From: Herbidospora cretacea | Lineage (GTDB): Bacteria; Actinomycetota; Actinomycetes; Streptosporangiales; Streptosporangiaceae | Assembly (NCBI RefSeq): GCF_001570605.1 | Contig: NZ_BBXG01000016.1 | Location: forward strand, 62,001-126,000 | DNA: 64,000 nucleotides | Reading direction: 5' to 3' | In this document: piece after piece, positions 1 through 64,000 of the stretch | Numbering within the stretch: the first letter of the stretch is position 1 | Layout of the letters: every line of letters begins with the position of its first letter | Program-made: the position numbers and the translations under genes | Notes under the pieces: model-generated | What the model saw: the letters and a program-made list of their open reading frames with translations, nothing else | What the model was told of the DNA's origin: nothing | Database searches by the model: none

Positions 1-1
1 C

Positions 2-3000
2 GACGACGTGGTGATCGGCACCCCGGTCAGCGACCGCGAGCTGCCCGAGCTGGAACGCACGGCCGGGATGTTCGTCAACACCGTGGCGCTGCGGACCCGG
101 CTGACCGGCAACCCGACGCTGCGGCAGGTGGTCCGGCTGGCCCGCGAGACGACCATGAGCGCGCTCGACCACCGCACGCTGCCGTTCGACGCGGTCGTCG
201 AGCTGACCGGCGGGCGGCGCGACCTCAGCCACAACCCGGTCTTCCAGGTCATGCTGGTGACCGGGGAGCCCGGCGGGGCCGTCGAGGTCGCGCCGGGCCT
301 GTCCGCCGTGGCCTACGAGCTGTCCGCGCCGCCGGCCCGGTTCGACCTCACGGTGGTGGTGGAGGGCGACGGCGTCCACATCGACTACGCGACCGACCTG
401 TTCGACGCGGCGTCCATCGACGCGATCGGCCACCACATGGTCACCGTCCTGCGCGCCACCGTCGCCGACGCCGACCAGGGCATGTGGGACGTGCCCCTCC
501 AGGTCCACCGGCCCGCGCCCGTGCGGGCCGCCGCCCCGGAATGGGAGATCCGGCCCACCGACGAACCGGCGGTGATCACCGACACCGAGACGGTGACCTA
601 CCGGGAGCTGCTCCGCCGGGCCGCCGCCCTCGACCTGGCCGGGCTGCCCCCGGGCGGCGTCGTCGGGGTACGCCTGCCGACCGGCCCCGACGCCGTCGCC
701 GCCATCGTGGGGATCCTCCAGGCGGGCGGCGCGTACCTGCCGCTCGACCCCGGCCACCCCGATGAACGGGTGGAGCGCCTCCTGACGGCGGCCAACGCCG
801 TCGGCGTCGTGGACCGCGACGGCTTCCACCCCCGGGACCACGCCCCGGTGGAACCCAGCTCGCTGGCCTACGTCATCTTCACCTCGGGCTCGACCGGCAC
901 GCCCAAGGGCGTCGCCGTGGGGCACGAGTCGCTGCGGGCGTTCACCCGGGCCTTCGTGGACGTCCACGGCCTCACCGCCGCCGACCGGGTATTGATGATC
1001 CCGCCGCTGACCTTCGACGCGTCGGTGGGCGACCTGTTCCCGGTGCTCACCACGGGCGGCGCGCTGGTCCTGCACCCCGAACCGGCCCGGCTCGACGCGG
1101 ACGGACTCCTGGCCTTCGTCGAACGCCACGGCGTCACCGCCGTCGACACGGCGGCCTCCCTCTGGCGTCGCTGGGCCGACGAGCTGGCCGGACGGGAGAT
1201 CGACTGGCCGGTCAGGCTGATGATGGTCGGCGGCGAGTCGGTGCCCGGCACGGCCCTCGCGTCGTGGCTGGCCGCGACCGGCACCCCGCTGGTCAACCAC
1301 TACGGGCCGACCGAGGCGACGGTGTGCGCGACCACGTACACGGCCTCGGAGCCCGTCGGCCTGCTGCACCTGCCGATCGGCGCCGAGCTGCCGCACGTGC
1401 GGGCCTACGTCGTGGACAGTCACGGCGGGCTCGCCCCCGACAACGTCTACGGCGAGCTCCACCTGGCCGGCGACTGTCTGGCCTGGGGCTACCTGGGCCA
1501 GCCGGGGATGACGGCCGAGCGGTTCGGGCCCGATCCGTTCTCCGGTGTCCCGGGGGCGCGGATGTACCGGACCGGCGACCTGGTCCGGCGGCGGCTCGAC
1601 GGGACCTTCGAGTTCGCCGGGCGCAAGGACCGGCAGCTCAAGGTCCGGGGCCACCGCATCGAACCCGGCGAGGTCGAGGCCGCGCTGACCGCCCACCCGG
1701 CGGTCGGCGACGCCCACGTCACCTCGGCCGGCGACCGGCTGGTCGCCTACGTCACGGGCGAGGCGGACCTGCGGGCCTGGCTGCGGGAACGCCTGCCCGA
1801 CTACCTCGTGCCCGACGTGTTCGTGGCGCTGGACGCCGTCCCCCGCACCAGCCACGGCAAGGTCGACACCGCGGCGCTGCCCGAGGTCACCGTGTCGACC
1901 CCCTACGAGGCGCCCCGGACCCCGGCGGAACAGGCCGTGGCCGAGGTCTGGTCGGCCGTCGTCGCGGGGGACCGGCGGGTCGGGCGGCGGGACAACTTCT
2001 TCGAGCTCGGCGGGCACTCGCTGCTGGCCGCCCGGGTGCTGGCCGCGCTGAAGGACCGGCTCGGCGTCGCGCTCCCGCTGCGCGCCCTGTTCGAGACGGC
2101 CGACCTGGCCGAACTCGCGGCGACGATCGAGGGAACCCGCGCCACGTCCGACGAGCCCGACCTGCTGGTGGAGGCGGTGCTGCCCGCCGACATCCAGGTC
2201 ACCCGGGCCGCCCGGGTCAGGGAACGTCCGGGCACGACGGTCCTGCTGACCGGAGCGACCGGGTTCCTCGGCGCCCATCTCGCCGCCCGCCTGGCCCCCG
2301 TCTCGGAACTGCTCTGCCTGGTCCGGGCCGACACCCCGGCCGCCGCCGAGGCCCGCGTCCGGGCCGGGTTCGCCGCGCAGGGGCTGCCGGAGGCGCCGGT
2401 CGTCGGCGTCCCCGGCGACCTCGGGTCGCCCCGGTTCGGCCTGTCGGAGGCCGACTTCGCCGCGCTGGCCGACCGGGTCGACGTGATCTGCCACAACGGA
2501 GGGCTGATCAACTTCGCCGAGCCGTACAGCCGCCTGAGGGATGTGAACGTCGGCGGCACGCTGGAGATCCTCCGGCTGGCCGCCCTGGGCGGGGGCGTCC
2601 CGGTCCACCACGTCTCGACGCTCGGGGTCCACCTCGGCAAGGCCTACCAGAGCCGCCGGATCACCGAGGCCGACGTGCCCGAGGACCCGGCCGGGCTGGG
2701 CGGCGGCTACAACCAGACCAAATGGGTCGCCGACCGGCTCGTCGCGCGGGCGCGGGAGCGGGGCGTCCCCGTCTCGATCCACCGCCCGGCCCGCATCGGC
2801 GGCGACAGCCGCACCGGATGGGGCAACGACGGCGACTACTTCAGCCGCCTGCTGGCCACGATGACCCGGCTCGGGATGGCCCCCGACATGCCTTATGACG
2901 AGGACGTCTCGCCGGTCGACCACGTCGCCGACGCGATCGTCCACCACGTCCTGACCGGCGCGGGGGAGGACCACCACTACTTCAACGAGGCGACGATCAC

Positions 3001-3259
3001 CTACGCGGAGATCGCCGCCGCCCTCGGGGTCAGGCTGGTGGCCTGGGAGGAGTGGCGGGCGGCCGTCCACGACGGGCTGCCCGACCTGCCGCTGGCGGCG
3101 TTCGTCACCGAACTGCCCGAGGACCGGCCGGCCTTCCCCCGGCCGTGGTTCGACTGCTCCCGCACCCGAGGGGTGCTGGCCGCCGCCGGGATCACCTGCC
3201 CGCCCGCCGACCGGGCGCTCATCCGGCGTTACGTGGAGGCGATGTGCCTGACCTCGTGA
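2..3259 (+). CDS. Nonribosomal peptide synthetase, C-terminal part (C-A-T-reductase), 5' truncated by the window
   Basis: The frame is open at the left edge, so the true start lies outside; about 1085 codons are visible. Order: end of a condensation domain (residues 1-165, with the late motif IGTPVSDR...FVNT), adenylation domain (about 170-610) with FTSGSTGTPKG, FDASVGD, NHYGPTEA, YRTGDL and GRKDRQLKVRGHRIE, a carrier domain with GGHSLLA whose Ser (about residue 670) takes the phosphopantetheine, and a terminal thioester reductase (about 745-end) with the NAD(P) motif TGATGFLG and a YNQTK active-site pair. A terminal reductase normally releases the peptide as an aldehyde or alcohol instead of an acid. 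The specificity pocket begins Asp-Ala-Gly; I cannot name the amino acid. It overlaps the exporter gene downstream. Confidence 0.95.
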   Translation, partial: DDVVIGTPVSDRELPELERTAGMFVNTVALRTRLTGNPTLRQVVRLARETTMSALDHRTLPFDAVVELTGGRRDLSHNPVFQVMLVTGEPGGAVEVAPGLSAVAYELSAPPARFDLTVVVEGDGVHIDYATDLFDAASIDAIGHHMVTVLRATVADADQGMWDVPLQVHRPAPVRAAAPEWEIRPTDEPAVITDTETVTYRELLRRAAALDLAGLPPGGVVGVRLPTGPDAVAAIVGILQAGGAYLPLDPGHPDERVERLLTAANAVGVVDRDGFHPRDHAPVEPSSLAYVIFTSGSTGTPKGVAVGHESLRAFTRAFVDVHGLTAADRVLMIPPLTFDASVGDLFPVLTTGGALVLHPEPARLDADGLLAFVERHGVTAVDTAASLWRRWADELAGREIDWPVRLMMVGGESVPGTALASWLAATGTPLVNHYGPTEATVCATTYTASEPVGLLHLPIGAELPHVRAYVVDSHGGLAPDNVYGELHLAGDCLAWGYLGQPGMTAERFGPDPFSGVPGARMYRTGDLVRRRLDGTFEFAGRKDRQLKVRGHRIEPGEVEAALTAHPAVGDAHVTSAGDRLVAYVTGEADLRAWLRERLPDYLVPDVFVALDAVPRTSHGKVDTAALPEVTVSTPYEAPRTPAEQAVAEVWSAVVAGDRRVGRRDNFFELGGHSLLAARVLAALKDRLGVALPLRALFETADLAELAATIEGTRATSDEPDLLVEAVLPADIQVTRAARVRERPGTTVLLTGATGFLGAHLAARLAPVSELLCLVRADTPAAAEARVRAGFAAQGLPEAPVVGVPGDLGSPRFGLSEADFAALADRVDVICHNGGLINFAEPYSRLRDVNVGGTLEILRLAALGGGVPVHHVSTLGVHLGKAYQSRRITEADVPEDPAGLGGGYNQTKWVADRLVARARERGVPVSIHRPARIGGDSRTGWGNDGDYFSRLLATMTRLGMAPDMPYDEDVSPVDHVADAIVHHVLTGAGEDHHYFNEATITYAEIAAALGVRLVAWEEWRAAVHDGLPDLPLAAFVTELPEDRPAFPRPWFDCSRTRGVLAAAGITCPPADRALIRRYVEAMCLTS

Positions 3260-4542
3260 GATTCGGCATCGTCTGGCTGTCGTCGCTGGTCTCCGGCGTC
3301 GGTTCGAGCCTGACGGGCTTCGTGCTCGGCGTCTGGGTCTACCAGAACACCGAGTCGACCACCCTGTTCGCGCTGGTCATGCTGTCGGGGCTGCTGCCCG
3401 CGATCCTGGTCGGCCCGTTCGCGGGGGTGATCGTCGACCGGTTCGACCGGCGGCGGGTGCTCATCGTCAGCGACTGCGTCGTGGCGCTGTCGACCGGCGC
3501 GCAGGCGCTGCTGCTCTACAACGACGCGCTCCAGGTGTGGCACATCTGCCTCGGCTCGCTGGTCGGCGCGATCTGCGGCACGCTGCACATGACGACCTAC
3601 CAGGCGATGACGCCGCTGCTCATCCCCGAACGCCACCTCGCCCGCGCCAACGGCCTCATGCAGATCACCGTGGCCACCCAGATCGCCGCCCCGCTGGCGG
3701 CCGGCGCGCTGCTCGGCGCGATCGGCATGGCCGGGGTGCTGGTGCTCGACCTGGTGACGTTCGCGGTGGCGGTGACGACGCTGGTCGTGGTGAAGCTGCC
3801 CGCGTCGGTCGTGAAGGCCCCCGGCGCCGGTTCGGCCAGGGCGCCGCTGGCGGACCTGGCGTACGGCTGGCACTACCTGCGGCGGCGGCGCGACCTGATG
3901 TCGCTGACGCTGACGTTCACGGCGTACAACTTCTGCTTCGCCGTGGCCGGGGTGCTGGTGCAGCCGCTCATCCTGTCGTTCGGCTCCCCGGCCGTGCTCG
4001 GCGCGCTGATGTTCGCCGGCGGGTCGGGGGTCTTCCTCGGCGGCCTGGTGATGGGCGTGTGGGGCGGGCCGAAGAGGCGCATCCGGGGCATGGGCGTGTT
4101 CATGCTGCTCGGGTCGCTGTTCCTCGTCCTGCACACCGTGCGCCCCGACCCGTGGGTGGTGGCCTTCGCGGCGGCGGCGTTCCTGTTCACGCTGCCGGTC
4201 GTGCAGGGTTCCGGGAACGCGGTGCTCCAGTCGGGCATCGAACCCGACAGCCTCGGCCGCGTGCTGGGCACGGTGCACTCCATCGGCGGCATCGCCTCGC
4301 CGTTCGCCTACCTGCTGGCCGGGCCGCTGGCCGAACACGTCGCCGGGCCGTGGCTTTCGCCCGGCGGCGCGCTCGCCTCCAGCGCCGGCTCGCTCATCGG
4401 CACCGGCGAGGGCCGGGGGATCGCGTTCGTCATCCTGGCCGACGCCGTGATCCTGCTCCTGGTCGCGGTACGGGTGCTGTTCCTGCGCGAGCCCGCGCCG
4501 AGGAAGACCGAGGAGGTGCCCGATGCCGTTGCCACCGCATGA
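3244..4542 (+). CDS. MFS transporter, probable exporter of the peptide product
   Basis: A 432-residue, strongly hydrophobic protein with about 12 membrane segments and the MFS loop-2/3 motif GVIVDRFDRRRVL near residue 60. It belongs to the enterobactin-exporter-like (MFS_3) group. GTG 3244 is chosen because GGAGG lies 4-5 bases upstream; GTG 3256, which overlaps the NRPS stop as GTGA, is the alternative. It overlaps the NRPS gene by 16 bases and the methyltransferase gene by 20, so it is translated within the NRPS operon. Export of the NRPS product, or self-resistance, is inferred from context. Confidence 0.88.
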   Translation: MPDLVRFGIVWLSSLVSGVGSSLTGFVLGVWVYQNTESTTLFALVMLSGLLPAILVGPFAGVIVDRFDRRRVLIVSDCVVALSTGAQALLLYNDALQVWHICLGSLVGAICGTLHMTTYQAMTPLLIPERHLARANGLMQITVATQIAAPLAAGALLGAIGMAGVLVLDLVTFAVAVTTLVVVKLPASVVKAPGAGSARAPLADLAYGWHYLRRRRDLMSLTLTFTAYNFCFAVAGVLVQPLILSFGSPAVLGALMFAGGSGVFLGGLVMGVWGGPKRRIRGMGVFMLLGSLFLVLHTVRPDPWVVAFAAAAFLFTLPVVQGSGNAVLQSGIEPDSLGRVLGTVHSIGGIASPFAYLLAGPLAEHVAGPWLSPGGALASSAGSLIGTGEGRGIAFVILADAVILLLVAVRVLFLREPAPRKTEEVPDAVATA

Positions 4543-5452
4543 CCCAGGCCCGTCGACCGACCTCGTCGGCGCGATGTCCTTCCACGCCGCAGACGCGGCG
4601 GTCCGGCTGGGCGTCTTCGACGCGCTGCCCGGCACCGCCGCCGAGCTCGCCAAGGCGACCGGGGCCGACGAGGAGGGCCTGACCCTCCTGCTCGACCTGC
4701 TGACGACGACCGGCTACCTCGCCCGGCACGACGACGTCTTCACCGCGACCGCGATGTGGACCGGCTCGGGCTGGGCCACCCCGCTGCGCCTGTGGGGCGC
4801 CATCATCGGCGAGTTCTGGCGCGACCTCTACGACGGCCTGGCGACCGGCCGTCCCCGCGCCGACTTCTACCGCTGGCTGTCGGCCCGCCCCGCTGACCTG
4901 GCCGTCTTCCACCAGCTCCAGTCGGGCCTGGCGGGCTGGCTGGCCGAGGAGGTCGTGGAGCTGATCCCGATGACCCCCGGACGGCTGGCCGACGTCGGCG
5001 GCGGGCGCGGCGTGTTCGCCCAGGCCTTCCTCGACCGGACGCCCGGCCTCTCGGCGGTCGTCGTCGACCTGCCGGGAACCCCGTGCGAGCTGCCCCTGCT
5101 GGAGGCCGACCTCGCGGAGCCGCTGGTCCTCGACGGCTACGACCACGTGCTGCTGTTCAACGTGGTCCACGGCTTCTCGCGCTCCCGTGCGCGCGGCCTC
5201 GTCCACGAGGCGGTGGCGTCGGGAGGCGACGTCCACATCCTGGAGACCACGACGGCCCCGCGCGGCGGCGTGGCCGACCAGGCCTTCACCGAGGGCTTCG
5301 CGCTGAACCTGTGGCTCACCCAGGGCGGCCGCCTCTACACCGCCGACGAGCTCGAAGGCTGGCTCCGCGAGGCCGGCGCCGCCGACGTCACCCGAACCGA
5401 CCTGACCCGTTCCCCCACGCACACCCTGATCACCGCAAGGAGCGCGCCGTGA
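4523..5452 (+). CDS. SAM-dependent O-methyltransferase (class-I, acetylserotonin/hydroxyneurosporene type)
   Basis: 309 residues. The N-terminal helical/winged part (about 1-90) is the dimerisation domain of the Methyltransf_2 family. The SAM site appears as [16 protein letters not shown] near residue 155, followed by VVVDLP (acidic residue for the SAM ribose). The ATG at 4523 follows GAGGAGGTG. The gene lies inside the NRPS operon, between the exporter and the MbtH gene, and ends in a GTGA overlap. A tailoring role on the peptide is inferred; the hydroxyl acceptor is unknown. Confidence 0.88.
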
Positions 5453-5622
5453 CCCACCTGGTCGTCCGCAACGACGAGGAGCAGTACTCCATCTGGCAGA
5501 CCGGCCGGGACATCCCCGACGGCTGGCACCCCGACGGGTTCGAGGGCACCAAGGAAGAGTGCCTCGCCCACATCGAGGAGGTCTGGACGGACATGCGCCC
5601 CAAGAGCGCCCGCCCTGCTTGA
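5449..5622 (+). CDS. MbtH-like NRPS chaperone
   Basis: 57 residues, starting at the GTG that overlaps the methyltransferase stop (GTGA). It carries the MbtH signature almost complete: N-D-E-E-x-[18 protein letters not shown] and [11 protein letters not shown]. MbtH proteins bind the adenylation domain and are often needed for its folding or activity. As the last gene of the operon it probably serves the NRPS at the left edge. In the family the SIW is usually followed by Pro; here it is Gln. Confidence 0.95.
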
Positions 5623-5656
5623 TCGGACCCGCCTGATCTGACCCGCCTGATCAGCG

Positions 5657-5685
5657 CCGCGTCCGGGCGGTCCGCCCGGACGCGG
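5657..5685. terminator. Perfect 14-bp inverted repeat, probable bidirectional terminator
   Basis: CCGCGTCCGGGCGG and its exact reverse complement are separated by one base, giving about 12 pairs around a 5-nt loop. It lies 35 bases after the MbtH stop and just past the stop of the His-rich ORF that points towards it. There is no T-run, as is usual in actinomycetes. Confidence 0.75.
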
Positions 5686-5692
5686 TGTCGTG

Positions 5693-5806
5693 CTAGTGAG
5701 CCGAGTGGTCGTGGCAGTGGCCGGGACCACAGGCGGCCTCGGAGGCGCAGTCGAGCTCGTGCTCGTGGTCGGCGTCCTCGTGGTCGTGGTGCGGGTGGTC
5801 GTTCAT
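5693..5806 (-). CDS. Small His-rich, Cys-containing protein (37 aa), putative metal binder
   Basis: The start is ATG preceded by GGAGGGG at a 5-6 base spacing, an excellent ribosome site. The peptide holds 10 His, 3 Cys and many Asp/Glu: an N-terminal HPHHDHEDADHEHE block, then C-x5-C and GHCHDH. No signal peptide or membrane segment is present. The composition suggests binding of Zn, Ni or Cu in the cytoplasm, but no family is recognised. It is convergent with the MbtH gene and shares the 5657-5685 hairpin. The 160 bases upstream are comparatively AT-rich. Confidence 0.6.
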   Translation of the reverse strand: MNDHPHHDHEDADHEHELDCASEAACGPGHCHDHSAH

Positions 5807-5970
5807 GATGTCCCCTCCGTCGGAACAAAGATGATTACGGAGAGTTATCGACCGGTTGCGCCGGAGGCAAACGTATACGAGCGTTGACCGGCGTCGACTG
5901 AGGCCCGATTTCGTCGAGTTCCGACGATCCTGTGGCTATCCTTGCAGTCGAACTGCTGGAAGGGGATGCC

Positions 5971-7206
5971 ATGCTCATCCGGTTCGAGGTGGCCAACTTC
6001 CGCTCCATCCTGGAGCCGGCCGAGCTGTCGATGGTCGCCGTCGACGTCGACCGGCCCGAAGCCCGGCCGGTGGCGAGTCTGGGCGCGAGCCTGCTTCCGG
6101 TCGCGGCGATCTACGGGCCGAACGCGTCGGGCAAGACCAACGTCATCGAGGCGCTGCAATGGCTGGTGGACGCGGTGGCCGACTCGCTTCGCTTCTGGGA
6201 CGACAGCATCCCGATCGAGCGCTTCGCCTTCCTGGACGGCGGTGATCGCCCTTCGGAGTTCACCGTCGAGATGGAGATATCGGGTGTTCGATTCGAGTAC
6301 GTCGTCGAACTCGACGATCGAGAAGTCGTGTACGAGGCGCTGTTCCACTATCCCGAGAAGAAACGCCGACGGATTTTCGAGCGCGAAGGCCTGACCCTGA
6401 AACTGCAGCGGGGGCTCGGCGCGATCTCCGGGACGCGGGAACTGCTGACCGACAGGGTTCTCGTCCTGACGATCGCCCGCCGATTCGACGAGCCTCTCGT
6501 CGGTGACTTCTCCCGGCAGCTGCTTGACGTGCAGTCGATAGGGACCTGGCGACGGCGTGCGCGGATGCTTCGCCGACCGGCCAACACCGGGGCGTGGTTC
6601 GACGGTGCGAGACCGGCGTCTCAGCCGGAAACGCGGGGACGGGCTCTGGCATTACTGCGCTTGGCCGACCTGGGAATCGAGGACGTCGTCATCGACAAAG
6701 TCGAAACTCAGGATCGAGTCGCGGATCTGCCGGTGCAACGAACTCGTGTGCGCATGGTTCACAACATCCGTGGCACGCGAGGGCTGCTCGAACTCGTCGC
6801 GGAGTCGGAGGGAACCCGGACCTGGTACCGGTTGATCGGCCCCATCTTGACGGCGCTCGAGGCAGGCAGCCTGCTCGTCCTCGACGAACTGGACGCCAGC
6901 CTCCATCCCACGCTGTCCGCCCAGCTCATCCGCCTGTTCGCCGATCCGGCGACCAACCCCGAGGGGGCACAGCTCATCTTCACGTCCCATGACACGAGCC
7001 TGCTCAACCATCTGAACCGTGACGAGGTGTGGCTGACCGAGAAGGGCGAAGACGGTGCCACCAGGCTGGGAGCACTGGCGGAGTTCGCCGGAGAGCGGGT
7101 GAGGCGGTCGCAGAATCTCGAGAAGGCCTACCTGCACGGCAGGTTCGGCGCGATTCCCGATGTGGACAGGACCGATTTCCTGCGTTCCCTGGGATTGATC
7201 GGCTGA
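5971..7206 (+). CDS. RloA-like AAA/ABC-type ATPase (AAA_15/AAA_21 family)
   Basis: 411 residues. N-terminal MLIRFEVANFRSI is the typical first strand of OLD/RecF-like ATPases. Walker A is GPNASGKT (about residues 49-56). Walker B is LLVLDELDASLHP (about 300-312), with the downstream H-loop IFTSHD (about 337). The ATG at 5971 has GGAAGGGG upstream. The rloB-like gene follows after 7 bases, a pairing known from restriction-linked and defence loci, where the ATPase is thought to sense or energise and RloB to act. Codon choice is visibly less GC3-biased than in the NRPS genes, which fits acquisition by transfer. Confidence 0.88.
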   Translation: MLIRFEVANFRSILEPAELSMVAVDVDRPEARPVASLGASLLPVAAIYGPNASGKTNVIEALQWLVDAVADSLRFWDDSIPIERFAFLDGGDRPSEFTVEMEISGVRFEYVVELDDREVVYEALFHYPEKKRRRIFEREGLTLKLQRGLGAISGTRELLTDRVLVLTIARRFDEPLVGDFSRQLLDVQSIGTWRRRARMLRRPANTGAWFDGARPASQPETRGRALALLRLADLGIEDVVIDKVETQDRVADLPVQRTRVRMVHNIRGTRGLLELVAESEGTRTWYRLIGPILTALEAGSLLVLDELDASLHPTLSAQLIRLFADPATNPEGAQLIFTSHDTSLLNHLNRDEVWLTEKGEDGATRLGALAEFAGERVRRSQNLEKAYLHGRFGAIPDVDRTDFLRSLGLIG

Positions 7207-7213
7207 TCGAGCG

Positions 7214-7837
7214 ATGTCCCCCCGCCGCACCAAGGCCAAAGATCTCCAGCGTAAAGTCGCGAACCGCCCCGAACGCAGGACCATCGTCGTCTTCTGCGAA
7301 GGCGAGGCGTCAGAACCCGACTACATCAAGGGACTGAAGCGCCTTCCGCACGTCCGGGAGAACACCGCCGTCGAAATCGAGATCGACCCCGACCAGGGAG
7401 TCCCGATGACCCTGGTCAAGCGCGCTGTCGAACGTCAAGCCGACGACGAGGTCGACGAGTGCTGGTGCGTCTTCGACGTGGAGTGGCCGAAGAACCACCC
7501 CAATCTTCGGCAGGCTCTCGACCTGGCTCGGCGGCACGGTGTCAAAGTGGCGGTCTCCAACCCGTGCTTCGAGGTCTGGCTCATTCTCCACCTGCGAGAC
7601 CAGACCGGATTCCTCAGCTCGGACGAGGCCGAGAGAAAGAGCCGAAAGCTCGACGGCCGACCCGGCAAGAGCATCGATCCACAGGTCTATCTGGCACACC
7701 GGGACAAGGCGGTCAGGCGGGCGCGGGCCCTGGCCGCCCGCCACGCCGCCGGGGGCACCGAGTTCCCCCACGACAACCCGTCGTCGTCGATGCCCGAGTT
7801 ACTGGCCGCGATCGAGAAGCCGCCCGGCAAGCCCTGA
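7214..7837 (+). CDS. RloB-domain protein, partner of the upstream ATPase
   Basis: 207 residues. RloB family motifs are clear: VVFCEGEASEPDYIKGL near residue 20, CWCVFDVEW near 80, SNPCFEVWLILH near 115 and DNPSSS near the C-terminus. The acidic residues in the first two motifs resemble a Toprim-like metal site; nuclease activity is proposed for such proteins but is not visible here. The gene starts 8 bases after the ATPase stop and is surely co-transcribed. Function in anti-phage defence is inferred from the pairing, not shown. Confidence 0.85.
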   Translation: MSPRRTKAKDLQRKVANRPERRTIVVFCEGEASEPDYIKGLKRLPHVRENTAVEIEIDPDQGVPMTLVKRAVERQADDEVDECWCVFDVEWPKNHPNLRQALDLARRHGVKVAVSNPCFEVWLILHLRDQTGFLSSDEAERKSRKLDGRPGKSIDPQVYLAHRDKAVRRARALAARHAAGGTEFPHDNPSSSMPELLAAIEKPPGKP

Positions 7838-7854
7838 ATGCCTGCCGGACGACC

Positions 7855-8700
7855 TCAGAAATCCGCGCGCGTCGCCGTTCCGCGCAGGATCCGGTGGTCC
7901 GACAGCCAGGGCAGCCAGCCGCCGCCGCTCGCCGTGCGGTGGGTGAAGTGGCCGCTCAGCAGGATGTAGTCGATTTTCAGGTCCTGCTCGGGGAAGGTCA
8001 CCCGGGCCATCGGGTCGATCTCGTGGAAGCGGCGGTAGAGGTTGCGGATCGGGGCCGTCCCCGGGCTCAGGTTGAGGTCGCCGCCGATGATGAGCGGGCC
8101 CGTCCATCCCCGGATGACCGCGTCGATGTAGTTGACGTGCATCTCCCGGTTGTGGCCCTTGTAGTCGACGTGGGTCGTGCAGAGGCGGGTCGGGCGGTAG
8201 GTGAGGACCGCGTCCACGCAGAGCAGGGCGCGGGGTTCGTCGTGGCGGGGGTTCGGGAGGGCCCAGACGGCGCGGTCGATGACCGGGCCCTTGACGAAGA
8301 CGGCGATGCCGAAGCGGTGGTCGCCCCAGTTCCGCTTGCACGACCTGTTCTCGCGGACGGTGACGACGTATTCGGCGTGGTAGCTGCCGGCGAGGCGGGC
8401 GCGGAGCGCGTCGAACTGCTTCCCGCACACCTCTTGGAGGAAGACGGCGTCGGCGCCCTCGATCTGGCGGAGCAGGATCGACGTCCACGTGTTCAGCGAG
8501 AAACCGGTCTGGCAGAGGCCGCCGCAGACGTTGAACGTCAGCAGTTTGAGCGGTTCGGGGGCGGGCTCGGGCTCGGGTTCCGGAGTGACGACCGGAACCG
8601 GCGTGGTCACGGACGCCGGTTCCGGCGGCACGGGTGTGGTTCCCGGCACCGATGCTGGTGATGACAAAAGCCCCATAATGGCAATAAGTCGTGTTATCAC
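7855..8700 (-). CDS. Secreted endonuclease/exonuclease/phosphatase (EEP) family protein
   Basis: 281 residues. A short signal peptide is followed by a Pro/Thr/Glu-rich linker (about 15-50). The EEP core shows LTFNVCGG, FLQEVCGK (metal Glu), HVDYKGHNRE, GGDLNLSPG (catalytic Asp and Asn), IDYILLSG and SDHRIL (catalytic His), so all canonical metal and catalytic positions are present. The substrate may be DNA, a phospholipid or another phosphoester. The start is GTG with GGGGGAGG upstream. It stands alone, convergent with rloB and divergent from the GntR gene. Confidence 0.87.
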   Translation of the reverse strand: MITRLIAIMGLLSSPASVPGTTPVPPEPASVTTPVPVVTPEPEPEPAPEPLKLLTFNVCGGLCQTGFSLNTWTSILLRQIEGADAVFLQEVCGKQFDALRARLAGSYHAEYVVTVRENRSCKRNWGDHRFGIAVFVKGPVIDRAVWALPNPRHDEPRALLCVDAVLTYRPTRLCTTHVDYKGHNREMHVNYIDAVIRGWTGPLIIGGDLNLSPGTAPIRNLYRRFHEIDPMARVTFPEQDLKIDYILLSGHFTHRTASGGGWLPWLSDHRILRGTATRADF

Positions 8701-8818
8701 GCTTTACCTCCCCCAAAGGTGTCTCTAATGGTACAGAAGTGCCTTTTAGTACCTGTGGGAAGGTGTGCCCACGGAAGCGCATGATTGATCTGCCAAAGTT
8801 GGAGCAAGAGGAGGTGGC

Positions 8819-9454
8819 GTGCTCGAATCGTCGAGTCTCGTCGAGCTGTCGATGAACCAGCTCCGCGAGGACATCCTGAGTGGCGCGCTCCAGCCGGGCG
8901 AGCGCCTGATCGAGGAGGCCCTCACGCGGAGGTTCGGCATCAGCCGGGCCCCGCTGCGCGAGGCTCTGCGGCTGCTCGACGAGCAGGGGCTCGTGGAGCA
9001 TCTGCCCCGGCGCGGGGTGCGGGTGGCGCAACTGTCCGAGCGTGACGTCGACGAATTGTTCGGGCTCCGCGACGTGCTCGAACAATACGCCGTCGCGCTC
9101 TCCACGCCCCTTTCCGCGGACGTCTCGGTCCATGAGCTGGAGGCGGCGCTGGAGGCCATGGACGTCGCCGCCCGCAAAGGCGACCTGCGTGAGGAGAACG
9201 ACGCCCACTGCCGGTTCCACATCGCCATGGTCGGCCTGGCCGGGCAGCGCCAGCTGCTGCTCGCCTACCAGCCGGTCATCCGCAAACTCCAGCTCTACAT
9301 GGCCGCCAACCTGCGGCGCGAGGTCGAGCACGTGGGGGACCCCGGCGACGGCGTGCGCCGCCACAAGAAGCTCTTCGACGCCGTGGTGAGCCAGGACGCG
9401 CCGACCGTGCTGGCCGCCCTCGCCTCCCACGGGGCCCGCACCTATATCGGGTAA
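8819..9454 (+). CDS. GntR-family regulator, FCD (FadR-like) subgroup
   Basis: 211 residues. Winged helix at 10-75 (RRFGISRAPLREALRLLDEQG) and an all-helical FCD domain at about 85-205 with the family's metal-binding Asp/His positions (DAHCRFH, RRHKKLF). The GTG start follows GAGGAGGTGG. It lies directly upstream of, and in the same direction as, an isochorismatase-family hydrolase and a permease, so it probably responds to their substrate and represses them. Confidence 0.9.
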   Translation: MLESSSLVELSMNQLREDILSGALQPGERLIEEALTRRFGISRAPLREALRLLDEQGLVEHLPRRGVRVAQLSERDVDELFGLRDVLEQYAVALSTPLSADVSVHELEAALEAMDVAARKGDLREENDAHCRFHIAMVGLAGQRQLLLAYQPVIRKLQLYMAANLRREVEHVGDPGDGVRRHKKLFDAVVSQDAPTVLAALASHGARTYIG

Positions 9455-9490
9455 CCGGCCGTTAACGCGGCGCGGCGGTGGCGGATACAT

Positions 9491-9506
9491 ATTCTGTCGA
9501 CAATCG
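9491..9506. promoter_or_regulatory. Candidate GntR operator/promoter of the hydrolase-permease pair
   Basis: ATTCTGTCGACAATCG contains the perfect 8-bp palindrome TGTCGACA, like the centre of many FCD-type GntR sites. It lies in the 120-base gap between the regulator and the hydrolase gene, next to the relatively AT-rich ATACATATTCT. Confidence 0.35.
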
Positions 9507-9574
9507 ACGAATGGACCGCCCGGCCGGTCCGGCGTCGGGGGGCGTACCGGCCATGAAGCACCGAGGAGCCGGTC

Positions 9575-10234
9575 GTGCCCACTGTCGACGCGTCCCCCTA
9601 TCCGTTCACGTTCCACCCCGAGTCCACCGCGCTGCTGATCATCGACATGCAGCGCGACTTCGTCGAGCCCGGCGGGTTCGGCGAGACACTCGGCAACGAC
9701 GTCAGCAAGCTGCAGAAAGTCATCCCGCCGCTGGTCAGACTGCTCGGCGCGGCCCGCGCGGCCGGGCTTCCGGTCATCCACACGCGGGAGGGCCACCTGC
9801 CCGACCTGTCCGACTGCCCGCCCGCGAAGCTGAACCGCGGCGCGCCGTCGATGCGCATCGGGGACCCCGGCCCGAAGGGCCGGATCCTCATCAGGGGTGA
9901 GTACGGTCACGACATCGTCGACGACCTCAAGCCCCTCGGAGACGAGCCGGTCATCGACAAGCCCGGCAAAGGCTCCTTCTACGCCACGAACCTCGGCGAA
10001 CTGCTGGCCGAGAAGGGCGTCACCTCGCTCATCGTGACCGGTGTCACGACCGAGGTCTGCGTGCACACGACCGTGCGGGAGGCCAACGACCGGGGCTTCG
10101 AGTGCCTCGTCGTGTCCGACTGCGTGGGGTCGTACTTCGACGGGTTCCAGGAAGCGGGACTCGCCATGATCGCCGCCCAGGGCGGCATCTTCGGGTGGGT
10201 CACGCCCTCCGACAAGCTCATCGAGGTGATGTGA
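9575..10234 (+). CDS. Isochorismatase-family cysteine hydrolase (ureide/amide type)
   Basis: 219 residues. The triad of the family is visible: Asp in LLIIDMQRDF (about 25), Lys in IDKPGKGSFY (about 130) and Cys in VTGVTTEVCVHTT (about 165), including the cis-peptide segment before the Cys. Length and motifs resemble biuret hydrolase and related C-N hydrolases more than isochorismatase itself. The permease starts 2 bases after the stop, so the two are co-translated. A substrate that is imported and then hydrolysed, such as a ureide or a small amide, is inferred. Confidence 0.85.
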   Translation: MPTVDASPYPFTFHPESTALLIIDMQRDFVEPGGFGETLGNDVSKLQKVIPPLVRLLGAARAAGLPVIHTREGHLPDLSDCPPAKLNRGAPSMRIGDPGPKGRILIRGEYGHDIVDDLKPLGDEPVIDKPGKGSFYATNLGELLAEKGVTSLIVTGVTTEVCVHTTVREANDRGFECLVVSDCVGSYFDGFQEAGLAMIAAQGGIFGWVTPSDKLIEVM

Positions 10235-10235
10235 G

Positions 10236-11786
10236 ATGACGACTCCAGCGGTGAAGATCCCCCGGTGGGTGCCGGGCGACACGAACGCCTTCTTCGGGCT
10301 CGGGTTCAACGTCCTGGTGAACGTGCTGACCCTGACGGCCCTGTGCGTCGGCGTCGTGCACATCGCCGGCGGCGACGTGTACGGCGTGATCCTGCCGGCC
10401 CTCGGCATCCAGCTGCTGATCGGCAACGTCTACTACACCTACCTGGCGCGCCGGCTGGCGAAGAAGGAGAACCGCCTCGACGTCTGCGCGATGCCCTACG
10501 GTCCGTCGGTCCCGCACATGTTCATCGTCGTGTTCGTGATCATGTTGCCGACGTACCTGGCCACCAACGACCCGATCGCGGCCTGGCAGGCCGGGCTGGC
10601 CTGGTGCTTCATCATCGGCCTGATCGTGCTGCTGGGCGCGTTCATCGGGCCGGTCATCCGGAAGTACACCCCCCAGGCGGCCATGCTCGGCACCCTGGCG
10701 GGCATCTCGATCGCCTTCATCTCGATGCGCCCGGCGGCGCAGATGTGGGAGGCGCTCTGGATCGCCCTGCCGGTCCTGGTGATCATCCTGGTCGGGTTCT
10801 TCACCGACCTGAAGCTGCCCGGGAACATCCCGATCGGCCTGGCGGCGCTGCTCGTCGGCTCGGCCATCGGCTGGATCGGCGGCTACATGGAGCCCGCCGC
10901 CGTCGGCGCCGCCGTCAGCGACATCGCGATCGGCCTTCCCACGCTCAAGCTCGACCTGCTGGTCAACGGGCTGAGCGAGGTCGCGCCACTGCTGGCGACG
11001 GCGATCCCGCTGGGCATCTACAACTTCACCGAGGGCATGGCCAACGTCGAGTCGGCCGCCGTGGCCGGTGACAAGTACAACCTGCGCGCCGTCCTGATCG
11101 CCGACGGCGCCGGGGCCGTGGTCGGCTCGGCCCTGGGCTCGCCGTTCCCGCCGGCCGTCTACATCGGCCACCCGGGCTGGAAGGCGGCGGGCGGCCGCAC
11201 GTCCTACTCGCTGGCCAGCGGCGTCGTCATCGCCCTGTTCTGCTTCCTGGGCCTGTTCAGCGTGCTGGCGACCCTGCTGCCGACCCCGGCGATCGTGCCG
11301 ATCCTGCTCTACATCGGCCTGCTCATCGGCGCCCAGGCGTTCCAGGAGGTGCCGCGCGTCCACGCCGTGGCGGTCGTGATGGCCATCATCCCGAACATCG
11401 CCTCGTGGGCGGCCACCCAGATGAACAACGTCATCGCCGCCTCGGGCGTGGCCGTGACGGCCGACCAGATCGCCGCGGCCGGGACGGTCTACCACGGCAC
11501 GGTGCTGCTCGGCGGCGGCGCGATCCTGGCGGGGCTGGTCCTGGGCGCGATCGTGGCGTTCATCATCGACCGGAACTTCTTCTGGGCGGCGGGCTACGCG
11601 CTGTTCGGCGCGCTGCTGTCGTTCATCGGCCTGGTCCACGCCGAGAAGGTCGGCTGGAACGTCGGCGGCCAGATAGCCCTCGGCTACCTGTTCGCCGCCC
11701 TGGTCCTGATCGGCTTCGGCCTGTGGCGCGGCCGGATTCCCGAGGAGCCCGCCCCGGCCAAGGAGGAGACGCCGGTAGAGGCCTGA
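10236..11786 (+). CDS. NCS2/AzgA-like permease
   Basis: 516 residues with about 12-14 membrane segments. Features of the nucleobase-ascorbate fold include the helix-break segments QAAMLGTLAGIS and PLGIYNFTEGMANVESA. The latter resembles the transport-site helix of xanthine/uracil permeases. The C-terminus is short, charged and cytoplasmic. It follows the hydrolase gene by one base. It is likely the importer of the hydrolase substrate; the exact compound cannot be read from the sequence. Confidence 0.85.
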   Translation: MTTPAVKIPRWVPGDTNAFFGLGFNVLVNVLTLTALCVGVVHIAGGDVYGVILPALGIQLLIGNVYYTYLARRLAKKENRLDVCAMPYGPSVPHMFIVVFVIMLPTYLATNDPIAAWQAGLAWCFIIGLIVLLGAFIGPVIRKYTPQAAMLGTLAGISIAFISMRPAAQMWEALWIALPVLVIILVGFFTDLKLPGNIPIGLAALLVGSAIGWIGGYMEPAAVGAAVSDIAIGLPTLKLDLLVNGLSEVAPLLATAIPLGIYNFTEGMANVESAAVAGDKYNLRAVLIADGAGAVVGSALGSPFPPAVYIGHPGWKAAGGRTSYSLASGVVIALFCFLGLFSVLATLLPTPAIVPILLYIGLLIGAQAFQEVPRVHAVAVVMAIIPNIASWAATQMNNVIAASGVAVTADQIAAAGTVYHGTVLLGGGAILAGLVLGAIVAFIIDRNFFWAAGYALFGALLSFIGLVHAEKVGWNVGGQIALGYLFAALVLIGFGLWRGRIPEEPAPAKEETPVEA

Positions 11787-11794
11787 CACAGCCG

Positions 11795-11829
11795 AAAGGG
11801 CCTCCCGCCGGCCGGTCGGGAGGCCCTTT
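11795..11829. terminator. Bidirectional terminator hairpin
   Basis: A 13-bp perfect stem (AAAGGGCCTCCCG and its complement) with a 9-base loop. A-rich and T-rich ends allow it to serve both the permease operon and the convergent DUF1206 gene. Confidence 0.85.
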
Positions 11830-11841
11830 CTTGTCGGTACG

Positions 11842-12648
11842 TCAGGTGCGGTGCCAGCGGCTCTCGGCGAAGCAGTAGATCGCGAAGAGGATCAGGCCGA
11901 TCGCCACCGCGGCCAGCAGCCACGGGCCCATCGGGGTCTCCGACAGCGACTTGAGCGCGTCGTCGATGCCCGCCGCCTTGTCCGGGTCGAAGGTCAGCGC
12001 CGCCTGCCCGACCAGCACGCCGGCCGCGATGGCGACGACGCCACGGGAGATGTAGCCGGCCTTGCCGAGACGCACGACCGTGGTCCGCGCCTTCGGGTCG
12101 GTGACGTGCATGTCCTTCATGAACTTCTCGGTCCAGCCCTCGTGGATCCAGTAGACGCCGAGCGCCATCACGCCCAGGGCGAGCAGGCCGACGAGGAACT
12201 GGCCGCCGGGCATCTCCAGCAGCGCGCGGGTGGCGTCCTGCGACTGCGAGTCGGTGCTGGCCGCCTCCTTGCCCTTAACCAGGAGGCCGACGATGGAGAT
12301 CACCAGGGCGGTGTACACGACGGCGCGGGCGATCGACTCGACCCGGTCGCGCATCTTCGGACGTCCCCAGATCGCCTCACCGATCTGCCAGACCACCAGG
12401 CCGGTCAGGCCGATGGCCATGATCCAGAGCAGCACCGACCCGAAGGGCTGTGCGGCCACCATGTGGATCGCGCCTGACTTGTCGGCCTCCTCACCGCCGG
12501 ATCCCCCGAAGGCGATCTGCAGCGCGATCACGCCGATCAGCGCGTAAAGCACGCCCCTGGCGGCGAATCCCACCTTCGCCAGCCTGTCGAGCATGGGGTG
12601 CTGCACGGCCCTGCGGGCGGCCCCGCCCACCGTCTCCGAGGTCGTCAT
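11842..12648 (-). CDS. DUF1206 multi-pass membrane protein
   Basis: 268 residues. Three repeats of a two-helix unit, each opening with a variant of L-A-x-x-G-[FY]-x-[AS]-R-G-V (residues about 25, 110 and 190), give about six membrane helices. This is the actinobacterial DUF1206 family, of unknown function. ATG 12648 is preferred over upstream GTG/ATG codons because AAGGGA lies 8 bases before it and the family starts near here. It is monocistronic and convergent with the permease operon. Confidence 0.85.
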   Translation of the reverse strand: MTTSETVGGAARRAVQHPMLDRLAKVGFAARGVLYALIGVIALQIAFGGSGGEEADKSGAIHMVAAQPFGSVLLWIMAIGLTGLVVWQIGEAIWGRPKMRDRVESIARAVVYTALVISIVGLLVKGKEAASTDSQSQDATRALLEMPGGQFLVGLLALGVMALGVYWIHEGWTEKFMKDMHVTDPKARTTVVRLGKAGYISRGVVAIAAGVLVGQAALTFDPDKAAGIDDALKSLSETPMGPWLLAAVAIGLILFAIYCFAESRWHRT

Positions 12649-12756
12649 CTCAGGTCCCTTCGTCGTGGCTGGACCCCCTCTGCCGCGTACGGCGATCAGT
12701 AAACCCAAGGCAAAGTTTCGTGGCGGTCTCTTCATCTTTGTCGTAAATGGGGCCTA

Positions 12757-14007
12757 ATGTCCGGTTACTCGAATGTGACCGAAGGAGTTCCCCCCATTTC
12801 CCCCATCACCGACTCGCTGCTCGACGCGGCCCGGCAGGAACTGGGCTACGCCGCGCAGGCGGGCACGCAGAGCAAGTACGGCGCCTGGTATGCCCGAGGC
12901 AAAGACCCCCAGCTCGCCTCGGCCCCCTGGTGCGACACGTTCGTCTCGTACGCCGGTCAGTCGGCCGGCGTCCTCAAGCAGGTCGGCAGCTTCGCCGCCT
13001 CCGCCGACCACGCCGAGTGGTTCAGGTCCAAGGACGCCTGGACCAGCGACCCCGAGCCCGGCGCGGTCGCCTTCCTCAAGGACCACGGCCAGGTCGGCGT
13101 GGTCGAGACCGTCCACGGCGGCAAGGTGACCACCATCGAGGCCCTCAACGGCTCGGTCCAGCGGGTCACCCGCCCCACGGCCGACTTCGCCGGTTACGGC
13201 GTCCCCGACCTGGTCGTCCATCCCGTGTACGAGGGTTCGACCACCGCGTCCTACTTCTGGGACGACGGTTCGGGCCGCAACGGAGACACCGGCGCCCCCG
13301 CGTCGGGCAAGCCCATGCAGAAAGGACTGGCGGCCAGTCCGAGCTGGCCCATGGGCACCGAAGGCTACGTCATGTACGAGGGCAAGAAGGCCCCCTTCTT
13401 CGTCGGCGACCGGGGTCCGGGCTCGCCGTCGGGCAGCGGCATCATGCTCGACCTCGACGGCAAGACCTTCGCCGACCTCACCGGCGGCACCTTCGACGAC
13501 GGCAGTCTGACCGTCGAGGGCATCGGCGGCCAGGGCCACATCAAGATCGACTACGTCATCACCAAGTGGGGCGAGGGCCTCGGCCGGAAGGGGGCCCCGG
13601 CCGCCTTCTCCGAGGGCGCCTACAACGAGAGCGGCGGCCCTTCGGAGACACCGCGCATCAAGTTCAAACTGTCCGCCGCCGAGGACGTGGTCTGCGCCCC
13701 CGACGAGGCGCCGATCGCCCAGCAGAAGGCCGCCCCCGCCAAACCCGCCGAGTCGGCCGCCCCGATCACCTCCGCCGCGCCCGTCGCGCCCGAGAAGAAG
13801 ATTGCCGCCGCCCCGGCGGCGCAGCCGGAGAAGACCATCGCGATCCCGTCGGCGAGCCACGTGGCCGCCGACACCACGACCCCCCGGCCGGAGGCGCCCG
13901 TGCCGGTCATCGCCTCCGGGCTGGTGGCCTGCGCGCTGGTCGCGGTCGGCATGCGTGTCCTGATCGTCCAGGCCAGGAAGGGCAGGCACGAGAAGAACAG
14001 GGCATAG
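12757..14007 (+). CDS. CHAP-domain (amidase/peptidase) protein with C-terminal membrane anchor
   Basis: 416 residues. The CHAP domain at about 17-130 has Cys59 in APWCDTFVSYAG and His110 in KDHGQVGVVE, the catalytic pair for peptidoglycan cleavage. A second region (about 180-290, FFVGDRGPG...IDYVITKWG) is not assigned. An Ala/Pro/Lys-rich linker (320-375) leads to one membrane helix (about 380-400) and a basic tail. No N-terminal signal peptide precedes the CHAP domain, which is odd for a wall hydrolase. ATG 12757 has a weak ribosome site. A better one (GAAGGAG) points to ATT 12796, and GTG 12775 is also possible. SecA2 lies nearby. Confidence 0.8.
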   Translation: MSGYSNVTEGVPPISPITDSLLDAARQELGYAAQAGTQSKYGAWYARGKDPQLASAPWCDTFVSYAGQSAGVLKQVGSFAASADHAEWFRSKDAWTSDPEPGAVAFLKDHGQVGVVETVHGGKVTTIEALNGSVQRVTRPTADFAGYGVPDLVVHPVYEGSTTASYFWDDGSGRNGDTGAPASGKPMQKGLAASPSWPMGTEGYVMYEGKKAPFFVGDRGPGSPSGSGIMLDLDGKTFADLTGGTFDDGSLTVEGIGGQGHIKIDYVITKWGEGLGRKGAPAAFSEGAYNESGGPSETPRIKFKLSAAEDVVCAPDEAPIAQQKAAPAKPAESAAPITSAAPVAPEKKIAAAPAAQPEKTIAIPSASHVAADTTTPRPEAPVPVIASGLVACALVAVGMRVLIVQARKGRHEKNRA

Positions 14008-14043
14008 GACCGGGGCATAAGGAAGAAGCGGGCCCCGTTCGGC

Positions 14044-14076
14044 GATCCGCGCCCCGTCTCCCAGGGGGCGCGGATC
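14044..14076 (+). terminator. Terminator of the CHAP gene
   Basis: A 12-bp perfect stem, GATCCGCGCCCC with its complement, around a 9-base loop, followed by the AT-rich GTTGAATTATAAAT. It begins 37 bases after the stop codon. Confidence 0.8.
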
Positions 14077-14235
14077 GTTGAATTATAAATCGCCTAATTC
14101 GAAGGACTCGAACGCGCGGTCGCTGTAAATAAATGGCCCGTTCCATTTCAATTTCGGTCTTGCGTGGCGGTGATATCCGGTTGAGGATCATGGGGTAGCG
14201 GCTTTTCTCGCACGGATCCACAGAAGGGCAACACC

Positions 14236-14451
14236 ATGAAAGTTCTGAAAAGGGCGTTCGTCGGTCTCGCCATCGCCGGAGCGGTTTTCTCCATGTCAGG
14301 CACGGCCCACGCGGAAAGCAAGTTCTACGGCGGGTACCCCGACTCGGGCAACTGCAATTACTGGAGGTCCGCCGTGAAGGCGGCCGGCTGGTCCGTATCG
14401 TCCTGCACCTATTCGACCGCCAACAAGTGGCACTTCACCGCGTGGCGCTAA
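14236..14451 (+). CDS. Small secreted protein with two cysteines (71 aa)
   Basis: A clear signal peptide (MKVLKRAFVGLAIAG..., cleavage after GTAHA, residue about 26) leaves a mature peptide of about 45 residues rich in Tyr, Trp and Ser. It contains two Cys (NCNYW and SSCTY) that could form one disulphide. A good AGAAGGG ribosome site lies 8 bases before ATG. The 160 bases upstream, after the CHAP terminator, are unusually AT-rich and presumably hold its own promoter; a strong terminator follows. I do not recognise a family. A toxin, a signalling peptide or a structural wall component are all possible. Confidence 0.8.
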   Translation: MKVLKRAFVGLAIAGAVFSMSGTAHAESKFYGGYPDSGNCNYWRSAVKAAGWSVSSCTYSTANKWHFTAWR

Positions 14452-14472
14452 AGACCGCGGCCTGAATACGAC

Positions 14473-14506
14473 GAAGGGCCCGAACCGCCGGGGGTTCGGG
14501 CCCTTC
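14473..14506. terminator. Terminator of the small secreted protein gene
   Basis: A 14-bp perfect stem, GAAGGGCCCGAACC with its complement, around a 6-base loop. It starts 21 bases after the stop codon. The stretch from here to 14715 shows no convincing gene. Confidence 0.85.
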
Positions 14507-14715
14507 CCGCGTTCACACCCCGGCCAGCCGCACGGAGACGAGCCGAGCCGCTCGGCGTCGCGCTGTCGACCAGACTGTCGCCGTAGCAAGCAGGGGTGGG
14601 AATGGCCCGCGAGGTGCGATCCCCGTGGGAGGAACGTCGGCTTCCGTCACGACCGCCTAGGGCGGTGTTCAGGTCGGGCGCGGGTGAGGAGGTCCGGGGC
14701 GAGCAGGCCCATGGG

Positions 14716-14988
14716 TCACCGGACGAACTCCGCGAACGGGTCGTCGTCGACGTGGCCGTCCATGTCGCGGGGATAGTCACGGTCGTCGAGGCGAGGCATC
14801 CCGCGCGAGACTGCGGCGAAGTCGGCGCGGGAGACCGTCCGGTGCTCGTGACGGGTCGGAATCGGTGCGCCGATGCGGTGGCCCTCGCGGGTGGCGACGT
14901 TCCGCTCGCCGCGCTCGAGATCGTCCATGATCTCGGCCGGGCGGTTGCGGGGATCACGCTCAGAGATCTCGTGTGACGGTTCGCTCAT
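14716..14988 (-). CDS. Small hydrophilic hypothetical protein (90 aa)
   Basis: The product is highly charged (many Arg, Asp, Glu), without membrane segments or a signal peptide, and is probably disordered in part. The motif IMDDLERGERNVATREG near residue 20 looks protein-like and the GC3 pattern supports coding. The ribosome site (CGGGAC) is weak. It lies 25 bases downstream of secA2 on the same strand and may be read through from it. No family is recognised. Confidence 0.55.
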   Translation of the reverse strand: MSEPSHEISERDPRNRPAEIMDDLERGERNVATREGHRIGAPIPTRHEHRTVSRADFAAVSRGMPRLDDRDYPRDMDGHVDDDPFAEFVR

Positions 14989-15013
14989 GTCCCGAATGTG
15001 CCACGCCCTTCCG

Positions 15014-17266
15014 CTAGCCTCTCTTGCGGCCGCGCAAAGCAGACGAGACGCGTCGGAGCACCCGGTCCCAATCCGAGCCGAACGGGTTCTCCGACACCAG
15101 GTAGGTCCAGGTCGCCGAGGGGCGCTTCATGCCCTGTTCGGCCAGGGGTTCGGACAGGTCCAGGGCGTCGAAGCTGGCCGTCGAGCGCTTCTCGATCTCT
15201 TCGAGGAGTTTGCGGTAGGCCGGGAGCGCCTCGCGGTTGAACTCGTCGATCGGGCTCAGGCGGCCCAGCGCGCGCAGGTGGATGCCCTCGCGCAGGTCGG
15301 CGAGGTAGCCCAGGTGGTCGGTCCAGCAGCGGTCGAGGTGGAACAGCACGATCTGGCGGGCGGCCGACGCGACGGCCTCCTCCGACGACTGCTCGGCCAG
15401 TTCCCGGTAGCGCTCGGGGCGGGCCTCGCGGAGGGCCTCGGCGCCCGCGTCGCCGTAGAGGATGCGGTCGCGGTGTTCCAGCAGGCGGGTGCGCTGCTCC
15501 TCCAGGACGCGGGTGTAGCGCCAGGTGTTGCGGTGGATCTCGGTGTTGACGCCCTCGGCGATCCGCTGCGCGTGGCCGATCAGGTAGGCGGCCTGCTTGT
15601 CGCGGATCTGGCCGTCCTTGTCGGCCTTGGGGAGGGTCTCGTCCGGGAGGTAGGCCTTGAGCAGGTCGTCTTCGCCGCTGACGAAGAAGACCGACCTGCC
15701 GGGGTCGCCCTGGCGGCCCGAGCGGCCGCGGAGCTGGTCGTCGAGGCGGCTGGAGGGGTGGCGGCCGGTGCCGATGACCAGCAGGCCGCCGAGCTCGGCG
15801 ACCTCCGGTGAGCCGAGGCGGATGTCGGTGCCCCGGCCGGCCATCTGGGTGGAGACCGTGAGCGCGCCCAGTTCGCCCGCCCTGGCGATGATGGCCGCCT
15901 CCTCTGCGTCGTTCTTGGCGTTCAGCACGACCGGCTCCAGGCCCCGCGAGCGCAGTTCCTTGGCGAGGGACTCCGACTCGGCCACGTCGAGCGTGCCGAT
16001 CAGGATGGGGCGGCCGGTCCGGTGCTGGGCGACGATCTCGTCGGCCAGGGCCAGTTCCTTGTCGATCAGCGACGGGTAGACGCGGTCGGGCTCGTCGACC
16101 CGGACGAACGGGCGGTTGGGTGCGATCACGGCGACCTTGAGCTGGTAGAACTCGCGCAGGTTCTCGCCGACGGCCACGGCGGTGCCGGTCATCCCGCAGA
16201 TCTCGGGATAGCGGGTCAGCAGGCCCTGGATGGTGATCGAGTCGAGGATCTCGCCGGTGTCGGAGGGGGCCAGCTTCTCCTTGGCCTCCACCGCCGCCTG
16301 GAGGCCGTCGGGCCAGCGCTGGAGCTGGGCGACCCGGCCGCGCGAGGGGTTCACCAGCTGCACCCGGCCGTCGCGGACGATGTAGTCGACGTCGCGGACC
16401 AGCAGCGCGTGGGCGTGGAGGGCGAGGTTGACCTCGGTGACGGTGCCAGGGTGGTCGTACAGGGAGATGCCGAGGGCGCTCTCGACCGTGTCGGTGCCCT
16501 TGGCGGTCAGGAAGACGTTGCGGCCCTCGTCGTCGAGCTCGAAGTGGTAGCCGCGCGACAGGCGGCGGACCAGCGCGGCCATCTCGGGGACCGCCGCGCC
16601 CGCGTCGGTCGCCCCGGCCAGCACCAGCGGCACCCGGGCCTCGTCGACGAGCACCGAGTCGGCCTCGTCGACCAGGACGACCTGGGGGACCGGCTGGACG
16701 GTCGCGTCGGGGTCGGTGGCCAGGCGGTCGCGCAGCAGGTCGAAGCCGATCTCGCTGACGTTGGCGTAGGTGATGTCGCAGGCGTAGGCGGCGCGGCGCT
16801 CCTCGGCCGTGGACGCCTCGGCGATCCACCCGACCGTCAGGTTCATCGCCGTGTAGAACGGCGCCATCCACTCGGCGTCGCGGCGGGCCAGGTAGTCGTT
16901 GACCGAGATGGCGTGCACCGACTTGCCGCGCAGCGCGAACCCCGCCGCCGCCAGCGCGCCCGCGAGGGTCTTGCCCTCACCGGTGGCCATCTCGACGACG
17001 TTGCCCGACAGCATCGCGAGCGTGCCGACGAGCTGGACGTCGAACGGGCGTTCACCGAGGGTGCGGTCGGCGACCTCGCGGACCGCCGCGCAGAACTCGG
17101 CCGAGCCGACGTTCGCGGCGGCCATCTCGCGCAACTCCTCCAGGGAGAGGTCGCGCGCGCGGTCGGCGAGCGCCCCGGCGGCGGTGACGGTCCGCGCGAA
17201 GGGCGCGATGTCGACGCTGCCGGGCTTCTCCAGGAAACGCCGGATCATCTGGGACAGAGAGGCCAC
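15014..17266 (-). CDS. secA2: Accessory Sec translocase ATPase SecA2
   Basis: 750 residues, shorter than SecA1 (about 900). Walker A is MATGEGKTL (about residue 90) and the DEAD-like motif is LVDEADSVLVDEA (about 200). SecA signatures include SVNDYLARRDAEWM, TNVSEIGFDLLRD-like ANVSEIGFDLLRD, the QMAGRGTDI helicase motif and LRGRSGRQGDPG. It ends soon after the helical wing region and lacks the C-terminal zinc-binding tail of SecA1. These features fit the actinobacterial SecA2, which exports a small set of proteins, often without classical signal peptides, together with the housekeeping SecYEG. No secY2 or accessory genes are adjacent. The start is GTG. Confidence 0.93.
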   Translation of the reverse strand: MASLSQMIRRFLEKPGSVDIAPFARTVTAAGALADRARDLSLEELREMAAANVGSAEFCAAVREVADRTLGERPFDVQLVGTLAMLSGNVVEMATGEGKTLAGALAAAGFALRGKSVHAISVNDYLARRDAEWMAPFYTAMNLTVGWIAEASTAEERRAAYACDITYANVSEIGFDLLRDRLATDPDATVQPVPQVVLVDEADSVLVDEARVPLVLAGATDAGAAVPEMAALVRRLSRGYHFELDDEGRNVFLTAKGTDTVESALGISLYDHPGTVTEVNLALHAHALLVRDVDYIVRDGRVQLVNPSRGRVAQLQRWPDGLQAAVEAKEKLAPSDTGEILDSITIQGLLTRYPEICGMTGTAVAVGENLREFYQLKVAVIAPNRPFVRVDEPDRVYPSLIDKELALADEIVAQHRTGRPILIGTLDVAESESLAKELRSRGLEPVVLNAKNDAEEAAIIARAGELGALTVSTQMAGRGTDIRLGSPEVAELGGLLVIGTGRHPSSRLDDQLRGRSGRQGDPGRSVFFVSGEDDLLKAYLPDETLPKADKDGQIRDKQAAYLIGHAQRIAEGVNTEIHRNTWRYTRVLEEQRTRLLEHRDRILYGDAGAEALREARPERYRELAEQSSEEAVASAARQIVLFHLDRCWTDHLGYLADLREGIHLRALGRLSPIDEFNREALPAYRKLLEEIEKRSTASFDALDLSEPLAEQGMKRPSATWTYLVSENPFGSDWDRVLRRVSSALRGRKRG

Positions 17267-17365
17267 GCCCGCTCCAACGCGCTACACGAGTAGGTCGTTC
17301 CAGGGCGTCCCGTAGGAAAAACCCCGGAATGACCGATGCTAGACCCAAGGGTGGCCCTTGCGCTT

Positions 17366-17383
17366 TGACTGGTTATCCAGTCA
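17366..17383. promoter_or_regulatory. Perfect palindrome, candidate operator
   Basis: TGACTGGTTATCCAGTCA has 7-bp perfect arms and a 4-base centre. It lies 10 bases before the ATG of the CrtI-like gene and about 100 bases from the secA2 start. A TetR-type or similar dimeric repressor would fit; the regulator is not identified. Confidence 0.5.
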
Positions 17384-17393
17384 GTGTTGGGGG

Positions 17394-18968
17394 ATGAACG
17401 AGATCGCCGCCCAGCTCGGCCAGGTGGGGCTCCCCGAACCCGTGAAAGCCCTGGCGAGTCGCCGCTGGGACGTGGTCGTGGTCGGCGGCGGCCACAACGG
17501 CCTGACATGCGCCGCCTACCTGGCCAGAGCCGGCAAATCGGTCCTGGTGCTGGAGGCCCGGCAGCGGCTCGGCGGGGCCTGCACCTTGGAGCGCCCGTTC
17601 GAGGATCCCCGGTACGTCGTGAGCCCCTGCGCCTACGTCGTCGGCCTCCTCGACGAGACGGTCATCCGCGAACTCGGCCTGAAAGATCGCGGCCTCGATT
17701 TCACCCTGGCCGACCCCCAGCTCTGGATCCCCTACGACGACGGCACCGCCTTCGCCCAGTGGCTCGACCACGACCGCACCCTCCGGGCGCTCGGCGAGCT
17801 CGGCCTGCCGCGCAAGGAGATCGACGGCTACTTCGCCTACGAGGAGCTGTTCGACCAGATGCGGATCAGGCTCCGCAAGGGCGCCCGCGACACCTGGTCG
17901 GGCGACTCGCCCTCCCGCGAGGAGCTCGACGCGCTCCTGGGCGACACCTATATGTCCGACGTCCTGTTCCACGCCTCGATCGCCGACGTGATCGACGACT
18001 TCGTCACCGACCAGCGCCTCAAGGACGCCCTGTTCGGCCAGGGGATCATCGGCACCTACGCCGGGCCGCGCGATCCCGGCACGGCGGCCGTCAAGCTGAT
18101 GCACTTCATCGGCGAGCTCGACGGCGTCGGCGCGGTCTGGGGCTACGTGAGGGGCGGCATGGGGATGGTCAGCTTCGCCATCGCCGACGCCGCCCGCGAG
18201 GCCGGCGCGGTGCTGGCCGCCGGGGTGCCGGTCGCCCAGGTGATCCCCGGCGAGGGGGTCTGCCTCGACGACGGCACGTTCATCGCCGCCACCGCCGTGG
18301 TCTCCAACGCCGACCCCAAGCGCCTGATGACCATGGTCGCCGACGCGCCCGACGACTACCGGCTGCGGATCGCCGAGTGGGACGTCCGCAGCCCGGTCGT
18401 CAAGTTCAACGCCGCCCTGAAGAGGCTCCCCACCTGGACGGCCGCCCCCGGCGAGACGTTCATGGCGGGCGGTGTGGTCGACGTGACCACCGGTCTCGAC
18501 GAGGCCCAGCGCGCCTTCGGACGCTGCCAGGCCGGCGAACCGGCGGTGGGGTTCGGGGAGATCTACGTGCAGGACGGTCTGATGAGCGTCTTCGGGCAGT
18601 ACGCCCCCTACGCCCTCAAGGGCGGCTGGGAGGCCCGCCGCGACGAGGTGGCCCACCAGTTCATCGACCTCATCAGCCGGTACGCCCCCGACTTCGCCGA
18701 CTGCCTGGCCCACTACGAGGTGCTCGGCCCGCCCGACATCGAGGCGCGCGTCGGGCTCACCGGAGGGCACATCTTCCAGGGCGAGGTGCGGCCGGACCAG
18801 ATGTGGGATCGGCGGTTGACCCCCCGTACACCGATGGAGGGGGTCTATCTTTGCGGCGCGGCCACGCACCCGGGCGGCAGCGTCATCGCCCTGAATGGGC
18901 GGAACGCGGCCATGGCCGTTCTGGTAGATATGGGAGACTCGGCCCGGGGAACAGGTGATTGTCCCTAA
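17394..18968 (+). CDS. CrtI/PYROXD2-like FAD-dependent oxidoreductase
   Basis: 524 residues. The dinucleotide-binding motif VVVGGGHNGLTCAAYLARAG followed by LVLEA is at about residues 25-50. The C-terminal FAD motif GVYLCGAATHPGGSV is near 490, typical of the phytoene-desaturase-like amine oxidase family. Carotenoid genes are absent nearby, so the substrate is unknown; the long spacer resembles PYROXD2-type proteins. ATG 17394 is preferred, although GGGGG sits immediately before it and an upstream TTG at 17358 is in frame. If ATG is right, the palindrome at 17366 lies in its leader. Confidence 0.85.
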   Translation: MNEIAAQLGQVGLPEPVKALASRRWDVVVVGGGHNGLTCAAYLARAGKSVLVLEARQRLGGACTLERPFEDPRYVVSPCAYVVGLLDETVIRELGLKDRGLDFTLADPQLWIPYDDGTAFAQWLDHDRTLRALGELGLPRKEIDGYFAYEELFDQMRIRLRKGARDTWSGDSPSREELDALLGDTYMSDVLFHASIADVIDDFVTDQRLKDALFGQGIIGTYAGPRDPGTAAVKLMHFIGELDGVGAVWGYVRGGMGMVSFAIADAAREAGAVLAAGVPVAQVIPGEGVCLDDGTFIAATAVVSNADPKRLMTMVADAPDDYRLRIAEWDVRSPVVKFNAALKRLPTWTAAPGETFMAGGVVDVTTGLDEAQRAFGRCQAGEPAVGFGEIYVQDGLMSVFGQYAPYALKGGWEARRDEVAHQFIDLISRYAPDFADCLAHYEVLGPPDIEARVGLTGGHIFQGEVRPDQMWDRRLTPRTPMEGVYLCGAATHPGGSVIALNGRNAAMAVLVDMGDSARGTGDCP

Positions 18969-19013
18969 GCTGAATCGGGTGACCACCACCCTCGAACTTC
19001 TCGGAGCATGCCC

Positions 19014-19871
19014 ATGAGCTGGCTGGGGTTCACCATTGCCCTGCTGGGTGCGCTCGGTTACGCGCTGGGGGCGGCCCTCCAGCAGTTCGAGGCCGTGGCC
19101 CAGGGCGCGACCCTCCGGCTGGTGCGCCGGCCGCGCTGGTGGATCGGCGGCGCCATCAGCTTCACCGGCGCCTGTCTCCACGCGGTCGCGCTCAGCTTCG
19201 CGCCGCTCATCATCGTGCAGCCCATCAGCGTCGCCACGCTCGTGTTCGCGGTGCCGCTGGCCGCCTGGCTGCACGGACGCCGGGCCCACCGCAGCGAGTA
19301 TCTCGGCTCGGCGGCCGTCGCGGGCGGGCTGCTGTGGCTGATGCTGCTGGTCCCCGCCCACAACGCGACCCCGTCGATGTCGACCGGCGAGGGCCTCGGG
19401 CTGATCCTGGTGGTCGCCCTGATCGCCGCCGCGAGCTTCGTGTCCGCGCGCTTCTTCGCCGGGCCCGGCAAGGCCATCTGGATGTCGATCGGCGCGGGCG
19501 CGGTGACCGCGACCGTGTCGACGTTCGTGCGAGTGGTGGGGGCCAACTTCGACGGCGCGTGGGGCGACTTACTCCACTGGTTCGCCCTGGCGATCCCGCT
19601 GCTGCTGATCGCCGCCGTCGTGCTGCTGCAGAAGTCCTACGAGGTCGGCTACTTCGGCATCGCGTACGCGACCGTGCAGATCGTCGACCCCATCACGTCG
19701 ATCACCGCCGGGACCGTCCTGCTCGGCGAACCGCTGCCGACCGGGGTGGGCCAGGTCGTCCCGGCGCTGATGGCCACCGCGATCCTCGTCTGGGGCACGA
19801 TCACGCTGAGCCGGTTGGCGCCGGACCACAAGCCCGCGATCGAAGAGGTCAAAGAGGCCGTCACGGTCTGA
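19014..19871 (+). CDS. DMT-superfamily (EamA/NIPA-like) membrane protein
   Basis: 285 residues with about nine membrane helices in two EamA-like halves. The segments YALGAALQQFEA near the N-terminus and TSITAGTVLLGEPLP in the last third resemble NIPA/DMT-type proteins of actinomycetes. ATG 19014 fits the GGAG at 19003 better than ATG 19008. Substrate unknown (a metabolite or Mg2+ are options). Its end overlaps the monooxygenase gene tail to tail by 11 bases. Confidence 0.8.
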   Translation: MSWLGFTIALLGALGYALGAALQQFEAVAQGATLRLVRRPRWWIGGAISFTGACLHAVALSFAPLIIVQPISVATLVFAVPLAAWLHGRRAHRSEYLGSAAVAGGLLWLMLLVPAHNATPSMSTGEGLGLILVVALIAAASFVSARFFAGPGKAIWMSIGAGAVTATVSTFVRVVGANFDGAWGDLLHWFALAIPLLLIAAVVLLQKSYEVGYFGIAYATVQIVDPITSITAGTVLLGEPLPTGVGQVVPALMATAILVWGTITLSRLAPDHKPAIEEVKEAVTV

Positions 19872-20967
19872 CCGGCGGCTCCCACGCGAAGACCGCGTCC
19901 ATCTGCCGCAGCGCCGCCGTCGTGCCGAGCCTCCCGGCCAGGCCGATCATCGTGTTCCGCGCCCCCACCACGACCGGGTTGCGCCACGACGTCATCCGGG
20001 CGATGGTCCGCGACCGCTTCACGATCGGCGTCGTGCGCGGCAGCCGCGCCGCCGAGTAGGCGCTCAGATCCGGTGTGTACGCCAAAGTGACCGCGTCCTC
20101 GATCGCCTGGCAGGCCCCCTGGCCCAGGTTCGGGGTCATGGCGTGGGCGGCGTCGCCGAGCAGCGCCACCTTCCCCCGGTGGAAGGCCGGGGGGAGGGTC
20201 TCCAGGCTGTGGATGTCGGTGCGGATCACCTTGGCCGGGTCGGTGCGGTCGAGCAGCGCCGGGATGGGGTCGTGCCAGCCGGCGAACAGCCGTGTCAGGT
20301 CGGCCAGTTCGTCGGGCGACGCGCCGCCCGGCGGGGCGGGGGCGGTGGCGTAGCCGTAGATCTTCTTCCTGGCCAGCGGCATCACCCCGAAGACCTGGCC
20401 GTCGCCCCACGACTCCGACGGCTGGGCGGTGCCGTCGGCGATGAAGCGCCAGCTCGTCACCCCCGCGTAGACCGGGGCGGGCAGCGCCGGGAACAGCGCC
20501 TGCCTGATCCGCGAGCGGATGCCGTCGGCGGCCACCACCAGATCGGCCCGCAGTTCACCCTTCGACGTCACCACCACGCCGTCCTCGGAGGCCGACTCCA
20601 CGAGCGTGCCGAGCTCGATGCCGGGGACCTTCTCCGCGAGCAGGCCGACGATCTCGGCCCGGTGGAGGAGCACGGTCGGGTCGCCGTAGCGCTGCTCGGC
20701 GGCCTCGGCGCTGGTGCGTGACAGCCACTTCCCGCTCTTGGTCCTGATGCCGCCCGAGCCCTGGAACGCCGCCAGCTTCCTGACCGGGTCGCCCACCCCG
20801 ATCACGTCGAGCGCGCGCAGCGCGTTGGGCGCCATCGCCAGGCCCGCGCCGACCGGCTCGATCGAGGCGGCCCGCTCCAGCACGGTCACCGCCCAGCCCC
20901 GCTGACTCAGCGCGGCGGCGGCGGTGAGCCCGCCGATCCCGGCCCCGACGACCACGGCGTGTCTCAT
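19861..20967 (-). CDS. FAD-dependent monooxygenase (salicylate/PHBH-like)
   Basis: 368 residues. VVGAGIGGLTAAAALSQRG at the N-terminus binds the FAD ADP moiety. DLVVAADGIRSRIR (about 155) is the DG motif and LLGDAAHAMTPNLGQGACQ (about 270) the GD motif. This arrangement marks class-A flavin monooxygenases, which hydroxylate aromatic or related substrates with NAD(P)H and O2. AAGGAG lies before the ATG. It is divergent from a TetR gene with two identical-arm palindromes between them, so the enzyme is probably induced by its substrate or by a toxic compound. Confidence 0.9.
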   Translation of the reverse strand: MRHAVVVGAGIGGLTAAAALSQRGWAVTVLERAASIEPVGAGLAMAPNALRALDVIGVGDPVRKLAAFQGSGGIRTKSGKWLSRTSAEAAEQRYGDPTVLLHRAEIVGLLAEKVPGIELGTLVESASEDGVVVTSKGELRADLVVAADGIRSRIRQALFPALPAPVYAGVTSWRFIADGTAQPSESWGDGQVFGVMPLARKKIYGYATAPAPPGGASPDELADLTRLFAGWHDPIPALLDRTDPAKVIRTDIHSLETLPPAFHRGKVALLGDAAHAMTPNLGQGACQAIEDAVTLAYTPDLSAYSAARLPRTTPIVKRSRTIARMTSWRNPVVVGARNTMIGLAGRLGTTAALRQMDAVFAWEPPVRP

Positions 20968-20987
20968 GTCCTGCTCCTTGGGAGGAA

Positions 20988-21001
20988 ACTACATCTGTAG
21001 T
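20988..21001. promoter_or_regulatory. TetR operator candidate 1
   Basis: ACTACATCTGTAGT, 6-bp perfect arms. It has the same arms as the second site 28 bases away, and lies between the monooxygenase and TetR genes, close to the monooxygenase ribosome site. Confidence 0.7.
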
Positions 21002-21015
21002 ACGCCGAGGCTAAC

Positions 21016-21029
21016 ACTACATGTGTAGT
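21016..21029. promoter_or_regulatory. TetR operator candidate 2
   Basis: ACTACATGTGTAGT, 6-bp perfect arms identical to those at 20988. It ends 8 bases before the TetR start codon, so binding would block both divergent promoters. Confidence 0.7.
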
Positions 21030-21037
21030 CTGCGCGA

Positions 21038-21622
21038 GTGAGTACTGACCGAGTGCGGCGCATCGGGGACGCGGCGATCGAGATCCTGGCCGACCTGGGC
21101 CTGCGCGGGCTGACCCACCGCGCGGTCGACGCGGCGGCCGGGCTGCCGCCCGGGTCGACGTCCAACCTGGCCCGCAGCCGCGCCGCGCTGCTGGAGCTCG
21201 CGCTGGCCCGGCTGACCGAGCTGGAGGACGAGCACTTCGGCGAGCTGCTGACCCGGCCGCTGCCCGCCGACCGGCAGGAGGCCATGATCGAGCTGCTGGC
21301 GGTCTCGACCTGCAAGATGATCGGGCCCGACCGGCGGCGCAGCATCGCCCGCTACGAACTGGCGCTGGAGGCCACCCGGCGGCCGGAACTGCGCGCCGTC
21401 TACGACGACATCGGGCGCCGTTACCGCGAGCCGACCGTCGCCATGTTCGCCGCCGCCGGGACCTCCGACCCGGCCCGGCAGGGCCGCCAGCTCGTCGCGT
21501 TCACCGAGGGGCTGCTGTTCGACGCCGTCGTCGGGGCGGGGGGCACGCCCACGCTCGACGACCTGCGGGCCGCGTTCACCGAATACCTGTCGGCGGTGTT
21601 CAGGGACGCGTCACCGACTTGA
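21038..21622 (+). CDS. TetR-family regulator of the divergent monooxygenase
   Basis: 194 residues. The N-terminal helix-turn-helix (about 5-50: DAAIEILADLGLRGLTHRAVDAAAGLPPG) and C-terminal ligand domain match the TetR_C group common in actinomycetes. The start is GTG with little leader. Two palindromes just upstream probably mediate autoregulation and control of 20967-19861. The 3' end overlaps the YdeI-like gene on the other strand by 23 bases. Confidence 0.9.
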   Translation: MSTDRVRRIGDAAIEILADLGLRGLTHRAVDAAAGLPPGSTSNLARSRAALLELALARLTELEDEHFGELLTRPLPADRQEAMIELLAVSTCKMIGPDRRRSIARYELALEATRRPELRAVYDDIGRRYREPTVAMFAAAGTSDPARQGRQLVAFTEGLLFDAVVGAGGTPTLDDLRAAFTEYLSAVFRDASPT

Positions 21623-22175
21623 TCCGGCGGCCGGCCGCCGAGTCCTCGATCAGGGTGGCCAGGCGGCGCAGCCGGGTCTCCTCCTTCTTGGCGCTGATGA
21701 CCCAGTAGATGGCGGTCCGGCGGTACCAGGGGGCCTGGCCCTCGAACCAGTCCCACGCGGCCTTGTCCTCCTGGAACCGGGCGGCGTACTCCTCGGGGAG
21801 CTCGGCGGCCTGGCGCTGCTCGTAGGAGTAGATCTCGGAACGGTCCTCACTGCGGGCCTCGAAGGCGGCCACGCCCGCCTCGTGGACGACGCCCAGCTCG
21901 ATCAGCTCGCGGATGCGGTTGATGTTCACCGAGCTCCACGTGCTGCGGGGCTTCCTGGGGGTGAAGCGGATGACGTAGGACTCGGGGCCGAGGCTCTTGC
22001 GCACGCCGTCGATCCAGCCGAAGCAGAGTGCCTGGTCGACCGACTCGGGCCAGGTCAGGCCCGGCAGGCCGGTGGCGCGTTTGTGGAAGCCGACCCACAG
22101 CTCCTTCTCGGTGGCGTGGTGGGCGGCCAGCCAGGCGTACAGCTCGTCGGGGGTTTCGAAGAACGTCGGTTCCAT
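21600..22175 (-). CDS. YdeI/OmdA-type (bacteriocin-protection family) protein
   Basis: 191 residues. Family motifs include ELYAWLAAHHATEKELWVGF, LCFGWIDGVRKSLG, and the C-terminal FEGQAPWYRRTAIYWVISAKKEETRLRR followed by a helix. Members are cytoplasmic proteins of unknown biochemical role, some linked to resistance to antimicrobial peptides. ATG 22175 is the natural start. It is alone and convergent with the TetR gene. Confidence 0.85.
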   Translation of the reverse strand: MEPTFFETPDELYAWLAAHHATEKELWVGFHKRATGLPGLTWPESVDQALCFGWIDGVRKSLGPESYVIRFTPRKPRSTWSSVNINRIRELIELGVVHEAGVAAFEARSEDRSEIYSYEQRQAAELPEEYAARFQEDKAAWDWFEGQAPWYRRTAIYWVISAKKEETRLRRLATLIEDSAAGRRIKSVTRP

Positions 22176-22311
22176 GGGGGGTCACCCTAGGGTCGCGGGC
22201 CGGGCGGGCCGAAGTGCCGGTACTCGATATCTACATGTCCTGATATATCCAGAAAAGTCCTCGTGTTGACCTCTGTCACCCCTCCGGACGCGGGGACCCT
22301 CCGTCGACACT

Positions 22312-22331
22312 CATACCGGCTGGTCGGTATG
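22312..22331. promoter_or_regulatory. TetR operator candidate of the acyl-CoA operon
   Basis: CATACCGGCTGGTCGGTATG has 7-bp perfect arms. It lies 10 bases before the GTG of the kinase-like gene. The core matches the palindrome upstream of the TetR gene at 27594, so one regulator probably binds both. Confidence 0.7.
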
Positions 22332-22341
22332 CTCGCGAGCT

Positions 22342-23292
22342 GTGACAGTGCCCGGACTCGACCTCGACCGTCTCGCCGCCCGCCTCTCCGAGGCCGGGGT
22401 CACCCACGGCCCCCTGACCGCCGAGCTGATCGAGGGCGGCAGGTCGAACCTCACCTACGTCGTCCGCGACGCCGACCGCACCGTCGTGGTGCGCCGCCCG
22501 CCGCTCGGCCACGTGCTGGCCACCGCCCACGACATGGGCCGGGAGTTCCGGGTGATGGGCGCGCTGCGGGACACCGACGTGCCGGTGCCGCGCATGTACC
22601 ACTTCTGCGACGACGTCGAGGTGGTCGGCGCGCCCTTCTACGTCATGGAGCACGTCGAGGGCGCGCCCACCCGTCTCACCCCCGAGGTGGGGGACCACCT
22701 GGCCGGGGTGCTGGCGCGGCTCCACGTGATCGACCCGGCCGCCGTGGGCCTGGGCGACTTCGGGCGGCCCGAGGGGTTCCTCGACCGGCAGGTCAAGCGC
22801 TGGAAGCGGCAGCTCGACGCCTCCCGCAGCCGCGAGGTCGCCGGGATCGACGAGCTGTTCGCCCGGCTGGCCGGGGACGTGCCGGTGTCGGGGGCGCCGG
22901 CGATCGTCCACGGCGACTTCAAGCTCGGCAACACGCTCATCCGCGACGGGCGGGTGCGGGCGGTGCTCGACTGGGAGATGTCGACCCTCGGCGACCCGCT
23001 CACCGACGTGGCGCTGTTCCTGCTCTACTCCGACTTCCCCCATCTCGACGTCGGCGGGCTCGATCTCGGCGGTGAGGTCGACGTCGCCGCGCTGGCCGCC
23101 CGCTACGCCTCGGAATCGGGCCGCGACGTGTCGCGGCTGGGCTGGTACGTCGGCCTGGCCTGCTTCAAGCTCGCCGTCATCACCGAGGGCATCCACTTCC
23201 GCTTCACCCAGGGCCTGACGGTCGGCGCGGGCTTCGCCGACATCGGGGACATCGTCGCGCCGCTGGTCGAGCGCGGCCTTCGGGAGGTCTGA
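22342..23292 (+). CDS. APH-family phosphotransferase (ACAD10/11- or LvaA-like acyl kinase)
   Basis: 316 residues. Kinase-fold motifs: GGRSNLTYVV (nucleotide loop, about 32), YVMEHVEG (hinge), IVHGDFKLGNTL (catalytic Asp and Asn, about 193) and VLDWEMSTLGDPLTD (metal Asp, about 213). This subgroup sits next to acyl-CoA dehydrogenases and in characterised cases phosphorylates 4-hydroxyacyl-CoA. It starts the operon 22342-26868 and stops 2 bases before the next start. Antibiotic phosphorylation is much less likely in this context. Confidence 0.85.
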   Translation: MTVPGLDLDRLAARLSEAGVTHGPLTAELIEGGRSNLTYVVRDADRTVVVRRPPLGHVLATAHDMGREFRVMGALRDTDVPVPRMYHFCDDVEVVGAPFYVMEHVEGAPTRLTPEVGDHLAGVLARLHVIDPAAVGLGDFGRPEGFLDRQVKRWKRQLDASRSREVAGIDELFARLAGDVPVSGAPAIVHGDFKLGNTLIRDGRVRAVLDWEMSTLGDPLTDVALFLLYSDFPHLDVGGLDLGGEVDVAALAARYASESGRDVSRLGWYVGLACFKLAVITEGIHFRFTQGLTVGAGFADIGDIVAPLVERGLREV

Positions 23293-23294
23293 CC

Positions 23295-24488
23295 ATGGAT
23301 TTCGCCTTCGACGCGACGACGAACGGCTATCGCGAACGCCTGGAGGCGTTCATGGCCGAGCACGTCTACCCGGCCGAGCCGGTCTTCGAGGAGCAGGCCG
23401 CCGCGGGGGGCTGGAGCGCGCCGCCGGTGCTCGACGGACTCAAGGCCGAGGCCAGGAGACGCGGTCTGTGGAACCTGTTCCTCCCGGAGAAGGGCCTGTC
23501 CAATCTCCAGTACGCCCCCCTCGCCGAGATCATGGGCCGGTCCCCGGCCATCGCCCCGGTCGCGACCAACTGCGCCGCCCCCGACACGGGGAACATGGAG
23601 GTGCTCCACCAGTTCGGCACCGACGACCAGAAGAAGCGCTGGCTCGAACCGCTGCTGAACGGCGAGATCCGCTCGGCCTTCGCGATGACCGAGCCCGACG
23701 TGGCCTCCTCCGACGCCACCAACATCGCCACCTCGATCGTCCGCGACGGCGACGAATACGTGATCAACGGCCGCAAGTGGTTCATCACCGGCGCGATGAA
23801 CCCGAACTGCGCGGTCTTCATCGTGATGGGCAAGACCGACCCCGAGGCGCCCAAGCACCGCCAGCAGAGCCAGATCCTCGTCCCGCGCGACACCCCGGGC
23901 CTGACCGTCAAACGCGGCATGTCGGTCTTCGGCTACACCGACAACGACCACGGCGGCCACGCCGAGATCCTCTTCGAGGACGTCCGGGTTCCGGCGGCCA
24001 ACCTCATCGGCGAGGAGGGCGGCGGCTTCGCCATCGCCCAGGCCCGCCTCGGGCCCGGCCGCATCCACCATTGCATGCGCCTGATCGGGATGGCCGAACG
24101 GGCCATCGAGATGATGTGCCGGCGCGCCCTGGCCCGCACGACCTTCGGGAAGCCGGTGGCGCAGCAGGGCGTCGTCCAAGATTGGATCGCCGAGTCGCGG
24201 GTGAAGGTCGAGCAGCTCCGGCTGCTGGTGCTGAAGACGGCCTGGCTGATGGACACCGTGGGCAACCAGGGCGCGCACGCCGAGATCCAGGCCATCAAGA
24301 TCGCGACACCGGTCACCGTCGAGTGGATCCTCGACAAGGCCGTCCAGGTCCACGGCGCGGGCGGCGTCAGCCAGGACTTCCCGCTGGCCGCGCTGTGGGC
24401 GGGCGCCCGCAGCCTGCGCTTCGCCGACGGCCCCGACGAGGTCCACAAGCGCTCCCTGGCCTACCGGGAGCTGAAGAAGCACACGTGA
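23295..24488 (+). CDS. Acyl-CoA dehydrogenase, ACAD10/11-like
   Basis: 397 residues. ACAD signatures: FAMTEPDVASSDATNI (FAD/substrate), GRKWFITGA, ARTTFGKPVAQQGVV and VHGAGGVSQDFPLA near the C-terminus. Similarity in layout to ACAD11/LvaC suggests it may act on the 4-phosphoacyl-CoA made by the upstream kinase, by elimination rather than simple oxidation. CGGGAGG lies before ATG. A 128-base gap containing a dispersed repeat separates it from the next gene. Confidence 0.9.
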   Translation: MDFAFDATTNGYRERLEAFMAEHVYPAEPVFEEQAAAGGWSAPPVLDGLKAEARRRGLWNLFLPEKGLSNLQYAPLAEIMGRSPAIAPVATNCAAPDTGNMEVLHQFGTDDQKKRWLEPLLNGEIRSAFAMTEPDVASSDATNIATSIVRDGDEYVINGRKWFITGAMNPNCAVFIVMGKTDPEAPKHRQQSQILVPRDTPGLTVKRGMSVFGYTDNDHGGHAEILFEDVRVPAANLIGEEGGGFAIAQARLGPGRIHHCMRLIGMAERAIEMMCRRALARTTFGKPVAQQGVVQDWIAESRVKVEQLRLLVLKTAWLMDTVGNQGAHAEIQAIKIATPVTVEWILDKAVQVHGAGGVSQDFPLAALWAGARSLRFADGPDEVHKRSLAYRELKKHT

Positions 24489-24535
24489 TTCCACCGATAC
24501 CGGATCAAGGACCCGGTGCGGTACTGCTTCCCTGA

Positions 24536-24589
24536 GGCAGATTCACGGGCGCGAGCCACGGCCGGCCTTCGGCCGTCCGCGTCTCGCTT
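24536..24589 (+). repeat. Dispersed intergenic repeat A, copy 1 (54 bp)
   Basis: It begins GGCAGATTC and ends CGTCTCGCTT. The centre CGGCCTTCGGCCG can fold as a hairpin, flanked by GCGAG and CTCGC that extend the stem. It is nearly identical to 40887-40941. It lies between two acyl-CoA dehydrogenase genes, downstream of a stop codon. Confidence 0.75.
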
Positions 24590-24616
24590 GGAACGGCACG
24601 CAGACAAGGGGATCAC

Positions 24617-25789
24617 GTGGTGGACGCGACGACGGTCAGGCAGCGCGCGGAGGCGTTCCTGGCCGGGCACGACCCGGCTTCGATGAGCCCGCTCGACTGG
24701 CTGCGGGCCAGGTTCGACGCCGGGCTGGCCTGGGTGCACTTTCCCGAGGGACTGGGCGGCCTGGACGCCCCGCGCGACCTGCAGGGGCTGGTCGAGCAGC
24801 TCTTCCGGGGCACGCCCGACAACAACCCCAGCCGGATCGGCATCGGCCTCGGCATGGCCGCCCCGACGATCCTCGCCTACGGCACCGACGAGCAGAAGAA
24901 GCGCTTCCTGCGCCCGCTCTGGACCGGCGAGGAGGTCTGGTGCCAGCTCTTCTCCGAGCCCGGCGCCGGTTCCGACCTGGCGAGCCTGGCGACCAGGGCG
25001 GTCCGCGACGGCGACGACTGGGTCGTCGACGGCCAGAAGGTCTGGACGTCCAGCGCCCACCTGGCCCGCTGGGGCATCCTCGTCGCCCGGCACGACCCCG
25101 ACCTGCCCAAACACCGTGGGCTGACCTACTTCGTCTGTGACATGGAGGACCCCGGCGTCGAGGTCAGGCCGCTGCGCCAGATCACCGGCGAGGCCGAGTT
25201 CAACGAGGTCTTCCTGACCGGCGTCCGGCTCGGCGACGACCTGCGGCTCGGCGAGGTCGGCGACGGCTGGCGGGTGGCCCAGACGACGCTGATGAACGAG
25301 CGCGTCGCCATCGGCTCCGCCGGATCGCCGCGCCGCACGATGATGGGCCTGTTCACCGAGGACTGGCAGGCCCACCCCGAGCTGCGCACCCACGACCTGC
25401 ACCGGCGCGCCCTGGACCTGTGGGTGCAGGGCGAGGTGATGCGGCTGACCGGGCAGCGGCTGCGCGAACAGCTCCTGGCCGGGCACCCCGGCCCGGAGGG
25501 GTCGGGCATGAAGCTGCTGTTCGCCCGGCACCACCAGGAGGTCTCGGCGCTGGAGGTGGAGTTCCTGCGCGAAGACGGCCTGACCTACGACGACTGGACC
25601 TTCCGGCGGGCCGACGGGGTCGACTTCCTCGGCCGTGGCGCGGGCTACCGCTACCTGCGCGCCAAGGGCAACTCGATCGAGGGCGGCACGTCCGAGATCC
25701 TCCGCAACATCGTGGCCGAGCGGGTGCTCGGGCTGCCGGCCGAACCCCGAACCGACGTCGCCGTGCCGTGGAAGGACCTGCCTCGATGA
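24617..25789 (+). CDS. Acyl-CoA dehydrogenase (FadE-type), large subunit of a probable pair
   Basis: 390 residues. Motifs: CQLFSEPGAGSDLA, DGQKVWTSSAH, FNEVFLTGVRL and a C-terminal YLRAKGNSIEGGTSEILRN that carries the FAD/CoA loop. AAGGGGATCAC precedes the GTG. Its stop overlaps the next gene's start (ATGA), a tight coupling seen for heterotetrameric actinobacterial ACADs such as the cholesterol side-chain FadE pairs. The acyl substrate is unknown; long or branched chains are typical for the type. Confidence 0.9.
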   Translation: MVDATTVRQRAEAFLAGHDPASMSPLDWLRARFDAGLAWVHFPEGLGGLDAPRDLQGLVEQLFRGTPDNNPSRIGIGLGMAAPTILAYGTDEQKKRFLRPLWTGEEVWCQLFSEPGAGSDLASLATRAVRDGDDWVVDGQKVWTSSAHLARWGILVARHDPDLPKHRGLTYFVCDMEDPGVEVRPLRQITGEAEFNEVFLTGVRLGDDLRLGEVGDGWRVAQTTLMNERVAIGSAGSPRRTMMGLFTEDWQAHPELRTHDLHRRALDLWVQGEVMRLTGQRLREQLLAGHPGPEGSGMKLLFARHHQEVSALEVEFLREDGLTYDDWTFRRADGVDFLGRGAGYRYLRAKGNSIEGGTSEILRNIVAERVLGLPAEPRTDVAVPWKDLPR

Positions 25790-26868
25790 CGCTGCTCTAC
25801 ACGGAGGTCGAGGAGGAACTGCGCACCGCCGTCCGCGACCTCCTCGCCGACAAGGCCCCCGCCGCCGCCGAGGGCGACAACGCCGCCGCCTGGAACGGGC
25901 TGGCCCGCGACATCGGCGTGGCCGGGCTGCTGGTGCCCGAGGCCTCGGGCGGAGCCGGGGCCTCCGCCCGCGAGGTCGCGGTGGTGCTGGAGGAACTGGG
26001 CCGGGCGGTGACGCCGGTGCCGTTCCTGACGTCGTCGGTGCTGGCGACCCGGGTGCTGCTGGACGCCGGATACGCCGACATCGCGCGGCTGGCGTCGGGG
26101 GAGGCGACGGCGGCGCTGTGCGTGTCGCTGGCCGCCTCGCCCTATCGGGACGTGACGACCGCCGCCGTCGACGCCGACATCGTCGGGAAGCGGCCGGCGT
26201 CGGTGAGCCTGGAGAACGAGCGGGTGAGCGGGCGGTTCACCGGGGTGGCCGGCGCTCTGGGCGCCGACCTGTTCGTGGTGCCGGGCGAAGACGGCCTGGT
26301 GGCCGTGGTGGAGGCCGAGCGGGCGCGGGTCGAGCCGGTCGTCTCCCTGGACGTGACCCGGCCGCTGGCCACCGTCACCTTCGACGGGGCTCCGGCCGTG
26401 GTGCTCGACGGCGGGTCGGTGCCGGAGGCGCTGCTGTTCACCGCCGGGCTGCTCGCCTCCGAGCAGGTGGGCGTCGCGGAGTGGTGCCTGACCACGACGG
26501 TGGCCTACCTGAAGGAGCGGCGGCAGTTCGCGCGGCCGGTGGGGTCGTTCCAGGCGCTCAAGCACCGGCTCGCCGATCTCTGGCTGGAGGTCGCCGGGGC
26601 GCGGGCGGCGGCGCGGAACGCCGCCGACCAGCTCGCCTCGGGGTCCGACGCCCGGGTGGCCGTGGCGGTCGCGGCGGCGCACTGCGGTGAGGTCGCGGTA
26701 CGGGTGGCGGAGGAGGCCCTCCAGCTTCACGGAGGTATCGGGATGACCTGGGAGCATCCCGTTCACCTCTATCTGAAGCGGGCCAAGGCCGACGCGATCG
26801 CCTTCGGCACCCCCGGCGACCACCGCACCGCGCTGGCTCCGCTGGTCGGGCTTCCGGCCCCGGAGTAG
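25786..26868 (+). CDS. Acyl-CoA dehydrogenase, small partner subunit
   Basis: 360 residues, starting at the ATG that overlaps the previous stop. The N-terminal ACAD helix domain has GLLVPEASGGAGASAREVAVVLEELGR. The middle domain is degenerate. The C-terminal domain has KERRQFARPVGSFQALKH and ALQLHGGIGMTWEHPVH, the conserved FAD-contacting segment. The weak middle domain and the coupling to 24617-25789 suggest an alpha2beta2 enzyme in which the two chains share the active sites. Confidence 0.88.
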   Translation: MTLLYTEVEEELRTAVRDLLADKAPAAAEGDNAAAWNGLARDIGVAGLLVPEASGGAGASAREVAVVLEELGRAVTPVPFLTSSVLATRVLLDAGYADIARLASGEATAALCVSLAASPYRDVTTAAVDADIVGKRPASVSLENERVSGRFTGVAGALGADLFVVPGEDGLVAVVEAERARVEPVVSLDVTRPLATVTFDGAPAVVLDGGSVPEALLFTAGLLASEQVGVAEWCLTTTVAYLKERRQFARPVGSFQALKHRLADLWLEVAGARAAARNAADQLASGSDARVAVAVAAAHCGEVAVRVAEEALQLHGGIGMTWEHPVHLYLKRAKADAIAFGTPGDHRTALAPLVGLPAPE

Positions 26869-26889
26869 CCGTCGCGACGCGCGGCGGGC

Positions 26890-26964
26890 GCGGCCGGTCG
26901 GCGCCGGGTTCGGCGCGGGCCGGGGGCGGCGGGCGGCGCCGTGGTGGGCGGAGCCGTAACGGAG
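26890..26964 (-). repeat. Dispersed intergenic repeat B, copy 1 (75 bp)
   Basis: A very GC-rich block from GCGGCCGGTCGGCGCC to GGCGGAGCCGTAACGGAG. A close copy is at 30997-31070. It ends 3 bases from the stop codon of the TetR gene, on whose downstream side it lies; the acyl-CoA operon ends on its other side. Confidence 0.8.
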
Positions 26965-26967
26965 AAG

Positions 26968-27567
26968 TCAGTTAGAAGGCGTCAGTGACCTGAGGAGGAG
27001 GTCGGCGAAGTAGCGGCCGACCTCGTCGCCGGTGAGCGGGCCGTCGGGGTGGTACCAGGTGCCGAGGTGGTGGACCGAGCCGAAGAAGAAGTCGACCACC
27101 ATCTCGGCCGGGACGTCGGCGCGGAAGACGCCCTCCTCCTGGCCTTCGAGGACGAGGTCGCGGAAGCGCTCGTGGTAGCGGCGGCGCTCGGCCCGGACGA
27201 TCTTGCGGGTGTCGGGGGCCAGCTGGTGGTTCGACCTGAAAAAGATCTTCGAATCGTCGAGGTTGTCGACTGTGGTGTTGATCACATCGGCCGCCGCGGC
27301 GTGCAGGCGCTCCGCGACGGTTCCCTCACCGTCGGCGAAATGCCGCAGGCGGTCCATCTGCATGCGGAGGACCCGGCCGTAGATCTCGTGAAGAAGATCA
27401 TCTTTGGAGTCGAAATAGTGGTACATGGCCCCTTTTGTCACGCCCGCGGCCGCTACGATTTCCTGGACGGACGTGCTCTCGAAGCCCTTGTCGGCGAACA
27501 GACGCGTCGCCGCCGACAGCAACCGCTGGCGTACCGGTTCCTCGACGGACGTGCCCAACCGCGCCAT
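26968..27567 (-). CDS. TetR-family regulator of acyl-CoA metabolism
   Basis: 199 residues. N-terminal HTH with RLFADKGFESTSVQEIVAAAGVTKGAMYHYFDSKDDLL-type helices, and a C-terminal ligand domain containing FFFGSVHHLGTWYHPDGPLT, as in KstR2- and FadR-like TetR proteins that sense acyl-CoAs. It is convergent with the 22342-26868 operon. A palindrome in its own promoter shares the core of the one before the operon, supporting repression of both. Confidence 0.9.
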   Translation of the reverse strand: MARLGTSVEEPVRQRLLSAATRLFADKGFESTSVQEIVAAAGVTKGAMYHYFDSKDDLLHEIYGRVLRMQMDRLRHFADGEGTVAERLHAAAADVINTTVDNLDDSKIFFRSNHQLAPDTRKIVRAERRRYHERFRDLVLEGQEEGVFRADVPAEMVVDFFFGSVHHLGTWYHPDGPLTGDEVGRYFADLLLRSLTPSN

Positions 27568-27593
27568 GCCGACCTCCTCTGATCGACGACCAG

Positions 27594-27613
27594 CATACCG
27601 ACTGGTCGGTCAA
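27594..27613. promoter_or_regulatory. TetR operator candidate (autoregulation)
   Basis: CATACCGACTGGTCGGTCAA contains the perfect palindrome ACCGAC-TG-GTCGGT at 27597-27610. It shares CATACCG-x-CTGGTCGGT with the site at 22312 and lies about 27 bases upstream of the TetR start. Confidence 0.7.
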
Positions 27614-27666
27614 GACGAGGCTGATTACCCCGGTGGTGGCGTAAGTGTGCTAGTTCCATCACCATC

Positions 27667-28500
27667 GTGGATCTGGAATCCCTGATCGGGTACGCCTTAG
27701 GCAAAGCTGCCCTAACCATCCGGGAGTGCAGGGTGCCCAACGGGTCCATCTATGTCCCGCGCGACGAGAAGTTCACCGGGTCGTCGCCCCAGAACCTGTA
27801 CTTGACCTTCTGGCTCGCCGGCCGCAAGAACCGCCTCCGGCTGCGCGCCGCCTACACGGTGGCCGGCTTCGTCGCCGGCCACCTCCTCGCCGCCCGCCTC
27901 GGCTGGAACGCCTTCGCCACGGGAGTCGTCCTGGGCGCCCTGGCCGGCGGCACCGACGCCTTCATCGCCTGGCGCTCCCACGAGCGCACCGCCGTCTGGC
28001 GCGGCAAACGCCGGGGCGAGGTCCGCACCGGCCGCATCCTCCGCATGATGCTGCGCCGCCGCGGCTACCGCGTGATGGACGGACGCGCCGTGCCCGGCAA
28101 GGCCTCGGTCGACCACCTGATCATCGGCCCCGGCGGGCTGTGGATCGTCGACAACGAGGCCTGGTCGCCCGACACGATCGTGGCCAAGCACGGCAAACGC
28201 CTCTTCTTCGACGAGAAGTACGGCACCAGCGTGGCCAAGGGCCTCATCGGCGCCGCCACCGACCTGGCCGAGGTCCTGTCGAGGGAGACCGGCGTCCAGG
28301 TGACGATCAGCCCCGTGCTCGCGTTGCACGGATGCACGATCGCCAACCGCTCAGGCGTGGTCAGCGGCGAGGGCTTGACCGTGGCCTACCCCCGCAAGAT
28401 CCCCGGCGTCATCCGCCGCAATCCCACCGCCCAGCTCGACGCCGAGCAGGTCGAACTACTCAGCCGGACGGCTGCGCGCATCCTCCGACGGATGAGCTAG
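27667..28500 (+). CDS. NERD-domain (nuclease-related) membrane-associated protein
   Basis: 277 residues. Residues about 55-105 hold two hydrophobic segments (AYTVAGFVAGHLLAARLG and FATGVVLGALAGGTDAF). The NERD domain follows (about 120-235), with RTGRILRMMLRRRGYRVMDG, SVDHLIIGPGGLWIVDNEAW and a later VLALHG strand. NERD domains resemble restriction-endonuclease folds; the Asp in VDHLIIG and the acidic residues of VDNEAW fill the expected catalytic positions. GTG start. The last 45 bases overlap the ltrA gene tail to tail. Confidence 0.82.
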   Translation: MDLESLIGYALGKAALTIRECRVPNGSIYVPRDEKFTGSSPQNLYLTFWLAGRKNRLRLRAAYTVAGFVAGHLLAARLGWNAFATGVVLGALAGGTDAFIAWRSHERTAVWRGKRRGEVRTGRILRMMLRRRGYRVMDGRAVPGKASVDHLIIGPGGLWIVDNEAWSPDTIVAKHGKRLFFDEKYGTSVAKGLIGAATDLAEVLSRETGVQVTISPVLALHGCTIANRSGVVSGEGLTVAYPRKIPGVIRRNPTAQLDAEQVELLSRTAARILRRMS

Positions 28501-29655
28501 CAGCTCCTTCGCCAGCAGCGCGACCACGATCAGGGCCGTGACCAGTGCCGTCCACGGCCCTCCGATCACCGTCGCCAGCGGCGTCAGCGCCAGCACGACC
28601 ATCCCCGCGGCGGCGAACACGACCGGCTTCAGGTCCCGCCTGCCGTTGGCCAGCGCGTCGATGGCCGCGAACGCGAACAGGAACACCGCCACCGGCACCG
28701 TGAGCGCCAGCGCGACCCCCCATTCGGGCAGGTGCGCGCCGTGGCCCCCCACCGACGCCGCGATCACCGCCACCCCCGCCCCGCCGGCCGCGATGGCGGC
28801 GAGGATGAAGTAGTGGCCGTACGACCAGATGTAGGTCGTCCTGGGGTTGGTCCGGAGCGCCCGGTGGTCCATGTAGCCGAAGTAGAGCCACCACACCGAC
28901 AGCGAGATCAGCAGCGCCGCCACGGCCAGGACGATCAGGTCGAGGACATGGCCCTGCGCCGCGAACGCCCCCTGGATGGCCAGCGTCGCCGCGGTGATCG
29001 ACTCGCCGATGACGATCAGGGTGAACAGGCCGAAGCGCTCGGCGATGTGATGGGCGTGGAACCCGCCCTGGTCGGCGTTCCAGCCCGCGAACCACGGCAC
29101 CGACAGGTCGACCAGGAACAGGACGATGAACGCCAGGATCCGGTAGTCGTCCGGCAGCAGCAGTTGCAGCACCCAGAGGACCTGCACGGCCGTGGTCCCC
29201 GCCGCCAGCTTGATCGCCAGCGTCCGGACCGCCGGATGCTCCCGCCCCGCCCGCAGCCACTGCGCCACATAGGCGATGCGCATGATGACGTAACCGAGCA
29301 CGGTCCAGCGGAAGTCGAGATCGTCGAACGCCGCCGGAACCCCCGCCGCCAGCACCAGCGACCCCGCGATCTGAACGAACGCCAGGATCCGGTAGGGCCC
29401 GTCGTCGGTGTCGAAGGCGCTGGCGAACCACGTGAACGAGATCCACGCCCACCAGATCGCCCCGAAGAGCATCAGATAACTGATGACCCCCTCGGCGGCG
29501 TGCCCTTCGAGCAGGGCGTGATCGAGCTGCGCGGCGACCTGCGCGACCGCGGTGACGAATACCAGGTCGAAGAGCAGCTCAAGCGGCGTGGCGGTACGGT
29601 GCGGTTCGGACGGGTCACGAGCGACCATCCCGGTCTTCCAGGGCATGCCCCGCAT
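28456..29655 (-). CDS. LtrA-family membrane protein (low temperature requirement A)
   Basis: 399 residues with about 11 membrane segments. The N-terminal signature ATPLELLFDLVFVTAVAQVA and the mid-protein HIAERFGLFTLIVIGESI are diagnostic of the LtrA family, whose function is not firmly known. ATG 29655 follows GAGAGGG by about 9 bases, but that ribosome site lies in the end of a TnpB-type IS element, so the native 5' leader may have been replaced. The first codons overlap the tnpB reading frame by 41 bases. Confidence 0.87.
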   Translation of the reverse strand: MRGMPWKTGMVARDPSEPHRTATPLELLFDLVFVTAVAQVAAQLDHALLEGHAAEGVISYLMLFGAIWWAWISFTWFASAFDTDDGPYRILAFVQIAGSLVLAAGVPAAFDDLDFRWTVLGYVIMRIAYVAQWLRAGREHPAVRTLAIKLAAGTTAVQVLWVLQLLLPDDYRILAFIVLFLVDLSVPWFAGWNADQGGFHAHHIAERFGLFTLIVIGESITAATLAIQGAFAAQGHVLDLIVLAVAALLISLSVWWLYFGYMDHRALRTNPRTTYIWSYGHYFILAAIAAGGAGVAVIAASVGGHGAHLPEWGVALALTVPVAVFLFAFAAIDALANGRRDLKPVVFAAAGMVVLALTPLATVIGGPWTALVTALIVVALLAKELLAHPSEDARSRPAE

Positions 29656-30904
29656 CTTGACATCCCTCTCGCCTAACAGGCGGGATTCTCCCTTGGAGCG
29701 CCGCCGAGGCGGGCAGCGTGGAGTGGGTTCCTGCTTCAACGACTGGCGCAGGTCCGGAATCCGGTCCTGCCTGGTCTCCACAGGCGTTTCGCCTCTCGGC
29801 TCGTCCAGCCGCGAGGATGTTCTTCGCCGCGTTGTGGTCACGGTCGTGGGTGACGCCGCAGCCGCAGGTCCATTCGCGGACGTCGAGCGGCATCCTGCCG
29901 GCGATGACGCCGCAGGCCGAGCAGCGTCTGGACGAGGGGAACCAGCGGTCGATCCTGGCGAACGTCCGGCCATGCAGCGTGGCCTTGTACGCCAGCATGG
30001 TCGTGAACTGCGACCAGCCCGCGTCATGCACGGACTTGGCCAGCCGGGTGCGGGCGAGACCGGACACCGACAGGTTCTCCACGTAGACCGCTTGGTTGTC
30101 GCGGATCAACTGGGTGGAGAGTTTGTGGGCGTGGTCTCGGCGAGCATCGGCCACCTTGGCGTGAGCCCTGGCGACCTTCACCACGGCCTTCTTCCGGTTC
30201 TGGCTGCCCTTCTCCTTGCGGGCCAGGGACTGCTGGGCTTTGCGTAAACGGCGTTCGGCGCGGCGCAGGAAACGTGGGTTGTCCACCTTTCTGCCGTCGG
30301 ACGTGACCAAGAAGTGGGTCAGCCCAAGATCGACGCCTACTTCAGAGGACACCTCCGGTAACGGTTCGTCAGACGTCTGCACGACGAAGGAAGCGAAGTA
30401 CCGTCCGGCGGTGTCCTTCGTCACGGTCACCGACGACGGCTGCGACGGTAGTCGGCGCGACCAGCGGACCGGGACGTCTCCGATCTTCGGCAGGCGTAGC
30501 CTTCCGGCCGGGGTGACCTTGAACTTGGCGTTCTTGGTGAATCGGATCGACTGCCGTGAATCCTTGCGCGAGCGGAACCGTGGGGGAGCCATCTGCGGGC
30601 CCTTCCGCCGCCCGGTGGCCGAAGCGAAGAAGTTGCGGTAGGCGGTGTTCAGGTCGGCAAGAGCCTGTTGGAGCAGGACGGCCGACACCTCGCCCAACCA
30701 CGCCCGCTCCGGTGTCTTCTTCGCCTCGGTGATGAGCCGCTTGGACAAATCTCCATCCGAGACGTAAGGCAAGCCCTGTTCACGGGCCTCGTGCCGCAGG
30801 CGCAGCCCGTCGTTGAACACCGTACGCGCGCACCCAAACGCCCTGGCCAGAGATTCGCGCTGACCCGCGGTGGGGTAGAGGCGGAAGTTATACCTGAGCT
30901 GCAC
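29615..30904 (-). CDS. tnpB: TnpB (IS200/IS605 family, OrfB), RNA-guided nuclease homologue
   Basis: 429 residues. N-terminal HTH-like MQLRYNFRLYPTAGQ. RuvC-like residues: Asp192 in GVDLGLTHF, Glu276 in VYVENLSVSGL and Asp354/356 in HDRDHNAAKNIL. The zinc ribbon is CSACG (328/331) with CGCG (347/349). All catalytic positions are intact, so the protein could be active. The C-terminal 70 residues run through the element's end into the ltrA start, as often happens where the frame overlaps the guide RNA. No tnpA is in the window, so movement would need a transposase elsewhere. GTG start with a poor ribosome site. Confidence 0.92.
   Translation of the reverse strand: MQLRYNFRLYPTAGQRESLARAFGCARTVFNDGLRLRHEAREQGLPYVSDGDLSKRLITEAKKTPERAWLGEVSAVLLQQALADLNTAYRNFFASATGRRKGPQMAPPRFRSRKDSRQSIRFTKNAKFKVTPAGRLRLPKIGDVPVRWSRRLPSQPSSVTVTKDTAGRYFASFVVQTSDEPLPEVSSEVGVDLGLTHFLVTSDGRKVDNPRFLRRAERRLRKAQQSLARKEKGSQNRKKAVVKVARAHAKVADARRDHAHKLSTQLIRDNQAVYVENLSVSGLARTRLAKSVHDAGWSQFTTMLAYKATLHGRTFARIDRWFPSSRRCSACGVIAGRMPLDVREWTCGCGVTHDRDHNAAKNILAAGRAERRNACGDQAGPDSGPAPVVEAGTHSTLPASAALQGRIPPVRREGCQDAGHALEDRDGRS
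29657..29760 (-). ncRNA. Putative omega (right-end) RNA scaffold of TnpB
   Basis: In characterised TnpB systems an RNA from the 3' part of tnpB through the right-end hairpin folds into the scaffold, and the adjacent flanking DNA supplies the guide. Here that segment would end at the 29662-29686 hairpin, so the guide would read into ltrA. The 5' boundary is arbitrary; no promoter is identified. Confidence 0.35.
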
Positions 30905-30965
30905 AGAGTCAATTACATCATCGACTCCTAGATGTTTATATAGGTGTACTGAACTATTACTGGCA
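29657..30965 (-). mobile_element. IS200/IS605-type (tnpB-only) element
   Basis: The right end is placed at the hairpin 29662-29686 (ATCCC and GCCT pairing with AGGC and GGGAT on the tnpB strand) followed by GTCAA, the usual layout for this family. The left end lies in the AT-rich stretch 30905-30965, which stands out against GC-rich surroundings; its exact position is uncertain. There are no terminal inverted repeats or target duplications, as expected for the family. Confidence 0.65.
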
Positions 30966-30996
30966 AGAGGCGACCTTGTGGTGGCGAGGAGCCATT

Positions 30997-31070
30997 GCGG
31001 CCGGTTGGCGCCGGTTACGGCGTGGCTTGGGACGGCGGGCGGTGCCGGGGTGGGCGGAGCCGTAACGGAG
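30997..31070 (-). repeat. Dispersed intergenic repeat B, copy 2 (74 bp)
   Basis: A close match to 26890-26964, with an identical 18-base right end GGCGGAGCCGTAACGGAG. It ends 8 bases from the stop codon of the gene at 31079-31522, again immediately downstream of a minus-strand gene. Confidence 0.8.
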
Positions 31071-31078
31071 GAGGCTTC

Positions 31079-31522
31079 TCAGCCGGGCCAGAACTGGAAG
31101 GTGAACGTCTCGTCCATGGGGTCGTCTTCTTCTTCGTCGTAGTCATCCGGCACGTCGGCGGGCGTTCGCGTGATGCGGACGTGCCAGGTGGCGTTCTCTT
31201 CTCCCAGATCGATGTGGGGGAGAACGTCTCCGCTGACGAGGACGAAGGGGCCTATTTTCCCTGAGACCAGCCGGACGGAGAGGTCGACGGCGTCTGCGCT
31301 GCGGGGCGGGGCTCCGTCCCAGCGCTGGAGGACGACGTCGGAATGGCGGGTGTTGAAGTTGCTCAGCGCGGTGAGACTGCCGTCCGCCGCACCCGCGAAT
31401 GAGCCGGGAGCGACGAACGCCTCCTCGAAAGGGCCCGAACCCCTTATGGCGTCGATGTCCGCCAGGAGAAGTGTGCTGTTCCAGATGAGAACCACCAGCT
31501 TGAGTTCGTCCCGCAACGGCAT
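31079..31522 (-). CDS. Hypothetical protein (147 aa)
   Basis: A soluble, acidic protein with no signal peptide or membrane segment. It reads as beta-rich: ELKLVVLIWNST at the N-terminus, WHVRITRTPADVP near 115, then an acidic DDYDEEEDD patch and ETFTFQFWPG at the end. GAGAAGGAG is the ribosome site. The gene follows the VWA gene by 12 bases and is probably the third member of the MoxR-VWA operon. No family recognised. Confidence 0.7.
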   Translation of the reverse strand: MPLRDELKLVVLIWNSTLLLADIDAIRGSGPFEEAFVAPGSFAGAADGSLTALSNFNTRHSDVVLQRWDGAPPRSADAVDLSVRLVSGKIGPFVLVSGDVLPHIDLGEENATWHVRITRTPADVPDDYDEEEDDPMDETFTFQFWPG

Positions 31523-31534
31523 GCCGGCTCCTTC

Positions 31535-32842
31535 TCAGGCGATCTCTTCGATGAAGGTGGCCAGTTGGTGGACGTTTCGGCATTCGTGCATGGGGATGAC
31601 GGCGGCGTAGCCGCTGGCCACTGAGTCGCCGGTGTCCCATTGGTTTCTCGGCTCCGGGTTGAGCCAGTAGGCGTGACGGGTCTTTTCGGTGAGGCGTTTC
31701 AGGGTTTCGGTGTTGGGCGGCTGGTAGTTGGAGCGGGCGTCGCCGAGGATGAGGAGGCTGGTTTTCGGGGTGAGGGCGCTCGCGTAGCGTTCTTCGAAAC
31801 GCGTCAGGACCTGGCCGTAGTCGGTGCGGCCGAATCTGGTGATGTCGGCTTCACCGGTCATGCGGGTGATGGCGTCGAGGACGTCGGCGCCCGGCGCGAA
31901 ATACCCGGTGATCTCGTCGACGGTGTCGACGAAGGCGAAGGCTCTCACTTTGGTGAACTGCTCGCGCAGGGCGAAGGTGAGCAGCAGGGTGAACTGGGCG
32001 AAACTCGCGACCGAGTCGCTGGCGTCGGTGATGACGACCAGTTCCGGTTTGTGCGGGCGTTTCGGCCTCAGGTGAGTGGTGAGCGGGACGCCGCCCGACT
32101 GGAGCGACGCGCGGACCGTCCTGCGGAAGTCGAGCCTGCCCCGGTCGCCCTTCCGGTGTTTCATCGAGAGGCGGGTGGCCAGTCTTCTGGCCAGGGGATG
32201 GACCTCTCTGCGCAGTTCGGCGAGTTCGGCCTTGGTGACGCGGAGGAAGTCGCGGCGGTCGATCGGCGGTTTCACGGCCGATCTGGTGATGCGCTCGCGG
32301 CCCTGTTCCTCGGCGATTCTCCTGCGGACGTCGGTGGCCACCTCGGCCTCGAAAGCGGCGATGTTCGTGGCGATGCGCTGCCGCGCGATTTTCTCGGGCA
32401 GGCCGCCGCGTTCGCCCAGCAGGCGGGCGATCAGGGTCTGCGGCGAGAGGGCGCGCATGACCGGATAGGAGAACCACGACTGGCGGCCGGGGCCGGCCTG
32501 GACCTGGCCGAAGCGTTCGACCATCGCCTGGGCGAAGGCGCGGAACTCCGGGGTGTTCGGGTCTCCCCGCAGGAGTTCGGCCAGTTCCTCGCGGGGGTCG
32601 CCGTCGTGGTGTTTCGGCGGGCCCTGGGTCGTGGCGGGGAACCAGAGGTCGAAGAGGACGTCGAAGCCCTCGCGGTGCTGCGGGCGTTTCACCAGCGTCG
32701 CGGCGTAGGCCTCACGGAGGTTCTCCCGGACGGACAGGTCGAGATGGCGCAGGGCGTCGGCGGCGTCCAGCCCCTCGGCGAGGGAGACGGGGAGACCCGA
32801 CTCGCGCAGGGCGTGCACGAAACCGATGTGCCGGTCGATCAT
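31535..32842 (-). CDS. VWA-domain protein (CoxE-like), partner of MoxR ATPase
   Basis: 435 residues. The N-terminal half is helical and charged. The von Willebrand A domain (about 270-430) has the metal-site motif VVITDASDSVASF (D-x-S-x-S), and later RTDYGQVLTRFEERY and LLILGDARSNYQPP, where Thr/Asp complete the site. The ATG overlaps the MoxR stop (ATGA). MoxR/VWA pairs act as chaperone or insertase machines for metal cofactors or membrane complexes; no target enzyme is adjacent. Confidence 0.88.
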   Translation of the reverse strand: MIDRHIGFVHALRESGLPVSLAEGLDAADALRHLDLSVRENLREAYAATLVKRPQHREGFDVLFDLWFPATTQGPPKHHDGDPREELAELLRGDPNTPEFRAFAQAMVERFGQVQAGPGRQSWFSYPVMRALSPQTLIARLLGERGGLPEKIARQRIATNIAAFEAEVATDVRRRIAEEQGRERITRSAVKPPIDRRDFLRVTKAELAELRREVHPLARRLATRLSMKHRKGDRGRLDFRRTVRASLQSGGVPLTTHLRPKRPHKPELVVITDASDSVASFAQFTLLLTFALREQFTKVRAFAFVDTVDEITGYFAPGADVLDAITRMTGEADITRFGRTDYGQVLTRFEERYASALTPKTSLLILGDARSNYQPPNTETLKRLTEKTRHAYWLNPEPRNQWDTGDSVASGYAAVIPMHECRNVHQLATFIEEIA

Positions 32843-33681
32843 CGCAGGCCCAGTTCCTTGGCGGCCCGCTGCTGGTCGGAACGGTGTTTCAGCACGACGC
32901 CGAGGGTCTCCGCGACGGTCTGTTCGTCGAGGATCTCGCGGCCCAGGGCGAGCAGGGTGTGCGCCCAGTCGACGGTCTCGGCGATGCTCGGCGACTTCTT
33001 GAGTTCCAGGGCGCGGAGCGTGGCGGCCGTCCGGGCGAGCTGTTCGGCCAGCGTCTCCGCGATGCCGGGGACCTGTGCCCGGACGATGTCGCGTTCGCGT
33101 TCCGGGGTCGGATAGTCGAGGTGCAGATAGAGGCAGCGGCGTTTGAGCGCCTCGCTGAGTTCCCGGGTCGCGTTCGAGGTGAGGACGACGAAGGGTTTGC
33201 GCCCGGCGGTGATGGTGCCGAGCTCGGGGATGGTGATCTGGAAGTCGGAGAGGATCTCCAGCAGGAGTCCCTCCACCTCCACGTCGGCCTTGTCGGTCTC
33301 GTCGATCAGCAGGACGGTCGGCCGCTCCGCCCTGATCGCTTTCAGCAGGGGGCGTTCGAGGAGGAACTCCTCGCTGAAGATGTCGTCCCAGGCGTCGTCC
33401 TCGGCCTGGATCCGCAGGAGCTGCTTCTTGTAGTTCCACTCGTAGAGGGCCCTGGCCTCGTCGAGGCCCTCGTAGCACTGGAGCCGGATCAGGTCGGCTC
33501 CGGTCGCCTCGGCTATCGCCTTGGCGAGCTGGGTCTTGCCCACGCCCGCCGGGCCCTCGGCCAGGAGGGGCTTCTCCAGGACGCCGGCCAGGAAGACCGA
33601 TGTGGCGATGGAGTCGTCGGAGAGGTATCCGGTCTGTCCGAGACGGGTGGCGGCTTCCGACGGTGAGGCGAACCAGGTCAC
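32839..33681 (-). CDS. MoxR-family AAA+ ATPase
   Basis: 280 residues. Walker A is LLAEGPAGVGKTQLAKAI (about 40-55) and Walker B is PTVLLIDETDKADVEVEG (about 122). Sensor 1 is VLTSNATRELSEALKRRCLY (about 165), with the arginine finger in KRR. It forms a two-gene unit with the VWA gene, probably together with 31079-31522. The GTG start has AGGGA upstream. The role is ATP-driven remodelling or assembly with the VWA protein; substrate unknown. Confidence 0.9.
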   Translation of the reverse strand: MTWFASPSEAATRLGQTGYLSDDSIATSVFLAGVLEKPLLAEGPAGVGKTQLAKAIAEATGADLIRLQCYEGLDEARALYEWNYKKQLLRIQAEDDAWDDIFSEEFLLERPLLKAIRAERPTVLLIDETDKADVEVEGLLLEILSDFQITIPELGTITAGRKPFVVLTSNATRELSEALKRRCLYLHLDYPTPERERDIVRAQVPGIAETLAEQLARTAATLRALELKKSPSIAETVDWAHTLLALGREILDEQTVAETLGVVLKHRSDQQRAAKELGLR

Positions 33682-33771
33682 GTGGGCTTCCCTCTGGACG
33701 TACCGAATGATGTTCTAGTGTAGCCCGATTTGGTGGGGGTTCGGGGGTGCGGTAATCTTCAGGGGTCTTAA

Positions 33772-33845
33772 GCGCCGCTAGCTCAGTTGGTTAGAGCAGC
33801 TGACTCTTAATCAGCGGGTCCGGGGTTCGAGTCCCTGGCGGCGCA
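33772..33845 (+). tRNA. tRNA-Lys (anticodon CTT)
   Basis: Complete cloverleaf of 74 nt: 7-bp acceptor GCGCCGC/GCGGCGC, D arm GCTC...GAGC, anticodon arm GCTGA-CTCTTAA-TCAGC with anticodon CTT, variable GGGTC, T arm with GTTCGAGT, discriminator A. The CCA end is not encoded. A stem-loop follows directly. Confidence 0.97.
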
Positions 33846-33854
33846 CCGGCTTCC

Positions 33855-33890
33855 GAACAGCGCATTCGTGTGATCACGAGTGCGCTGTTC
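33855..33890. terminator. Terminator after tRNA-Lys
   Basis: A 16-bp stem (GAACAGCGCATTCGTG with its near-exact complement, one mismatch) around TGAT, followed by GCGTTTTC. It may also stop transcription of the convergent XRE gene. Confidence 0.85.
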
Positions 33891-33896
33891 GCGTTT

Positions 33897-34718
33897 TCAG
33901 GAGCGGTCGGCCCAGTCCGTCAGGGCGCACAGTCTCTCCTCCGAGGGGGAGCCGGTGGCGGCCGAGTAGATGATCAGCGACAGGTACGGGTCAGCCGGGG
34001 GGACCAGCGACTCGTAGTTGAGCGACATGGTGCCGACCGCGTCGTGGTGGAAGCGCTTGGTGCCGTGGGTGTGCTGGAAGACCCTGTAGTCGTCCCAGAA
34101 GTCGGTGAACCTCGGCGACCGGGCGGTCAGCTCGCCGACCAGGCGGGTCAGGCGCGGGTGGGGGGCGGCGGCGCGCAGGATCGCGACCATCTGGGCGGCG
34201 ACCTCGTCCCAGTCGGGATAGACCGACCTGGCCTTCGGGTCGAGGAACATCCAGCGCACCATGTTGCGCTCGCCCGGCGGCATGGCGTCGAAGTCGTCGA
34301 GCAGGACCTTGCCCATCCGGTTCATCGCCACGACCTCCAGGCAGGGGCCGTGGAGCACGGCGGGCACCGGGTCGAGGGCGTCGAGCATCATCCGCACCGC
34401 CGGCCGGGCCCGGGGCGGCCGGTCGTCTCCCGGGTCGGCCACCGGCTTGACCAGGTCGAACAGGTGGCGCCGCTCCAGGTCGCCGAGCCGCAGGGCGTCG
34501 GCGACCGCGCCCAGCACCTGCTCGGAGGCGTGGGGGGCGCGGCCCTGCTCCAGGCGCGTGTAGTAGTCGACGCTGACACCGGCCAGCATCGCCAGTTCCT
34601 CCCGGCGCAGGCCCGCCACGCGGCGGCTCCCGGCCCTGATCGGCAGCCCGACGTCGGCCGGGGTCAGTCGGGCCCGGCGCGAGCGCAGGAATTCGCGAAT
34701 CTCCGCTGGCCTGGACAT
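33897..34718 (-). CDS. XRE-family regulator with MmyB-like ligand domain
   Basis: 273 residues. The helix-turn-helix (about 25-90) includes GLRREELAMLAGVSVDYYTRLEQGR. The C-terminal MmyB-like PAS-type domain (about 105-260) has VAMNRMGKVLL and the late HHDAVGTMSLNYESL. This large actinobacterial family often controls a neighbouring oxidoreductase gene; none is adjacent here. ATG 34718 is followed by the typical SRPAEIREFLRSRRARL. Confidence 0.88.
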   Translation of the reverse strand: MSRPAEIREFLRSRRARLTPADVGLPIRAGSRRVAGLRREELAMLAGVSVDYYTRLEQGRAPHASEQVLGAVADALRLGDLERRHLFDLVKPVADPGDDRPPRARPAVRMMLDALDPVPAVLHGPCLEVVAMNRMGKVLLDDFDAMPPGERNMVRWMFLDPKARSVYPDWDEVAAQMVAILRAAAPHPRLTRLVGELTARSPRFTDFWDDYRVFQHTHGTKRFHHDAVGTMSLNYESLVPPADPYLSLIIYSAATGSPSEERLCALTDWADRS

Positions 34719-34818
34719 GGGTCCAGTATCCCGCGCCTAGGGTGGTCCTGCGGGAACCAGGTTGAGCGGTGCCAGGCTGGGCGTTCACCCGGCGGGTCCC
34801 GGCCGGTTGACTTCAGTG

Positions 34819-34841
34819 GGGCCGCCCGAGGGGGGCGGCCC
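34819..34841. promoter_or_regulatory. GC-rich hairpin in the leader of the VOC gene
   Basis: GGGCCGCCC pairs with GGGCGGCCC around a 5-base loop, then GTTCTCTCTT. It is 26 bases upstream of the VOC start on the same strand. It could end transcription from upstream or attenuate the gene; no ligand-binding fold is seen. Confidence 0.4.
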
Positions 34842-34867
34842 GTTCTCTCTTCCGCTGGAGTTGCACC

Positions 34868-35335
34868 ATGCCGATGCCGGCCCACCCGCCCAGGAACCCC
34901 GCCAGCCCGTTCGCGTCGTTCGCCGGGCACCACGTCGGAATCCGGGTCCCGGACTTCGAGGCCGCCAAGTCCTGGTACGTCGAGAAGCTCGACTTCCGGG
35001 TCCTGCAGGAATGGCCGTACGGGGAGCTGAAGCTGGCCTATCTGAGCCCCGCCGACGACGACGACTTCCACGTCGAGATCCTCGCCGGGCCGGTCCCGTT
35101 TCCCAAGGAGGTCCTGGACGACCTGGAGGTGAGCCTGCGCCACGGCGGCTACCAGCACATCTGCGTCCACGTGGACAGCGTCGACGAGACCCGGGCCGAA
35201 CTGGTCCGGCGCGGCGTGGACGTGATCGGCGAGCCGTTCGAGATCGAGGACATCAGCCGCCGCCTGGCCTTCTTCCGCGACCCGTGGGGCAACATGATCG
35301 AGCTCTCCGAGACCCTGCCGGGCGCCGGGGCCTGA
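34868..35335 (+). CDS. VOC-family (glyoxalase/bleomycin-resistance-like) protein
   Basis: 155 residues forming two beta-alpha-beta-beta-beta units. Likely metal ligands: His in GHHVGIRVPDF, Glu in DFHVEILAG, His in YQHICVHVD, Glu in GNMIELSE. Enzymes of this fold act as dioxygenases, lyases or glyoxalases; the substrate cannot be told from sequence. ATG is preceded by TGGAG. Convergent with the mycothiol-dependent isomerase gene. Confidence 0.85.
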   Translation: MPMPAHPPRNPASPFASFAGHHVGIRVPDFEAAKSWYVEKLDFRVLQEWPYGELKLAYLSPADDDDFHVEILAGPVPFPKEVLDDLEVSLRHGGYQHICVHVDSVDETRAELVRRGVDVIGEPFEIEDISRRLAFFRDPWGNMIELSETLPGAGA

Positions 35336-35339
35336 GAGG

Positions 35340-36056
35340 TCAGAACCGGGCGCGTTCCCGCCACGACGCCCAGAGGTTCTCGTCGCCGAAGATCTCCAGG
35401 CCCTCCTCCCTCCGGTTGACCAGGGCCAGGAAGAGGTCCTCCGCGCGTCCCCGGACCGCGAGCGTGCCCTTGCCGTGGCCCGGCTCCCAGACGGTCCGGC
35501 CCTCCTCGCCGTGGATCATCCACTCGCCCGGGACGTCGGTCGTGTGGAGGTGCACGGTCACCCCCGGGTCGAGGGTGGGGCGGGAGGCCGCGACCGTGTC
35601 GATCCACTCCTCGATGCCGTCGGCGGCCAGGTCGGGGGCCAGGTCGTAGGGCTGCCCCAGGGCGAAGGCGGCGTCGGCGCGGTGGACGGTCGCCTCGTGG
35701 AGGCGGCGGCGGACCCACCACTCCGCCGGGCGGGGGCCGAGGAACGTCCACACGTCCGTCGACGCTCCGGTCGCCGCGAGCGCGTCCCGCAGGACGGCCG
35801 GGCCGCCGTGCAGCCAGGCCAGGGCTCCTTCGGTGTCGGCCGGGGGTTTGCCGTCACGGACCTCGCGGGGGTCCAGGCCGCCGTCGACCCGGTCGGAGAT
35901 GATCTGGGCCGACCAGCGGTCGCCCCGGCCGACGTGGCGGAAGAGCTGCTTCAGGGTCCAGCCGGGGCAGGTGGGCACCTCGGTGGAGGGGTCGGCGGCG
36001 TGGAGGAGGTCACCGAACCGGGCGTTCTGCTCGATCAGGGCGGTCATGTGGTCCAT
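35340..36056 (-). CDS. Maleylpyruvate isomerase/mycothiol-dependent enzyme family protein
   Basis: 238 residues. The N-terminal MDMPI helical bundle has the metal His in LFRHVGRGDRW and the RLHEATVHRADA segment (His, Glu, His). The C-terminal part (about 150-235) is the SCP-2-like cap. The family uses mycothiol as cofactor, which fits an actinomycete. ATG 36056 (MDHMTAL) is the usual family start; ATG 36068 is the alternative. Its 5' end lies within the NUDIX gene, so the two are translationally coupled. Confidence 0.85.
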   Translation of the reverse strand: MDHMTALIEQNARFGDLLHAADPSTEVPTCPGWTLKQLFRHVGRGDRWSAQIISDRVDGGLDPREVRDGKPPADTEGALAWLHGGPAVLRDALAATGASTDVWTFLGPRPAEWWVRRRLHEATVHRADAAFALGQPYDLAPDLAADGIEEWIDTVAASRPTLDPGVTVHLHTTDVPGEWMIHGEEGRTVWEPGHGKGTLAVRGRAEDLFLALVNRREEGLEIFGDENLWASWRERARF

Positions 36057-36588
36057 GGCCACGATCATCCCCGGTCGGCTCGCCGTCCGACAGGAACAGC
36101 AGGCCCGGACCCGGGTGGAGCAGCGTGGACCTGATCCGGCGGGCCAGCGCCGCGTCGGTGAAGCGGGCCACCTCGCCGAGGGAGACCAGGCGGACCTCGG
36201 CGATCTCGCCGTCGGGGAACCCGATCCCGGCCACGTCGCCGGGGGTCAGCACGCCGCCGTCGAAGAGGAAGGCCACGAACGCCCGCCGGTCCGGCTGCGG
36301 GGGGCGGACGTCGATGCTCAGCAGGTCGCCCACCTCGCGGTCGAGGCCCAGCTCCTCCAGCAGCTCCCGCCGGGCCGCCGCCGCGGGGGTCTCGCCGCCG
36401 TCGACCTCGATCACGCCGCCGGGGATGTCCCAGTCGTCTTTGTACGTGGTCCGCACCAGCAGCACCCGGTCATGCCCATCGGTGAACAGCACTCCGGCCG
36501 CGGAGACGGCGACCGGGAGGGCGGCATACCAGGCGGGAAATTCACCGCCCGATGCTACAACCGCCGCCACGGACAGGCCCCGACCCAC
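36010..36588 (-). CDS. NUDIX hydrolase
   Basis: 192 residues. The complete Nudix box begins at GGVIEVDGGETP and ends with ARRELLEELG (G-x5-E-x7-REL-x-EE-x-G), near residues 57-80. The family hydrolyses nucleoside-diphosphate-linked compounds with Mg2+. The GTG start at 36588 is uncertain; codons up to 18 bases inside are possible. It overlaps the next gene by 47-59 bases in another frame, so its last residues are unlikely to be conserved. Confidence 0.88.
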   Translation of the reverse strand: MGRGLSVAAVVASGGEFPAWYAALPVAVSAAGVLFTDGHDRVLLVRTTYKDDWDIPGGVIEVDGGETPAAAARRELLEELGLDREVGDLLSIDVRPPQPDRRAFVAFLFDGGVLTPGDVAGIGFPDGEIAEVRLVSLGEVARFTDAALARRIRSTLLHPGPGLLFLSDGEPTGDDRGHGPHDRPDRAERPVR

Positions 36589-36596
36589 ACCTGGTC

Positions 36597-36965
36597 CTAA
36601 ACCCGTTCGGGATTATCCGACATGTGCCAATAATCGCGTGTCTCGATGGCGAGACCGTTTTCGTCGAAGCGTACGAAAACGCATCCCGCCAGATCGCCCT
36701 CCTCGGCGGCGACCCGGAACTCGATCGCCGCCGTGTCGCCGTCGACCAGCGGCTCCCCGAACTCCACGGACCGCACGACCTCCTCGGAGAACGACCACGT
36801 CAGATAGTCCCGCAGGGCCGAAATGCCCTGGTGGGGCTCGCGGAACGGCATCGAGCGGTGGACGATGCCCGGGGCGTACAGAGAAAGCAGCAGGTCGACG
36901 TCGTGGGTGGCCCAGCCGGTCTGCCAGGTGGCGGCGAAGCGGCGGGCGATCTCCCTGAGGTTCAC
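36597..36965 (-). CDS. SnoaL/NTF2-like protein
   Basis: 122 residues from the GTG at 36965. The NTF2-like cone fold shows FAATWQTGWATHDVDLLLSLYAPGIVHRS at the N-terminus and VAAEEGDLAGCVFVRFDENGLAIETRDYWH at the end. Such proteins are small isomerases, hydratases or ligand binders. It is divergent from the DUF72 gene with only 23 bases between starts, so promoters must overlap. Confidence 0.8.
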   Translation of the reverse strand: MNLREIARRFAATWQTGWATHDVDLLLSLYAPGIVHRSMPFREPHQGISALRDYLTWSFSEEVVRSVEFGEPLVDGDTAAIEFRVAAEEGDLAGCVFVRFDENGLAIETRDYWHMSDNPERV

Positions 36966-36988
36966 CCCGCGAAGCCTAGGCTGGGGGG

Positions 36989-37693
36989 ATGTTGGTGGGA
37001 ACATCCGGCTGGCAGTACGCCGACTGGCGCGGGGTCCTCTATCCGCCGGGTGTGCCGCAGAAACGCTGGCTGGAACACTACGGCGAGGAATTCCGCACCG
37101 TCGAGAACAACGGCTCCTTCTACCGCCTGCCGAAACACGAGACCTTTCGGCAATGGCACGACCGGACGCCCGCCGATTTCGTCATGGCCGTCAAGGCGAG
37201 CCGATATCTCACCCACGTCAGACGCCTGCGCGACCCGAGGGAACCGGTCGACCGCCTGATGCGCATGGCCGAAGGCCTGGGCGACAAACTCGGCCCCATC
37301 CTGATTCAACTGCCGCCCAATCTCCCGTACGAGGAGGACGCCCTCGGAGACTGCCTGAAATGCTTCCCCGAAAGCGTCGCCCTGGCGGTGGAACCCCGCC
37401 ACGAGTCGTGGTGGAACGACGACACCCGGCGGACCCTCGAAACCCACGAGGCCGCCCTCGTCTGGGCCGACCGCCGGGGCCGCCGGCAGGGGCCGCTGTG
37501 GCAGACGACCACCTGGGCCTACCTGCGCTTCCACGAAGGAACGTCGAGGAAGAACCCGCCCGAATACGGCGACCAGGCGATGAGGACCTGGCTCGACCGC
37601 CTGCCGGACGAGGGCTACGTCTACTTCAACAACGACCCCACCGGCGCGGCGGTGCGAAACGCCCGCCGCTTCACGACATTGGCGACAAAATAG
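36989..37693 (+). CDS. DUF72 family protein
   Basis: 234 residues with a TIM-barrel-like pattern. Family motifs: VGTSGWQYADWRGVLYPPG at the N-terminus, FRTVENNGSFYRLP, FVMAVKASRYLTH, LIQLPPN, VEPRHESWW and YVYFNNDPTGAAVRNA at the end. The biochemical role is unknown (a nuclease-like or sugar-isomerase-like barrel has been suggested). GGGGGG precedes ATG. Confidence 0.88.
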   Translation: MLVGTSGWQYADWRGVLYPPGVPQKRWLEHYGEEFRTVENNGSFYRLPKHETFRQWHDRTPADFVMAVKASRYLTHVRRLRDPREPVDRLMRMAEGLGDKLGPILIQLPPNLPYEEDALGDCLKCFPESVALAVEPRHESWWNDDTRRTLETHEAALVWADRRGRRQGPLWQTTTWAYLRFHEGTSRKNPPEYGDQAMRTWLDRLPDEGYVYFNNDPTGAAVRNARRFTTLATK

Positions 37694-37698
37694 GCCGC

Positions 37699-38316
37699 AT
37701 GGGGAAGCTGCTCGGGGCCGCTGAGCTTGAGGTGTCTCCCGTGGTGGCGAACAACGCCATGAACCGGGGGCGGCGGCTGGCGAGTTACTCGCGGGAGCTC
37801 GGGCTCGACCTGGCCGGGCTCCTGCCAGGCAGGAGGTGGCTGGATCTCTGCTGCGGGGAGGGGCATGCCCTCGCCGAGGGGGCGATGCTCGGGGCCGACG
37901 TCACGGGGGTCGATCTGGTCGATCACTTCGCGGTGCGGCCGGGACGGAACCTGCGGCTGGTCGTGGCGGGCGTGCCCGGGTGGCGGCCCGGCGAGCGGTT
38001 CGACCTGGTCACGGTCGTGCACGGGCTGCACTACGTCGGGGACAAGCTCCGGGTCCTCGCCGACGTCGCCGGATGGCTGAACGAGGGCGGCAGGTTCGTG
38101 GCCAGCTTCGACGTCGCGTCGGTCGAGGTGCCGTCCCGGCGCGGGCTGGTGGCCACTCTGAGGGGTCAGGGGTTCGGGTACGACGCCCGCGCCAAGCGCA
38201 TCTGGCGGACCGGGCCCGCCGTGATCGAGTTTCCCTACGACTACCTGGGCGCCGACGACACGGCCGGGCCCAACTACACCGGCCAGCCGGCCGTCGTGTC
38301 GTACTACGGGTCATAG
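37699..38316 (+). CDS. Class-I SAM-dependent methyltransferase
   Basis: 205 residues. The SAM-binding motif is WLDLCCGEGHALAEG (about 47-60), then VTGVDLVDHF with the acidic ribose contact and FDLVTVVHGLHYVGD as motif IV. The acceptor is unknown. It starts 5 bases after the DUF72 stop and probably shares its transcript. The DyP gene follows after 34 bases with its own AGGAGG site. Confidence 0.82.
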   Translation: MGKLLGAAELEVSPVVANNAMNRGRRLASYSRELGLDLAGLLPGRRWLDLCCGEGHALAEGAMLGADVTGVDLVDHFAVRPGRNLRLVVAGVPGWRPGERFDLVTVVHGLHYVGDKLRVLADVAGWLNEGGRFVASFDVASVEVPSRRGLVATLRGQGFGYDARAKRIWRTGPAVIEFPYDYLGADDTAGPNYTGQPAVVSYYGS

Positions 38317-38350
38317 ACGAATCCGTACCGGATCAGGAGGTTCCTCAGCC

Positions 38351-39361
38351 ATGTCACCGGCGACCCCTAGCGGGGTGGAGGACTATCGCAGCGGCGTACA
38401 GGCGGTCCTGGGTCCACTGAGTCCCTCGGCCATCTTCATCGTCGCGACGATCAAGCCGACCGGCCATCAGGCGGTCCGGGACCTGGGCGAAGACCTGGCG
38501 GGGCTGCTGCGGACGGTCGGGTTCCGCTCGCTCGACCCGGGGCTGTCGTGTGTGCTCGGGTTCGGGTCGCAGCTCTGGGACCGGCTCTACCCCGGGCTGC
38601 CGAAGCCGCAGGGGCTCCATCCGCTCAAGGAGATCAGGGGCGCCCACTACGCCCCCTCCACGCCGGGCGACCTGCTGATCCACATCCGGGCCAACCGGCA
38701 CGACCTCTGCTTCGAGCTGGCCCAGCTCATCATGAACCGGCTCCGGGACGGGGTCGCGAGCGCCGACGAGGTGCACGGCTTCCGCTACTTCGACGCCCGT
38801 GACCTGCTCGGATTCGTCGACGGCACCGAGAACCCCACGGGGGACCTGGCCCTCGAATCGGTGCTCATCGGCGACGAGGACCCCGACCACGCCGGCGGCT
38901 CCTACGTCCTGGTCCAGAAATACGTCCACGACCTCTCGACCTGGAACCGGCTGAACACCGAGGACCAGGAGAAGGTCATCGGCCGCCACAAGCTCTCCAA
39001 CGTCGAGCTCGACGACGACGTGAAGCCCGCCAACGCCCACAACGCCCTCACGGTCATCGAGGAGGACGGCAGGGAACTGAAGATCCTGCGCGACAACATG
39101 CCGTTCGGCAACGCCTCGCAGGGCGAGTTCGGCACCTACTTCATCGGCTACTCGCGCACGTCCGAGCTGCTGGAACACATGCTGACCAACATGTTCATCG
39201 GTGACCCGCCGGGCAACTACGACCGGATCCTCGACTTCTCCACGGCGCTGACCGGCTCGCTCTACTTCGTCCCGTCGGGCGCCTTCCTCGAAGACCCTCC
39301 CGCAGCGCAGATCCCCACCAGGATGGCCATCGGCGACCTCAAGGGAGTCCCGCAGCTATGA
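38351..39361 (+). CDS. DyP-type haem peroxidase, encapsulin cargo
   Basis: 336 residues. The DyP signature is LGFVDGTENPTG (GxxDG, catalytic Asp, about residue 155), the proximal haem His is probably in KPANAHNAL (about 227), and GTYFIGYSRT holds the distal Arg. The C-terminus extends into MAIGDLKGVPQL, which matches the encapsulin-targeting peptide (L/I-G-S/D-L-K-G). The encapsulin gene overlaps its stop (ATGA). The enzyme should be packed inside the shell and oxidise small organic substrates with H2O2. Confidence 0.95.
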   Translation: MSPATPSGVEDYRSGVQAVLGPLSPSAIFIVATIKPTGHQAVRDLGEDLAGLLRTVGFRSLDPGLSCVLGFGSQLWDRLYPGLPKPQGLHPLKEIRGAHYAPSTPGDLLIHIRANRHDLCFELAQLIMNRLRDGVASADEVHGFRYFDARDLLGFVDGTENPTGDLALESVLIGDEDPDHAGGSYVLVQKYVHDLSTWNRLNTEDQEKVIGRHKLSNVELDDDVKPANAHNALTVIEEDGRELKILRDNMPFGNASQGEFGTYFIGYSRTSELLEHMLTNMFIGDPPGNYDRILDFSTALTGSLYFVPSGAFLEDPPAAQIPTRMAIGDLKGVPQL

Positions 39362-40158
39362 ACAACCTCCATCGCGAGCTCGCCCCGATCTCCGACGCCG
39401 CCTGGGCGCAGATCGAGGAGGAGGCCACCCGGACGTTCAAGCGCCACATCGCCGGCCGCCGGGTGGTCGACGTCCACGGCCCGGGAGGGACCGAGCTGTC
39501 GGCCGTGTCGACCGGGCACACGACGCCGGTCACCTCGCCGTCGCCCGGCCTCCAGGTCCGGCGGCGGGAGGTGTCCCGGCTGATCGAGCTGCGCCGGCCG
39601 TTCGAGCTGGACCGCGAGGCGGTCGACGACGTCGAGCGCGGCTCGAACGACTCCGACTGGCAGCCGGTCAAGGACGCCGCCGCCGCGCTGGCCATCGCCG
39701 AGGACCGGGCCGTCTTCGAGGGGTTCGACGCGGGGCACATCTCGGGCGTCATCCCGCTCAGTTCCCACCGGCCGCTGGTGCTCCCCTCCGACGTCCGCGC
39801 CTATCCGGACGCGATCGCGCAGGCCCTCGGCATCCTGCGGATGGCCGGGGTCGACGGGCCCTATTCGGTGCTCCTCAGCGCCGACTCCTACACGGGCGTC
39901 GCCGAGACGGCCGACCACGGATATCCGGTGCTGGAGCACATCCAGCGCCTCGTCTCGGGCGACATCGTCTGGGCGCCGGCGATCACCGGCGCGGTCGTGC
40001 TCACCACCCGGGGCGGCGACTTCGACCTGCATCTCGGGCAGGACGTCTCCATTGGATATCTGAGCCACACCGACGCCACGGTGACGCTCTATCTGCAGGA
40101 GTCGTTCACGTTCCTGCCGTTCACCGCCGAGGCGGCCATTCATTTGACCATGCCCTAA
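39358..40158 (+). CDS. Encapsulin (family 1, linocin M18-like) shell protein
   Basis: 266 residues, HK97 fold. Typical N-terminus MNNLHRELAPISDAAWAQIE with RTFKRHIAGRRVVDV. Later motifs: RPFELDREAVDDVERG, AEDRAVFEGF and the end LYLQESFTFLPFTAEAAIH. The length fits the T=1, 60-subunit, roughly 24-nm class. The start overlaps the DyP stop, so shell and cargo are made together. The promoter of the next gene follows within 20 bases. Confidence 0.96.
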   Translation: MNNLHRELAPISDAAWAQIEEEATRTFKRHIAGRRVVDVHGPGGTELSAVSTGHTTPVTSPSPGLQVRRREVSRLIELRRPFELDREAVDDVERGSNDSDWQPVKDAAAALAIAEDRAVFEGFDAGHISGVIPLSSHRPLVLPSDVRAYPDAIAQALGILRMAGVDGPYSVLLSADSYTGVAETADHGYPVLEHIQRLVSGDIVWAPAITGAVVLTTRGGDFDLHLGQDVSIGYLSHTDATVTLYLQESFTFLPFTAEAAIHLTMP

Positions 40159-40176
40159 TTGATTCTTCGGCAATTG

Positions 40177-40205
40177 TTGACATGTCATCCTGAACCCACC
40201 AGTAT
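40177..40205 (+). promoter_or_regulatory. Sigma-70-type promoter of the orphan response regulator
   Basis: TTGACA at 40177, a 17-base spacer and CAGTAT at 40200. The start codon is 44 bases further on. The -10 is imperfect. Confidence 0.45.
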
Positions 40206-40248
40206 TGCCCGGACGAGGCGGGGGCCACAGCTTTAAACACGGGGAGAC

Positions 40249-40881
40249 ATGCGGGTATTCGTCGTGGACGAAGACAGGCAGACGGCGGCCGACATCGAAG
40301 CCGCACTGGGGAAATCAGGTTATTCGGTCACGGTCGGACCCGACCGGACGGCCGTGCTCGGATATGACGTCGTGTTCCTGGGGGCGGGAAACGACGACGG
40401 GGCCGAGGCGTGCCGGGAGATCCGGCGGACGAGCGACGTCCCGATCATCGTGCTGTCGCCCCGGGACGACGGAGCCGAACGGGTCCGCGGACTACGGGCC
40501 GGCGCCGACGACTACCTGGTCAAACCGGTCTCCATGGAGGAACTGGAAGCGCGCATGGAGGCCGTGCTGCGCCGCACGCGGGGCGGCAAGACCGACGTCC
40601 TCCAGGCGGGCGACATCCAGATCGACGCCAAGCGCTATCTGGTCTGGCGGGACGGCCGGAACGTGCCACTGACGCCGAAGGAGTTCGCGTTACTCCGGCG
40701 GCTGGTGCAGACACCCGGCGAGGTCGTCACCAAGCAGACCCTGCTGCTGGAGAACTGGAAGGACCTCAGCCGGTCGGCGGCGCGCACCCTCGACGTGCAC
40801 ATCGCCCATCTGCGGGCCAAGCTCGGCGAGCCGAACGTCGTGGAGACCGTGCGGGGAGTGGGGTACCGATTGGTGCCTTGA
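40249..40881 (+). CDS. Orphan OmpR/PhoB-type response regulator with degenerate receiver
   Basis: 210 residues. The receiver (1-110) keeps the acidic pocket (VVDEDR, residues 7-9), the switch Ser70 (IIVLS) and Lys92 (YLVKPVS). The phospho-acceptor position in YDVVFLGAGNDDG is Gly45 instead of Asp, and the following loop is about two residues shorter. The winged helix (about 115-210) is intact: PLTPKEFALLRRLVQTPG, LDVHIAHLRAKL and VRGVGYRL. No histidine kinase is adjacent. It probably acts without classical phosphorylation. Confidence 0.9.
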   Translation: MRVFVVDEDRQTAADIEAALGKSGYSVTVGPDRTAVLGYDVVFLGAGNDDGAEACREIRRTSDVPIIVLSPRDDGAERVRGLRAGADDYLVKPVSMEELEARMEAVLRRTRGGKTDVLQAGDIQIDAKRYLVWRDGRNVPLTPKEFALLRRLVQTPGEVVTKQTLLLENWKDLSRSAARTLDVHIAHLRAKLGEPNVVETVRGVGYRLVP

Positions 40882-40886
40882 TATTG

Positions 40887-40941
40887 GGCAGATTCCGGGC
40901 GCGCGAGCCGCGGTCGGCCTTCGGCCGCCCGCGTCTCGCTT
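40887..40941 (+). repeat. Dispersed intergenic repeat A, copy 2 (55 bp)
   Basis: Nearly identical to 24536-24589, with the same TCGGCCTTCGGCCG hairpin centre and the same CGTCTCGCTT end. It begins 5 bases after the stop of the response regulator gene, in the same orientation relative to that gene as copy 1 relative to its upstream gene. Confidence 0.75.
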
Positions 40942-40998
40942 AAAGACTGGCAGGTCTTGCCAGGAGCGTTCCAACGGCTTCTGGGGTGAGATGTGGCC

Positions 40999-41649
40999 AT
41001 GAGAAAGAAGCCGTTCCGGCTGTTAAGCGCTCCACTGCTCGCCCTCACGATGGTCCTGTCCGTCATGAGCTCGCCCGCCAGGGCCGACGCCGACCCGCTG
41101 GTCGCCCTCCAGTGGGAGCTGGCCCGCACGACGTACACCCTGATCGAGGCCCTGAACCATCCGAACCCCGCCCTGGGCCGGGCCGCGAGGTCGCAGAGCA
41201 TCTCCGTCGACATCGCGGCCCCCCGCGACGTGGTGTTCGCGATCTACTCGAACTTCGAGAACCACATCGGCGCCAACCCGCTGCTCCAGCGGGTGGTCGT
41301 CCACTCCGACACCACGGCAGCCGGGGTCCGGACCATCAACCAGACCGCGATCGAGAACACGCCGCTCCAGCCGGGGCTGCCGGCGACGCCGATCAACACC
41401 CACGCCCAGCAGCGGATCAACGCGGCCGGGTACTTCTACGAGGTCGACTCGTGGACGCTGCCCAACGTCATCACCCACCAGACGATCACCTTCGAGGACC
41501 TCGGCGCGGCCGGGACCCGGGTGACCGAGAACCTGACGTTCGAGGCCAGCGTCCTGCTGATCGACTACACCGTCTCGCAGGGCGTCATGGCCCACCAGGG
41601 CATCCAGTCGGTGTTCAAGAGCCGCATCGAGGGCGGCTTCTACAGCTAG
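40999..41649 (+). CDS. Secreted SRPBCC-fold protein
   Basis: 216 residues. A signal peptide (RKKPFRLLSAPLLALTMVL..., cleavage after SSPARA, about residue 30) is followed by a START/polyketide-cyclase-like fold: QSISVDIAAPRDVVFAIYSNFENH, VDSWTLPNVITHQTITFED and the long C-terminal helix VLLIDYTVSQGVMAHQGIQS. Most SRPBCC proteins are cytoplasmic, so export is notable. ATG 40999 fits the GGGTGAG at 40984 better than GTG 40993. The ligand is unknown. Tail-to-tail contact with the GntR gene. Confidence 0.82.
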   Translation: MRKKPFRLLSAPLLALTMVLSVMSSPARADADPLVALQWELARTTYTLIEALNHPNPALGRAARSQSISVDIAAPRDVVFAIYSNFENHIGANPLLQRVVVHSDTTAAGVRTINQTAIENTPLQPGLPATPINTHAQQRINAAGYFYEVDSWTLPNVITHQTITFEDLGAAGTRVTENLTFEASVLLIDYTVSQGVMAHQGIQSVFKSRIEGGFYS

Positions 41650-42380
41650 CCGGGCGGGTTCACCGCCAGGGCGCCCGCCGCGTTGCGGATCGCGAACGTC
41701 ACGCTGCCGGCCCGGTAGCGGTCGTCCGACCACTCCGCCGGGCGCCCTTCCCGCGTCGTCGTCACCCGCCGCTGCCGCAGCAGCGGCCCGCCCCGCCGCA
41801 CCCCGAGCAGGCGGGCGTCCTCGCTCCCGGCCGCGACGGCGTCGATCAGGTGCTCTCCGTACGCGAACACCAGCCCCCGGGACTCGTACAGGGCCTGCGT
41901 GACCGAGTCGCAGTCGGCGGGCAGCCGTTCGACTGCGGGGGCGAGCCAGCCCGCGTACACGGTCCGTTCCAGCAGGGCCGCCGCGCCGTCGAGGCGGCGT
42001 AACCGCAGCACCCGCAGCACCGGATCGCCCACCGCCAGCCCGAGCCGGGCCGCCTCGGCGGCGTCGGCCGTACGGCGGCGCTGCTCGATGACCTGGCCGG
42101 TCACCTCATGTCCGGCGGCCCGCGCCCACTGCGCGAAACTGTGCAGCACCGCGAAGTTCTGACTGCGCTCGCGGCCCAGCACGATCCGCCTGGCCCCCTG
42201 CCGGGAGCCGACCAGCCCCTCGGCCGCCAGCACCGCCACGGCCTGACGGACGGTCCCCCGGGCGACCTGGTGCCGGGCGGCGAGCACGGTCTCCGACGGC
42301 AGCGGCGTGCCCACCGGGATCTCGCCGCCGAGGATCGCCGCCCGTAGTTCGTCGGCGATGCGCGCGTAACGCGGGTGCAC
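41646..42380 (-). CDS. GntR-family regulator, HutC/UTRA subgroup
   Basis: 244 residues. Winged helix (about 5-70: YARIADELRAAILGGEIPVG, RHQVARGTVRQAVAVLAAEG) and UTRA ligand domain (about 90-235, ending ARLLGVRRGGPLLRQRR). The GTG start has GGGGAG upstream. It is divergent from the ABC importer operon, with a palindrome in the shared region, and probably represses it in the absence of its ligand. Confidence 0.9.
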   Translation of the reverse strand: MHPRYARIADELRAAILGGEIPVGTPLPSETVLAARHQVARGTVRQAVAVLAAEGLVGSRQGARRIVLGRERSQNFAVLHSFAQWARAAGHEVTGQVIEQRRRTADAAEAARLGLAVGDPVLRVLRLRRLDGAAALLERTVYAGWLAPAVERLPADCDSVTQALYESRGLVFAYGEHLIDAVAAGSEDARLLGVRRGGPLLRQRRVTTTREGRPAEWSDDRYRAGSVTFAIRNAAGALAVNPPG

Positions 42381-42521
42381 GGCGGCTCCCCACCTTCGTG
42401 TGTACAGGGCAGGCTTCACCGTACGGTCCGGAAAACGTCCGGAAAAGTAGGGGTTTAGCCATTTGACGAATGGCCTCCGACTGTTCACCGGCAGGACGTG
42501 GGTGGTCGATCTGGTGTCCCT

Positions 42522-42539
42522 AGCTTGTTTGGACAAGTT
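42522..42539. promoter_or_regulatory. Candidate GntR operator before the ABC operon
   Basis: AGCTTGTTTGGACAAGTT has 5-bp perfect arms CTTGT/ACAAG around TTGG plus an outer A/T pair. Its layout suits HutC-type regulators. It lies 31 bases before the substrate-binding protein start. Confidence 0.5.
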
Positions 42540-42569
42540 CTCTGCACTTCGCTCCATGGGGAGTTCACC

Positions 42570-43745
42570 GTGGTCTCTTCCCGAGTCCGTCTCACCGGCC
42601 TGACCGCCGGTCTGCTGATCGCCGTCGCGGCCTGTGGGTCCGCGCCCGGCACCGAGGCAACCTCCACGTCCTCCGCCGCCGCCTCCGGTGGCGCCGCCGC
42701 GGTCGACGCCCGCACCGCCACCTCGGCCGCCGACTTCGGTGGCGTCGACAAGCTCTACGAGGCCGCCAAGGCCGAGGGCAAGCTGCACGTCATCGCCCTC
42801 CCGCCCGACTGGGCCAACTACGGCGCGATCCTGGCCGCCTTCAAGGCCAAGTACCCGGGCATCGAGATCGAGGAGGAGACCCCCGACGCCTCCTCCGCCG
42901 ACGAGATCAACGCGGTGAAGACCCGCAAGGGCCAGGACCGCGCCCCCGACGTCCTGGACATCGGCCAGTCGTTCGCCTACTCCGGCGCGGCCGAGGGCCT
43001 GTTCGCGCCGTACAAGGTCGCGACCTGGGACAAAATCCCCGCCGCGCAGAAGGAGGCCGACGGCCTCTGGGTGAACGACTACGGCGGCTACGTCTCCATC
43101 GCCTGTGACGCCAAGAAGATCGCGGCCTGCCCGCAGACCTTCGCCGACCTGCTCAAGCCCGAGTACAAGGGCAAGGTCGCGATGAACGGCAACCCGACCA
43201 AGGCCGGTTCGGCCTTCGCCGGCGTGTACGCCGCCGCGCTCGCCAACGGCGGTTCGTTCGACGACATCCAGCCCGGCATCGACTTCTTCAAGAAGCTCAA
43301 GGACGCCGGCAACTTCAACCCGGTCGAGACGACCCCGGCGACGATCGAGAAGGGCGAGACCCAGATCTCGATCGACTGGGACTACAACAACGCCGCCTAC
43401 GCGCCGATCATGGCCGCCAAGGGCCTCGACTGGAAGACCGTCATCCCCACCGACGGCAAGTACATCTCGCTGTACGCCCAGGCCATCAACAAGGACGCCC
43501 CCCACCCGGCCGCCGCGCGGCTGTGGCAGGAGTTCCTCTACAGCACCGAGGGCCAGAACCTCTACCTGAAGGGCTTCGCCCGCCCGGTGCTGCTGCCCGC
43601 GATGATCGCCGACGGCTCGGTCGACCAGGCCGCCTCCGCCGCCCTGCCGCCGGTCGACGGCGAGCCCGCCTTCCCCACCGCCGACCAGGTCACGAAGGCG
43701 AACGAAGTCGTCGCCTCCGGCTGGGGCGCCGCGGTCGCCGGCTGA
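42570..43745 (+). CDS. ABC transporter substrate-binding lipoprotein (family 1/PotD-like)
   Basis: 391 residues. Lipobox LIAVAAC, with the lipidated Cys at residue 22, then an Ala/Ser-rich spacer and the binding fold starting KLYEAAKAEGKLHVIALPPDW. Segments YGGYVSIACDAKK and TQISIDWDYNN line the ligand cleft in this group, which includes spermidine/putrescine, ferric ion and 2-aminoethylphosphonate binders. GTG 42570 has GGGGAG 7 bases upstream. First gene of a four-gene importer operon. Confidence 0.9.
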   Translation: MVSSRVRLTGLTAGLLIAVAACGSAPGTEATSTSSAAASGGAAAVDARTATSAADFGGVDKLYEAAKAEGKLHVIALPPDWANYGAILAAFKAKYPGIEIEEETPDASSADEINAVKTRKGQDRAPDVLDIGQSFAYSGAAEGLFAPYKVATWDKIPAAQKEADGLWVNDYGGYVSIACDAKKIAACPQTFADLLKPEYKGKVAMNGNPTKAGSAFAGVYAAALANGGSFDDIQPGIDFFKKLKDAGNFNPVETTPATIEKGETQISIDWDYNNAAYAPIMAAKGLDWKTVIPTDGKYISLYAQAINKDAPHPAAARLWQEFLYSTEGQNLYLKGFARPVLLPAMIADGSVDQAASAALPPVDGEPAFPTADQVTKANEVVASGWGAAVAG

Positions 43746-44593
43746 TGACCGGCCCGGTACGTTCCCGGCGTCGCGGTGGCGGCGCCGGGTGGCTGGCGGC
43801 GGCGCCCCTGCTCGCCGTCACCCTGATCGCCTTCGGCATCCCCGTGGTGGTGCTGGTCGTCGGCGCGTTCACCGTCAAGACCGGCGGGCTCGGGTTCGAC
43901 AACCTGTCGGCGACGATGCGCGAGCCGTACATCGGGGCGCTGTGGAGCAGCGTCAAGCTGTCGGCCGTCGTCGCCGTCGCGGGCGCGATCCTCGGGGCGT
44001 TCCTCGCGCAGGCGGTGCTGACCTCGCGGTCGGGGCTGCTGCGCGAGGCCGTGCTGACCGCCTCCGGGGTGCTGTCCAACTTCGGCGGGGTGCCGCTGGC
44101 CTTCATCTGGATCGCCACGCTCGGCAACTCCGGCGTGGTCACCGCCGCCCTCGGCCTCGGCCCGGGCGCGCTCTACAACTTCTGGGGCCTGGCTCTGGTC
44201 TACCTCTACTTCTCCGTGCCGCTGATGGTGCTGGTCATCGCCCCCGCGCTCGACGGCCTCAAGCCGCAGTGGCGCGAGGCCGCGCAGAACAACGGCGCGT
44301 CCACCTGGCAGTTCTGGCGGATGGTCGGCATCCCGGTGCTCGGCCCGTCGCTGCTCGGCGGGGGCGTGCTGCTGTTCGGCGGGGCGTTCGCCGCCTACGC
44401 GACCGCCGCCGCGATGGTCGGCGCGTCGGTGCCGCTGGTGACGCTCCAGATCGCCGACGCCCTCACGGGCAACGTGCTGATCGGGTACGAGAACATCGCC
44501 CTCGCGCTGTCCCTCGACATGATCGTGATCGCGCTGCTGGTGATGGCCGTCTACCTGCCCCTGCAGAAGAGGAGCTCCCGATGGCTGGCGTGA
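43745..44593 (+). CDS. ABC transporter permease subunit 1
   Basis: 282 residues with six membrane helices. The EAA loop is REAAQNNGASTWQFWRMVGIPVLGP (about residue 180), where the ATPase docks. The ATG shares its A with the previous stop (TGATG), giving tight coupling. It overlaps the next permease by 13 bases. Confidence 0.9.
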   Translation: MTGPVRSRRRGGGAGWLAAAPLLAVTLIAFGIPVVVLVVGAFTVKTGGLGFDNLSATMREPYIGALWSSVKLSAVVAVAGAILGAFLAQAVLTSRSGLLREAVLTASGVLSNFGGVPLAFIWIATLGNSGVVTAALGLGPGALYNFWGLALVYLYFSVPLMVLVIAPALDGLKPQWREAAQNNGASTWQFWRMVGIPVLGPSLLGGGVLLFGGAFAAYATAAAMVGASVPLVTLQIADALTGNVLIGYENIALALSLDMIVIALLVMAVYLPLQKRSSRWLA

Positions 44594-45375
44594 CCTGGCG
44601 CCGGGTCACCCTCGGCGTGGCGGCGGTCTACTTCCTGGTGCCCCTGGCCATCGCGGTCTGGTTCACCGTCTACAACGAGTCGCGGGGCTTCTCCCTCGGC
44701 GCCTACGGCCGGATCGTCTCGGCCCCCGGCTTCGGTGAGAGCCTGCTCACGTCGCTGCTGCTCGGGGCCGCGGTCATCGTGCTGGTCCTGCTCCTGGCGC
44801 TGCCCGCTCTTCTGGCGGTACGTCTGGGGGCTCCGGGCCTGCGCCCGGTGCTGGAGACCATCACGACGCTGCCGCTGATCGTGCCGCCGATCACCTACGT
44901 GGTCGGCATCGCCAACGCGCTGCGCGGCGGCACCGACGCCCTGGCGGCCACGCCGTTCTGGCAGACCCTCATCTCCATCCAGGACGAGGACTTCCCCGTC
45001 GTCCTGGTCCTGGCGTACGTCATGCTCGCGCTGCCGTTCGCCTACCGTTCGCTGGACACCGGCCTGCGGGCCATCGACGTGCGGACCCTCGTGGAGGCGG
45101 CCCGGAACCTGGGCGCCTCGTGGCCGTACGTGCTGTTCCGGGTGATCCTGCCGAACCTGCGCTCGTCCGTGGCCAGCGCCGGCTTCCTCAGCCTGGCGCT
45201 CGTCATGGGCGAGTACACGATCGCGGCCCTGATGGGCTACCGCACGTTCCCGGTGTGGATCGTCACGATCTCCGGCAACGACGGCCAGCTCTCGGTGGCG
45301 CTGTCGGTGCTCAGCCTCGGCCTGATCTGGCTGCTGTTGCTCACCCTCTCGGGGGCTGGAAGGAAAGCGAAATGA
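44581..45375 (+). CDS. ABC transporter permease subunit 2
   Basis: 264 residues with six membrane helices. The EAA loop is VEAARNLGASWPYVLFRVILPNL (about 165). GAGGAG precedes ATG 44581. The pair resembles permeases of the PotB/PotC type, with two different subunits forming the channel. Stop and ATPase start overlap (ATGA). Confidence 0.9.
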   Translation: MAGVTWRRVTLGVAAVYFLVPLAIAVWFTVYNESRGFSLGAYGRIVSAPGFGESLLTSLLLGAAVIVLVLLLALPALLAVRLGAPGLRPVLETITTLPLIVPPITYVVGIANALRGGTDALAATPFWQTLISIQDEDFPVVLVLAYVMLALPFAYRSLDTGLRAIDVRTLVEAARNLGASWPYVLFRVILPNLRSSVASAGFLSLALVMGEYTIAALMGYRTFPVWIVTISGNDGQLSVALSVLSLGLIWLLLLTLSGAGRKAK

Positions 45376-46430
45376 CCGTTGAACTCCGTGAGCTGCGCCG
45401 CTCGTTCGGCGGCACGGTCGCCCTCGACGGCCTCAGCCTCACCATCGAGCAGGGTGAGCTGATCGCCTTCCTCGGCCCGTCGGGCTGCGGGAAGACGACC
45501 GCGCTGCGCTGCGTGGCCGGTTTCGAGCGCCCCGACACCGGCGCCGTGTTCATCGACGGCGCCGACGTCACCCGGGTCCCCGCCAACCGGCGCGACGCCG
45601 GGATGGTGTTCCAGAGCTACTCGCTGTTCCCGAACCTGAACGTCCGCGACAACGTGGCGTTCGGGCTGCGGGTCCGGCGGCGGCCGGCCTCCGAGCGGCA
45701 CAGCCGGGCCGCCGAGCTGCTCGAACTCGTCGGCCTCGGCGGCTTCGGCGAGCGCTACCCGCACCAGCTGTCGGGCGGCCAGCAGCAGCGCGTGGCGCTG
45801 GCCCGCGCGCTGGCCCTCCAGCCGAAGGTGCTGCTGCTCGACGAGCCGCTGTCGGCCCTCGACGCCAAGGTCCGGGTGAACCTCCGCGAGGAGATCCGCC
45901 GCCTCCAGCTCGAACTCGGCATCACCACGATCTTCGTCACCCACGACCAGGAGGAGGCCCTCTCGGTCGCCGACCGGGTCGCGGTGCTGAAGTCGGGCCG
46001 CCTGGAGCAGGTGGCCCCTCCGGCCGAGGTGTACGACCGCCCGGCGACCCCGTTCGTCGCCGAGTTCGTCGGCACGATGAACCACCTGCCCGGCCGCGTG
46101 TCGGGGGAGACGGTCGAGGTCTTCGGCCAGATCCTGCCCCTCGACAACGCCGCCCCCGGCGAGGAGGTCGACGTCCTGGTCCGCCCGGAGGCGGTCCGGG
46201 TCACCCCGTCAGACGACGGGCGCGGCTTCATCCTGGCGTCGTCGTTCCGGGGCTCGATCGCCCGGCTGCGCGTCCAGCTCGACGGCGGCGGCGAGGTCCT
46301 CGCCGACGTCCCGGGCCACGAGGCGGTACGCCTCGCGCCCGGCCTGAAGGTCGACGTCACCCTGGTGGAACGCCCGGTCCTCACGGCCCCGCGCACCGCC
46401 GTGGCGGCCCCGGTCGAGCCGGTCGCCTGA
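45372..46430 (+). CDS. ABC transporter ATPase subunit (PotA/FbpC-like)
   Basis: 352 residues. Walker A GPSGCGKTT (about 36), Q-loop VFQSYSLFPNLNV, signature LSGGQQQRVALARAL (about 135), Walker B VLLLDEPLSALD (about 158), H-loop FVTHDQEEALS, and a TOBE domain from about 280. It completes the importer. The substrate is undetermined: polyamine, iron or an aminophosphonate are the main options. Confidence 0.93.
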   Translation: MTVELRELRRSFGGTVALDGLSLTIEQGELIAFLGPSGCGKTTALRCVAGFERPDTGAVFIDGADVTRVPANRRDAGMVFQSYSLFPNLNVRDNVAFGLRVRRRPASERHSRAAELLELVGLGGFGERYPHQLSGGQQQRVALARALALQPKVLLLDEPLSALDAKVRVNLREEIRRLQLELGITTIFVTHDQEEALSVADRVAVLKSGRLEQVAPPAEVYDRPATPFVAEFVGTMNHLPGRVSGETVEVFGQILPLDNAAPGEEVDVLVRPEAVRVTPSDDGRGFILASSFRGSIARLRVQLDGGGEVLADVPGHEAVRLAPGLKVDVTLVERPVLTAPRTAVAAPVEPVA

Positions 46431-46436
46431 GCCGTC

Positions 46437-46676
46437 CTACACGGAGACGATCGCCGCCTCACTTGCCCCGACCGGGCGGCGGTCGGCCTCCGCGGCCGTG
46501 CGCATCGACACGAGTGCCAGCGGGACGATCAGCCAGTCCGTTCCCCCGTGCAGGTACGACCGCAACGGCGTGACAGTGAGCAGGGACAGCGGATCGAGGT
46601 CGCCGGTCACCACCGCGACGACGGCCGTGACGAGCACGGCGACGCCGTAGAGGGCGACGACAAGGGCGCGGATCAC
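46437..46676 (-). CDS. Small two-helix membrane protein (79 aa)
   Basis: Hydrophobic helices at about 2-24 (IRALVVALYGVAVLVTAVVA) and 45-58 (TDWLIVPLALVSM). The start is the GTG overlapping the upstream gene's stop (GTGA), so it is translationally coupled to the large membrane protein and is likely a partner. No family recognised. Confidence 0.7.
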   Translation of the reverse strand: MIRALVVALYGVAVLVTAVVAVVTGDLDPLSLLTVTPLRSYLHGGTDWLIVPLALVSMRTAAEADRRPVGASEAAIVSV

Positions 46677-48238
46677 TTGTGGACGACCCTCTTCGCGGAT
46701 CGGCCGGGGAAGACCACGATCAGGTGCTGCTCGGCCTTCAGCCCCGGGGTGGCCAGGTCGCGGGCGTACAGGCGGATCCGCTGGCGGCCCGCGGGGGTGT
46801 CGTGGGCGAGCTGTGGATAGGTCCCGCGCACCCAGAAACCGCCGTCGGCCGAGCGCAACGGCACTTCGACCACGCTCCGCCATCCGCCGGCCCGGACGGG
46901 CGGCGCCGTGGGGAGCGTCTTCATCGTCACGCACACCGCCTGGACCCCTGCGCCGACGGCGACCGGTATCTCGCCCGGGTAGCCGGGCGGCGCGTCGGCC
47001 GGGCCGTCGGCCCCGAGCCGGTAGCCCGCCGCGGGATCGTCCATGTAGAAGGGGATGGTGAGCTGGCGGCGGTCCCGGTCGCGGGGCCAGGGGTCGGTGC
47101 ACTTCTCGTGGAGCGCGTCCTCGACGCCCTGGCCGAGCAGCAGGGAGAACGACGAGGTGTCCGTCGCCCTCTCGGGGCACAGGTAGATCAGCCGCTCCAT
47201 GTCCCGGCGGTAGAGCGGGTCGGCGGCGGCGCAGCGGGCCCGCCCCTCCGCCAGCAGGGTCTCGTCCGGGACGTTCCGCGGGTCGATGCGGCGGACCAGG
47301 CACAGGTAGGCCTTCTCCCGGTCCTGCGCCGCCGTGGTGGCGTACTGCCCCCCGAGCACCGTCCACGGCTCGCAGCCTGCGGCCTGCGGCGGGAAGTCCT
47401 CTACGAACGCCTCCGGCTCGGTGGCGATCACCAGCTCGTCGACGACCACCATCGGTGGACGCAGCGCCGTCACCGCCACCAGCCCGGCCACCGCCGAGAC
47501 CAGCGCGAGCGCCCCCACCCGGAACGGGAGCGGCGCGGCCGGGGCGTCCGTGTGGTCGCGGCCCAGGTCGGCGGCGGTGTGGGCCAGCCACAACGCCTGG
47601 GTGACCGCCAACGCGTCGAGCAGCAGCCACAGCGCGCTCAGATCCTGGTAGGTGGTGAACCGGGACGGCAGCATGCTCATGGCGCCCGCGTGCACCAGCG
47701 CGACCAGCCCGAGCCACCGCGTGAGCGGGCTCGACCGGCAGAACACCTGGAGCAGCACCACCCCGATCGGCCAGACGACCGCCGGTCCCGGCAGGTCGAC
47801 GACGAACGGCACGAGACACCCCGCCAGCCCCGCCACCGCGACGACCACCCGGACCGCCAGGGGCGCCTGCCCGAACGCCAGCGGCAGCATCGCCACCACC
47901 GGCAGCGTCAGCAGAAAGGCGGCGTAACCCGCCACCGGCTGCACGACAGGGCCCAGCAGGAAGACGATCAGGTTCAGGTAGAGCAGCACCCGCAGCACCC
48001 GGATCCACGGCGGCCCCTGGAGCGGCGGGCGGACCAGCAGCGCCCAGAGCACCCAGCCGCGCAGCCCCGCGGTCACCAGCACCGCGAGCACCAGCCACAG
48101 TTCGGCGGCTTCGAAGCGATCCCCGACGGCGGCCAGGAAGAAGACGTGCCACTCCCCGGTGAGCACCGCATACCCGAGAGCGCCGATCATCGCGGCCGAA
48201 TAAACGCCGACAATAACCGCCGCAATACGAATTGACAC
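46673..48238 (-). CDS. Large membrane protein with extracytoplasmic C-terminal domain, unknown function
   Basis: 521 residues. The N-terminal half (about 1-270) has about eight to nine membrane helices. The C-terminal half (about 285-520) is soluble and Cys-containing (GCEPWTVLGG, YLCLVRR, ARCAAADPLYR, IYLCPERATD), which suggests disulphides outside the cell. GTG 48238 is chosen because GGGGAA lies 5 bases upstream; GTG 48250 is an alternative. Coupled to the 79-residue protein. I do not recognise the family. Confidence 0.75.
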   Translation of the reverse strand: MSIRIAAVIVGVYSAAMIGALGYAVLTGEWHVFFLAAVGDRFEAAELWLVLAVLVTAGLRGWVLWALLVRPPLQGPPWIRVLRVLLYLNLIVFLLGPVVQPVAGYAAFLLTLPVVAMLPLAFGQAPLAVRVVVAVAGLAGCLVPFVVDLPGPAVVWPIGVVLLQVFCRSSPLTRWLGLVALVHAGAMSMLPSRFTTYQDLSALWLLLDALAVTQALWLAHTAADLGRDHTDAPAAPLPFRVGALALVSAVAGLVAVTALRPPMVVVDELVIATEPEAFVEDFPPQAAGCEPWTVLGGQYATTAAQDREKAYLCLVRRIDPRNVPDETLLAEGRARCAAADPLYRRDMERLIYLCPERATDTSSFSLLLGQGVEDALHEKCTDPWPRDRDRRQLTIPFYMDDPAAGYRLGADGPADAPPGYPGEIPVAVGAGVQAVCVTMKTLPTAPPVRAGGWRSVVEVPLRSADGGFWVRGTYPQLAHDTPAGRQRIRLYARDLATPGLKAEQHLIVVFPGRSAKRVVHK

Positions 48239-48397
48239 GTCATTCCCCACGATTTGACGGCAGGGCGACGATCTTAGCGCGGAATTATCCGGATAAATGC
48301 GGGCATCTCAGCGACATCAGGAAAGGCTGGATTCGAGCCATGACCCAATTCGGCCGCGAATCACGCCGGCAACACGGAACCCCGGAATGGCGATGGT

Positions 48398-48600
48398 CCC
48401 GCGCATCCGGCCAACTGACCCGCGTATCCAGTTACTGCGCCCCGCGCATCCGGTCAACAGACCCGCGCATCCAGTTACTGCGCCCCGCGCATCTAGTCAG
48501 CGGGCCCCGCGCACCTATCTCTGTGCCCCGCGCATCCGGTCAGTGGGCCTCGTCCACCCGGTCGCGGTGCCACGCGCATCCGGTCAGCGGACGCCGCGGA
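48398..48600. repeat. Tandem repeat, period 21-22 bp, about 9-10 units
   Basis: Units share CCGCGCATCCGGTCA-like cores followed by 6-7 variable bases. Cores start at about 48400, 48421, 48443, 48464, 48486, 48508, 48529, 48551 and 48573. The mean spacing is close to 21.6 bases, two turns of DNA. The last units run into the stop codon and final codons of the AlkB-like gene. With 48239-48397, where I see no gene, it fills the longest non-coding gap of the window. Confidence 0.85.
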
Positions 48601-49216
48601 CCCGGAACTGGATGCTGATCCGGGGCCCCAGGGCCTTCGCCGACTTGGGGATGGCGTGTTCCCAGGTTCGCTGGCAGCTGCCGCCCATCACGATCAGATC
48701 CCCGTGGCCGAGGTCGTGGCGGAGGGTGGGGCCGCCGCCCTGGGGGCGGAGGAGGAGGGCCCGGGGGGTGCCGACCGAGACGATCGCCACCATCGTGTCC
48801 TCGGTGGAGCCTCGGCCGATGCGGTCGCCGTGCCAGGCGACGCTGTCGCGGCCGTCGCGGTAGAGGCACAGGCCCGCCGTGCGGAACGGCTCCTTCAGCT
48901 CGTCGCGGTAGTGGGCGTCGAGGGCCCGTTTCGCCTCGTCGAGCAGCGGGTCGGGCAGCGGGTCGCCCTCGTCGTAGAAGGCGAGCAGTCGCGGCACGTC
49001 GACCACGTTGTCGTACATTTTGCGGCGCTCGGCCCGCCACGGGACCGTCTCGGAGAGGCGGGCGAACAGGGCGTCGGCTCCGGCGATCCAGCCGGGGCGG
49101 ACGTCGATCCAGGCGCCGTCAGTCAGAAGGGTGCGGTGCACGTGGCCGTCGAGCGGGCCGGGCCCTTCGTGGTCGGCCGTCGCGTCGAGGAGCGACGGCT
49201 GGAACGGTGCGCTCAT
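48584..49216 (-). CDS. AlkB-like 2-oxoglutarate/Fe(II)-dependent dioxygenase
   Basis: 210 residues. The Fe ligands are His and Asp in VAWHGDRIG (about 132-134) and His in RTWEHAIPK (about 188). The 2-oxoglutarate Arg is in RISIQFRVRG near the end. The family removes alkyl groups from DNA or RNA bases. ATG 49216 (MSAPFQPSLL) is preferred over TTG 49234 on the strength of the GGAG before it. The 3' end merges into the tandem repeat. Confidence 0.9.
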   Translation of the reverse strand: MSAPFQPSLLDATADHEGPGPLDGHVHRTLLTDGAWIDVRPGWIAGADALFARLSETVPWRAERRKMYDNVVDVPRLLAFYDEGDPLPDPLLDEAKRALDAHYRDELKEPFRTAGLCLYRDGRDSVAWHGDRIGRGSTEDTMVAIVSVGTPRALLLRPQGGGPTLRHDLGHGDLIVMGGSCQRTWEHAIPKSAKALGPRISIQFRVRGVR

Positions 49217-49246
49217 GACTCCGAACACTATCAAACACCTGTTCGA

Positions 49247-49822
49247 TCATGAGGTGGCCCCGCAGGTCGCGGCGATGCCGGCGGGGAGCGGGTAGGGGAG
49301 CTCCACCGGGAGGGCGGCCGCTCGGGACCCGGGGTCGAGCGCGTGGACGCGGTGGGCGAGGGCGGTCACGTCCTCGATGCCGACGATCCACTCGTCGACG
49401 TAGCGGTGCACCGCCTCGCGGGACAGGCCCATCTGGAGCGCCCGGTGCGGCAGCGCGTGCAGGCTCGGCGACCGCTCCGGGTCCCACTGGACCCGGACCG
49501 GGCGGTGGCGGGTGGCGGTCCACTCCTTCCGGTCGGCGTGGATGGCCGGGTCGAAATGGCTCAGCCCCGAATGGGCCAGCGCCCATTCGAAGCCCTCCCT
49601 GGTGATTTGGATGGCCAGCACGCGCTCCTGGCCGGGCTTGGTCGCCCAGCCGGAGCGGTACATCATCCACAAAAAGGAGGGTTTGACCCAGGTCATCCTG
49701 TCCCGGTTATAGGTGGGGGAGAAGCGGCCGTGGGTTGCGGCGTACCCGCCGATCTCGGGGTTGTAGGCCTGGTAGACGGTGATGGTGTGTTCGTCGTAGC
49801 GGGCGCGGATCTGTCGGATCAT
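49247..49822 (-). CDS. DUF4291 domain protein
   Basis: 191 residues covering the whole domain: IRARYDEHTITVYQAYNPEIG at the N-terminus, GRFSPTYNRDRMTWVKPSFLWMMYRSGWA, then QWDPERS and RALQMGLSREAVHRYVDEWIVGIEDVT. The fold keeps conserved Tyr, Arg and Trp residues, but its function is not established to my knowledge. It lies 30 bases upstream of the AlkB-like gene and the two may be co-transcribed. Confidence 0.85.
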   Translation of the reverse strand: MIRQIRARYDEHTITVYQAYNPEIGGYAATHGRFSPTYNRDRMTWVKPSFLWMMYRSGWATKPGQERVLAIQITREGFEWALAHSGLSHFDPAIHADRKEWTATRHRPVRVQWDPERSPSLHALPHRALQMGLSREAVHRYVDEWIVGIEDVTALAHRVHALDPGSRAAALPVELPYPLPAGIAATCGATS

Positions 49823-49834
49823 GCGGGAAAGTGT

Positions 49835-50554
49835 TCATATCGGACGTTGTCCCCGCAACGCGAATTCGCTCAGCAGGCCCGAATAGGGCTTCGGCGGGGG
49901 AGCGGCGTACTCGCCCAGCCTGCTGGTGGTCAGGCCGAGCCGCACGAGCGACTCGGCCAGGGTCACCGCCGCCTGGACGCCGTCGATGACCGGGGCGTCG
50001 ATCCGGCGGGCGATCCTCTTCGTGTACGCCCCCATCCCGGCGCACCCCAGCACGATCGCCTCCGAGCGGTCCCTCTCCAGCGCCGCCTCGGCCACCTCCG
50101 CGACGAGGTCGCACGCCTTGTCGTCGAGGTCGAGCACCGGGATCTCGCAGGCGTGCACCCCCCGGCAGGCCTGCCCGCAGCCGTACCGTTCGGCCAGGTC
50201 CCAGGCCCGCTGGACGGTCCGGCCCAGTGTGGTGACCACGCTGAAAGTGCGGCTGACCAGGGTCGCGACGTGCATGGCCGCCTCGGCGACGCCGACCACC
50301 GGGCCGTCGGCGACCTCGCGGGCCGCGTCCAGGCCCGGATCGCCGAAGCAGGCGATCACGTAGGCGTCGGCGCCGTGCAGTTCGGTCAGGATCCCCGGCA
50401 CGGCCAGCGCCTCGTCGTAGTGGCTCTCGATCGAGGCCGGGCCCATGGCCGGGCTGACCGCGGTGACGTGGCCCGCCACCTCCCGGGCGCACGCGCCGAT
50501 GATCTCGGTCATGTCCCGGGAGGTGTTGGGGTTGATCACCTTGACGTGGATCAC
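49835..50554 (-). CDS. Asp/Glu/hydantoin racemase family protein
   Basis: 239 residues. VKVINPNTSRDMTEII at the N-terminus and two catalytic Cys: YVIACFGDPGLDAARE (about 72) and AIVLGCAGMGAYTKRI (about 175). The GTG start overlaps the permease stop (GTGA). With the NCS1 permease it suggests uptake and racemisation or breakdown of hydantoins or allantoin; no hydantoinase gene is in the window. Confidence 0.9.
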   Translation of the reverse strand: MIHVKVINPNTSRDMTEIIGACAREVAGHVTAVSPAMGPASIESHYDEALAVPGILTELHGADAYVIACFGDPGLDAAREVADGPVVGVAEAAMHVATLVSRTFSVVTTLGRTVQRAWDLAERYGCGQACRGVHACEIPVLDLDDKACDLVAEVAEAALERDRSEAIVLGCAGMGAYTKRIARRIDAPVIDGVQAAVTLAESLVRLGLTTSRLGEYAAPPPKPYSGLLSEFALRGQRPI

Positions 50555-52014
50555 CTGGCGTCCACCATGATCCGGGGGTTGCGCCGCTCGAACAGGATGA
50601 AGGCGACGAACCCGAGCCCGCATCCGAGGAACCAGGAGTAGTCGGCGATCCACAGCCCCGACCCGATCAGCTTCGGCACGATCACCGACAGGATCGCCGG
50701 GATCCCGCTGGCGAGGATGGCGTAGATCGCGTTGGGGTTGTAGCCCTTGCTGAAGTAGTAGCGCCCGCTCGGCGACATGGTGAACATGGCGTCCACGTCC
50801 ACGAACTGCTTGCTGATCACGTAGTAGCCGGCGATGAGGATGCCGAACAGCGGCCCGATCAGCGCGCCGAGCACGCCCAGCGTGTAGTGGATGGCGTCGG
50901 GGTTGCTGTACCAGTTCCACGGCGTCAGCAGCACCGAACCGACCGCGGCGATCATGCCGCCCATCCGCCACGAGATCTTCTGCGGCGACACGTTGGAGAA
51001 GTCGAACGCCGGCGAGATGAAGTTGGCCACGATGTTGATCCCGATCGTGGCGATGACGAAGGTCAGCCCGCCGAGCAGGATCGCGAACGGCGTGTCGATC
51101 CGCTCGACGGTGTGGATCGGGTCGGTGATCAGCTCGCCGAACACCGGCACCGTCGCCGAGGCGGTGATGACCGTGAGGATCGAGAAGAACAGGAAGTTCA
51201 CCGGCAGCCCGAGCAGGTTGCCCCGCTTGACGGCCTCGAACGACTTCCCGTACCGGGAGAAGTCCCCGAAGTTCAGCATCGGGCCCGAGAAGTAGGACAC
51301 CACCAGGGCGATCGCCCCGAGCATGACCGGGATCGACTCGGCGAACCCGAGGCTCTCGCCCGAGCTCAGGTCGAGCGAGATGTTCTCCCACCCGGCCTCG
51401 CTGACCAGGTAGACGGCCAGGACGACCATGACCACGTACACGGCGGGCCCGGCCCAGTCGATGAACCGGCGGATCGCCTCCATGCCCTTCCAGAACACCG
51501 CGGCCTGCGCCACCCAGAGGATGGCGTAACAGATGTAGCCGAGGGGTGACAGCCCGAGGAAGGTCGTCTCGTTGAGCGAGGCCGTCGACGGCCAGAACTT
51601 GAGGAAGATGATCAGGAGCGACTGCGAGGCCAGGTAGGTCTGCACGCCGTACCAGGCGATCGCGATCGCGCCGCGCACGATCGCCGGGATGTTGGCCCCG
51701 AGGACCCCGAAGATGGCCCGGTTGATGACCGGATAGGGCACCCCGGTCACCTGGCTCGGCTTGGCGACCAGGTTGCAGAAGACCTGCACGATCACGATGC
51801 CGACGAGCAGCGCGACCAGCACCTGCCACGAGGCGAGCCCGAGCGCGAACAGCGAGCCCGCGGTGACGTATCCGCCGACGCTGTGCACGTCGGACATCCA
51901 GAAGGCGAAGATGTTGTAGGAGGACCAGGTCTGCTTCTTGAGCGGGACGAGATCCTCGTTGGAAAGGCGGGGGTCGTAGTCGGGTTTGATGAGGCCTGTC
52001 TGGACGTCGGTCAT
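50551..52014 (-). CDS. NCS1-family nucleobase/hydantoin/allantoin symporter
   Basis: 487 residues with about 12 membrane helices. Substrate-site positions known in the hydantoin transporter Mhp1 are partly kept: Trp and Gln in AIAWYGVQTYLASQ and Asn in GINIVANFISPAF. The second Trp of Mhp1 appears absent, and YFSGPMLNFGDFSRY resembles allantoin/uracil-type members. ATG 52014 follows GAGGAAG; GTG 52017 is an alternative. Co-translated with the racemase, divergent from an XRE-cupin regulator. Confidence 0.88.
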   Translation of the reverse strand: MTDVQTGLIKPDYDPRLSNEDLVPLKKQTWSSYNIFAFWMSDVHSVGGYVTAGSLFALGLASWQVLVALLVGIVIVQVFCNLVAKPSQVTGVPYPVINRAIFGVLGANIPAIVRGAIAIAWYGVQTYLASQSLLIIFLKFWPSTASLNETTFLGLSPLGYICYAILWVAQAAVFWKGMEAIRRFIDWAGPAVYVVMVVLAVYLVSEAGWENISLDLSSGESLGFAESIPVMLGAIALVVSYFSGPMLNFGDFSRYGKSFEAVKRGNLLGLPVNFLFFSILTVITASATVPVFGELITDPIHTVERIDTPFAILLGGLTFVIATIGINIVANFISPAFDFSNVSPQKISWRMGGMIAAVGSVLLTPWNWYSNPDAIHYTLGVLGALIGPLFGILIAGYYVISKQFVDVDAMFTMSPSGRYYFSKGYNPNAIYAILASGIPAILSVIVPKLIGSGLWIADYSWFLGCGLGFVAFILFERRNPRIMVDAR

Positions 52015-52060
52015 CACAGCTTCCTCGGGGGGTATCGTGCGGATGGAAACCGTTCGGTCC

Positions 52061-52080
52061 TGTTAAGCAGTCACTTAACA
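52061..52080. promoter_or_regulatory. Candidate operator between permease and XRE-cupin genes
   Basis: TGTTAAGCAGTCACTTAACA has 7-bp perfect arms and a 6-base spacer. A further TGTTAA half-site occurs at 52099. It lies 47 bases from the permease start and 51 from the regulator start. Confidence 0.6.
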
Positions 52081-52130
52081 CCTGGTCGGTTTCGCCGCTG
52101 TTAACCCGTTATGACAATCGGTAAGGAGCC

Positions 52131-52682
52131 ATGGACGCGCTCGGACCCCGGCTACGCGACCTTCGTGAACGCTCGGGGATGTCCCTCCGCGCCGTGGCCC
52201 GCGAGCTCGGCATCTCCCCCTCGGCCGTCTCCCAGATCGAGCGCGGCTCGATGCGCCCGTCGGTCTCTCGCCTGATCGCCTACGTGACGGCGATCGGCGT
52301 CCCGCTGGCCGAGGTCTTCGACCCCGCCGACGCCAAGCCGGTCGAGTTCGCCGTCCGGCGCGCGGGCGAGGTCGCGCCGCTGCTGCTCAGCGGCGGCATC
52401 ACCTTCCGGCGGCTGTCCCCGGCGGCCACGCCCGACGTGGAGTTCTTCGAGTCGACCTATCCGCCGGGGTCGATCTCCAACGCCCACGGCCAGTTCCTCA
52501 AGCACGACGGCTACGAGGTCGGGACCGTGACGGCGGGCGAGCTGACCGTCGAGTTCGAGTCGGAGCTGGTCACCCTGGGCGTGGGCGACTCGATCACGTT
52601 CCCGTGCGACCGCCCCCACCTGATCGGCAACCGGTCGGCCGAGGTGACCGCCGTGGCGACGTGGCTGATCGTGCACCGCTGA
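52131..52682 (+). CDS. XRE-family regulator with C-terminal cupin
   Basis: 183 residues. Helix-turn-helix at 5-60 (LRDLRERSGMSLRAVARELG, SPSAVSQIERGSMRPSVSRL), cupin at about 105-180 (YEVGTVTAGELTVEFESE, GVGDSITFPCDRPHLIGN). Regulators of this type usually bind a small catabolite in the cupin. TAAGGAG precedes ATG. It is divergent from the permease-racemase operon and most likely controls it through the palindrome in between. Confidence 0.9.
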   Translation: MDALGPRLRDLRERSGMSLRAVARELGISPSAVSQIERGSMRPSVSRLIAYVTAIGVPLAEVFDPADAKPVEFAVRRAGEVAPLLLSGGITFRRLSPAATPDVEFFESTYPPGSISNAHGQFLKHDGYEVGTVTAGELTVEFESELVTLGVGDSITFPCDRPHLIGNRSAEVTAVATWLIVHR

Positions 52683-52715
52683 GAACCTTTTCGCCGGGCG
52701 CGCGGTAGCAGGGGT

Positions 52716-53411
52716 ATGACACGACGAATTCTGGCCGCGCTGGCGGTCGTCGCCGCCGTCCTCCTCCCGGCGGTCCCCGCGAAGGCCGGGGCGTGGGCGG
52801 TGACGGAACTCGACCCGCTTCCCGCCACGTTCGAGCCGGACGTGACGTACACGATCGGCTACTGGGTGCTCCAGCACGGGACCCACCCGTTCGAGGGCCC
52901 CGAGTCGGAGATGCAGACCGGGCTGCGCCTGACGCAGGGCTCGAAGGTGCTCGACTTCCCCGGGAAGCGGCTGGCCGAACCGGCCCACTTCACCACCACG
53001 ATCCAGGTGCCCGAGGGGAAGTGGAATCTGGAGGCGATGCAGGGCATCTTCCAGCCGTACCCCCTCGGGGTGCTGACGGTGCCCGGCGGGCTGAAGGCCG
53101 CGCCGCCGCCCTTCCCGAACCAGACCGGCGGGACCGTGACCGACCACTGGGGGCCGGTGAAGCCGCCGGGCTTCCCCTGGGACGCCCAGTACGTGGTGAA
53201 GGCCGGCACCACCGCCGTGGTTCCCGCTCCCTCGCAGGCCCCGGCTCCCGCTCCGGCCGCCGCTCCGGTGGACGAGGGCCGGCCCTGGGGATACGTGGCC
53301 GGCGGCGTGGCCGCGGGCGTGGTGGCGGTGTTGCTGGCCGGGCTGCTGCGGCGCCGGAAGGCCACGTCCCCCGTCACGGAGGAGGAGAACACGTTCGTGA
53401 TCTCCCGTTGA
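52716..53411 (+). CDS. Secreted, membrane-anchored protein of a tandem paralogous pair (1)
   Basis: 231 residues. Signal peptide (RRILAALAVVAAVLLPAVPAKA, cleavage about 24). Ectodomain with ELDPLPATFEPDVTYTIGYW, RLAEPAHFTT, VPEGKWNLEA, LTVPGGL and WGPVKPPGFPW. A Pro/Ala linker (about 170-190) leads to one membrane helix (about 195-215) and a short cytoplasmic tail ending TFVISR. The next gene encodes a paralogue with the same order and tail. No family recognised; a surface or sensory role is plausible. Confidence 0.8.
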   Translation: MTRRILAALAVVAAVLLPAVPAKAGAWAVTELDPLPATFEPDVTYTIGYWVLQHGTHPFEGPESEMQTGLRLTQGSKVLDFPGKRLAEPAHFTTTIQVPEGKWNLEAMQGIFQPYPLGVLTVPGGLKAAPPPFPNQTGGTVTDHWGPVKPPGFPWDAQYVVKAGTTAVVPAPSQAPAPAPAAAPVDEGRPWGYVAGGVAAGVVAVLLAGLLRRRKATSPVTEEENTFVISR

Positions 53412-54043
53412 GCCGGAGAATCGCGGTCCTGCTGGGTGTGCTGGCCCTGCTGGTCGTCCCGGTCCCCGCCGCCTCCGCCGGGGGGTTCGCGGCGACGGAG
53501 CTCGACCCGATCCCCGAGATCCGCCCCGGCGTCGCCTACACCATCGGTTACTGGGTGCTGGGGCTCGGCTCCGAGCCCATCAGGGACGAGGCGTTCGGGA
53601 AGACCGGGCTGCGCTTCAGCGGCAACGGGCAGAAGTTGGAGTTCACCGGCGTCAGGCTCGCCGAGCCCTCCCACTACGCCACGTCGATCGTCCTGCCCGA
53701 GGGGAAGTGGACGGTCGAGGCGATCCAGGACTACTACGGCGACGTCGAGATCGGGACGCTGACCGTCCCGGGCGGGCTGACCCTGTCACCGCCGGAATAC
53801 CAGCCGATGCGGACGGCGGACCTGCCCGACCCGTGGGGCGCGATCAAGCCGCCGGGCCACCCGTGGGGCGTCCCGTTCCGGCCCGGCCCCGCCGACGCCC
53901 CGGTCGTGAAGGCGGCGGCGGAGCCCCCGATGTGGCCTTACGCCGCGGGCGGGCTCGTCGTCGCCGGAGGGCTGGCGCTCCTGCTCAGGAAGGGGGCGGG
54001 CCGCCGCGAGCCGGAGCAGGAGACCTTCGTCATCAGCCGGTGA
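53408..54043 (+). CDS. Secreted, membrane-anchored protein of a tandem paralogous pair (2)
   Basis: 211 residues from the TTG that overlaps the stop of paralogue 1 (TTGA). It repeats the layout: signal peptide, ELDPIPEIRPGVAYTIGYW, RLAEPSHYAT, LPEGKWTVEA, LTVPGGL, WGAIKPPGHPW, membrane helix (about 175-195) and the tail TFVISR. The linker is shorter than in paralogue 1. Translational coupling suggests the two proteins are made in equal amounts and may pair. It abuts the kinase gene tail to tail. Confidence 0.8.
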   Translation: MSRRIAVLLGVLALLVVPVPAASAGGFAATELDPIPEIRPGVAYTIGYWVLGLGSEPIRDEAFGKTGLRFSGNGQKLEFTGVRLAEPSHYATSIVLPEGKWTVEAIQDYYGDVEIGTLTVPGGLTLSPPEYQPMRTADLPDPWGAIKPPGHPWGVPFRPGPADAPVVKAAAEPPMWPYAAGGLVVAGGLALLLRKGAGRREPEQETFVISR

Positions 54044-55459
54044 TCAGGCGCCTTCGAGGGGCAGCAGCACCCGGAAGTTGGTCCGTCCCGGCTCCGAGGT
54101 GACCCGGATGTCCCCGTGGTGCTTCTTCACGATGATCCGGTAGGAGATGTCCAGCCCGAGCCCCGTCCCCTCGCCGACCGCCTTGGTCGTGAAGAACGGC
54201 TCGAAGATGCGCGGCCGGACCTCCGGCGGGATGCCGTGCCCGGTGTCCTGGACGTCGACCGCCACGTTCTCGCCGTCGCGGCAGGTCGCGATCGTCAGGG
54301 TGCCCGATCCCTCCATGGCGCCGATCGCGTTGTCGATCAGGTTGGTCCACACCTGGTTGAGCTCGGCGGCGTAGGCGGGGACGGGGGGCAGGGTGCGGTC
54401 GTAGTCCTTGACGACCCGCACCCCCTCGGGGATCTTCGCCTGGAGCATGGTCAGGGTCGCGTCGAGCAGGTCATGCACGTCGACCGTCTGGTGCGGGGCG
54501 CGGTCGAGCTGCGAATACTGCTTGGCGGCGGAGACGAGACCGGAGATCCGGGACACGGCGTCGTCGATCTCGCCCATGAGGAGCTCGGTGTCGATCGTGT
54601 ACGTCAGCCACCGGATCGCCCCCTCCAGGTTCCCCTCCCCGACGCACTCCTGGACGGTCTCCAGCCACTCCGAGTGGATCCCCCCGGCGACGAGGGTGGG
54701 CGCGATGTCCCACGACCCGGCGATGTCGTGGTCGTCGAGCCAGTCGGCCAGGGCGTCCTCGGCGTCGGAGGTCTGGAGGGCGGTCAGCTCGGGGGCGGTG
54801 GCGGCCTGCTTGACGGCGAGTTCCTGGAGCTCGACCAGCTTGTGCAGCCGGCCACCGTCGATCCTGCCGTCGGCGATCATGCCGAGCTTGTGCCGCATCC
54901 CGGCCACTCGCTCGCGCAGGATCGAGGTGGCCCGGACGGCCGCCGCGGCGGGGTTGTTGAGCTCGTGGGTGAGCCCGGCCGACAGCGCGCCGAGGGCGAG
55001 CAGGCGCTCCCGCTCGCCGACCGCCGTCTGGGTGGCGCGCATGCCGACGAACAGGCCTTCGAGCAGGTGCATCGCCATCGGGAACCACTGGCGGGTCCAC
55101 TCGGCGAACGAGTCGGCCGGGATCTCGTAGACGGTGACGTCGGTCAGGGCCACCATCGAGTTGTTGTACTCCTGGGTGACCTCCGGGTTCATGTACGCCT
55201 GCGTCGCACCGCCGTAGGCACCGCGCTGGTCGCTGCGGGTGAACTCGACGTCGTCGCCGCGGACGCGCCGGGTCAGCGTGATCGTGCCTTCGAGGAGGAC
55301 GACGAAGCAGGTCGCGGGCTGGCCCTCCTCGTAGACGCGCGTGCCCGCCGGGTAGGGGATCACCCGGCCGCAGTCGGCGATCAGCCGGAGCTGGTCGTCG
55401 TTGAGGGACTCGAACAGGAACAGGCCGCGGAGGTCGTCCGGGGTCAGAAGGTCGCTCAT
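54044..55459 (-). CDS. Sensor histidine kinase with N-terminal cyclic-nucleotide-binding domain
   Basis: 471 residues, no membrane segment. CNB-like domain at 10-125 (YPAGTRVYEEGQPATCFVVLLEGTI-type strands). Phospho-acceptor His165 in LSAGLTHELNNPAAAA, then a long helical linker. HATPase at about 345-470 has the N box LNQVWTNLIDNAIGAM, G1 DTGHGIPP and G2 GTGLGLDIS. The ATG overlaps the stop of the response-regulator/reductase fusion (ATGA), so kinase and regulator are a pair. A ligand such as cNMP, or redox input through the CNB domain, is possible. Confidence 0.9.
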   Translation of the reverse strand: MSDLLTPDDLRGLFLFESLNDDQLRLIADCGRVIPYPAGTRVYEEGQPATCFVVLLEGTITLTRRVRGDDVEFTRSDQRGAYGGATQAYMNPEVTQEYNNSMVALTDVTVYEIPADSFAEWTRQWFPMAMHLLEGLFVGMRATQTAVGERERLLALGALSAGLTHELNNPAAAAVRATSILRERVAGMRHKLGMIADGRIDGGRLHKLVELQELAVKQAATAPELTALQTSDAEDALADWLDDHDIAGSWDIAPTLVAGGIHSEWLETVQECVGEGNLEGAIRWLTYTIDTELLMGEIDDAVSRISGLVSAAKQYSQLDRAPHQTVDVHDLLDATLTMLQAKIPEGVRVVKDYDRTLPPVPAYAAELNQVWTNLIDNAIGAMEGSGTLTIATCRDGENVAVDVQDTGHGIPPEVRPRIFEPFFTTKAVGEGTGLGLDISYRIIVKKHHGDIRVTSEPGRTNFRVLLPLEGA

Positions 55460-57123
55460 TGCGCCTCCAGGTAACGGTGGATGAGGGAGACGGCCATGGC
55501 GCCCTCGCCGACGGCGGAGGCCACGCGTTTGACGGAGTCGGAGCGCACGTCGCCCGCCGCGAAGACACCCGGCATGCTGCTCTCCAGGTGGTAGGGGTCG
55601 CGGGGGAGCGCCCAGCCCGACGGCCGCCGGCCGCCCGACAGCAGGTCGGGGCCGGTCAGCACGAAGCCGTGCTGGTCGCGTTCGATGACGGAGTCGAGCC
55701 AGGCCGTGCGGGGCTCGGCGCCGATGAAGATGAAGCACCACGTCGTCTCGGCGGTCCTGATCTCGCCGGTACGGGTGTCGCGCAGCGTCAGCCGTTCGAG
55801 GTGGTCGTCGCCCTCCGCCTGGCAGATCTCCGTGTTCGGGTGGACCTGGATCGACGGGTGGGAGGCGATCTGCTTGATCAGGTAGCTCGACATCGAGCGT
55901 TCGAGGCTGTCGCCGCGGATCAGGATGTGCACGCGGGCGGCGTACCGGGAGAAGTAGACCGCCGCCTGGCCCGCGGAGTTGGCGCCGCCGACGATGTAGA
56001 CGTCCTGGTCGAGGCACGAGGGGGCCTCGGTCGAGGCGGAGCCGTAGAAGACGCCCCGGCCGGTGAAGCCCGCCAGCCCGGGGGCCTGGAGCATCCGGTA
56101 GGAGACGCCGGTCGCCAGCACCACGGTGTGGGCGGCGATCGAGGTGCCGTCGTCGAAGCGCAGCACCCGGGTCGAGCCGCCCGCCTCCAGCGCGACCGCC
56201 TCGCGGGCGCTCAGCAGTTCGGTGCCGAACTTCAGCGCCTGCCGGCGGGCCCGCTCGGTCAGCTGCGCGCCGCTCACCCCGTCGGGGAAGCCCAGGTAGT
56301 TCTCGATCCGGCTGCTCTGCCCGGCCTGCCCGCCGGTCGCCCGCTGTTCGATCAGGACGGTGCGCAGCCCCTCGGACGCCCCGTAGACCGCCGCGCCCAG
56401 CCCGGCCGGACCGGCGCCCACGACGACCAGGTCGTAGAAGTCGCTGGCCGGGGTGGTCGTCAGGCCCACGTGGGGAGCCAGGTCGATCTCCGACGGCTGC
56501 ACCAGGGACTTGCCGTCGGACGTCACCACCAGCGGCACGTCGTTCTCGCTCAGCCCGGCCGCCGTGAGCAGCCTGCGCCCCTCGGGGTCGTCGGCCAGCA
56601 GCCAGCGGTAGGACACCAGGTTCCGCGCTAGGAAGTCGCGCACGGCGTAGGACTCCGCCGACCAGCGGTGCCCCACCACGCGGATCTCGGTCACCGGGCG
56701 GTCAGGGGTGGCGATCCAGGCGTCCAGAAGGGCGTCGACCACCGGGTAGAGCTTCTCCTCCGGCGGGTTCCACGGCTTGAGCAAATAGTGATCGACGTCG
56801 ACCAGGTTGATGGCGTCGATGGCCGCCTCGGTGTCGGCGTAGGCGGTCAAAAGAATTCGCCTGGCCAGCGGAAAGAGGTCCATGGCGGCTTCAAGGAACT
56901 GGATGCCGTTCATCTGCGGCATCCGGTAGTCGGCCACCAGCACCGCCACCTGTTCGCCGCGCAGTTTGATCTCGCGCAGCGCCTCAAGGGCCGACTCACC
57001 CGAGTCGGCCCGCACGATGCGGTAGCGGTCGCCGTACTTGCGGCGCAGGTCACGGGAGACCGCGCGGGAGACCGCGGGGTCGTCGTCCACCGTCAGAATC
57101 GCCGGATTCGCCATATGCCCCAT
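55456..57123 (-). CDS. Response regulator fused to a thioredoxin-reductase-like flavoprotein lacking CxxC
   Basis: 555 residues. Receiver 8-135 with DDD at 13-15, phospho-acceptor Asp65 (VLVADYRMPQMNG), Thr93 and Lys116. A glutaredoxin-like segment at about 143-212 has no Cys at the active-site position (VVGHRWSAESYAVRDFL). The TrxR-like domain at 228-550 has VVVGAGPAGLGAAVYG, IVGGANSAGQAAVY and GVFAAGDVRSDSVKR. Where TrxR has CxxC, this protein has Gly-Ser-Ala-Ser (361-364). The FAD site looks intact, so output may be a flavin reaction not using thiols. ATG 57114 is an alternative start. Confidence 0.9.
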   Translation of the reverse strand: MGHMANPAILTVDDDPAVSRAVSRDLRRKYGDRYRIVRADSGESALEALREIKLRGEQVAVLVADYRMPQMNGIQFLEAAMDLFPLARRILLTAYADTEAAIDAINLVDVDHYLLKPWNPPEEKLYPVVDALLDAWIATPDRPVTEIRVVGHRWSAESYAVRDFLARNLVSYRWLLADDPEGRRLLTAAGLSENDVPLVVTSDGKSLVQPSEIDLAPHVGLTTTPASDFYDLVVVGAGPAGLGAAVYGASEGLRTVLIEQRATGGQAGQSSRIENYLGFPDGVSGAQLTERARRQALKFGTELLSAREAVALEAGGSTRVLRFDDGTSIAAHTVVLATGVSYRMLQAPGLAGFTGRGVFYGSASTEAPSCLDQDVYIVGGANSAGQAAVYFSRYAARVHILIRGDSLERSMSSYLIKQIASHPSIQVHPNTEICQAEGDDHLERLTLRDTRTGEIRTAETTWCFIFIGAEPRTAWLDSVIERDQHGFVLTGPDLLSGGRRPSGWALPRDPYHLESSMPGVFAAGDVRSDSVKRVASAVGEGAMAVSLIHRYLEAQ

Positions 57124-57205
57124 AAAAACACGCTCGGAGGGTCATTGCTTCCAACGTACCTTCCAAGGCGTTTGATCAGGCCGCTGACCTGGGGATTCTT
57201 CGCAA

Positions 57206-58426
57206 ATGGAGCGCGTGCTGAGATTCCCCGAGACGGAGCTGCCGGGCGAGGTGCACTTCGTCGTGATCGGCGAGAGGCCGGCTGGGCAGACGATGGGCGA
57301 ATTCCGGCCCACGGGGGAGATCCCGGTGCCGGACGACGTCGAGCTGGCCTACGTCGCCACGACGACCGAACGGCTCGACGAGGTGCCGGAGGTGACCGGC
57401 CTGCGGCTGAGCGCCGCCGGCGACGACGACCTGCGCCTGATCGCCAAGCGGTCGGAGCTGCGGGACCTGGCCGTGACGGGACGCTTCACCGACGAGGGGG
57501 TCCGGGCCCTCCAGAGCCTCACCACCCTGGAGAGCCTGGAGCTCTGGTCGCCGCACATCACCGGCGACGTGCCGCTGCCCGTCCACAGCCCGCTGATCAA
57601 GGTCAAGCTGGGCGGCTCCTCGCTCACCGACGCCGCCTTCCCCCACCTCGCCCGCACCTCGGCCGCGGTGGTCGGCGTCTCCGGAGGCGAGGTGCGCGGC
57701 CACGGCCTGGGCGTCCTCGGCGGCATGTCCACGCTCCGTTACCTGCGCCTGGGCAGCGAGAACATCGAGCCCGGCTGCCTGTGGCGGCTCGGCACGAGCG
57801 AGTCGCTGGCCATCCTGTCGCTGGCCGGGCCGGTCGACTGCGAGGCGGTGCTGTCGTTCGCGCCGCCCCTGAAGGAGATCGACCTCGACCACGTCTCCCG
57901 GGCCGACTGCGCCCGCCTGCTGTTCCACGGCCTGACCGTCAACGGCCTGTCGGGGCCGCCCCGGCTGGCCGACGCGTACGCGCGGATGCTCACCGCGCCC
58001 GACCGCCCGAGCGGCATCGCGCCCCGCCGCCGGGTCGTCACCGGGGAGCGCGACCTCGCCTCCCTGGTCATGGGCCCCGCGCCGGTGCTCCTCGTCTTCA
58101 CCCGCCGCGACTGCCTGGCCAGCGAGTGGATCGCACCGGTGATCGACCGCATCGTCGCCGAGTACGACGACGAGCTGATCGGCGCGTTCGCCGACGTCGA
58201 CACCGCGATCGGGGCGGCCGCGTCCATGAACGTCGGCCGCACCCCGACCGTCCTGCTGACCCGCAAGGGCGAGGAACTGCTGCGGCTGCCCGGGATCAGG
58301 TCCCACGCCGAGCTGATCCGCCGGGTGACCGGCACGCTCGGGCTGCCCATGCCGGGAGAGAGGCTGTTCCCCGCCGGAGAGCCGGGCCGGGAGTCCACAG
58401 GTGAGCCGCTGCTGGGCTCCGCCTGA
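57206..58426 (+). CDS. Leucine-rich-like protein with C-terminal thioredoxin fold
   Basis: 406 residues. Residues about 60-230 show spaced Leu patterns (ELRDLAVTG, TLESLELWS, TLRYLRLGS, SLAILSLAG, PLKEIDLDH), like irregular leucine-rich repeats. Residues about 281-377 form a thioredoxin-like fold: PVLLVFTRRDCLASEW with a single Cys303 (CxxS), DVDTAIGAAASMNVGRTPTVLL with cis-Pro347. No signal peptide. Divergent from the reductase-like fusion across 82 bases. Possibly a redox or stress partner of that pair; no named family. Confidence 0.75.
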   Translation: MERVLRFPETELPGEVHFVVIGERPAGQTMGEFRPTGEIPVPDDVELAYVATTTERLDEVPEVTGLRLSAAGDDDLRLIAKRSELRDLAVTGRFTDEGVRALQSLTTLESLELWSPHITGDVPLPVHSPLIKVKLGGSSLTDAAFPHLARTSAAVVGVSGGEVRGHGLGVLGGMSTLRYLRLGSENIEPGCLWRLGTSESLAILSLAGPVDCEAVLSFAPPLKEIDLDHVSRADCARLLFHGLTVNGLSGPPRLADAYARMLTAPDRPSGIAPRRRVVTGERDLASLVMGPAPVLLVFTRRDCLASEWIAPVIDRIVAEYDDELIGAFADVDTAIGAAASMNVGRTPTVLLTRKGEELLRLPGIRSHAELIRRVTGTLGLPMPGERLFPAGEPGRESTGEPLLGSA

Positions 58427-58439
58427 GCGGCTCGGCCGC

Positions 58440-58811
58440 TCAGATCTCCATCTTGTCTTCGATGGCCCGCAGGTGGTGGCGGGCCATCGCCAGGTTGGCC
58501 CGGTTCCGGTCGAGGGCCAGGTAGAGGAACAGGCCCTTGCCGCCGCGGCCGGTGATCGGGCGGATGATGTGGTACTGGCCGGACAGCGTGATGAGGATGT
58601 CCTCGATCGCGTCCTTCAGCCCCAGGCTGTCCATCGTGCGGAGCTTGGCCTTGACGACCTCGGTGTTGCCGGCCCCGGCGATCTGCAGGTCGAGGTCCTT
58701 GGACCCGCCGAGCACACCCAGGCTCATGCCGCTGTTGTAGTCGACCACGGCGGCGCCGATAGCGCCGTCGATCGCCATCATCTCCTTGAGAGAGATGTCC
58801 ATGTTCGCCAT
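58440..58811 (-). CDS. Roadblock/LC7 domain protein 3
   Basis: 123 residues, one roadblock domain: SLKEMMAIDGAIGAAVVDYNSGMSLG at the N-terminus and FLYLALDRNRANLAMARHHL at the end. Such proteins usually act as partners or GAPs of small Ras-like GTPases. It resembles the protein at 60072-60443 (same length, same RANLA-ARxxL end). Last gene of a four-gene operon, 13 bases after the second roadblock gene. Confidence 0.88.
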   Translation of the reverse strand: MANMDISLKEMMAIDGAIGAAVVDYNSGMSLGVLGGSKDLDLQIAGAGNTEVVKAKLRTMDSLGLKDAIEDILITLSGQYHIIRPITGRGGKGLFLYLALDRNRANLAMARHHLRAIEDKMEI

Positions 58812-58824
58812 GTCGGGTCTCCTG

Positions 58825-59238
58825 TCATTCGCGTTCGACGATGGCGGCGATCTTCGCCGCCGTCTTCCTGCCCTCGATCCGCAGCAGCCCGAGGTTGGCC
58901 CCTGGGACGGCCAGCACGGTGAGGACGAGCTTGGGACCCGCGGCGTAGTGGGCGGTGAAGCCGCGGGTGGCGGAGATCAGGGTCTCCTCCAGTTCGCCGA
59001 TCCTGGTCAGGTCGGTCATCCGGCGGCTCATCGAGAGCACGGCCGAGGTGAGCGCCGCGGTCTGGTCGACGTTCTCGGCCAGGTCGGCCGTGACGAGCAT
59101 GCCGTCGACGGTGCACGTGAGGACGCCGGTGATCTCGTTCGTGCGGCCTCTGAGGAGCAGCATCTCCTCGTGGATCTCGCGGCGCAGGTCCATCGGGATG
59201 CCCTTTCCGGCCCGTTTGAGCCACGGGCGCGTGATCAC
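58825..59238 (-). CDS. Roadblock/LC7 domain protein 2 (MglB/CvnB-like)
   Basis: 137 residues from the GTG overlapping the DUF4388 stop (GTGA), with GGAGG 7 bases upstream. ATG 59193 (MDLRREIHEE) is a good alternative with AAAGGG. The domain runs EITGVLTCTVDGMLVTADLAE, then AALTSAVLSMSRRMTDL and LTVLAVPGANLGLLRIEGRKTA. It is closer to the classical CvnB/MglB type than its two neighbours. Confidence 0.85.
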   Translation of the reverse strand: MITRPWLKRAGKGIPMDLRREIHEEMLLLRGRTNEITGVLTCTVDGMLVTADLAENVDQTAALTSAVLSMSRRMTDLTRIGELEETLISATRGFTAHYAAGPKLVLTVLAVPGANLGLLRIEGRKTAAKIAAIVERE

Positions 59239-60068
59239 TGGAAGGCCTCCAGCGCGTTCCGCAGCCTGATGAGCAGATTCACGTCCGTCGGGTCTCCGCT
59301 GATCTGGGGGAAGGACGACTGCGCCGGCCGGCCACCCCCGCCCCCGGTCGCCACCCGGGGGGCCGAACCCGCCACGCGCTTGGGGAGGTCCGGCGGTTTC
59401 TCGCGGGCCGGCGACTCCGCGCACTCCAGCAGCCCCGCCGCGGCCATCTCGCGGACCGCGAGCAGAGTCGGGTACGCCGGCCGCCCGATCTTCCTGGCCA
59501 GCTCGACGGGCGTGGTGTCCGCGTCCGCGTTGAGGAGGATCTCCCACTGGAGGGCGGTCAGCATCACGTGCCGGGAGCGGATGCGCCGCACCGGGACCAC
59601 CGGATGGCTGTCGAGTTCGGCCGATGGCCAGGCGCGGTCCAACCGGGCCCTCCTGCGGTGACATTCCCGGAACAGGCCCGGCACGTCGAAGAACCAGTGG
59701 ATCCCCAGCCAGTGCCGGTCCCCCTCGCGGAATCTGGGCTTCGGCACGTTCGCGCCGAACAGGAAGAAGGAGGCGTCCAGGGTCGCCCCCAGGACGCACA
59801 GCTGGAGCTCGCCCCGGCTGAGCACGCCCCGCCGGACCAGCATCTCGCCGCCGTCGGCGGTGGCAGCCGTGGTCTGGCGGGCCGTCTTCACGCCGTGGGA
59901 GGTGATCCGGCCGGAGGCCGTCAGCAGCTCCTCCACCGTCGGCGTGCGGGCGCACTCCACGTAACAGACCCGGCCCCGGCTGAGGTAGACGGTGCCGCTC
60001 CGGCCGGCCTTCAGGGCGCCCGTCGCCTTGCTCTCCGCCAGTTCGGAGAGCATGTCGTCGATCGGCAC
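59235..60068 (-). CDS. DUF4388 (PATAN-like) domain protein
   Basis: 277 residues. The N-terminal DUF4388 (about 5-130) has LAESKATGALKAGRSGTVYLSRGRVCYVECARTPT-type strands. A middle region has SRHVMLTALQWEILLNADADTTPVELARKIGRP, which looks like a winged helix (about 165-220). The C-terminus has a Gly-rich linker and VNLLIRLRNALEAF. GTG start. DUF4388 proteins often occur with roadblock proteins in signalling operons. Sits between roadblock genes 1 and 2. Confidence 0.85.
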   Translation of the reverse strand: MPIDDMLSELAESKATGALKAGRSGTVYLSRGRVCYVECARTPTVEELLTASGRITSHGVKTARQTTAATADGGEMLVRRGVLSRGELQLCVLGATLDASFFLFGANVPKPRFREGDRHWLGIHWFFDVPGLFRECHRRRARLDRAWPSAELDSHPVVPVRRIRSRHVMLTALQWEILLNADADTTPVELARKIGRPAYPTLLAVREMAAAGLLECAESPAREKPPDLPKRVAGSAPRVATGGGGGRPAQSSFPQISGDPTDVNLLIRLRNALEAFQ

Positions 60069-60071
60069 CGG

Positions 60072-60443
60072 TCACGACGCGATCAGTTCGTGGGAGATGC
60101 TGTCGAGGCGCCGCCGCGCCAGGGCCAGGTTCGCCCGGTCGCGGTCGAGCCGCACGCAGATCAGCAGGGGGCCGTCCCACATCGTCTCCATCGGCTTGAT
60201 GAGCTGGTAGCCGTGGTCGGTGGTGATGATCAGATCGTCGATCCGGATCGTTCCATCGGGTGAGGACAGGGCCAGTCCGTCGAGCGTGGCGCGGAAGGTC
60301 TCGCTGAGCCCGATCGCCGACCGCTCGGGGTCGGGCAGGCCCTCCGTCGCGAGCGCGGTGCCGCTGGTGTGGTCGACCAGGATGGCGCCGAGCGCTCCCG
60401 GGATGGCCATCGCCTCGGACAGGCAGTCTTCGATGCCGATCAC
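60072..60443 (-). CDS. Roadblock/LC7 domain protein 1
   Basis: 123 residues: CLSEAMAIPGALGAILVDHTSGTALA, GYQLIKPMETMWDGPLLICVRLDRDRANLALARRRL. First gene of the operon 60443-58440; the DUF4388 gene starts 4 bases after its stop. GTG start with GAGGAG upstream. The 170-base gap upstream of it towards the DUF523 gene carries the promoters of both directions; no clear motif is seen. Confidence 0.87.
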   Translation of the reverse strand: MIGIEDCLSEAMAIPGALGAILVDHTSGTALATEGLPDPERSAIGLSETFRATLDGLALSSPDGTIRIDDLIITTDHGYQLIKPMETMWDGPLLICVRLDRDRANLALARRRLDSISHELIAS

Positions 60444-60613
60444 CCGCAGCTCCTCATCCGGTTACCCCCCCGCCATGTGGTGGGTCAAACCTTAGAGAAA
60501 TCGGAGAATCGCCCACCGAATCAGCATGTGGGTGTTGGTTTCCTGACATAGAGACTTAGCCAGGCGGAGGAGGATCCTGCTACCCGGTGGAAGCCGTGTT
60601 GCAAAATCGGTGC

Positions 60614-61099
60614 GTGGAACGCATTCTCGTGAGCGCCTGCCTGATGGGCCGCCGCGTCCGCTACGACGGCGCGGCCAAGACCAGCGACGACGCCGTCCTC
60701 GCAGGCTGGCGGGCCGAAGGGCGGCTGATCCCGTTCTGCCCCGAGGTCGAGGGCGGCCTGCCGGTGCCCCGCCCACCGGCCGAGATCGAGGGCGGCGCGG
60801 GCGGCGCGGCGGTGCTCGCCGGCACGGCCCGCATCCTCACCCCCGAGGGGGCCGACGTCACCGCGCACTTCCTCGAAGGGGCCCGCCGGTGCCTCGCGGT
60901 GGCGCGCTCGGCCGGCGTCCGGATCGCGATCCTCAAGGAGGGCAGCCCGTCGTGCGGCTCCCTGCGCGTCCACGACGGCACCTTCAGCGGCCGGTCGGTC
61001 CCCGGCGCGGGCGTGACGGCCGCCCTCCTGGCCGCCGAGGGCGTCGAGGTCTTCGGCGAGGACCGCATCGCCGACGCGGTCAGAGCTCTGAGCCGATGA
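60614..61099 (+). CDS. DUF523 family protein
   Basis: 161 residues from GTG 60614, the usual family start (ERILVSACLMGRRVRYDG). Conserved Cys positions are in VSACL, FCPEVEGGLPVPRPP and KEGSPSCGS. The C-terminus VFGEDRIADAV is typical. The Cys arrangement suggests a metal or Fe-S site; function unknown. GTG 60587 is an in-frame alternative. Overlaps the DUF4032 gene tail to tail by 20 bases. Confidence 0.85.
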   Translation: MERILVSACLMGRRVRYDGAAKTSDDAVLAGWRAEGRLIPFCPEVEGGLPVPRPPAEIEGGAGGAAVLAGTARILTPEGADVTAHFLEGARRCLAVARSAGVRIAILKEGSPSCGSLRVHDGTFSGRSVPGAGVTAALLAAEGVEVFGEDRIADAVRALSR

Positions 61100-62294
61100 T
61101 CGCCTTCTCGTCGGGGCGGTGGACCAGGACGTTGTCGATGTAGCTGCGGACGGCCGCCGCCAGGCCGACGTCCTTGCCGGCCGCCTCCGACAGGAACCAG
61201 CGGTGCTCCAGCACCTCGTGGAACAGCTCCGCGCGTTCGAGCTTGCGGTGCAGCTCCGGCGGGATCGCGCTGACCACCGGCTGGTAGACCTCGGCGAGCC
61301 AGCGGTGGGCCACTATCGCCTCGTCCTCGTGACGCAGGCCGTGGGTGACGGTGAAGGAGTCGAGGTCGTTGAGCAGGCGGCGGGCCTGGTTCTCCTCGAC
61401 GTCCAGGCCGGTGAGGCGGAGCAGGCGGCGCTGGTGGTGGCCGGCGTCGACGACCTTGGGGCGGACGATCAGGCGGCCGGTGCCGGCCTTGCGGCGGACC
61501 ATCATCTCGGCCACGTCGAAGCCGAGGGTGTTGAGGCGGCGGATGCGCTGGTCGACCTTGTGCCAGTCGACCTCCTCGATGATCTCGTCGGAGTTGAGCT
61601 CGGTCCACAGGCGGTGGTAGCGCTCGACGATCTGCTCGGCGAACAGCAGCGGGTCTATCGAGGGGTGCAGCAGGCCGCCCGCCTCCAGGTCGAGCAGTTC
61701 GCCGTAGATGTTGATGTGGGCGACCTCGATGTCGTGGTGGCGCTGGCCCTCGCTGATCATCGGGTGCAGCTCGCCGGTCTCGGCGTCGACCAGGTAGGCG
61801 GCGAACGCGCCCGCGTCGCGGCGGAACAGGGTGTTGGACAGCGAGCAGTCGCCCCAGTAGAACCCGGTCAGGTGCAGCCGGACCAGCAGCACGGCCAGGG
61901 CGTCGAGCAGCCGCTCCAGGGTCTCCGGGCGCAGCGTGCCCGACAGCACGGCCCGGTAGGGCAGCGAATACTGCAGATGGCTGGTGATCAGGGCGGAGTC
62001 GAGGGTCTCGCCGGTCTTCGACTCGCGGCCGGTCACCACGGCCACCGGTTCGACCGACGGGGTGTCGAGGCGGTTCAGGTCCCAGAGCAGGCGGTATTCA
62101 CGCTTCGCGTAGCGCTCGCTGATCTCCTTGATCGCGTACACGGTGCCGTTGATGCGGGTGAACCGCACGACGTGGCGGGAGATGCCGCGGGGGAGGGCGA
62201 CCAGGCGGTGCTCCGGCCACTCTTCGAGAGGGACGTCCCAGGGGAGCCGGATGAGATCGGGATCCGAAGGTGCGCCGGTCATCTGAAGTGGCAC
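61080..62294 (-). CDS. DUF4032 kinase-like protein
   Basis: 404 residues. A protein-kinase-like core: TVYAIKEISERYAKREY (Lys), GFYWGDCSLSNTLFRRD (catalytic Asp/Asn, about 155) and AYLVDAETGE (metal Asp, about 180). The C-terminal DUF4032 region follows (about 210-400, with RRKAGTGRLIVRPKVVDAGHH). HRD is replaced by W-G-D. The family is widespread in actinomycetes; its substrate is unknown. AGGAGC precedes the GTG. Confidence 0.88.
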   Translation of the reverse strand: MPLQMTGAPSDPDLIRLPWDVPLEEWPEHRLVALPRGISRHVVRFTRINGTVYAIKEISERYAKREYRLLWDLNRLDTPSVEPVAVVTGRESKTGETLDSALITSHLQYSLPYRAVLSGTLRPETLERLLDALAVLLVRLHLTGFYWGDCSLSNTLFRRDAGAFAAYLVDAETGELHPMISEGQRHHDIEVAHINIYGELLDLEAGGLLHPSIDPLLFAEQIVERYHRLWTELNSDEIIEEVDWHKVDQRIRRLNTLGFDVAEMMVRRKAGTGRLIVRPKVVDAGHHQRRLLRLTGLDVEENQARRLLNDLDSFTVTHGLRHEDEAIVAHRWLAEVYQPVVSAIPPELHRKLERAELFHEVLEHRWFLSEAAGKDVGLAAAVRSYIDNVLVHRPDEKAIIGSEL

Positions 62295-62385
62295 CTGGTT
62301 GCTCCTACTTTGGGGGGACCTATGCGATTAAGTGTCGCGGATGTCAGTCATATGTGGCGAGGCGGGTCGGCGGTAGGGTCGCCGC

Positions 62386-63963
62386 ATGACGCTGCTGGAC
62401 GAGTTCGTCGACTGGTATCTGAAGGACAATCCGGTGCGGGCGACGCTGCTCGGGGCCACCGGATTCGACCGCACCCTCGGTGATTTCAGCGAAGAGGGCT
62501 TCATCCGCCGGGAGCGCGCCGCCGAGCTGTGGCTCGACCGCCTCTCCAACGCCGACCCCGGTCCCTCGCTCGACGACCGGATCGACCACGAACTCGCCCT
62601 CTCCCACCTCCACGGCGAGGTGCTGCTCGCGCGGTGGCCCGAGTGGCGGCGCACGCCCGCGCCCTACCTCGACGCGATCTTCGCCTCCATGTTCACCCCG
62701 TTCCAGCAGCGGCTCTCGCCGGAGGCGGAGCTGGTCGAGGCGGCCGTGGCCCGGCTGGCCGAGGTGCCCGGGGTGCTGGCGGCGTGCCGGGCCAACCTGA
62801 CGCCCGACCTCGCCGCCGAACTGCTCGTCACGCGGGGGCTCCAGCAGGCCCGCACCGGCCGGAGGTTCCTGACCGAGACGCTGCCCGCGCAGGTGGGCGA
62901 CCCCGCGCTGCGCACCCGGCTGGCGGCGGCGGCCGAACCGGCCGCGGCGGCCTTCGACGACCTGGTCGCCTTCCTCGGCGGCTTCACCTCCGGCGGCTCC
63001 TGGCGGATGGGCGAGGAGCTCTACTCGGGCCTGCTCCGCGAGCGCGAGATGCTCGGCTACGGCGCCGCCGAGCTCCACGCCAAGGGCGTGGCCGAGTGGG
63101 AGGCGCTGAACGAGCGCATGAACGCGGTGGCCGGCAAGCTCGGCTTCGACGCCTGGCGGCCCGCCATGGAGTCGCTCATGGACGACCACCCGCCCACCCT
63201 CGAGGCGATGCGGGCCGAGTACGAGGCCGAGACCGAACGCGCCCGCCAGTACGTCCGCGACCGCGACCTGGTCACCTTCCCGGCCGGGGAGCACTGCCAG
63301 GTGCTCCCGTCGCCGGAGTTCCAGCGGCCGATCATCGCGGTGGCCAACTACCTGGCCCCGCCGCCGCTGAGCACCGCCCGCGAGGGGGTGTTCTTCGTGC
63401 CGTACACCCCCGACGACTTCACCGAGGAGCAGATCCGGCAGCGGCTGCGCACCAACTCGCGCCCGCAGATGCCCTCGATCGCCGTCCACGAGGCCTACCC
63501 CGGCCACCACTGGCAGCTCGCCCACCTGGCCGAGAACCAGCGGCGGATCAGGAAGGTCTTCCGGACGCCCTACTTCGTCGAGGGCTGGGGCCTCTACGTC
63601 GAGAAGCTGATGTGGGAGCAGGGCTACTACGACACCCCGCAGACCGAGCTCGCCCACCTCGACTGCCGCATCTGGCGGGCCGCCCGGATCGTCGTCGACA
63701 CCGCCCTCCACTGCGAGGACATGTCGATCGAGGAGGCCGAGACCTACATGGCCACCAAGGCGTCGCTGTCGCCCGGCACGGCCAAGGGCGAGGTGAGCCG
63801 CTACTGCGCCTGGCCGACCCAGGCGCCCAGCTACCTGACCGGCGCGATCGAGATCGAGAGGATCCGGGACGAGTACACCGGCGACCTCAAGAGTTTCCAC
63901 GACCGCATCGCCGGGAGCGGCGGCCTGCCCCTCGGGCTGGCCCGCAAAGCCGCGCTCGGCTGA
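62386..63963 (+). CDS. DUF885 metallopeptidase-like protein
   Basis: 525 residues, helical throughout. The zinc motif VHEAYPGHHWQLAH (HExxxGHH, about residue 367) is followed by FVEGWGLYVEKLMWEQGYY with the third ligand Glu. DUF885 proteins resemble M32/M3-like peptidases and lack a signal peptide here, so the enzyme acts in the cytoplasm. Divergent from the DUF4032 gene. The remaining 37 bases to the window end hold no gene. Confidence 0.88.
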   Translation: MTLLDEFVDWYLKDNPVRATLLGATGFDRTLGDFSEEGFIRRERAAELWLDRLSNADPGPSLDDRIDHELALSHLHGEVLLARWPEWRRTPAPYLDAIFASMFTPFQQRLSPEAELVEAAVARLAEVPGVLAACRANLTPDLAAELLVTRGLQQARTGRRFLTETLPAQVGDPALRTRLAAAAEPAAAAFDDLVAFLGGFTSGGSWRMGEELYSGLLREREMLGYGAAELHAKGVAEWEALNERMNAVAGKLGFDAWRPAMESLMDDHPPTLEAMRAEYEAETERARQYVRDRDLVTFPAGEHCQVLPSPEFQRPIIAVANYLAPPPLSTAREGVFFVPYTPDDFTEEQIRQRLRTNSRPQMPSIAVHEAYPGHHWQLAHLAENQRRIRKVFRTPYFVEGWGLYVEKLMWEQGYYDTPQTELAHLDCRIWRAARIVVDTALHCEDMSIEEAETYMATKASLSPGTAKGEVSRYCAWPTQAPSYLTGAIEIERIRDEYTGDLKSFHDRIAGSGGLPLGLARKAALG

Positions 63964-64000
63964 ACGCCGCGCCGTCGTGGCGCGTACCCTCCGGCGTGAC

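Follow-up and report, generated by a model that had tools for sequence, protein, structure and literature searches.

In Herbidospora cretacea we found a histidine kinase encoded together with a response regulator that is fused to a flavoprotein, and gene linkage and conserved residues give good evidence that the two are cognate partners in a two-component system whose output has an enzyme fold. The flavoprotein part resembles thioredoxin reductase (TrxR), and the loss of the TrxR dithiol throughout its class, combined with a conserved E-x3-C motif, is not ordinary. Also out of the ordinary are the thioredoxin gene next to a sister class of flavoproteins and the lineage-specific leucine-rich repeat/thioredoxin-like protein (LRR/Trx) encoded by the divergent neighbouring gene, whose lone Cys changes position between lineages. 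Our leading explanation, to which we give a little less than an even chance, is that a phosphorylation-controlled NAD(P)H flavoprotein engages thioredoxin-fold partners without a classical disulfide relay, and that LRR/Trx serves as an adaptor.

The three genes lie in the window, the whole stretch of 64,000 nucleotides that was analysed. The kinase gene (54044–55459, − strand) encodes a soluble protein of 471 aa and was recognized from Pfam domains, motifs and its linkage to the fusion. The fusion gene (55456–57123, − strand) encodes 555 aa, with a receiver, a glutaredoxin (Grx)-like and a TrxR-like part, and overlaps the kinase gene by the four bases of an ATGA stop/start (55456–55459, − strand), as the initial annotation had read from the sequence. 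The LRR/Trx gene (57206–58426, + strand; 406 aa) is divergent from the fusion, an intergenic region of 82 bp (57124–57205) separating the two starts. The nearest named relatives of the source genome are H. yilanensis, H. solisilvae and H. galbida, with a fusion 97% identical. An ordinary trxB(CATC)-trxA pair (L003) is also encoded in this genome, so the fusion is an extra.

Other features of the surroundings were a DUF4032/Kdo-kinase-like gene 4 kb upstream on the fusion’s strand (61080–62294), found near the fusion also in Streptomyces loci and in Acrocarpospora macrocephala (14 of 80 named loci), and, at 58440–60443, a DUF4388-like protein (59235–60068) between two 123-aa proteins without a Pfam match. 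The DUF4388-like gene lay close to the fusion in Acrocarpospora as well as in Herbidospora. No DosR-type palindromes were found near the locus within the window. The anti-phage family library gave no defence-family match for kinase, fusion or LRR/Trx, and the phage-family library none for LRR/Trx. The best PHROG of the fusion was a family labelled ribonucleotide reductase, which matched the TrxR-like part only.

All boxes of a sensor histidine kinase were present in the kinase: H (phospho-acceptor His165, 54965–54967, − strand, from the H-box motif), N (NLIDNA), G1 (DTGHGIP), F (FEPFFTTK) and G2 (GTGLGL), with a HATPase_c domain at 54053–54367 (− strand, Pfam E = 1e-25). HisKA was matched partly, over 29 residues (E = 0.085). 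The DHp appeared to be split (54570–54910): its second helix follows the H-box helix only after about 110 residues, a layout kept in relatives. The N-terminal cyclic-nucleotide-binding-type domain (55097–55357, − strand) was recognized by cNMP_binding (PF00027, E = 3e-10), and to this extent the domain named in the initial annotation was recovered. The phosphate-binding cassette for cAMP/cGMP was not: the canonical contact Glu and Arg are missing, GAYGGATQAY...QEYNNS replacing FGE...R-A. Judged by these residues, canonical binding of cAMP by this domain is improbable.

The fusion’s receiver (56758–57102, − strand; Response_reg PF00072, E = 6e-14) is intact. It has the acidic pocket, and in family alignments the phospho-acceptor Asp65 (56929–56931, − strand), Thr93 and Lys116 are invariant. 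Among 80 named actinobacterial loci, the kinase gene was directly downstream of the fusion in 78; in one of the two exceptions it was 3.9 kb off, and in the other the contig ended before it. The fusion stop was ATGA or GTGA in 76 of the 80. The adjacency, the shared stop/start and the conserved receiver residues and kinase boxes together argue for a cognate pair, and the proposal of a two-component pair with an enzyme as output was supported, the output having an enzyme fold that was matched by Pyr_redox_2 (E = 5e-34).

This TrxR-like FAD/NAD(P) module (residues 229–553; 55465–56439, − strand) was recognized by Pyr_redox_2 and Foldseek. As had been claimed, it keeps the FAD motif GAGPAG (56398–56421, − strand) and the NAD(P) motif GGANSA (55966–55989, − strand), both invariant in the family alignment of fusion relatives. 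Its predicted fold was nearest to the flavin-reducing TrxR of Lactococcus (5mh4, TMt 0.86), and the E. coli TrxR-thioredoxin complex entry 1f6m was among the Foldseek matches (TMt 0.81). The position of the TrxR dithiol, CATC, is taken in the alignment by G361-S-A-S364 (56032–56043, − strand). The row of E. coli TrxB served as a landmark for the CATC position only. The second site without cysteines, S155-A-E-S158 (56650–56661, − strand, by alignment), is at the CxxC position of the Grx/Trx-like domain (residues 147–220; 56464–56685, − strand). This domain was assigned from its predicted secondary-structure order only (beta-alpha-beta-alpha-beta-beta-alpha); the topology agrees with the glutaredoxin-like site of the initial annotation, and a sequence search of the domain against the PDB gave chance matches only.

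Both CxxC sites were lost in about 116 of 116 sequences of the receiver (REC) type, GSAS- or GAA-type residues replacing CATC and SxxS the Grx-like CxxC. No sequence aligned had a CxxC at the TrxR dithiol position, whether of the REC type, of the divergent REC2 class or of the CNB class, which has a cyclic-nucleotide-type domain. Going by these alignments, the missing dithiols are a family trait of REC-type fusions. With both sites lost, the fusion cannot run the normal TrxR dithiol relay, and since the FAD and NAD(P) motifs and the fold are kept without the redox-active CxxC that defines a TrxR, what remains is the look of an NAD(P)H flavoprotein. The claim that the thiol sites lack cysteines extended to the whole family, and it had overlooked a single Cys just past the lost CxxC, Cys370 of the E-x3-C motif (56014–56016, − strand, by alignment). 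This residue was kept in 115/116 REC, 6/6 REC2 and 23/25 CNB sequences, with Glu366 nearly invariant alongside it in all three classes. Members from Deinococcus that we examined had Val or Thr in its place. By secondary structure prediction, Cys370 closes a short helix that precedes the NAD(P) strand, a position unlike that of the TrxR dithiol.

The LRR/Trx protein was described in the initial annotation as a leucine-rich region with a CxxS thioredoxin fold, and both halves were confirmed. The leucine-rich region (about 57338–57940, + strand) was modelled by AF2 as a solenoid (pLDDT mostly 80–95 over residues ~40–140) with LRR proteins as top Foldseek matches; Pfam LRR_14 matched with E = 0.19. 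The Trx domain (residues 279–378; 58040–58339, + strand) was found by profile against PDB thioredoxins (E = 2e-15), keeps the cis-Pro (P347, in TPT/VPT) and is homologous to actinobacterial thioredoxins by profile comparison, though its single-sequence PF00085 score of 23.2 is slightly below the cut-off of 23.5. Because AF2 pLDDT was about 30 over the Trx part, we base no structural claim on it. The active site lacks a CxxC: it is C303-L-A-S306 in the window (58112–58123, + strand, by alignment), with CLAS in Herbidospora and S-x-x-C in Acrocarpospora. The lone Cys is thus not at a conserved position, a different one being kept in each genus, a pattern that dithiol catalysis or a fixed nucleophile would hardly explain and that makes the suggested role of the CxxS protein as a simple electron acceptor unlikely. 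The residues suggest instead that the protein acts in docking or scaffolding, which the leucine-rich solenoid would fit.

The Herbidospora and Acrocarpospora versions of LRR/Trx are only 49% identical. The dN/dS was 0.24–0.31 within Herbidospora and 0.37–0.41 within Acrocarpospora, compared with ~0.08 for the fusion, so that LRR/Trx evolves about three times faster (~0.27 vs 0.08). It is under purifying selection, constrained but loosely. The A. catenulata copy was broken by an in-frame TAG (L087 6909–6913; same genome as L013), and the copies of the other Acrocarpospora genomes were intact. The intergenic DNA was 94–95% identical between Herbidospora species, with fourfold sites at 77–79% in the fusion and 70–74% in LRR/Trx, which is what a divergent control region under constraint would show. 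Read on the − strand, this region (57124–57205) holds the direct repeat TTGGAAG-N5-TTGGAAG, a possible operator by its sequence. The repeat was found in the window and in two of three other Herbidospora species, one differing in the first copy.

Of the three genes proposed to occur together, LRR/Trx was present in 12 of 12 genomes of two genera (Herbidospora 7/7, Acrocarpospora 5/5), adjacent to and divergent from the fusion wherever checked. Beyond these genera the association did not hold, so that the initial annotation’s own ground for refutation, a lack of co-conservation, applies by half: among 68 genera sampled, LRR/Trx was present in 2 and a fusion relative in 49. LRR/Trx was found in none of the other sampled genera of the family, order, class or phylum (partial samples), and a scan of 346 genomes from across the phylum recovered it from the source genome only. 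Candidate relatives outside the two genera were rejected, being ordinary thioredoxins matched by the Trx domain only, plus LRR-only genes in one genus of the same family. The latter are two tandem genes (L167 1363–2999), homologous to the LRR half and without a Trx domain, on a different contig from that genome’s fusion. In the fusion tree the holders of LRR/Trx form one clade (support 98/90), which indicates one gain rather than many independent associations; two related genera and one gain amount to a single independent event.

In other lineages the place beside the fusion was taken by different genes: a CBS-BON protein in Microbispora and Planotetraspora, and a universal stress protein plus DUF4032 in Streptomyces. 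Four genera, including the closest relatives of the LRR/Trx clade, had a gene for a membrane-anchored DUF2231-Rieske protein in the vicinity of the fusion: directly upstream in Thermocatellispora, and close by in Spongiactinospora and two more genera (L050 8951–9883; L089 7011–7943). Apart from the Rieske protein, ferredoxin neighbours found by motif were discarded as chance matches. NAD kinase was also rejected as a conserved neighbour, its 31 matches coming partly from a query that overran into another kinase-gene frame; the cases that look real were in Microbispora and Planotetraspora only. A small UBP-type zinc-finger gene often came after the kinase gene in other lineages. It overlapped or followed the kinase in Streptomyces and Tsukamurella, and in Nocardia lay between trxA and the CNB-TrxR gene (L196 7134–7484; L197 7131–7484; L202 2277–2543). 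Both relatives of this gene in the source genome were on other contigs.

Except for LRR/Trx, no thioredoxin gene was found beside a REC-type fusion in the other loci. The sister class differs in this respect. The source genome encodes a paralog, CNB-TrxR, with a cyclic-nucleotide-type domain in place of the receiver (L070, G000:C13, 7257–9402); its gene is immediately preceded, on the same strand, by that of a Trx2-like thioredoxin, which has WCGPC and N-terminal CxxC pairs. A thioredoxin gene was in this position and orientation in 17 of 23 loci of the family, the source genome included, and 15 of those 17 had a recognized CxxC. Upstream of the CNB-TrxR gene on a plasmid of Nocardia farcinica there is likewise a thioredoxin gene. 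CNB-TrxR shares with the fusion the Grx-like/TrxR-like core, the lost TrxR dithiol and E-x3-C, but has the cyclic-nucleotide-type domain rather than a receiver, no kinase gene, and an ordinary CxxC thioredoxin adjoining. By analogy, this neighbour supports a putative thioredoxin connection of the fusion class. The Trx domain of LRR/Trx shows no particular closeness to the thioredoxin of the sister class.

Our preferred mechanism would involve phosphotransfer, flavin activity and partner docking. The kinase would sense an intracellular cue via its cyclic-nucleotide-type domain and phosphorylate Asp65 of the fusion, and phosphorylation would alter the state of the TrxR-like FAD/NAD(P)H module. 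Since no dithiol relay is possible, the module would act either as a flavoprotein driven by NAD(P)H, with an acceptor that is not a dithiol, or as a redox reporter based on its flavin. It may dock thioredoxin-fold partners, an ordinary thioredoxin in the sister class and, in Herbidospora and Acrocarpospora, LRR/Trx, whose role would most likely be that of an adaptor or a docking partner rather than redox catalysis. Several findings speak against this mechanism: LRR/Trx joined the pair in a single gain, evolves faster than the fusion and is broken in A. catenulata; REC-type fusions of the other loci had no thioredoxin gene beside them; and the LRR/Trx thioredoxin domain is not markedly similar to that of the sister class.

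The simplest alternative, nearly as likely as this mechanism, is that LRR/Trx is a mere neighbour, a lineage-specific gene that settled once beside a conserved pair and has an unrelated job. The presence in 2 of 68 genera, the absence from the 346 phylum genomes other than the source, the single gain, the CBS-BON, universal stress or Rieske proteins at the same place elsewhere, the faster evolution and the one broken copy all fit such a settler. It would be less expected, however, that the gene stays adjacent and divergent in both genera despite 49% identity, that the intergenic DNA is more conserved than synonymous sites, and that the sister class has thioredoxin partners. The Rieske neighbour keeps a ferredoxin-reductase-like output a live rival: the module could be a phosphorylation-controlled ferredoxin/Rieske-type reductase of the TrxR-fold ferredoxin-NADP reductase (FNR) type. 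TrxR-fold FNRs naturally lack the dithiol and are among the fusion’s sequence matches, and the Rieske genera include the nearest relatives of the LRR/Trx clade. We consider this unlikely, as TrxR is closer than FNR both in sequence (E = 3e-54 vs 8e-23 against solved structures) and in fold, and most loci have no Rieske or ferredoxin gene.

It is quite unlikely that Cys370 performs persulfide/polysulfide or monothiol chemistry, the fusion then being a stress enzyme that reduces sulfane sulfur. The near invariance of Cys370 and Glu366 in the REC and CNB classes would agree with it, as would the finding that the Streptomyces coelicolor regulator SCO7298, called trxB3, is induced by acid shock and, with or without AdpA, by polysulfide (PMC9952706, PMC2631018). 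However, induction is not activity, SCO7298 is likened to the fusion by its listing as a TrxB-type regulator, the Deinococcus members examined have Val or Thr at the Cys370 position, and the predicted position is unlike that of the TrxR dithiol. A broader version of the preferred mechanism, which we hold to be doubtful, is that the REC- and CNB-linked dithiol-free TrxR-like proteins are an unrecognised thioredoxin-partnered flavin switch, whose phosphorylated or ligand-bound form would control Trx-fold partners without disulfide transfer; Herbidospora and Acrocarpospora would have swapped the redox-active thioredoxin for a leucine-rich adaptor with a degenerate active site.

Annotation names the class thioredoxin reductase, and in expression work SCO7298 goes by ‘trxB3’, yet the defining dithiol is absent from all REC-type sequences examined. 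If the module still binds NAD(P)H and FAD under phosphorylation control, it would be a two-component output whose direct target is cellular redox instead of DNA. In the sister class, the adjoining thioredoxin gene offers a simple, testable partner, and LRR/Trx a lineage-specific variant for telling adaptor from redox function.

A ‘TrxB’ class of response regulators appears in the census of S. coelicolor, where SCO7298 and the kinase SCO7297 form a pair (PMC9739842), and REC-TrxR fusions were mentioned for mycobacteria and Heimdallarchaeota (PMC5847659). The fusion belongs to this class, sharing with SCO7298 a receiver, a TrxR-like output on the same chain and an adjacent kinase gene. In the literature the module is taken as a thioredoxin reductase, whereas we found E-x3-C conserved and the dithiol absent in the REC-type sequences; SCO7298 presumably lacks it too, judging from Streptomyces relatives. 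Our literature search found no study of the mechanism of a TrxB-class pair and no test of SCO7298’s own activity, and the earlier view of a known fusion type without an established role was roughly right. With low-Mr TrxR (TIGR01292) the fusion shares the FAD and NAD(P) modules and the fold, but it has GSAS for CATC, added REC and Grx-like domains, and a score of 217.8 bits, below the curated cut-off of 343. AhpF (Foldseek rank 2–4) likewise begins with a thioredoxin fold and continues with a TrxR-like module, with a CxxC in both parts, whereas the fusion has lost both and gained a receiver. YumC-type TrxR-fold ferredoxin-NADP reductases share the fold without CxxC, but the fusion is nearer to TrxR in sequence, has REC and Grx-like domains and no conserved ferredoxin neighbour. 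LRR/Trx aligns with thioredoxin (PF00085) over the full domain and keeps the cis-Pro, but has DCLAS or D/E-S-x-x-C for WCGPC and an LRR fused in front. The kinase-fusion pair is a known class, ordinary as such, and its LRR/Trx neighbour, thought new in the initial annotation, is apparently undescribed and, among the sampled genera, particular to Herbidospora and Acrocarpospora.
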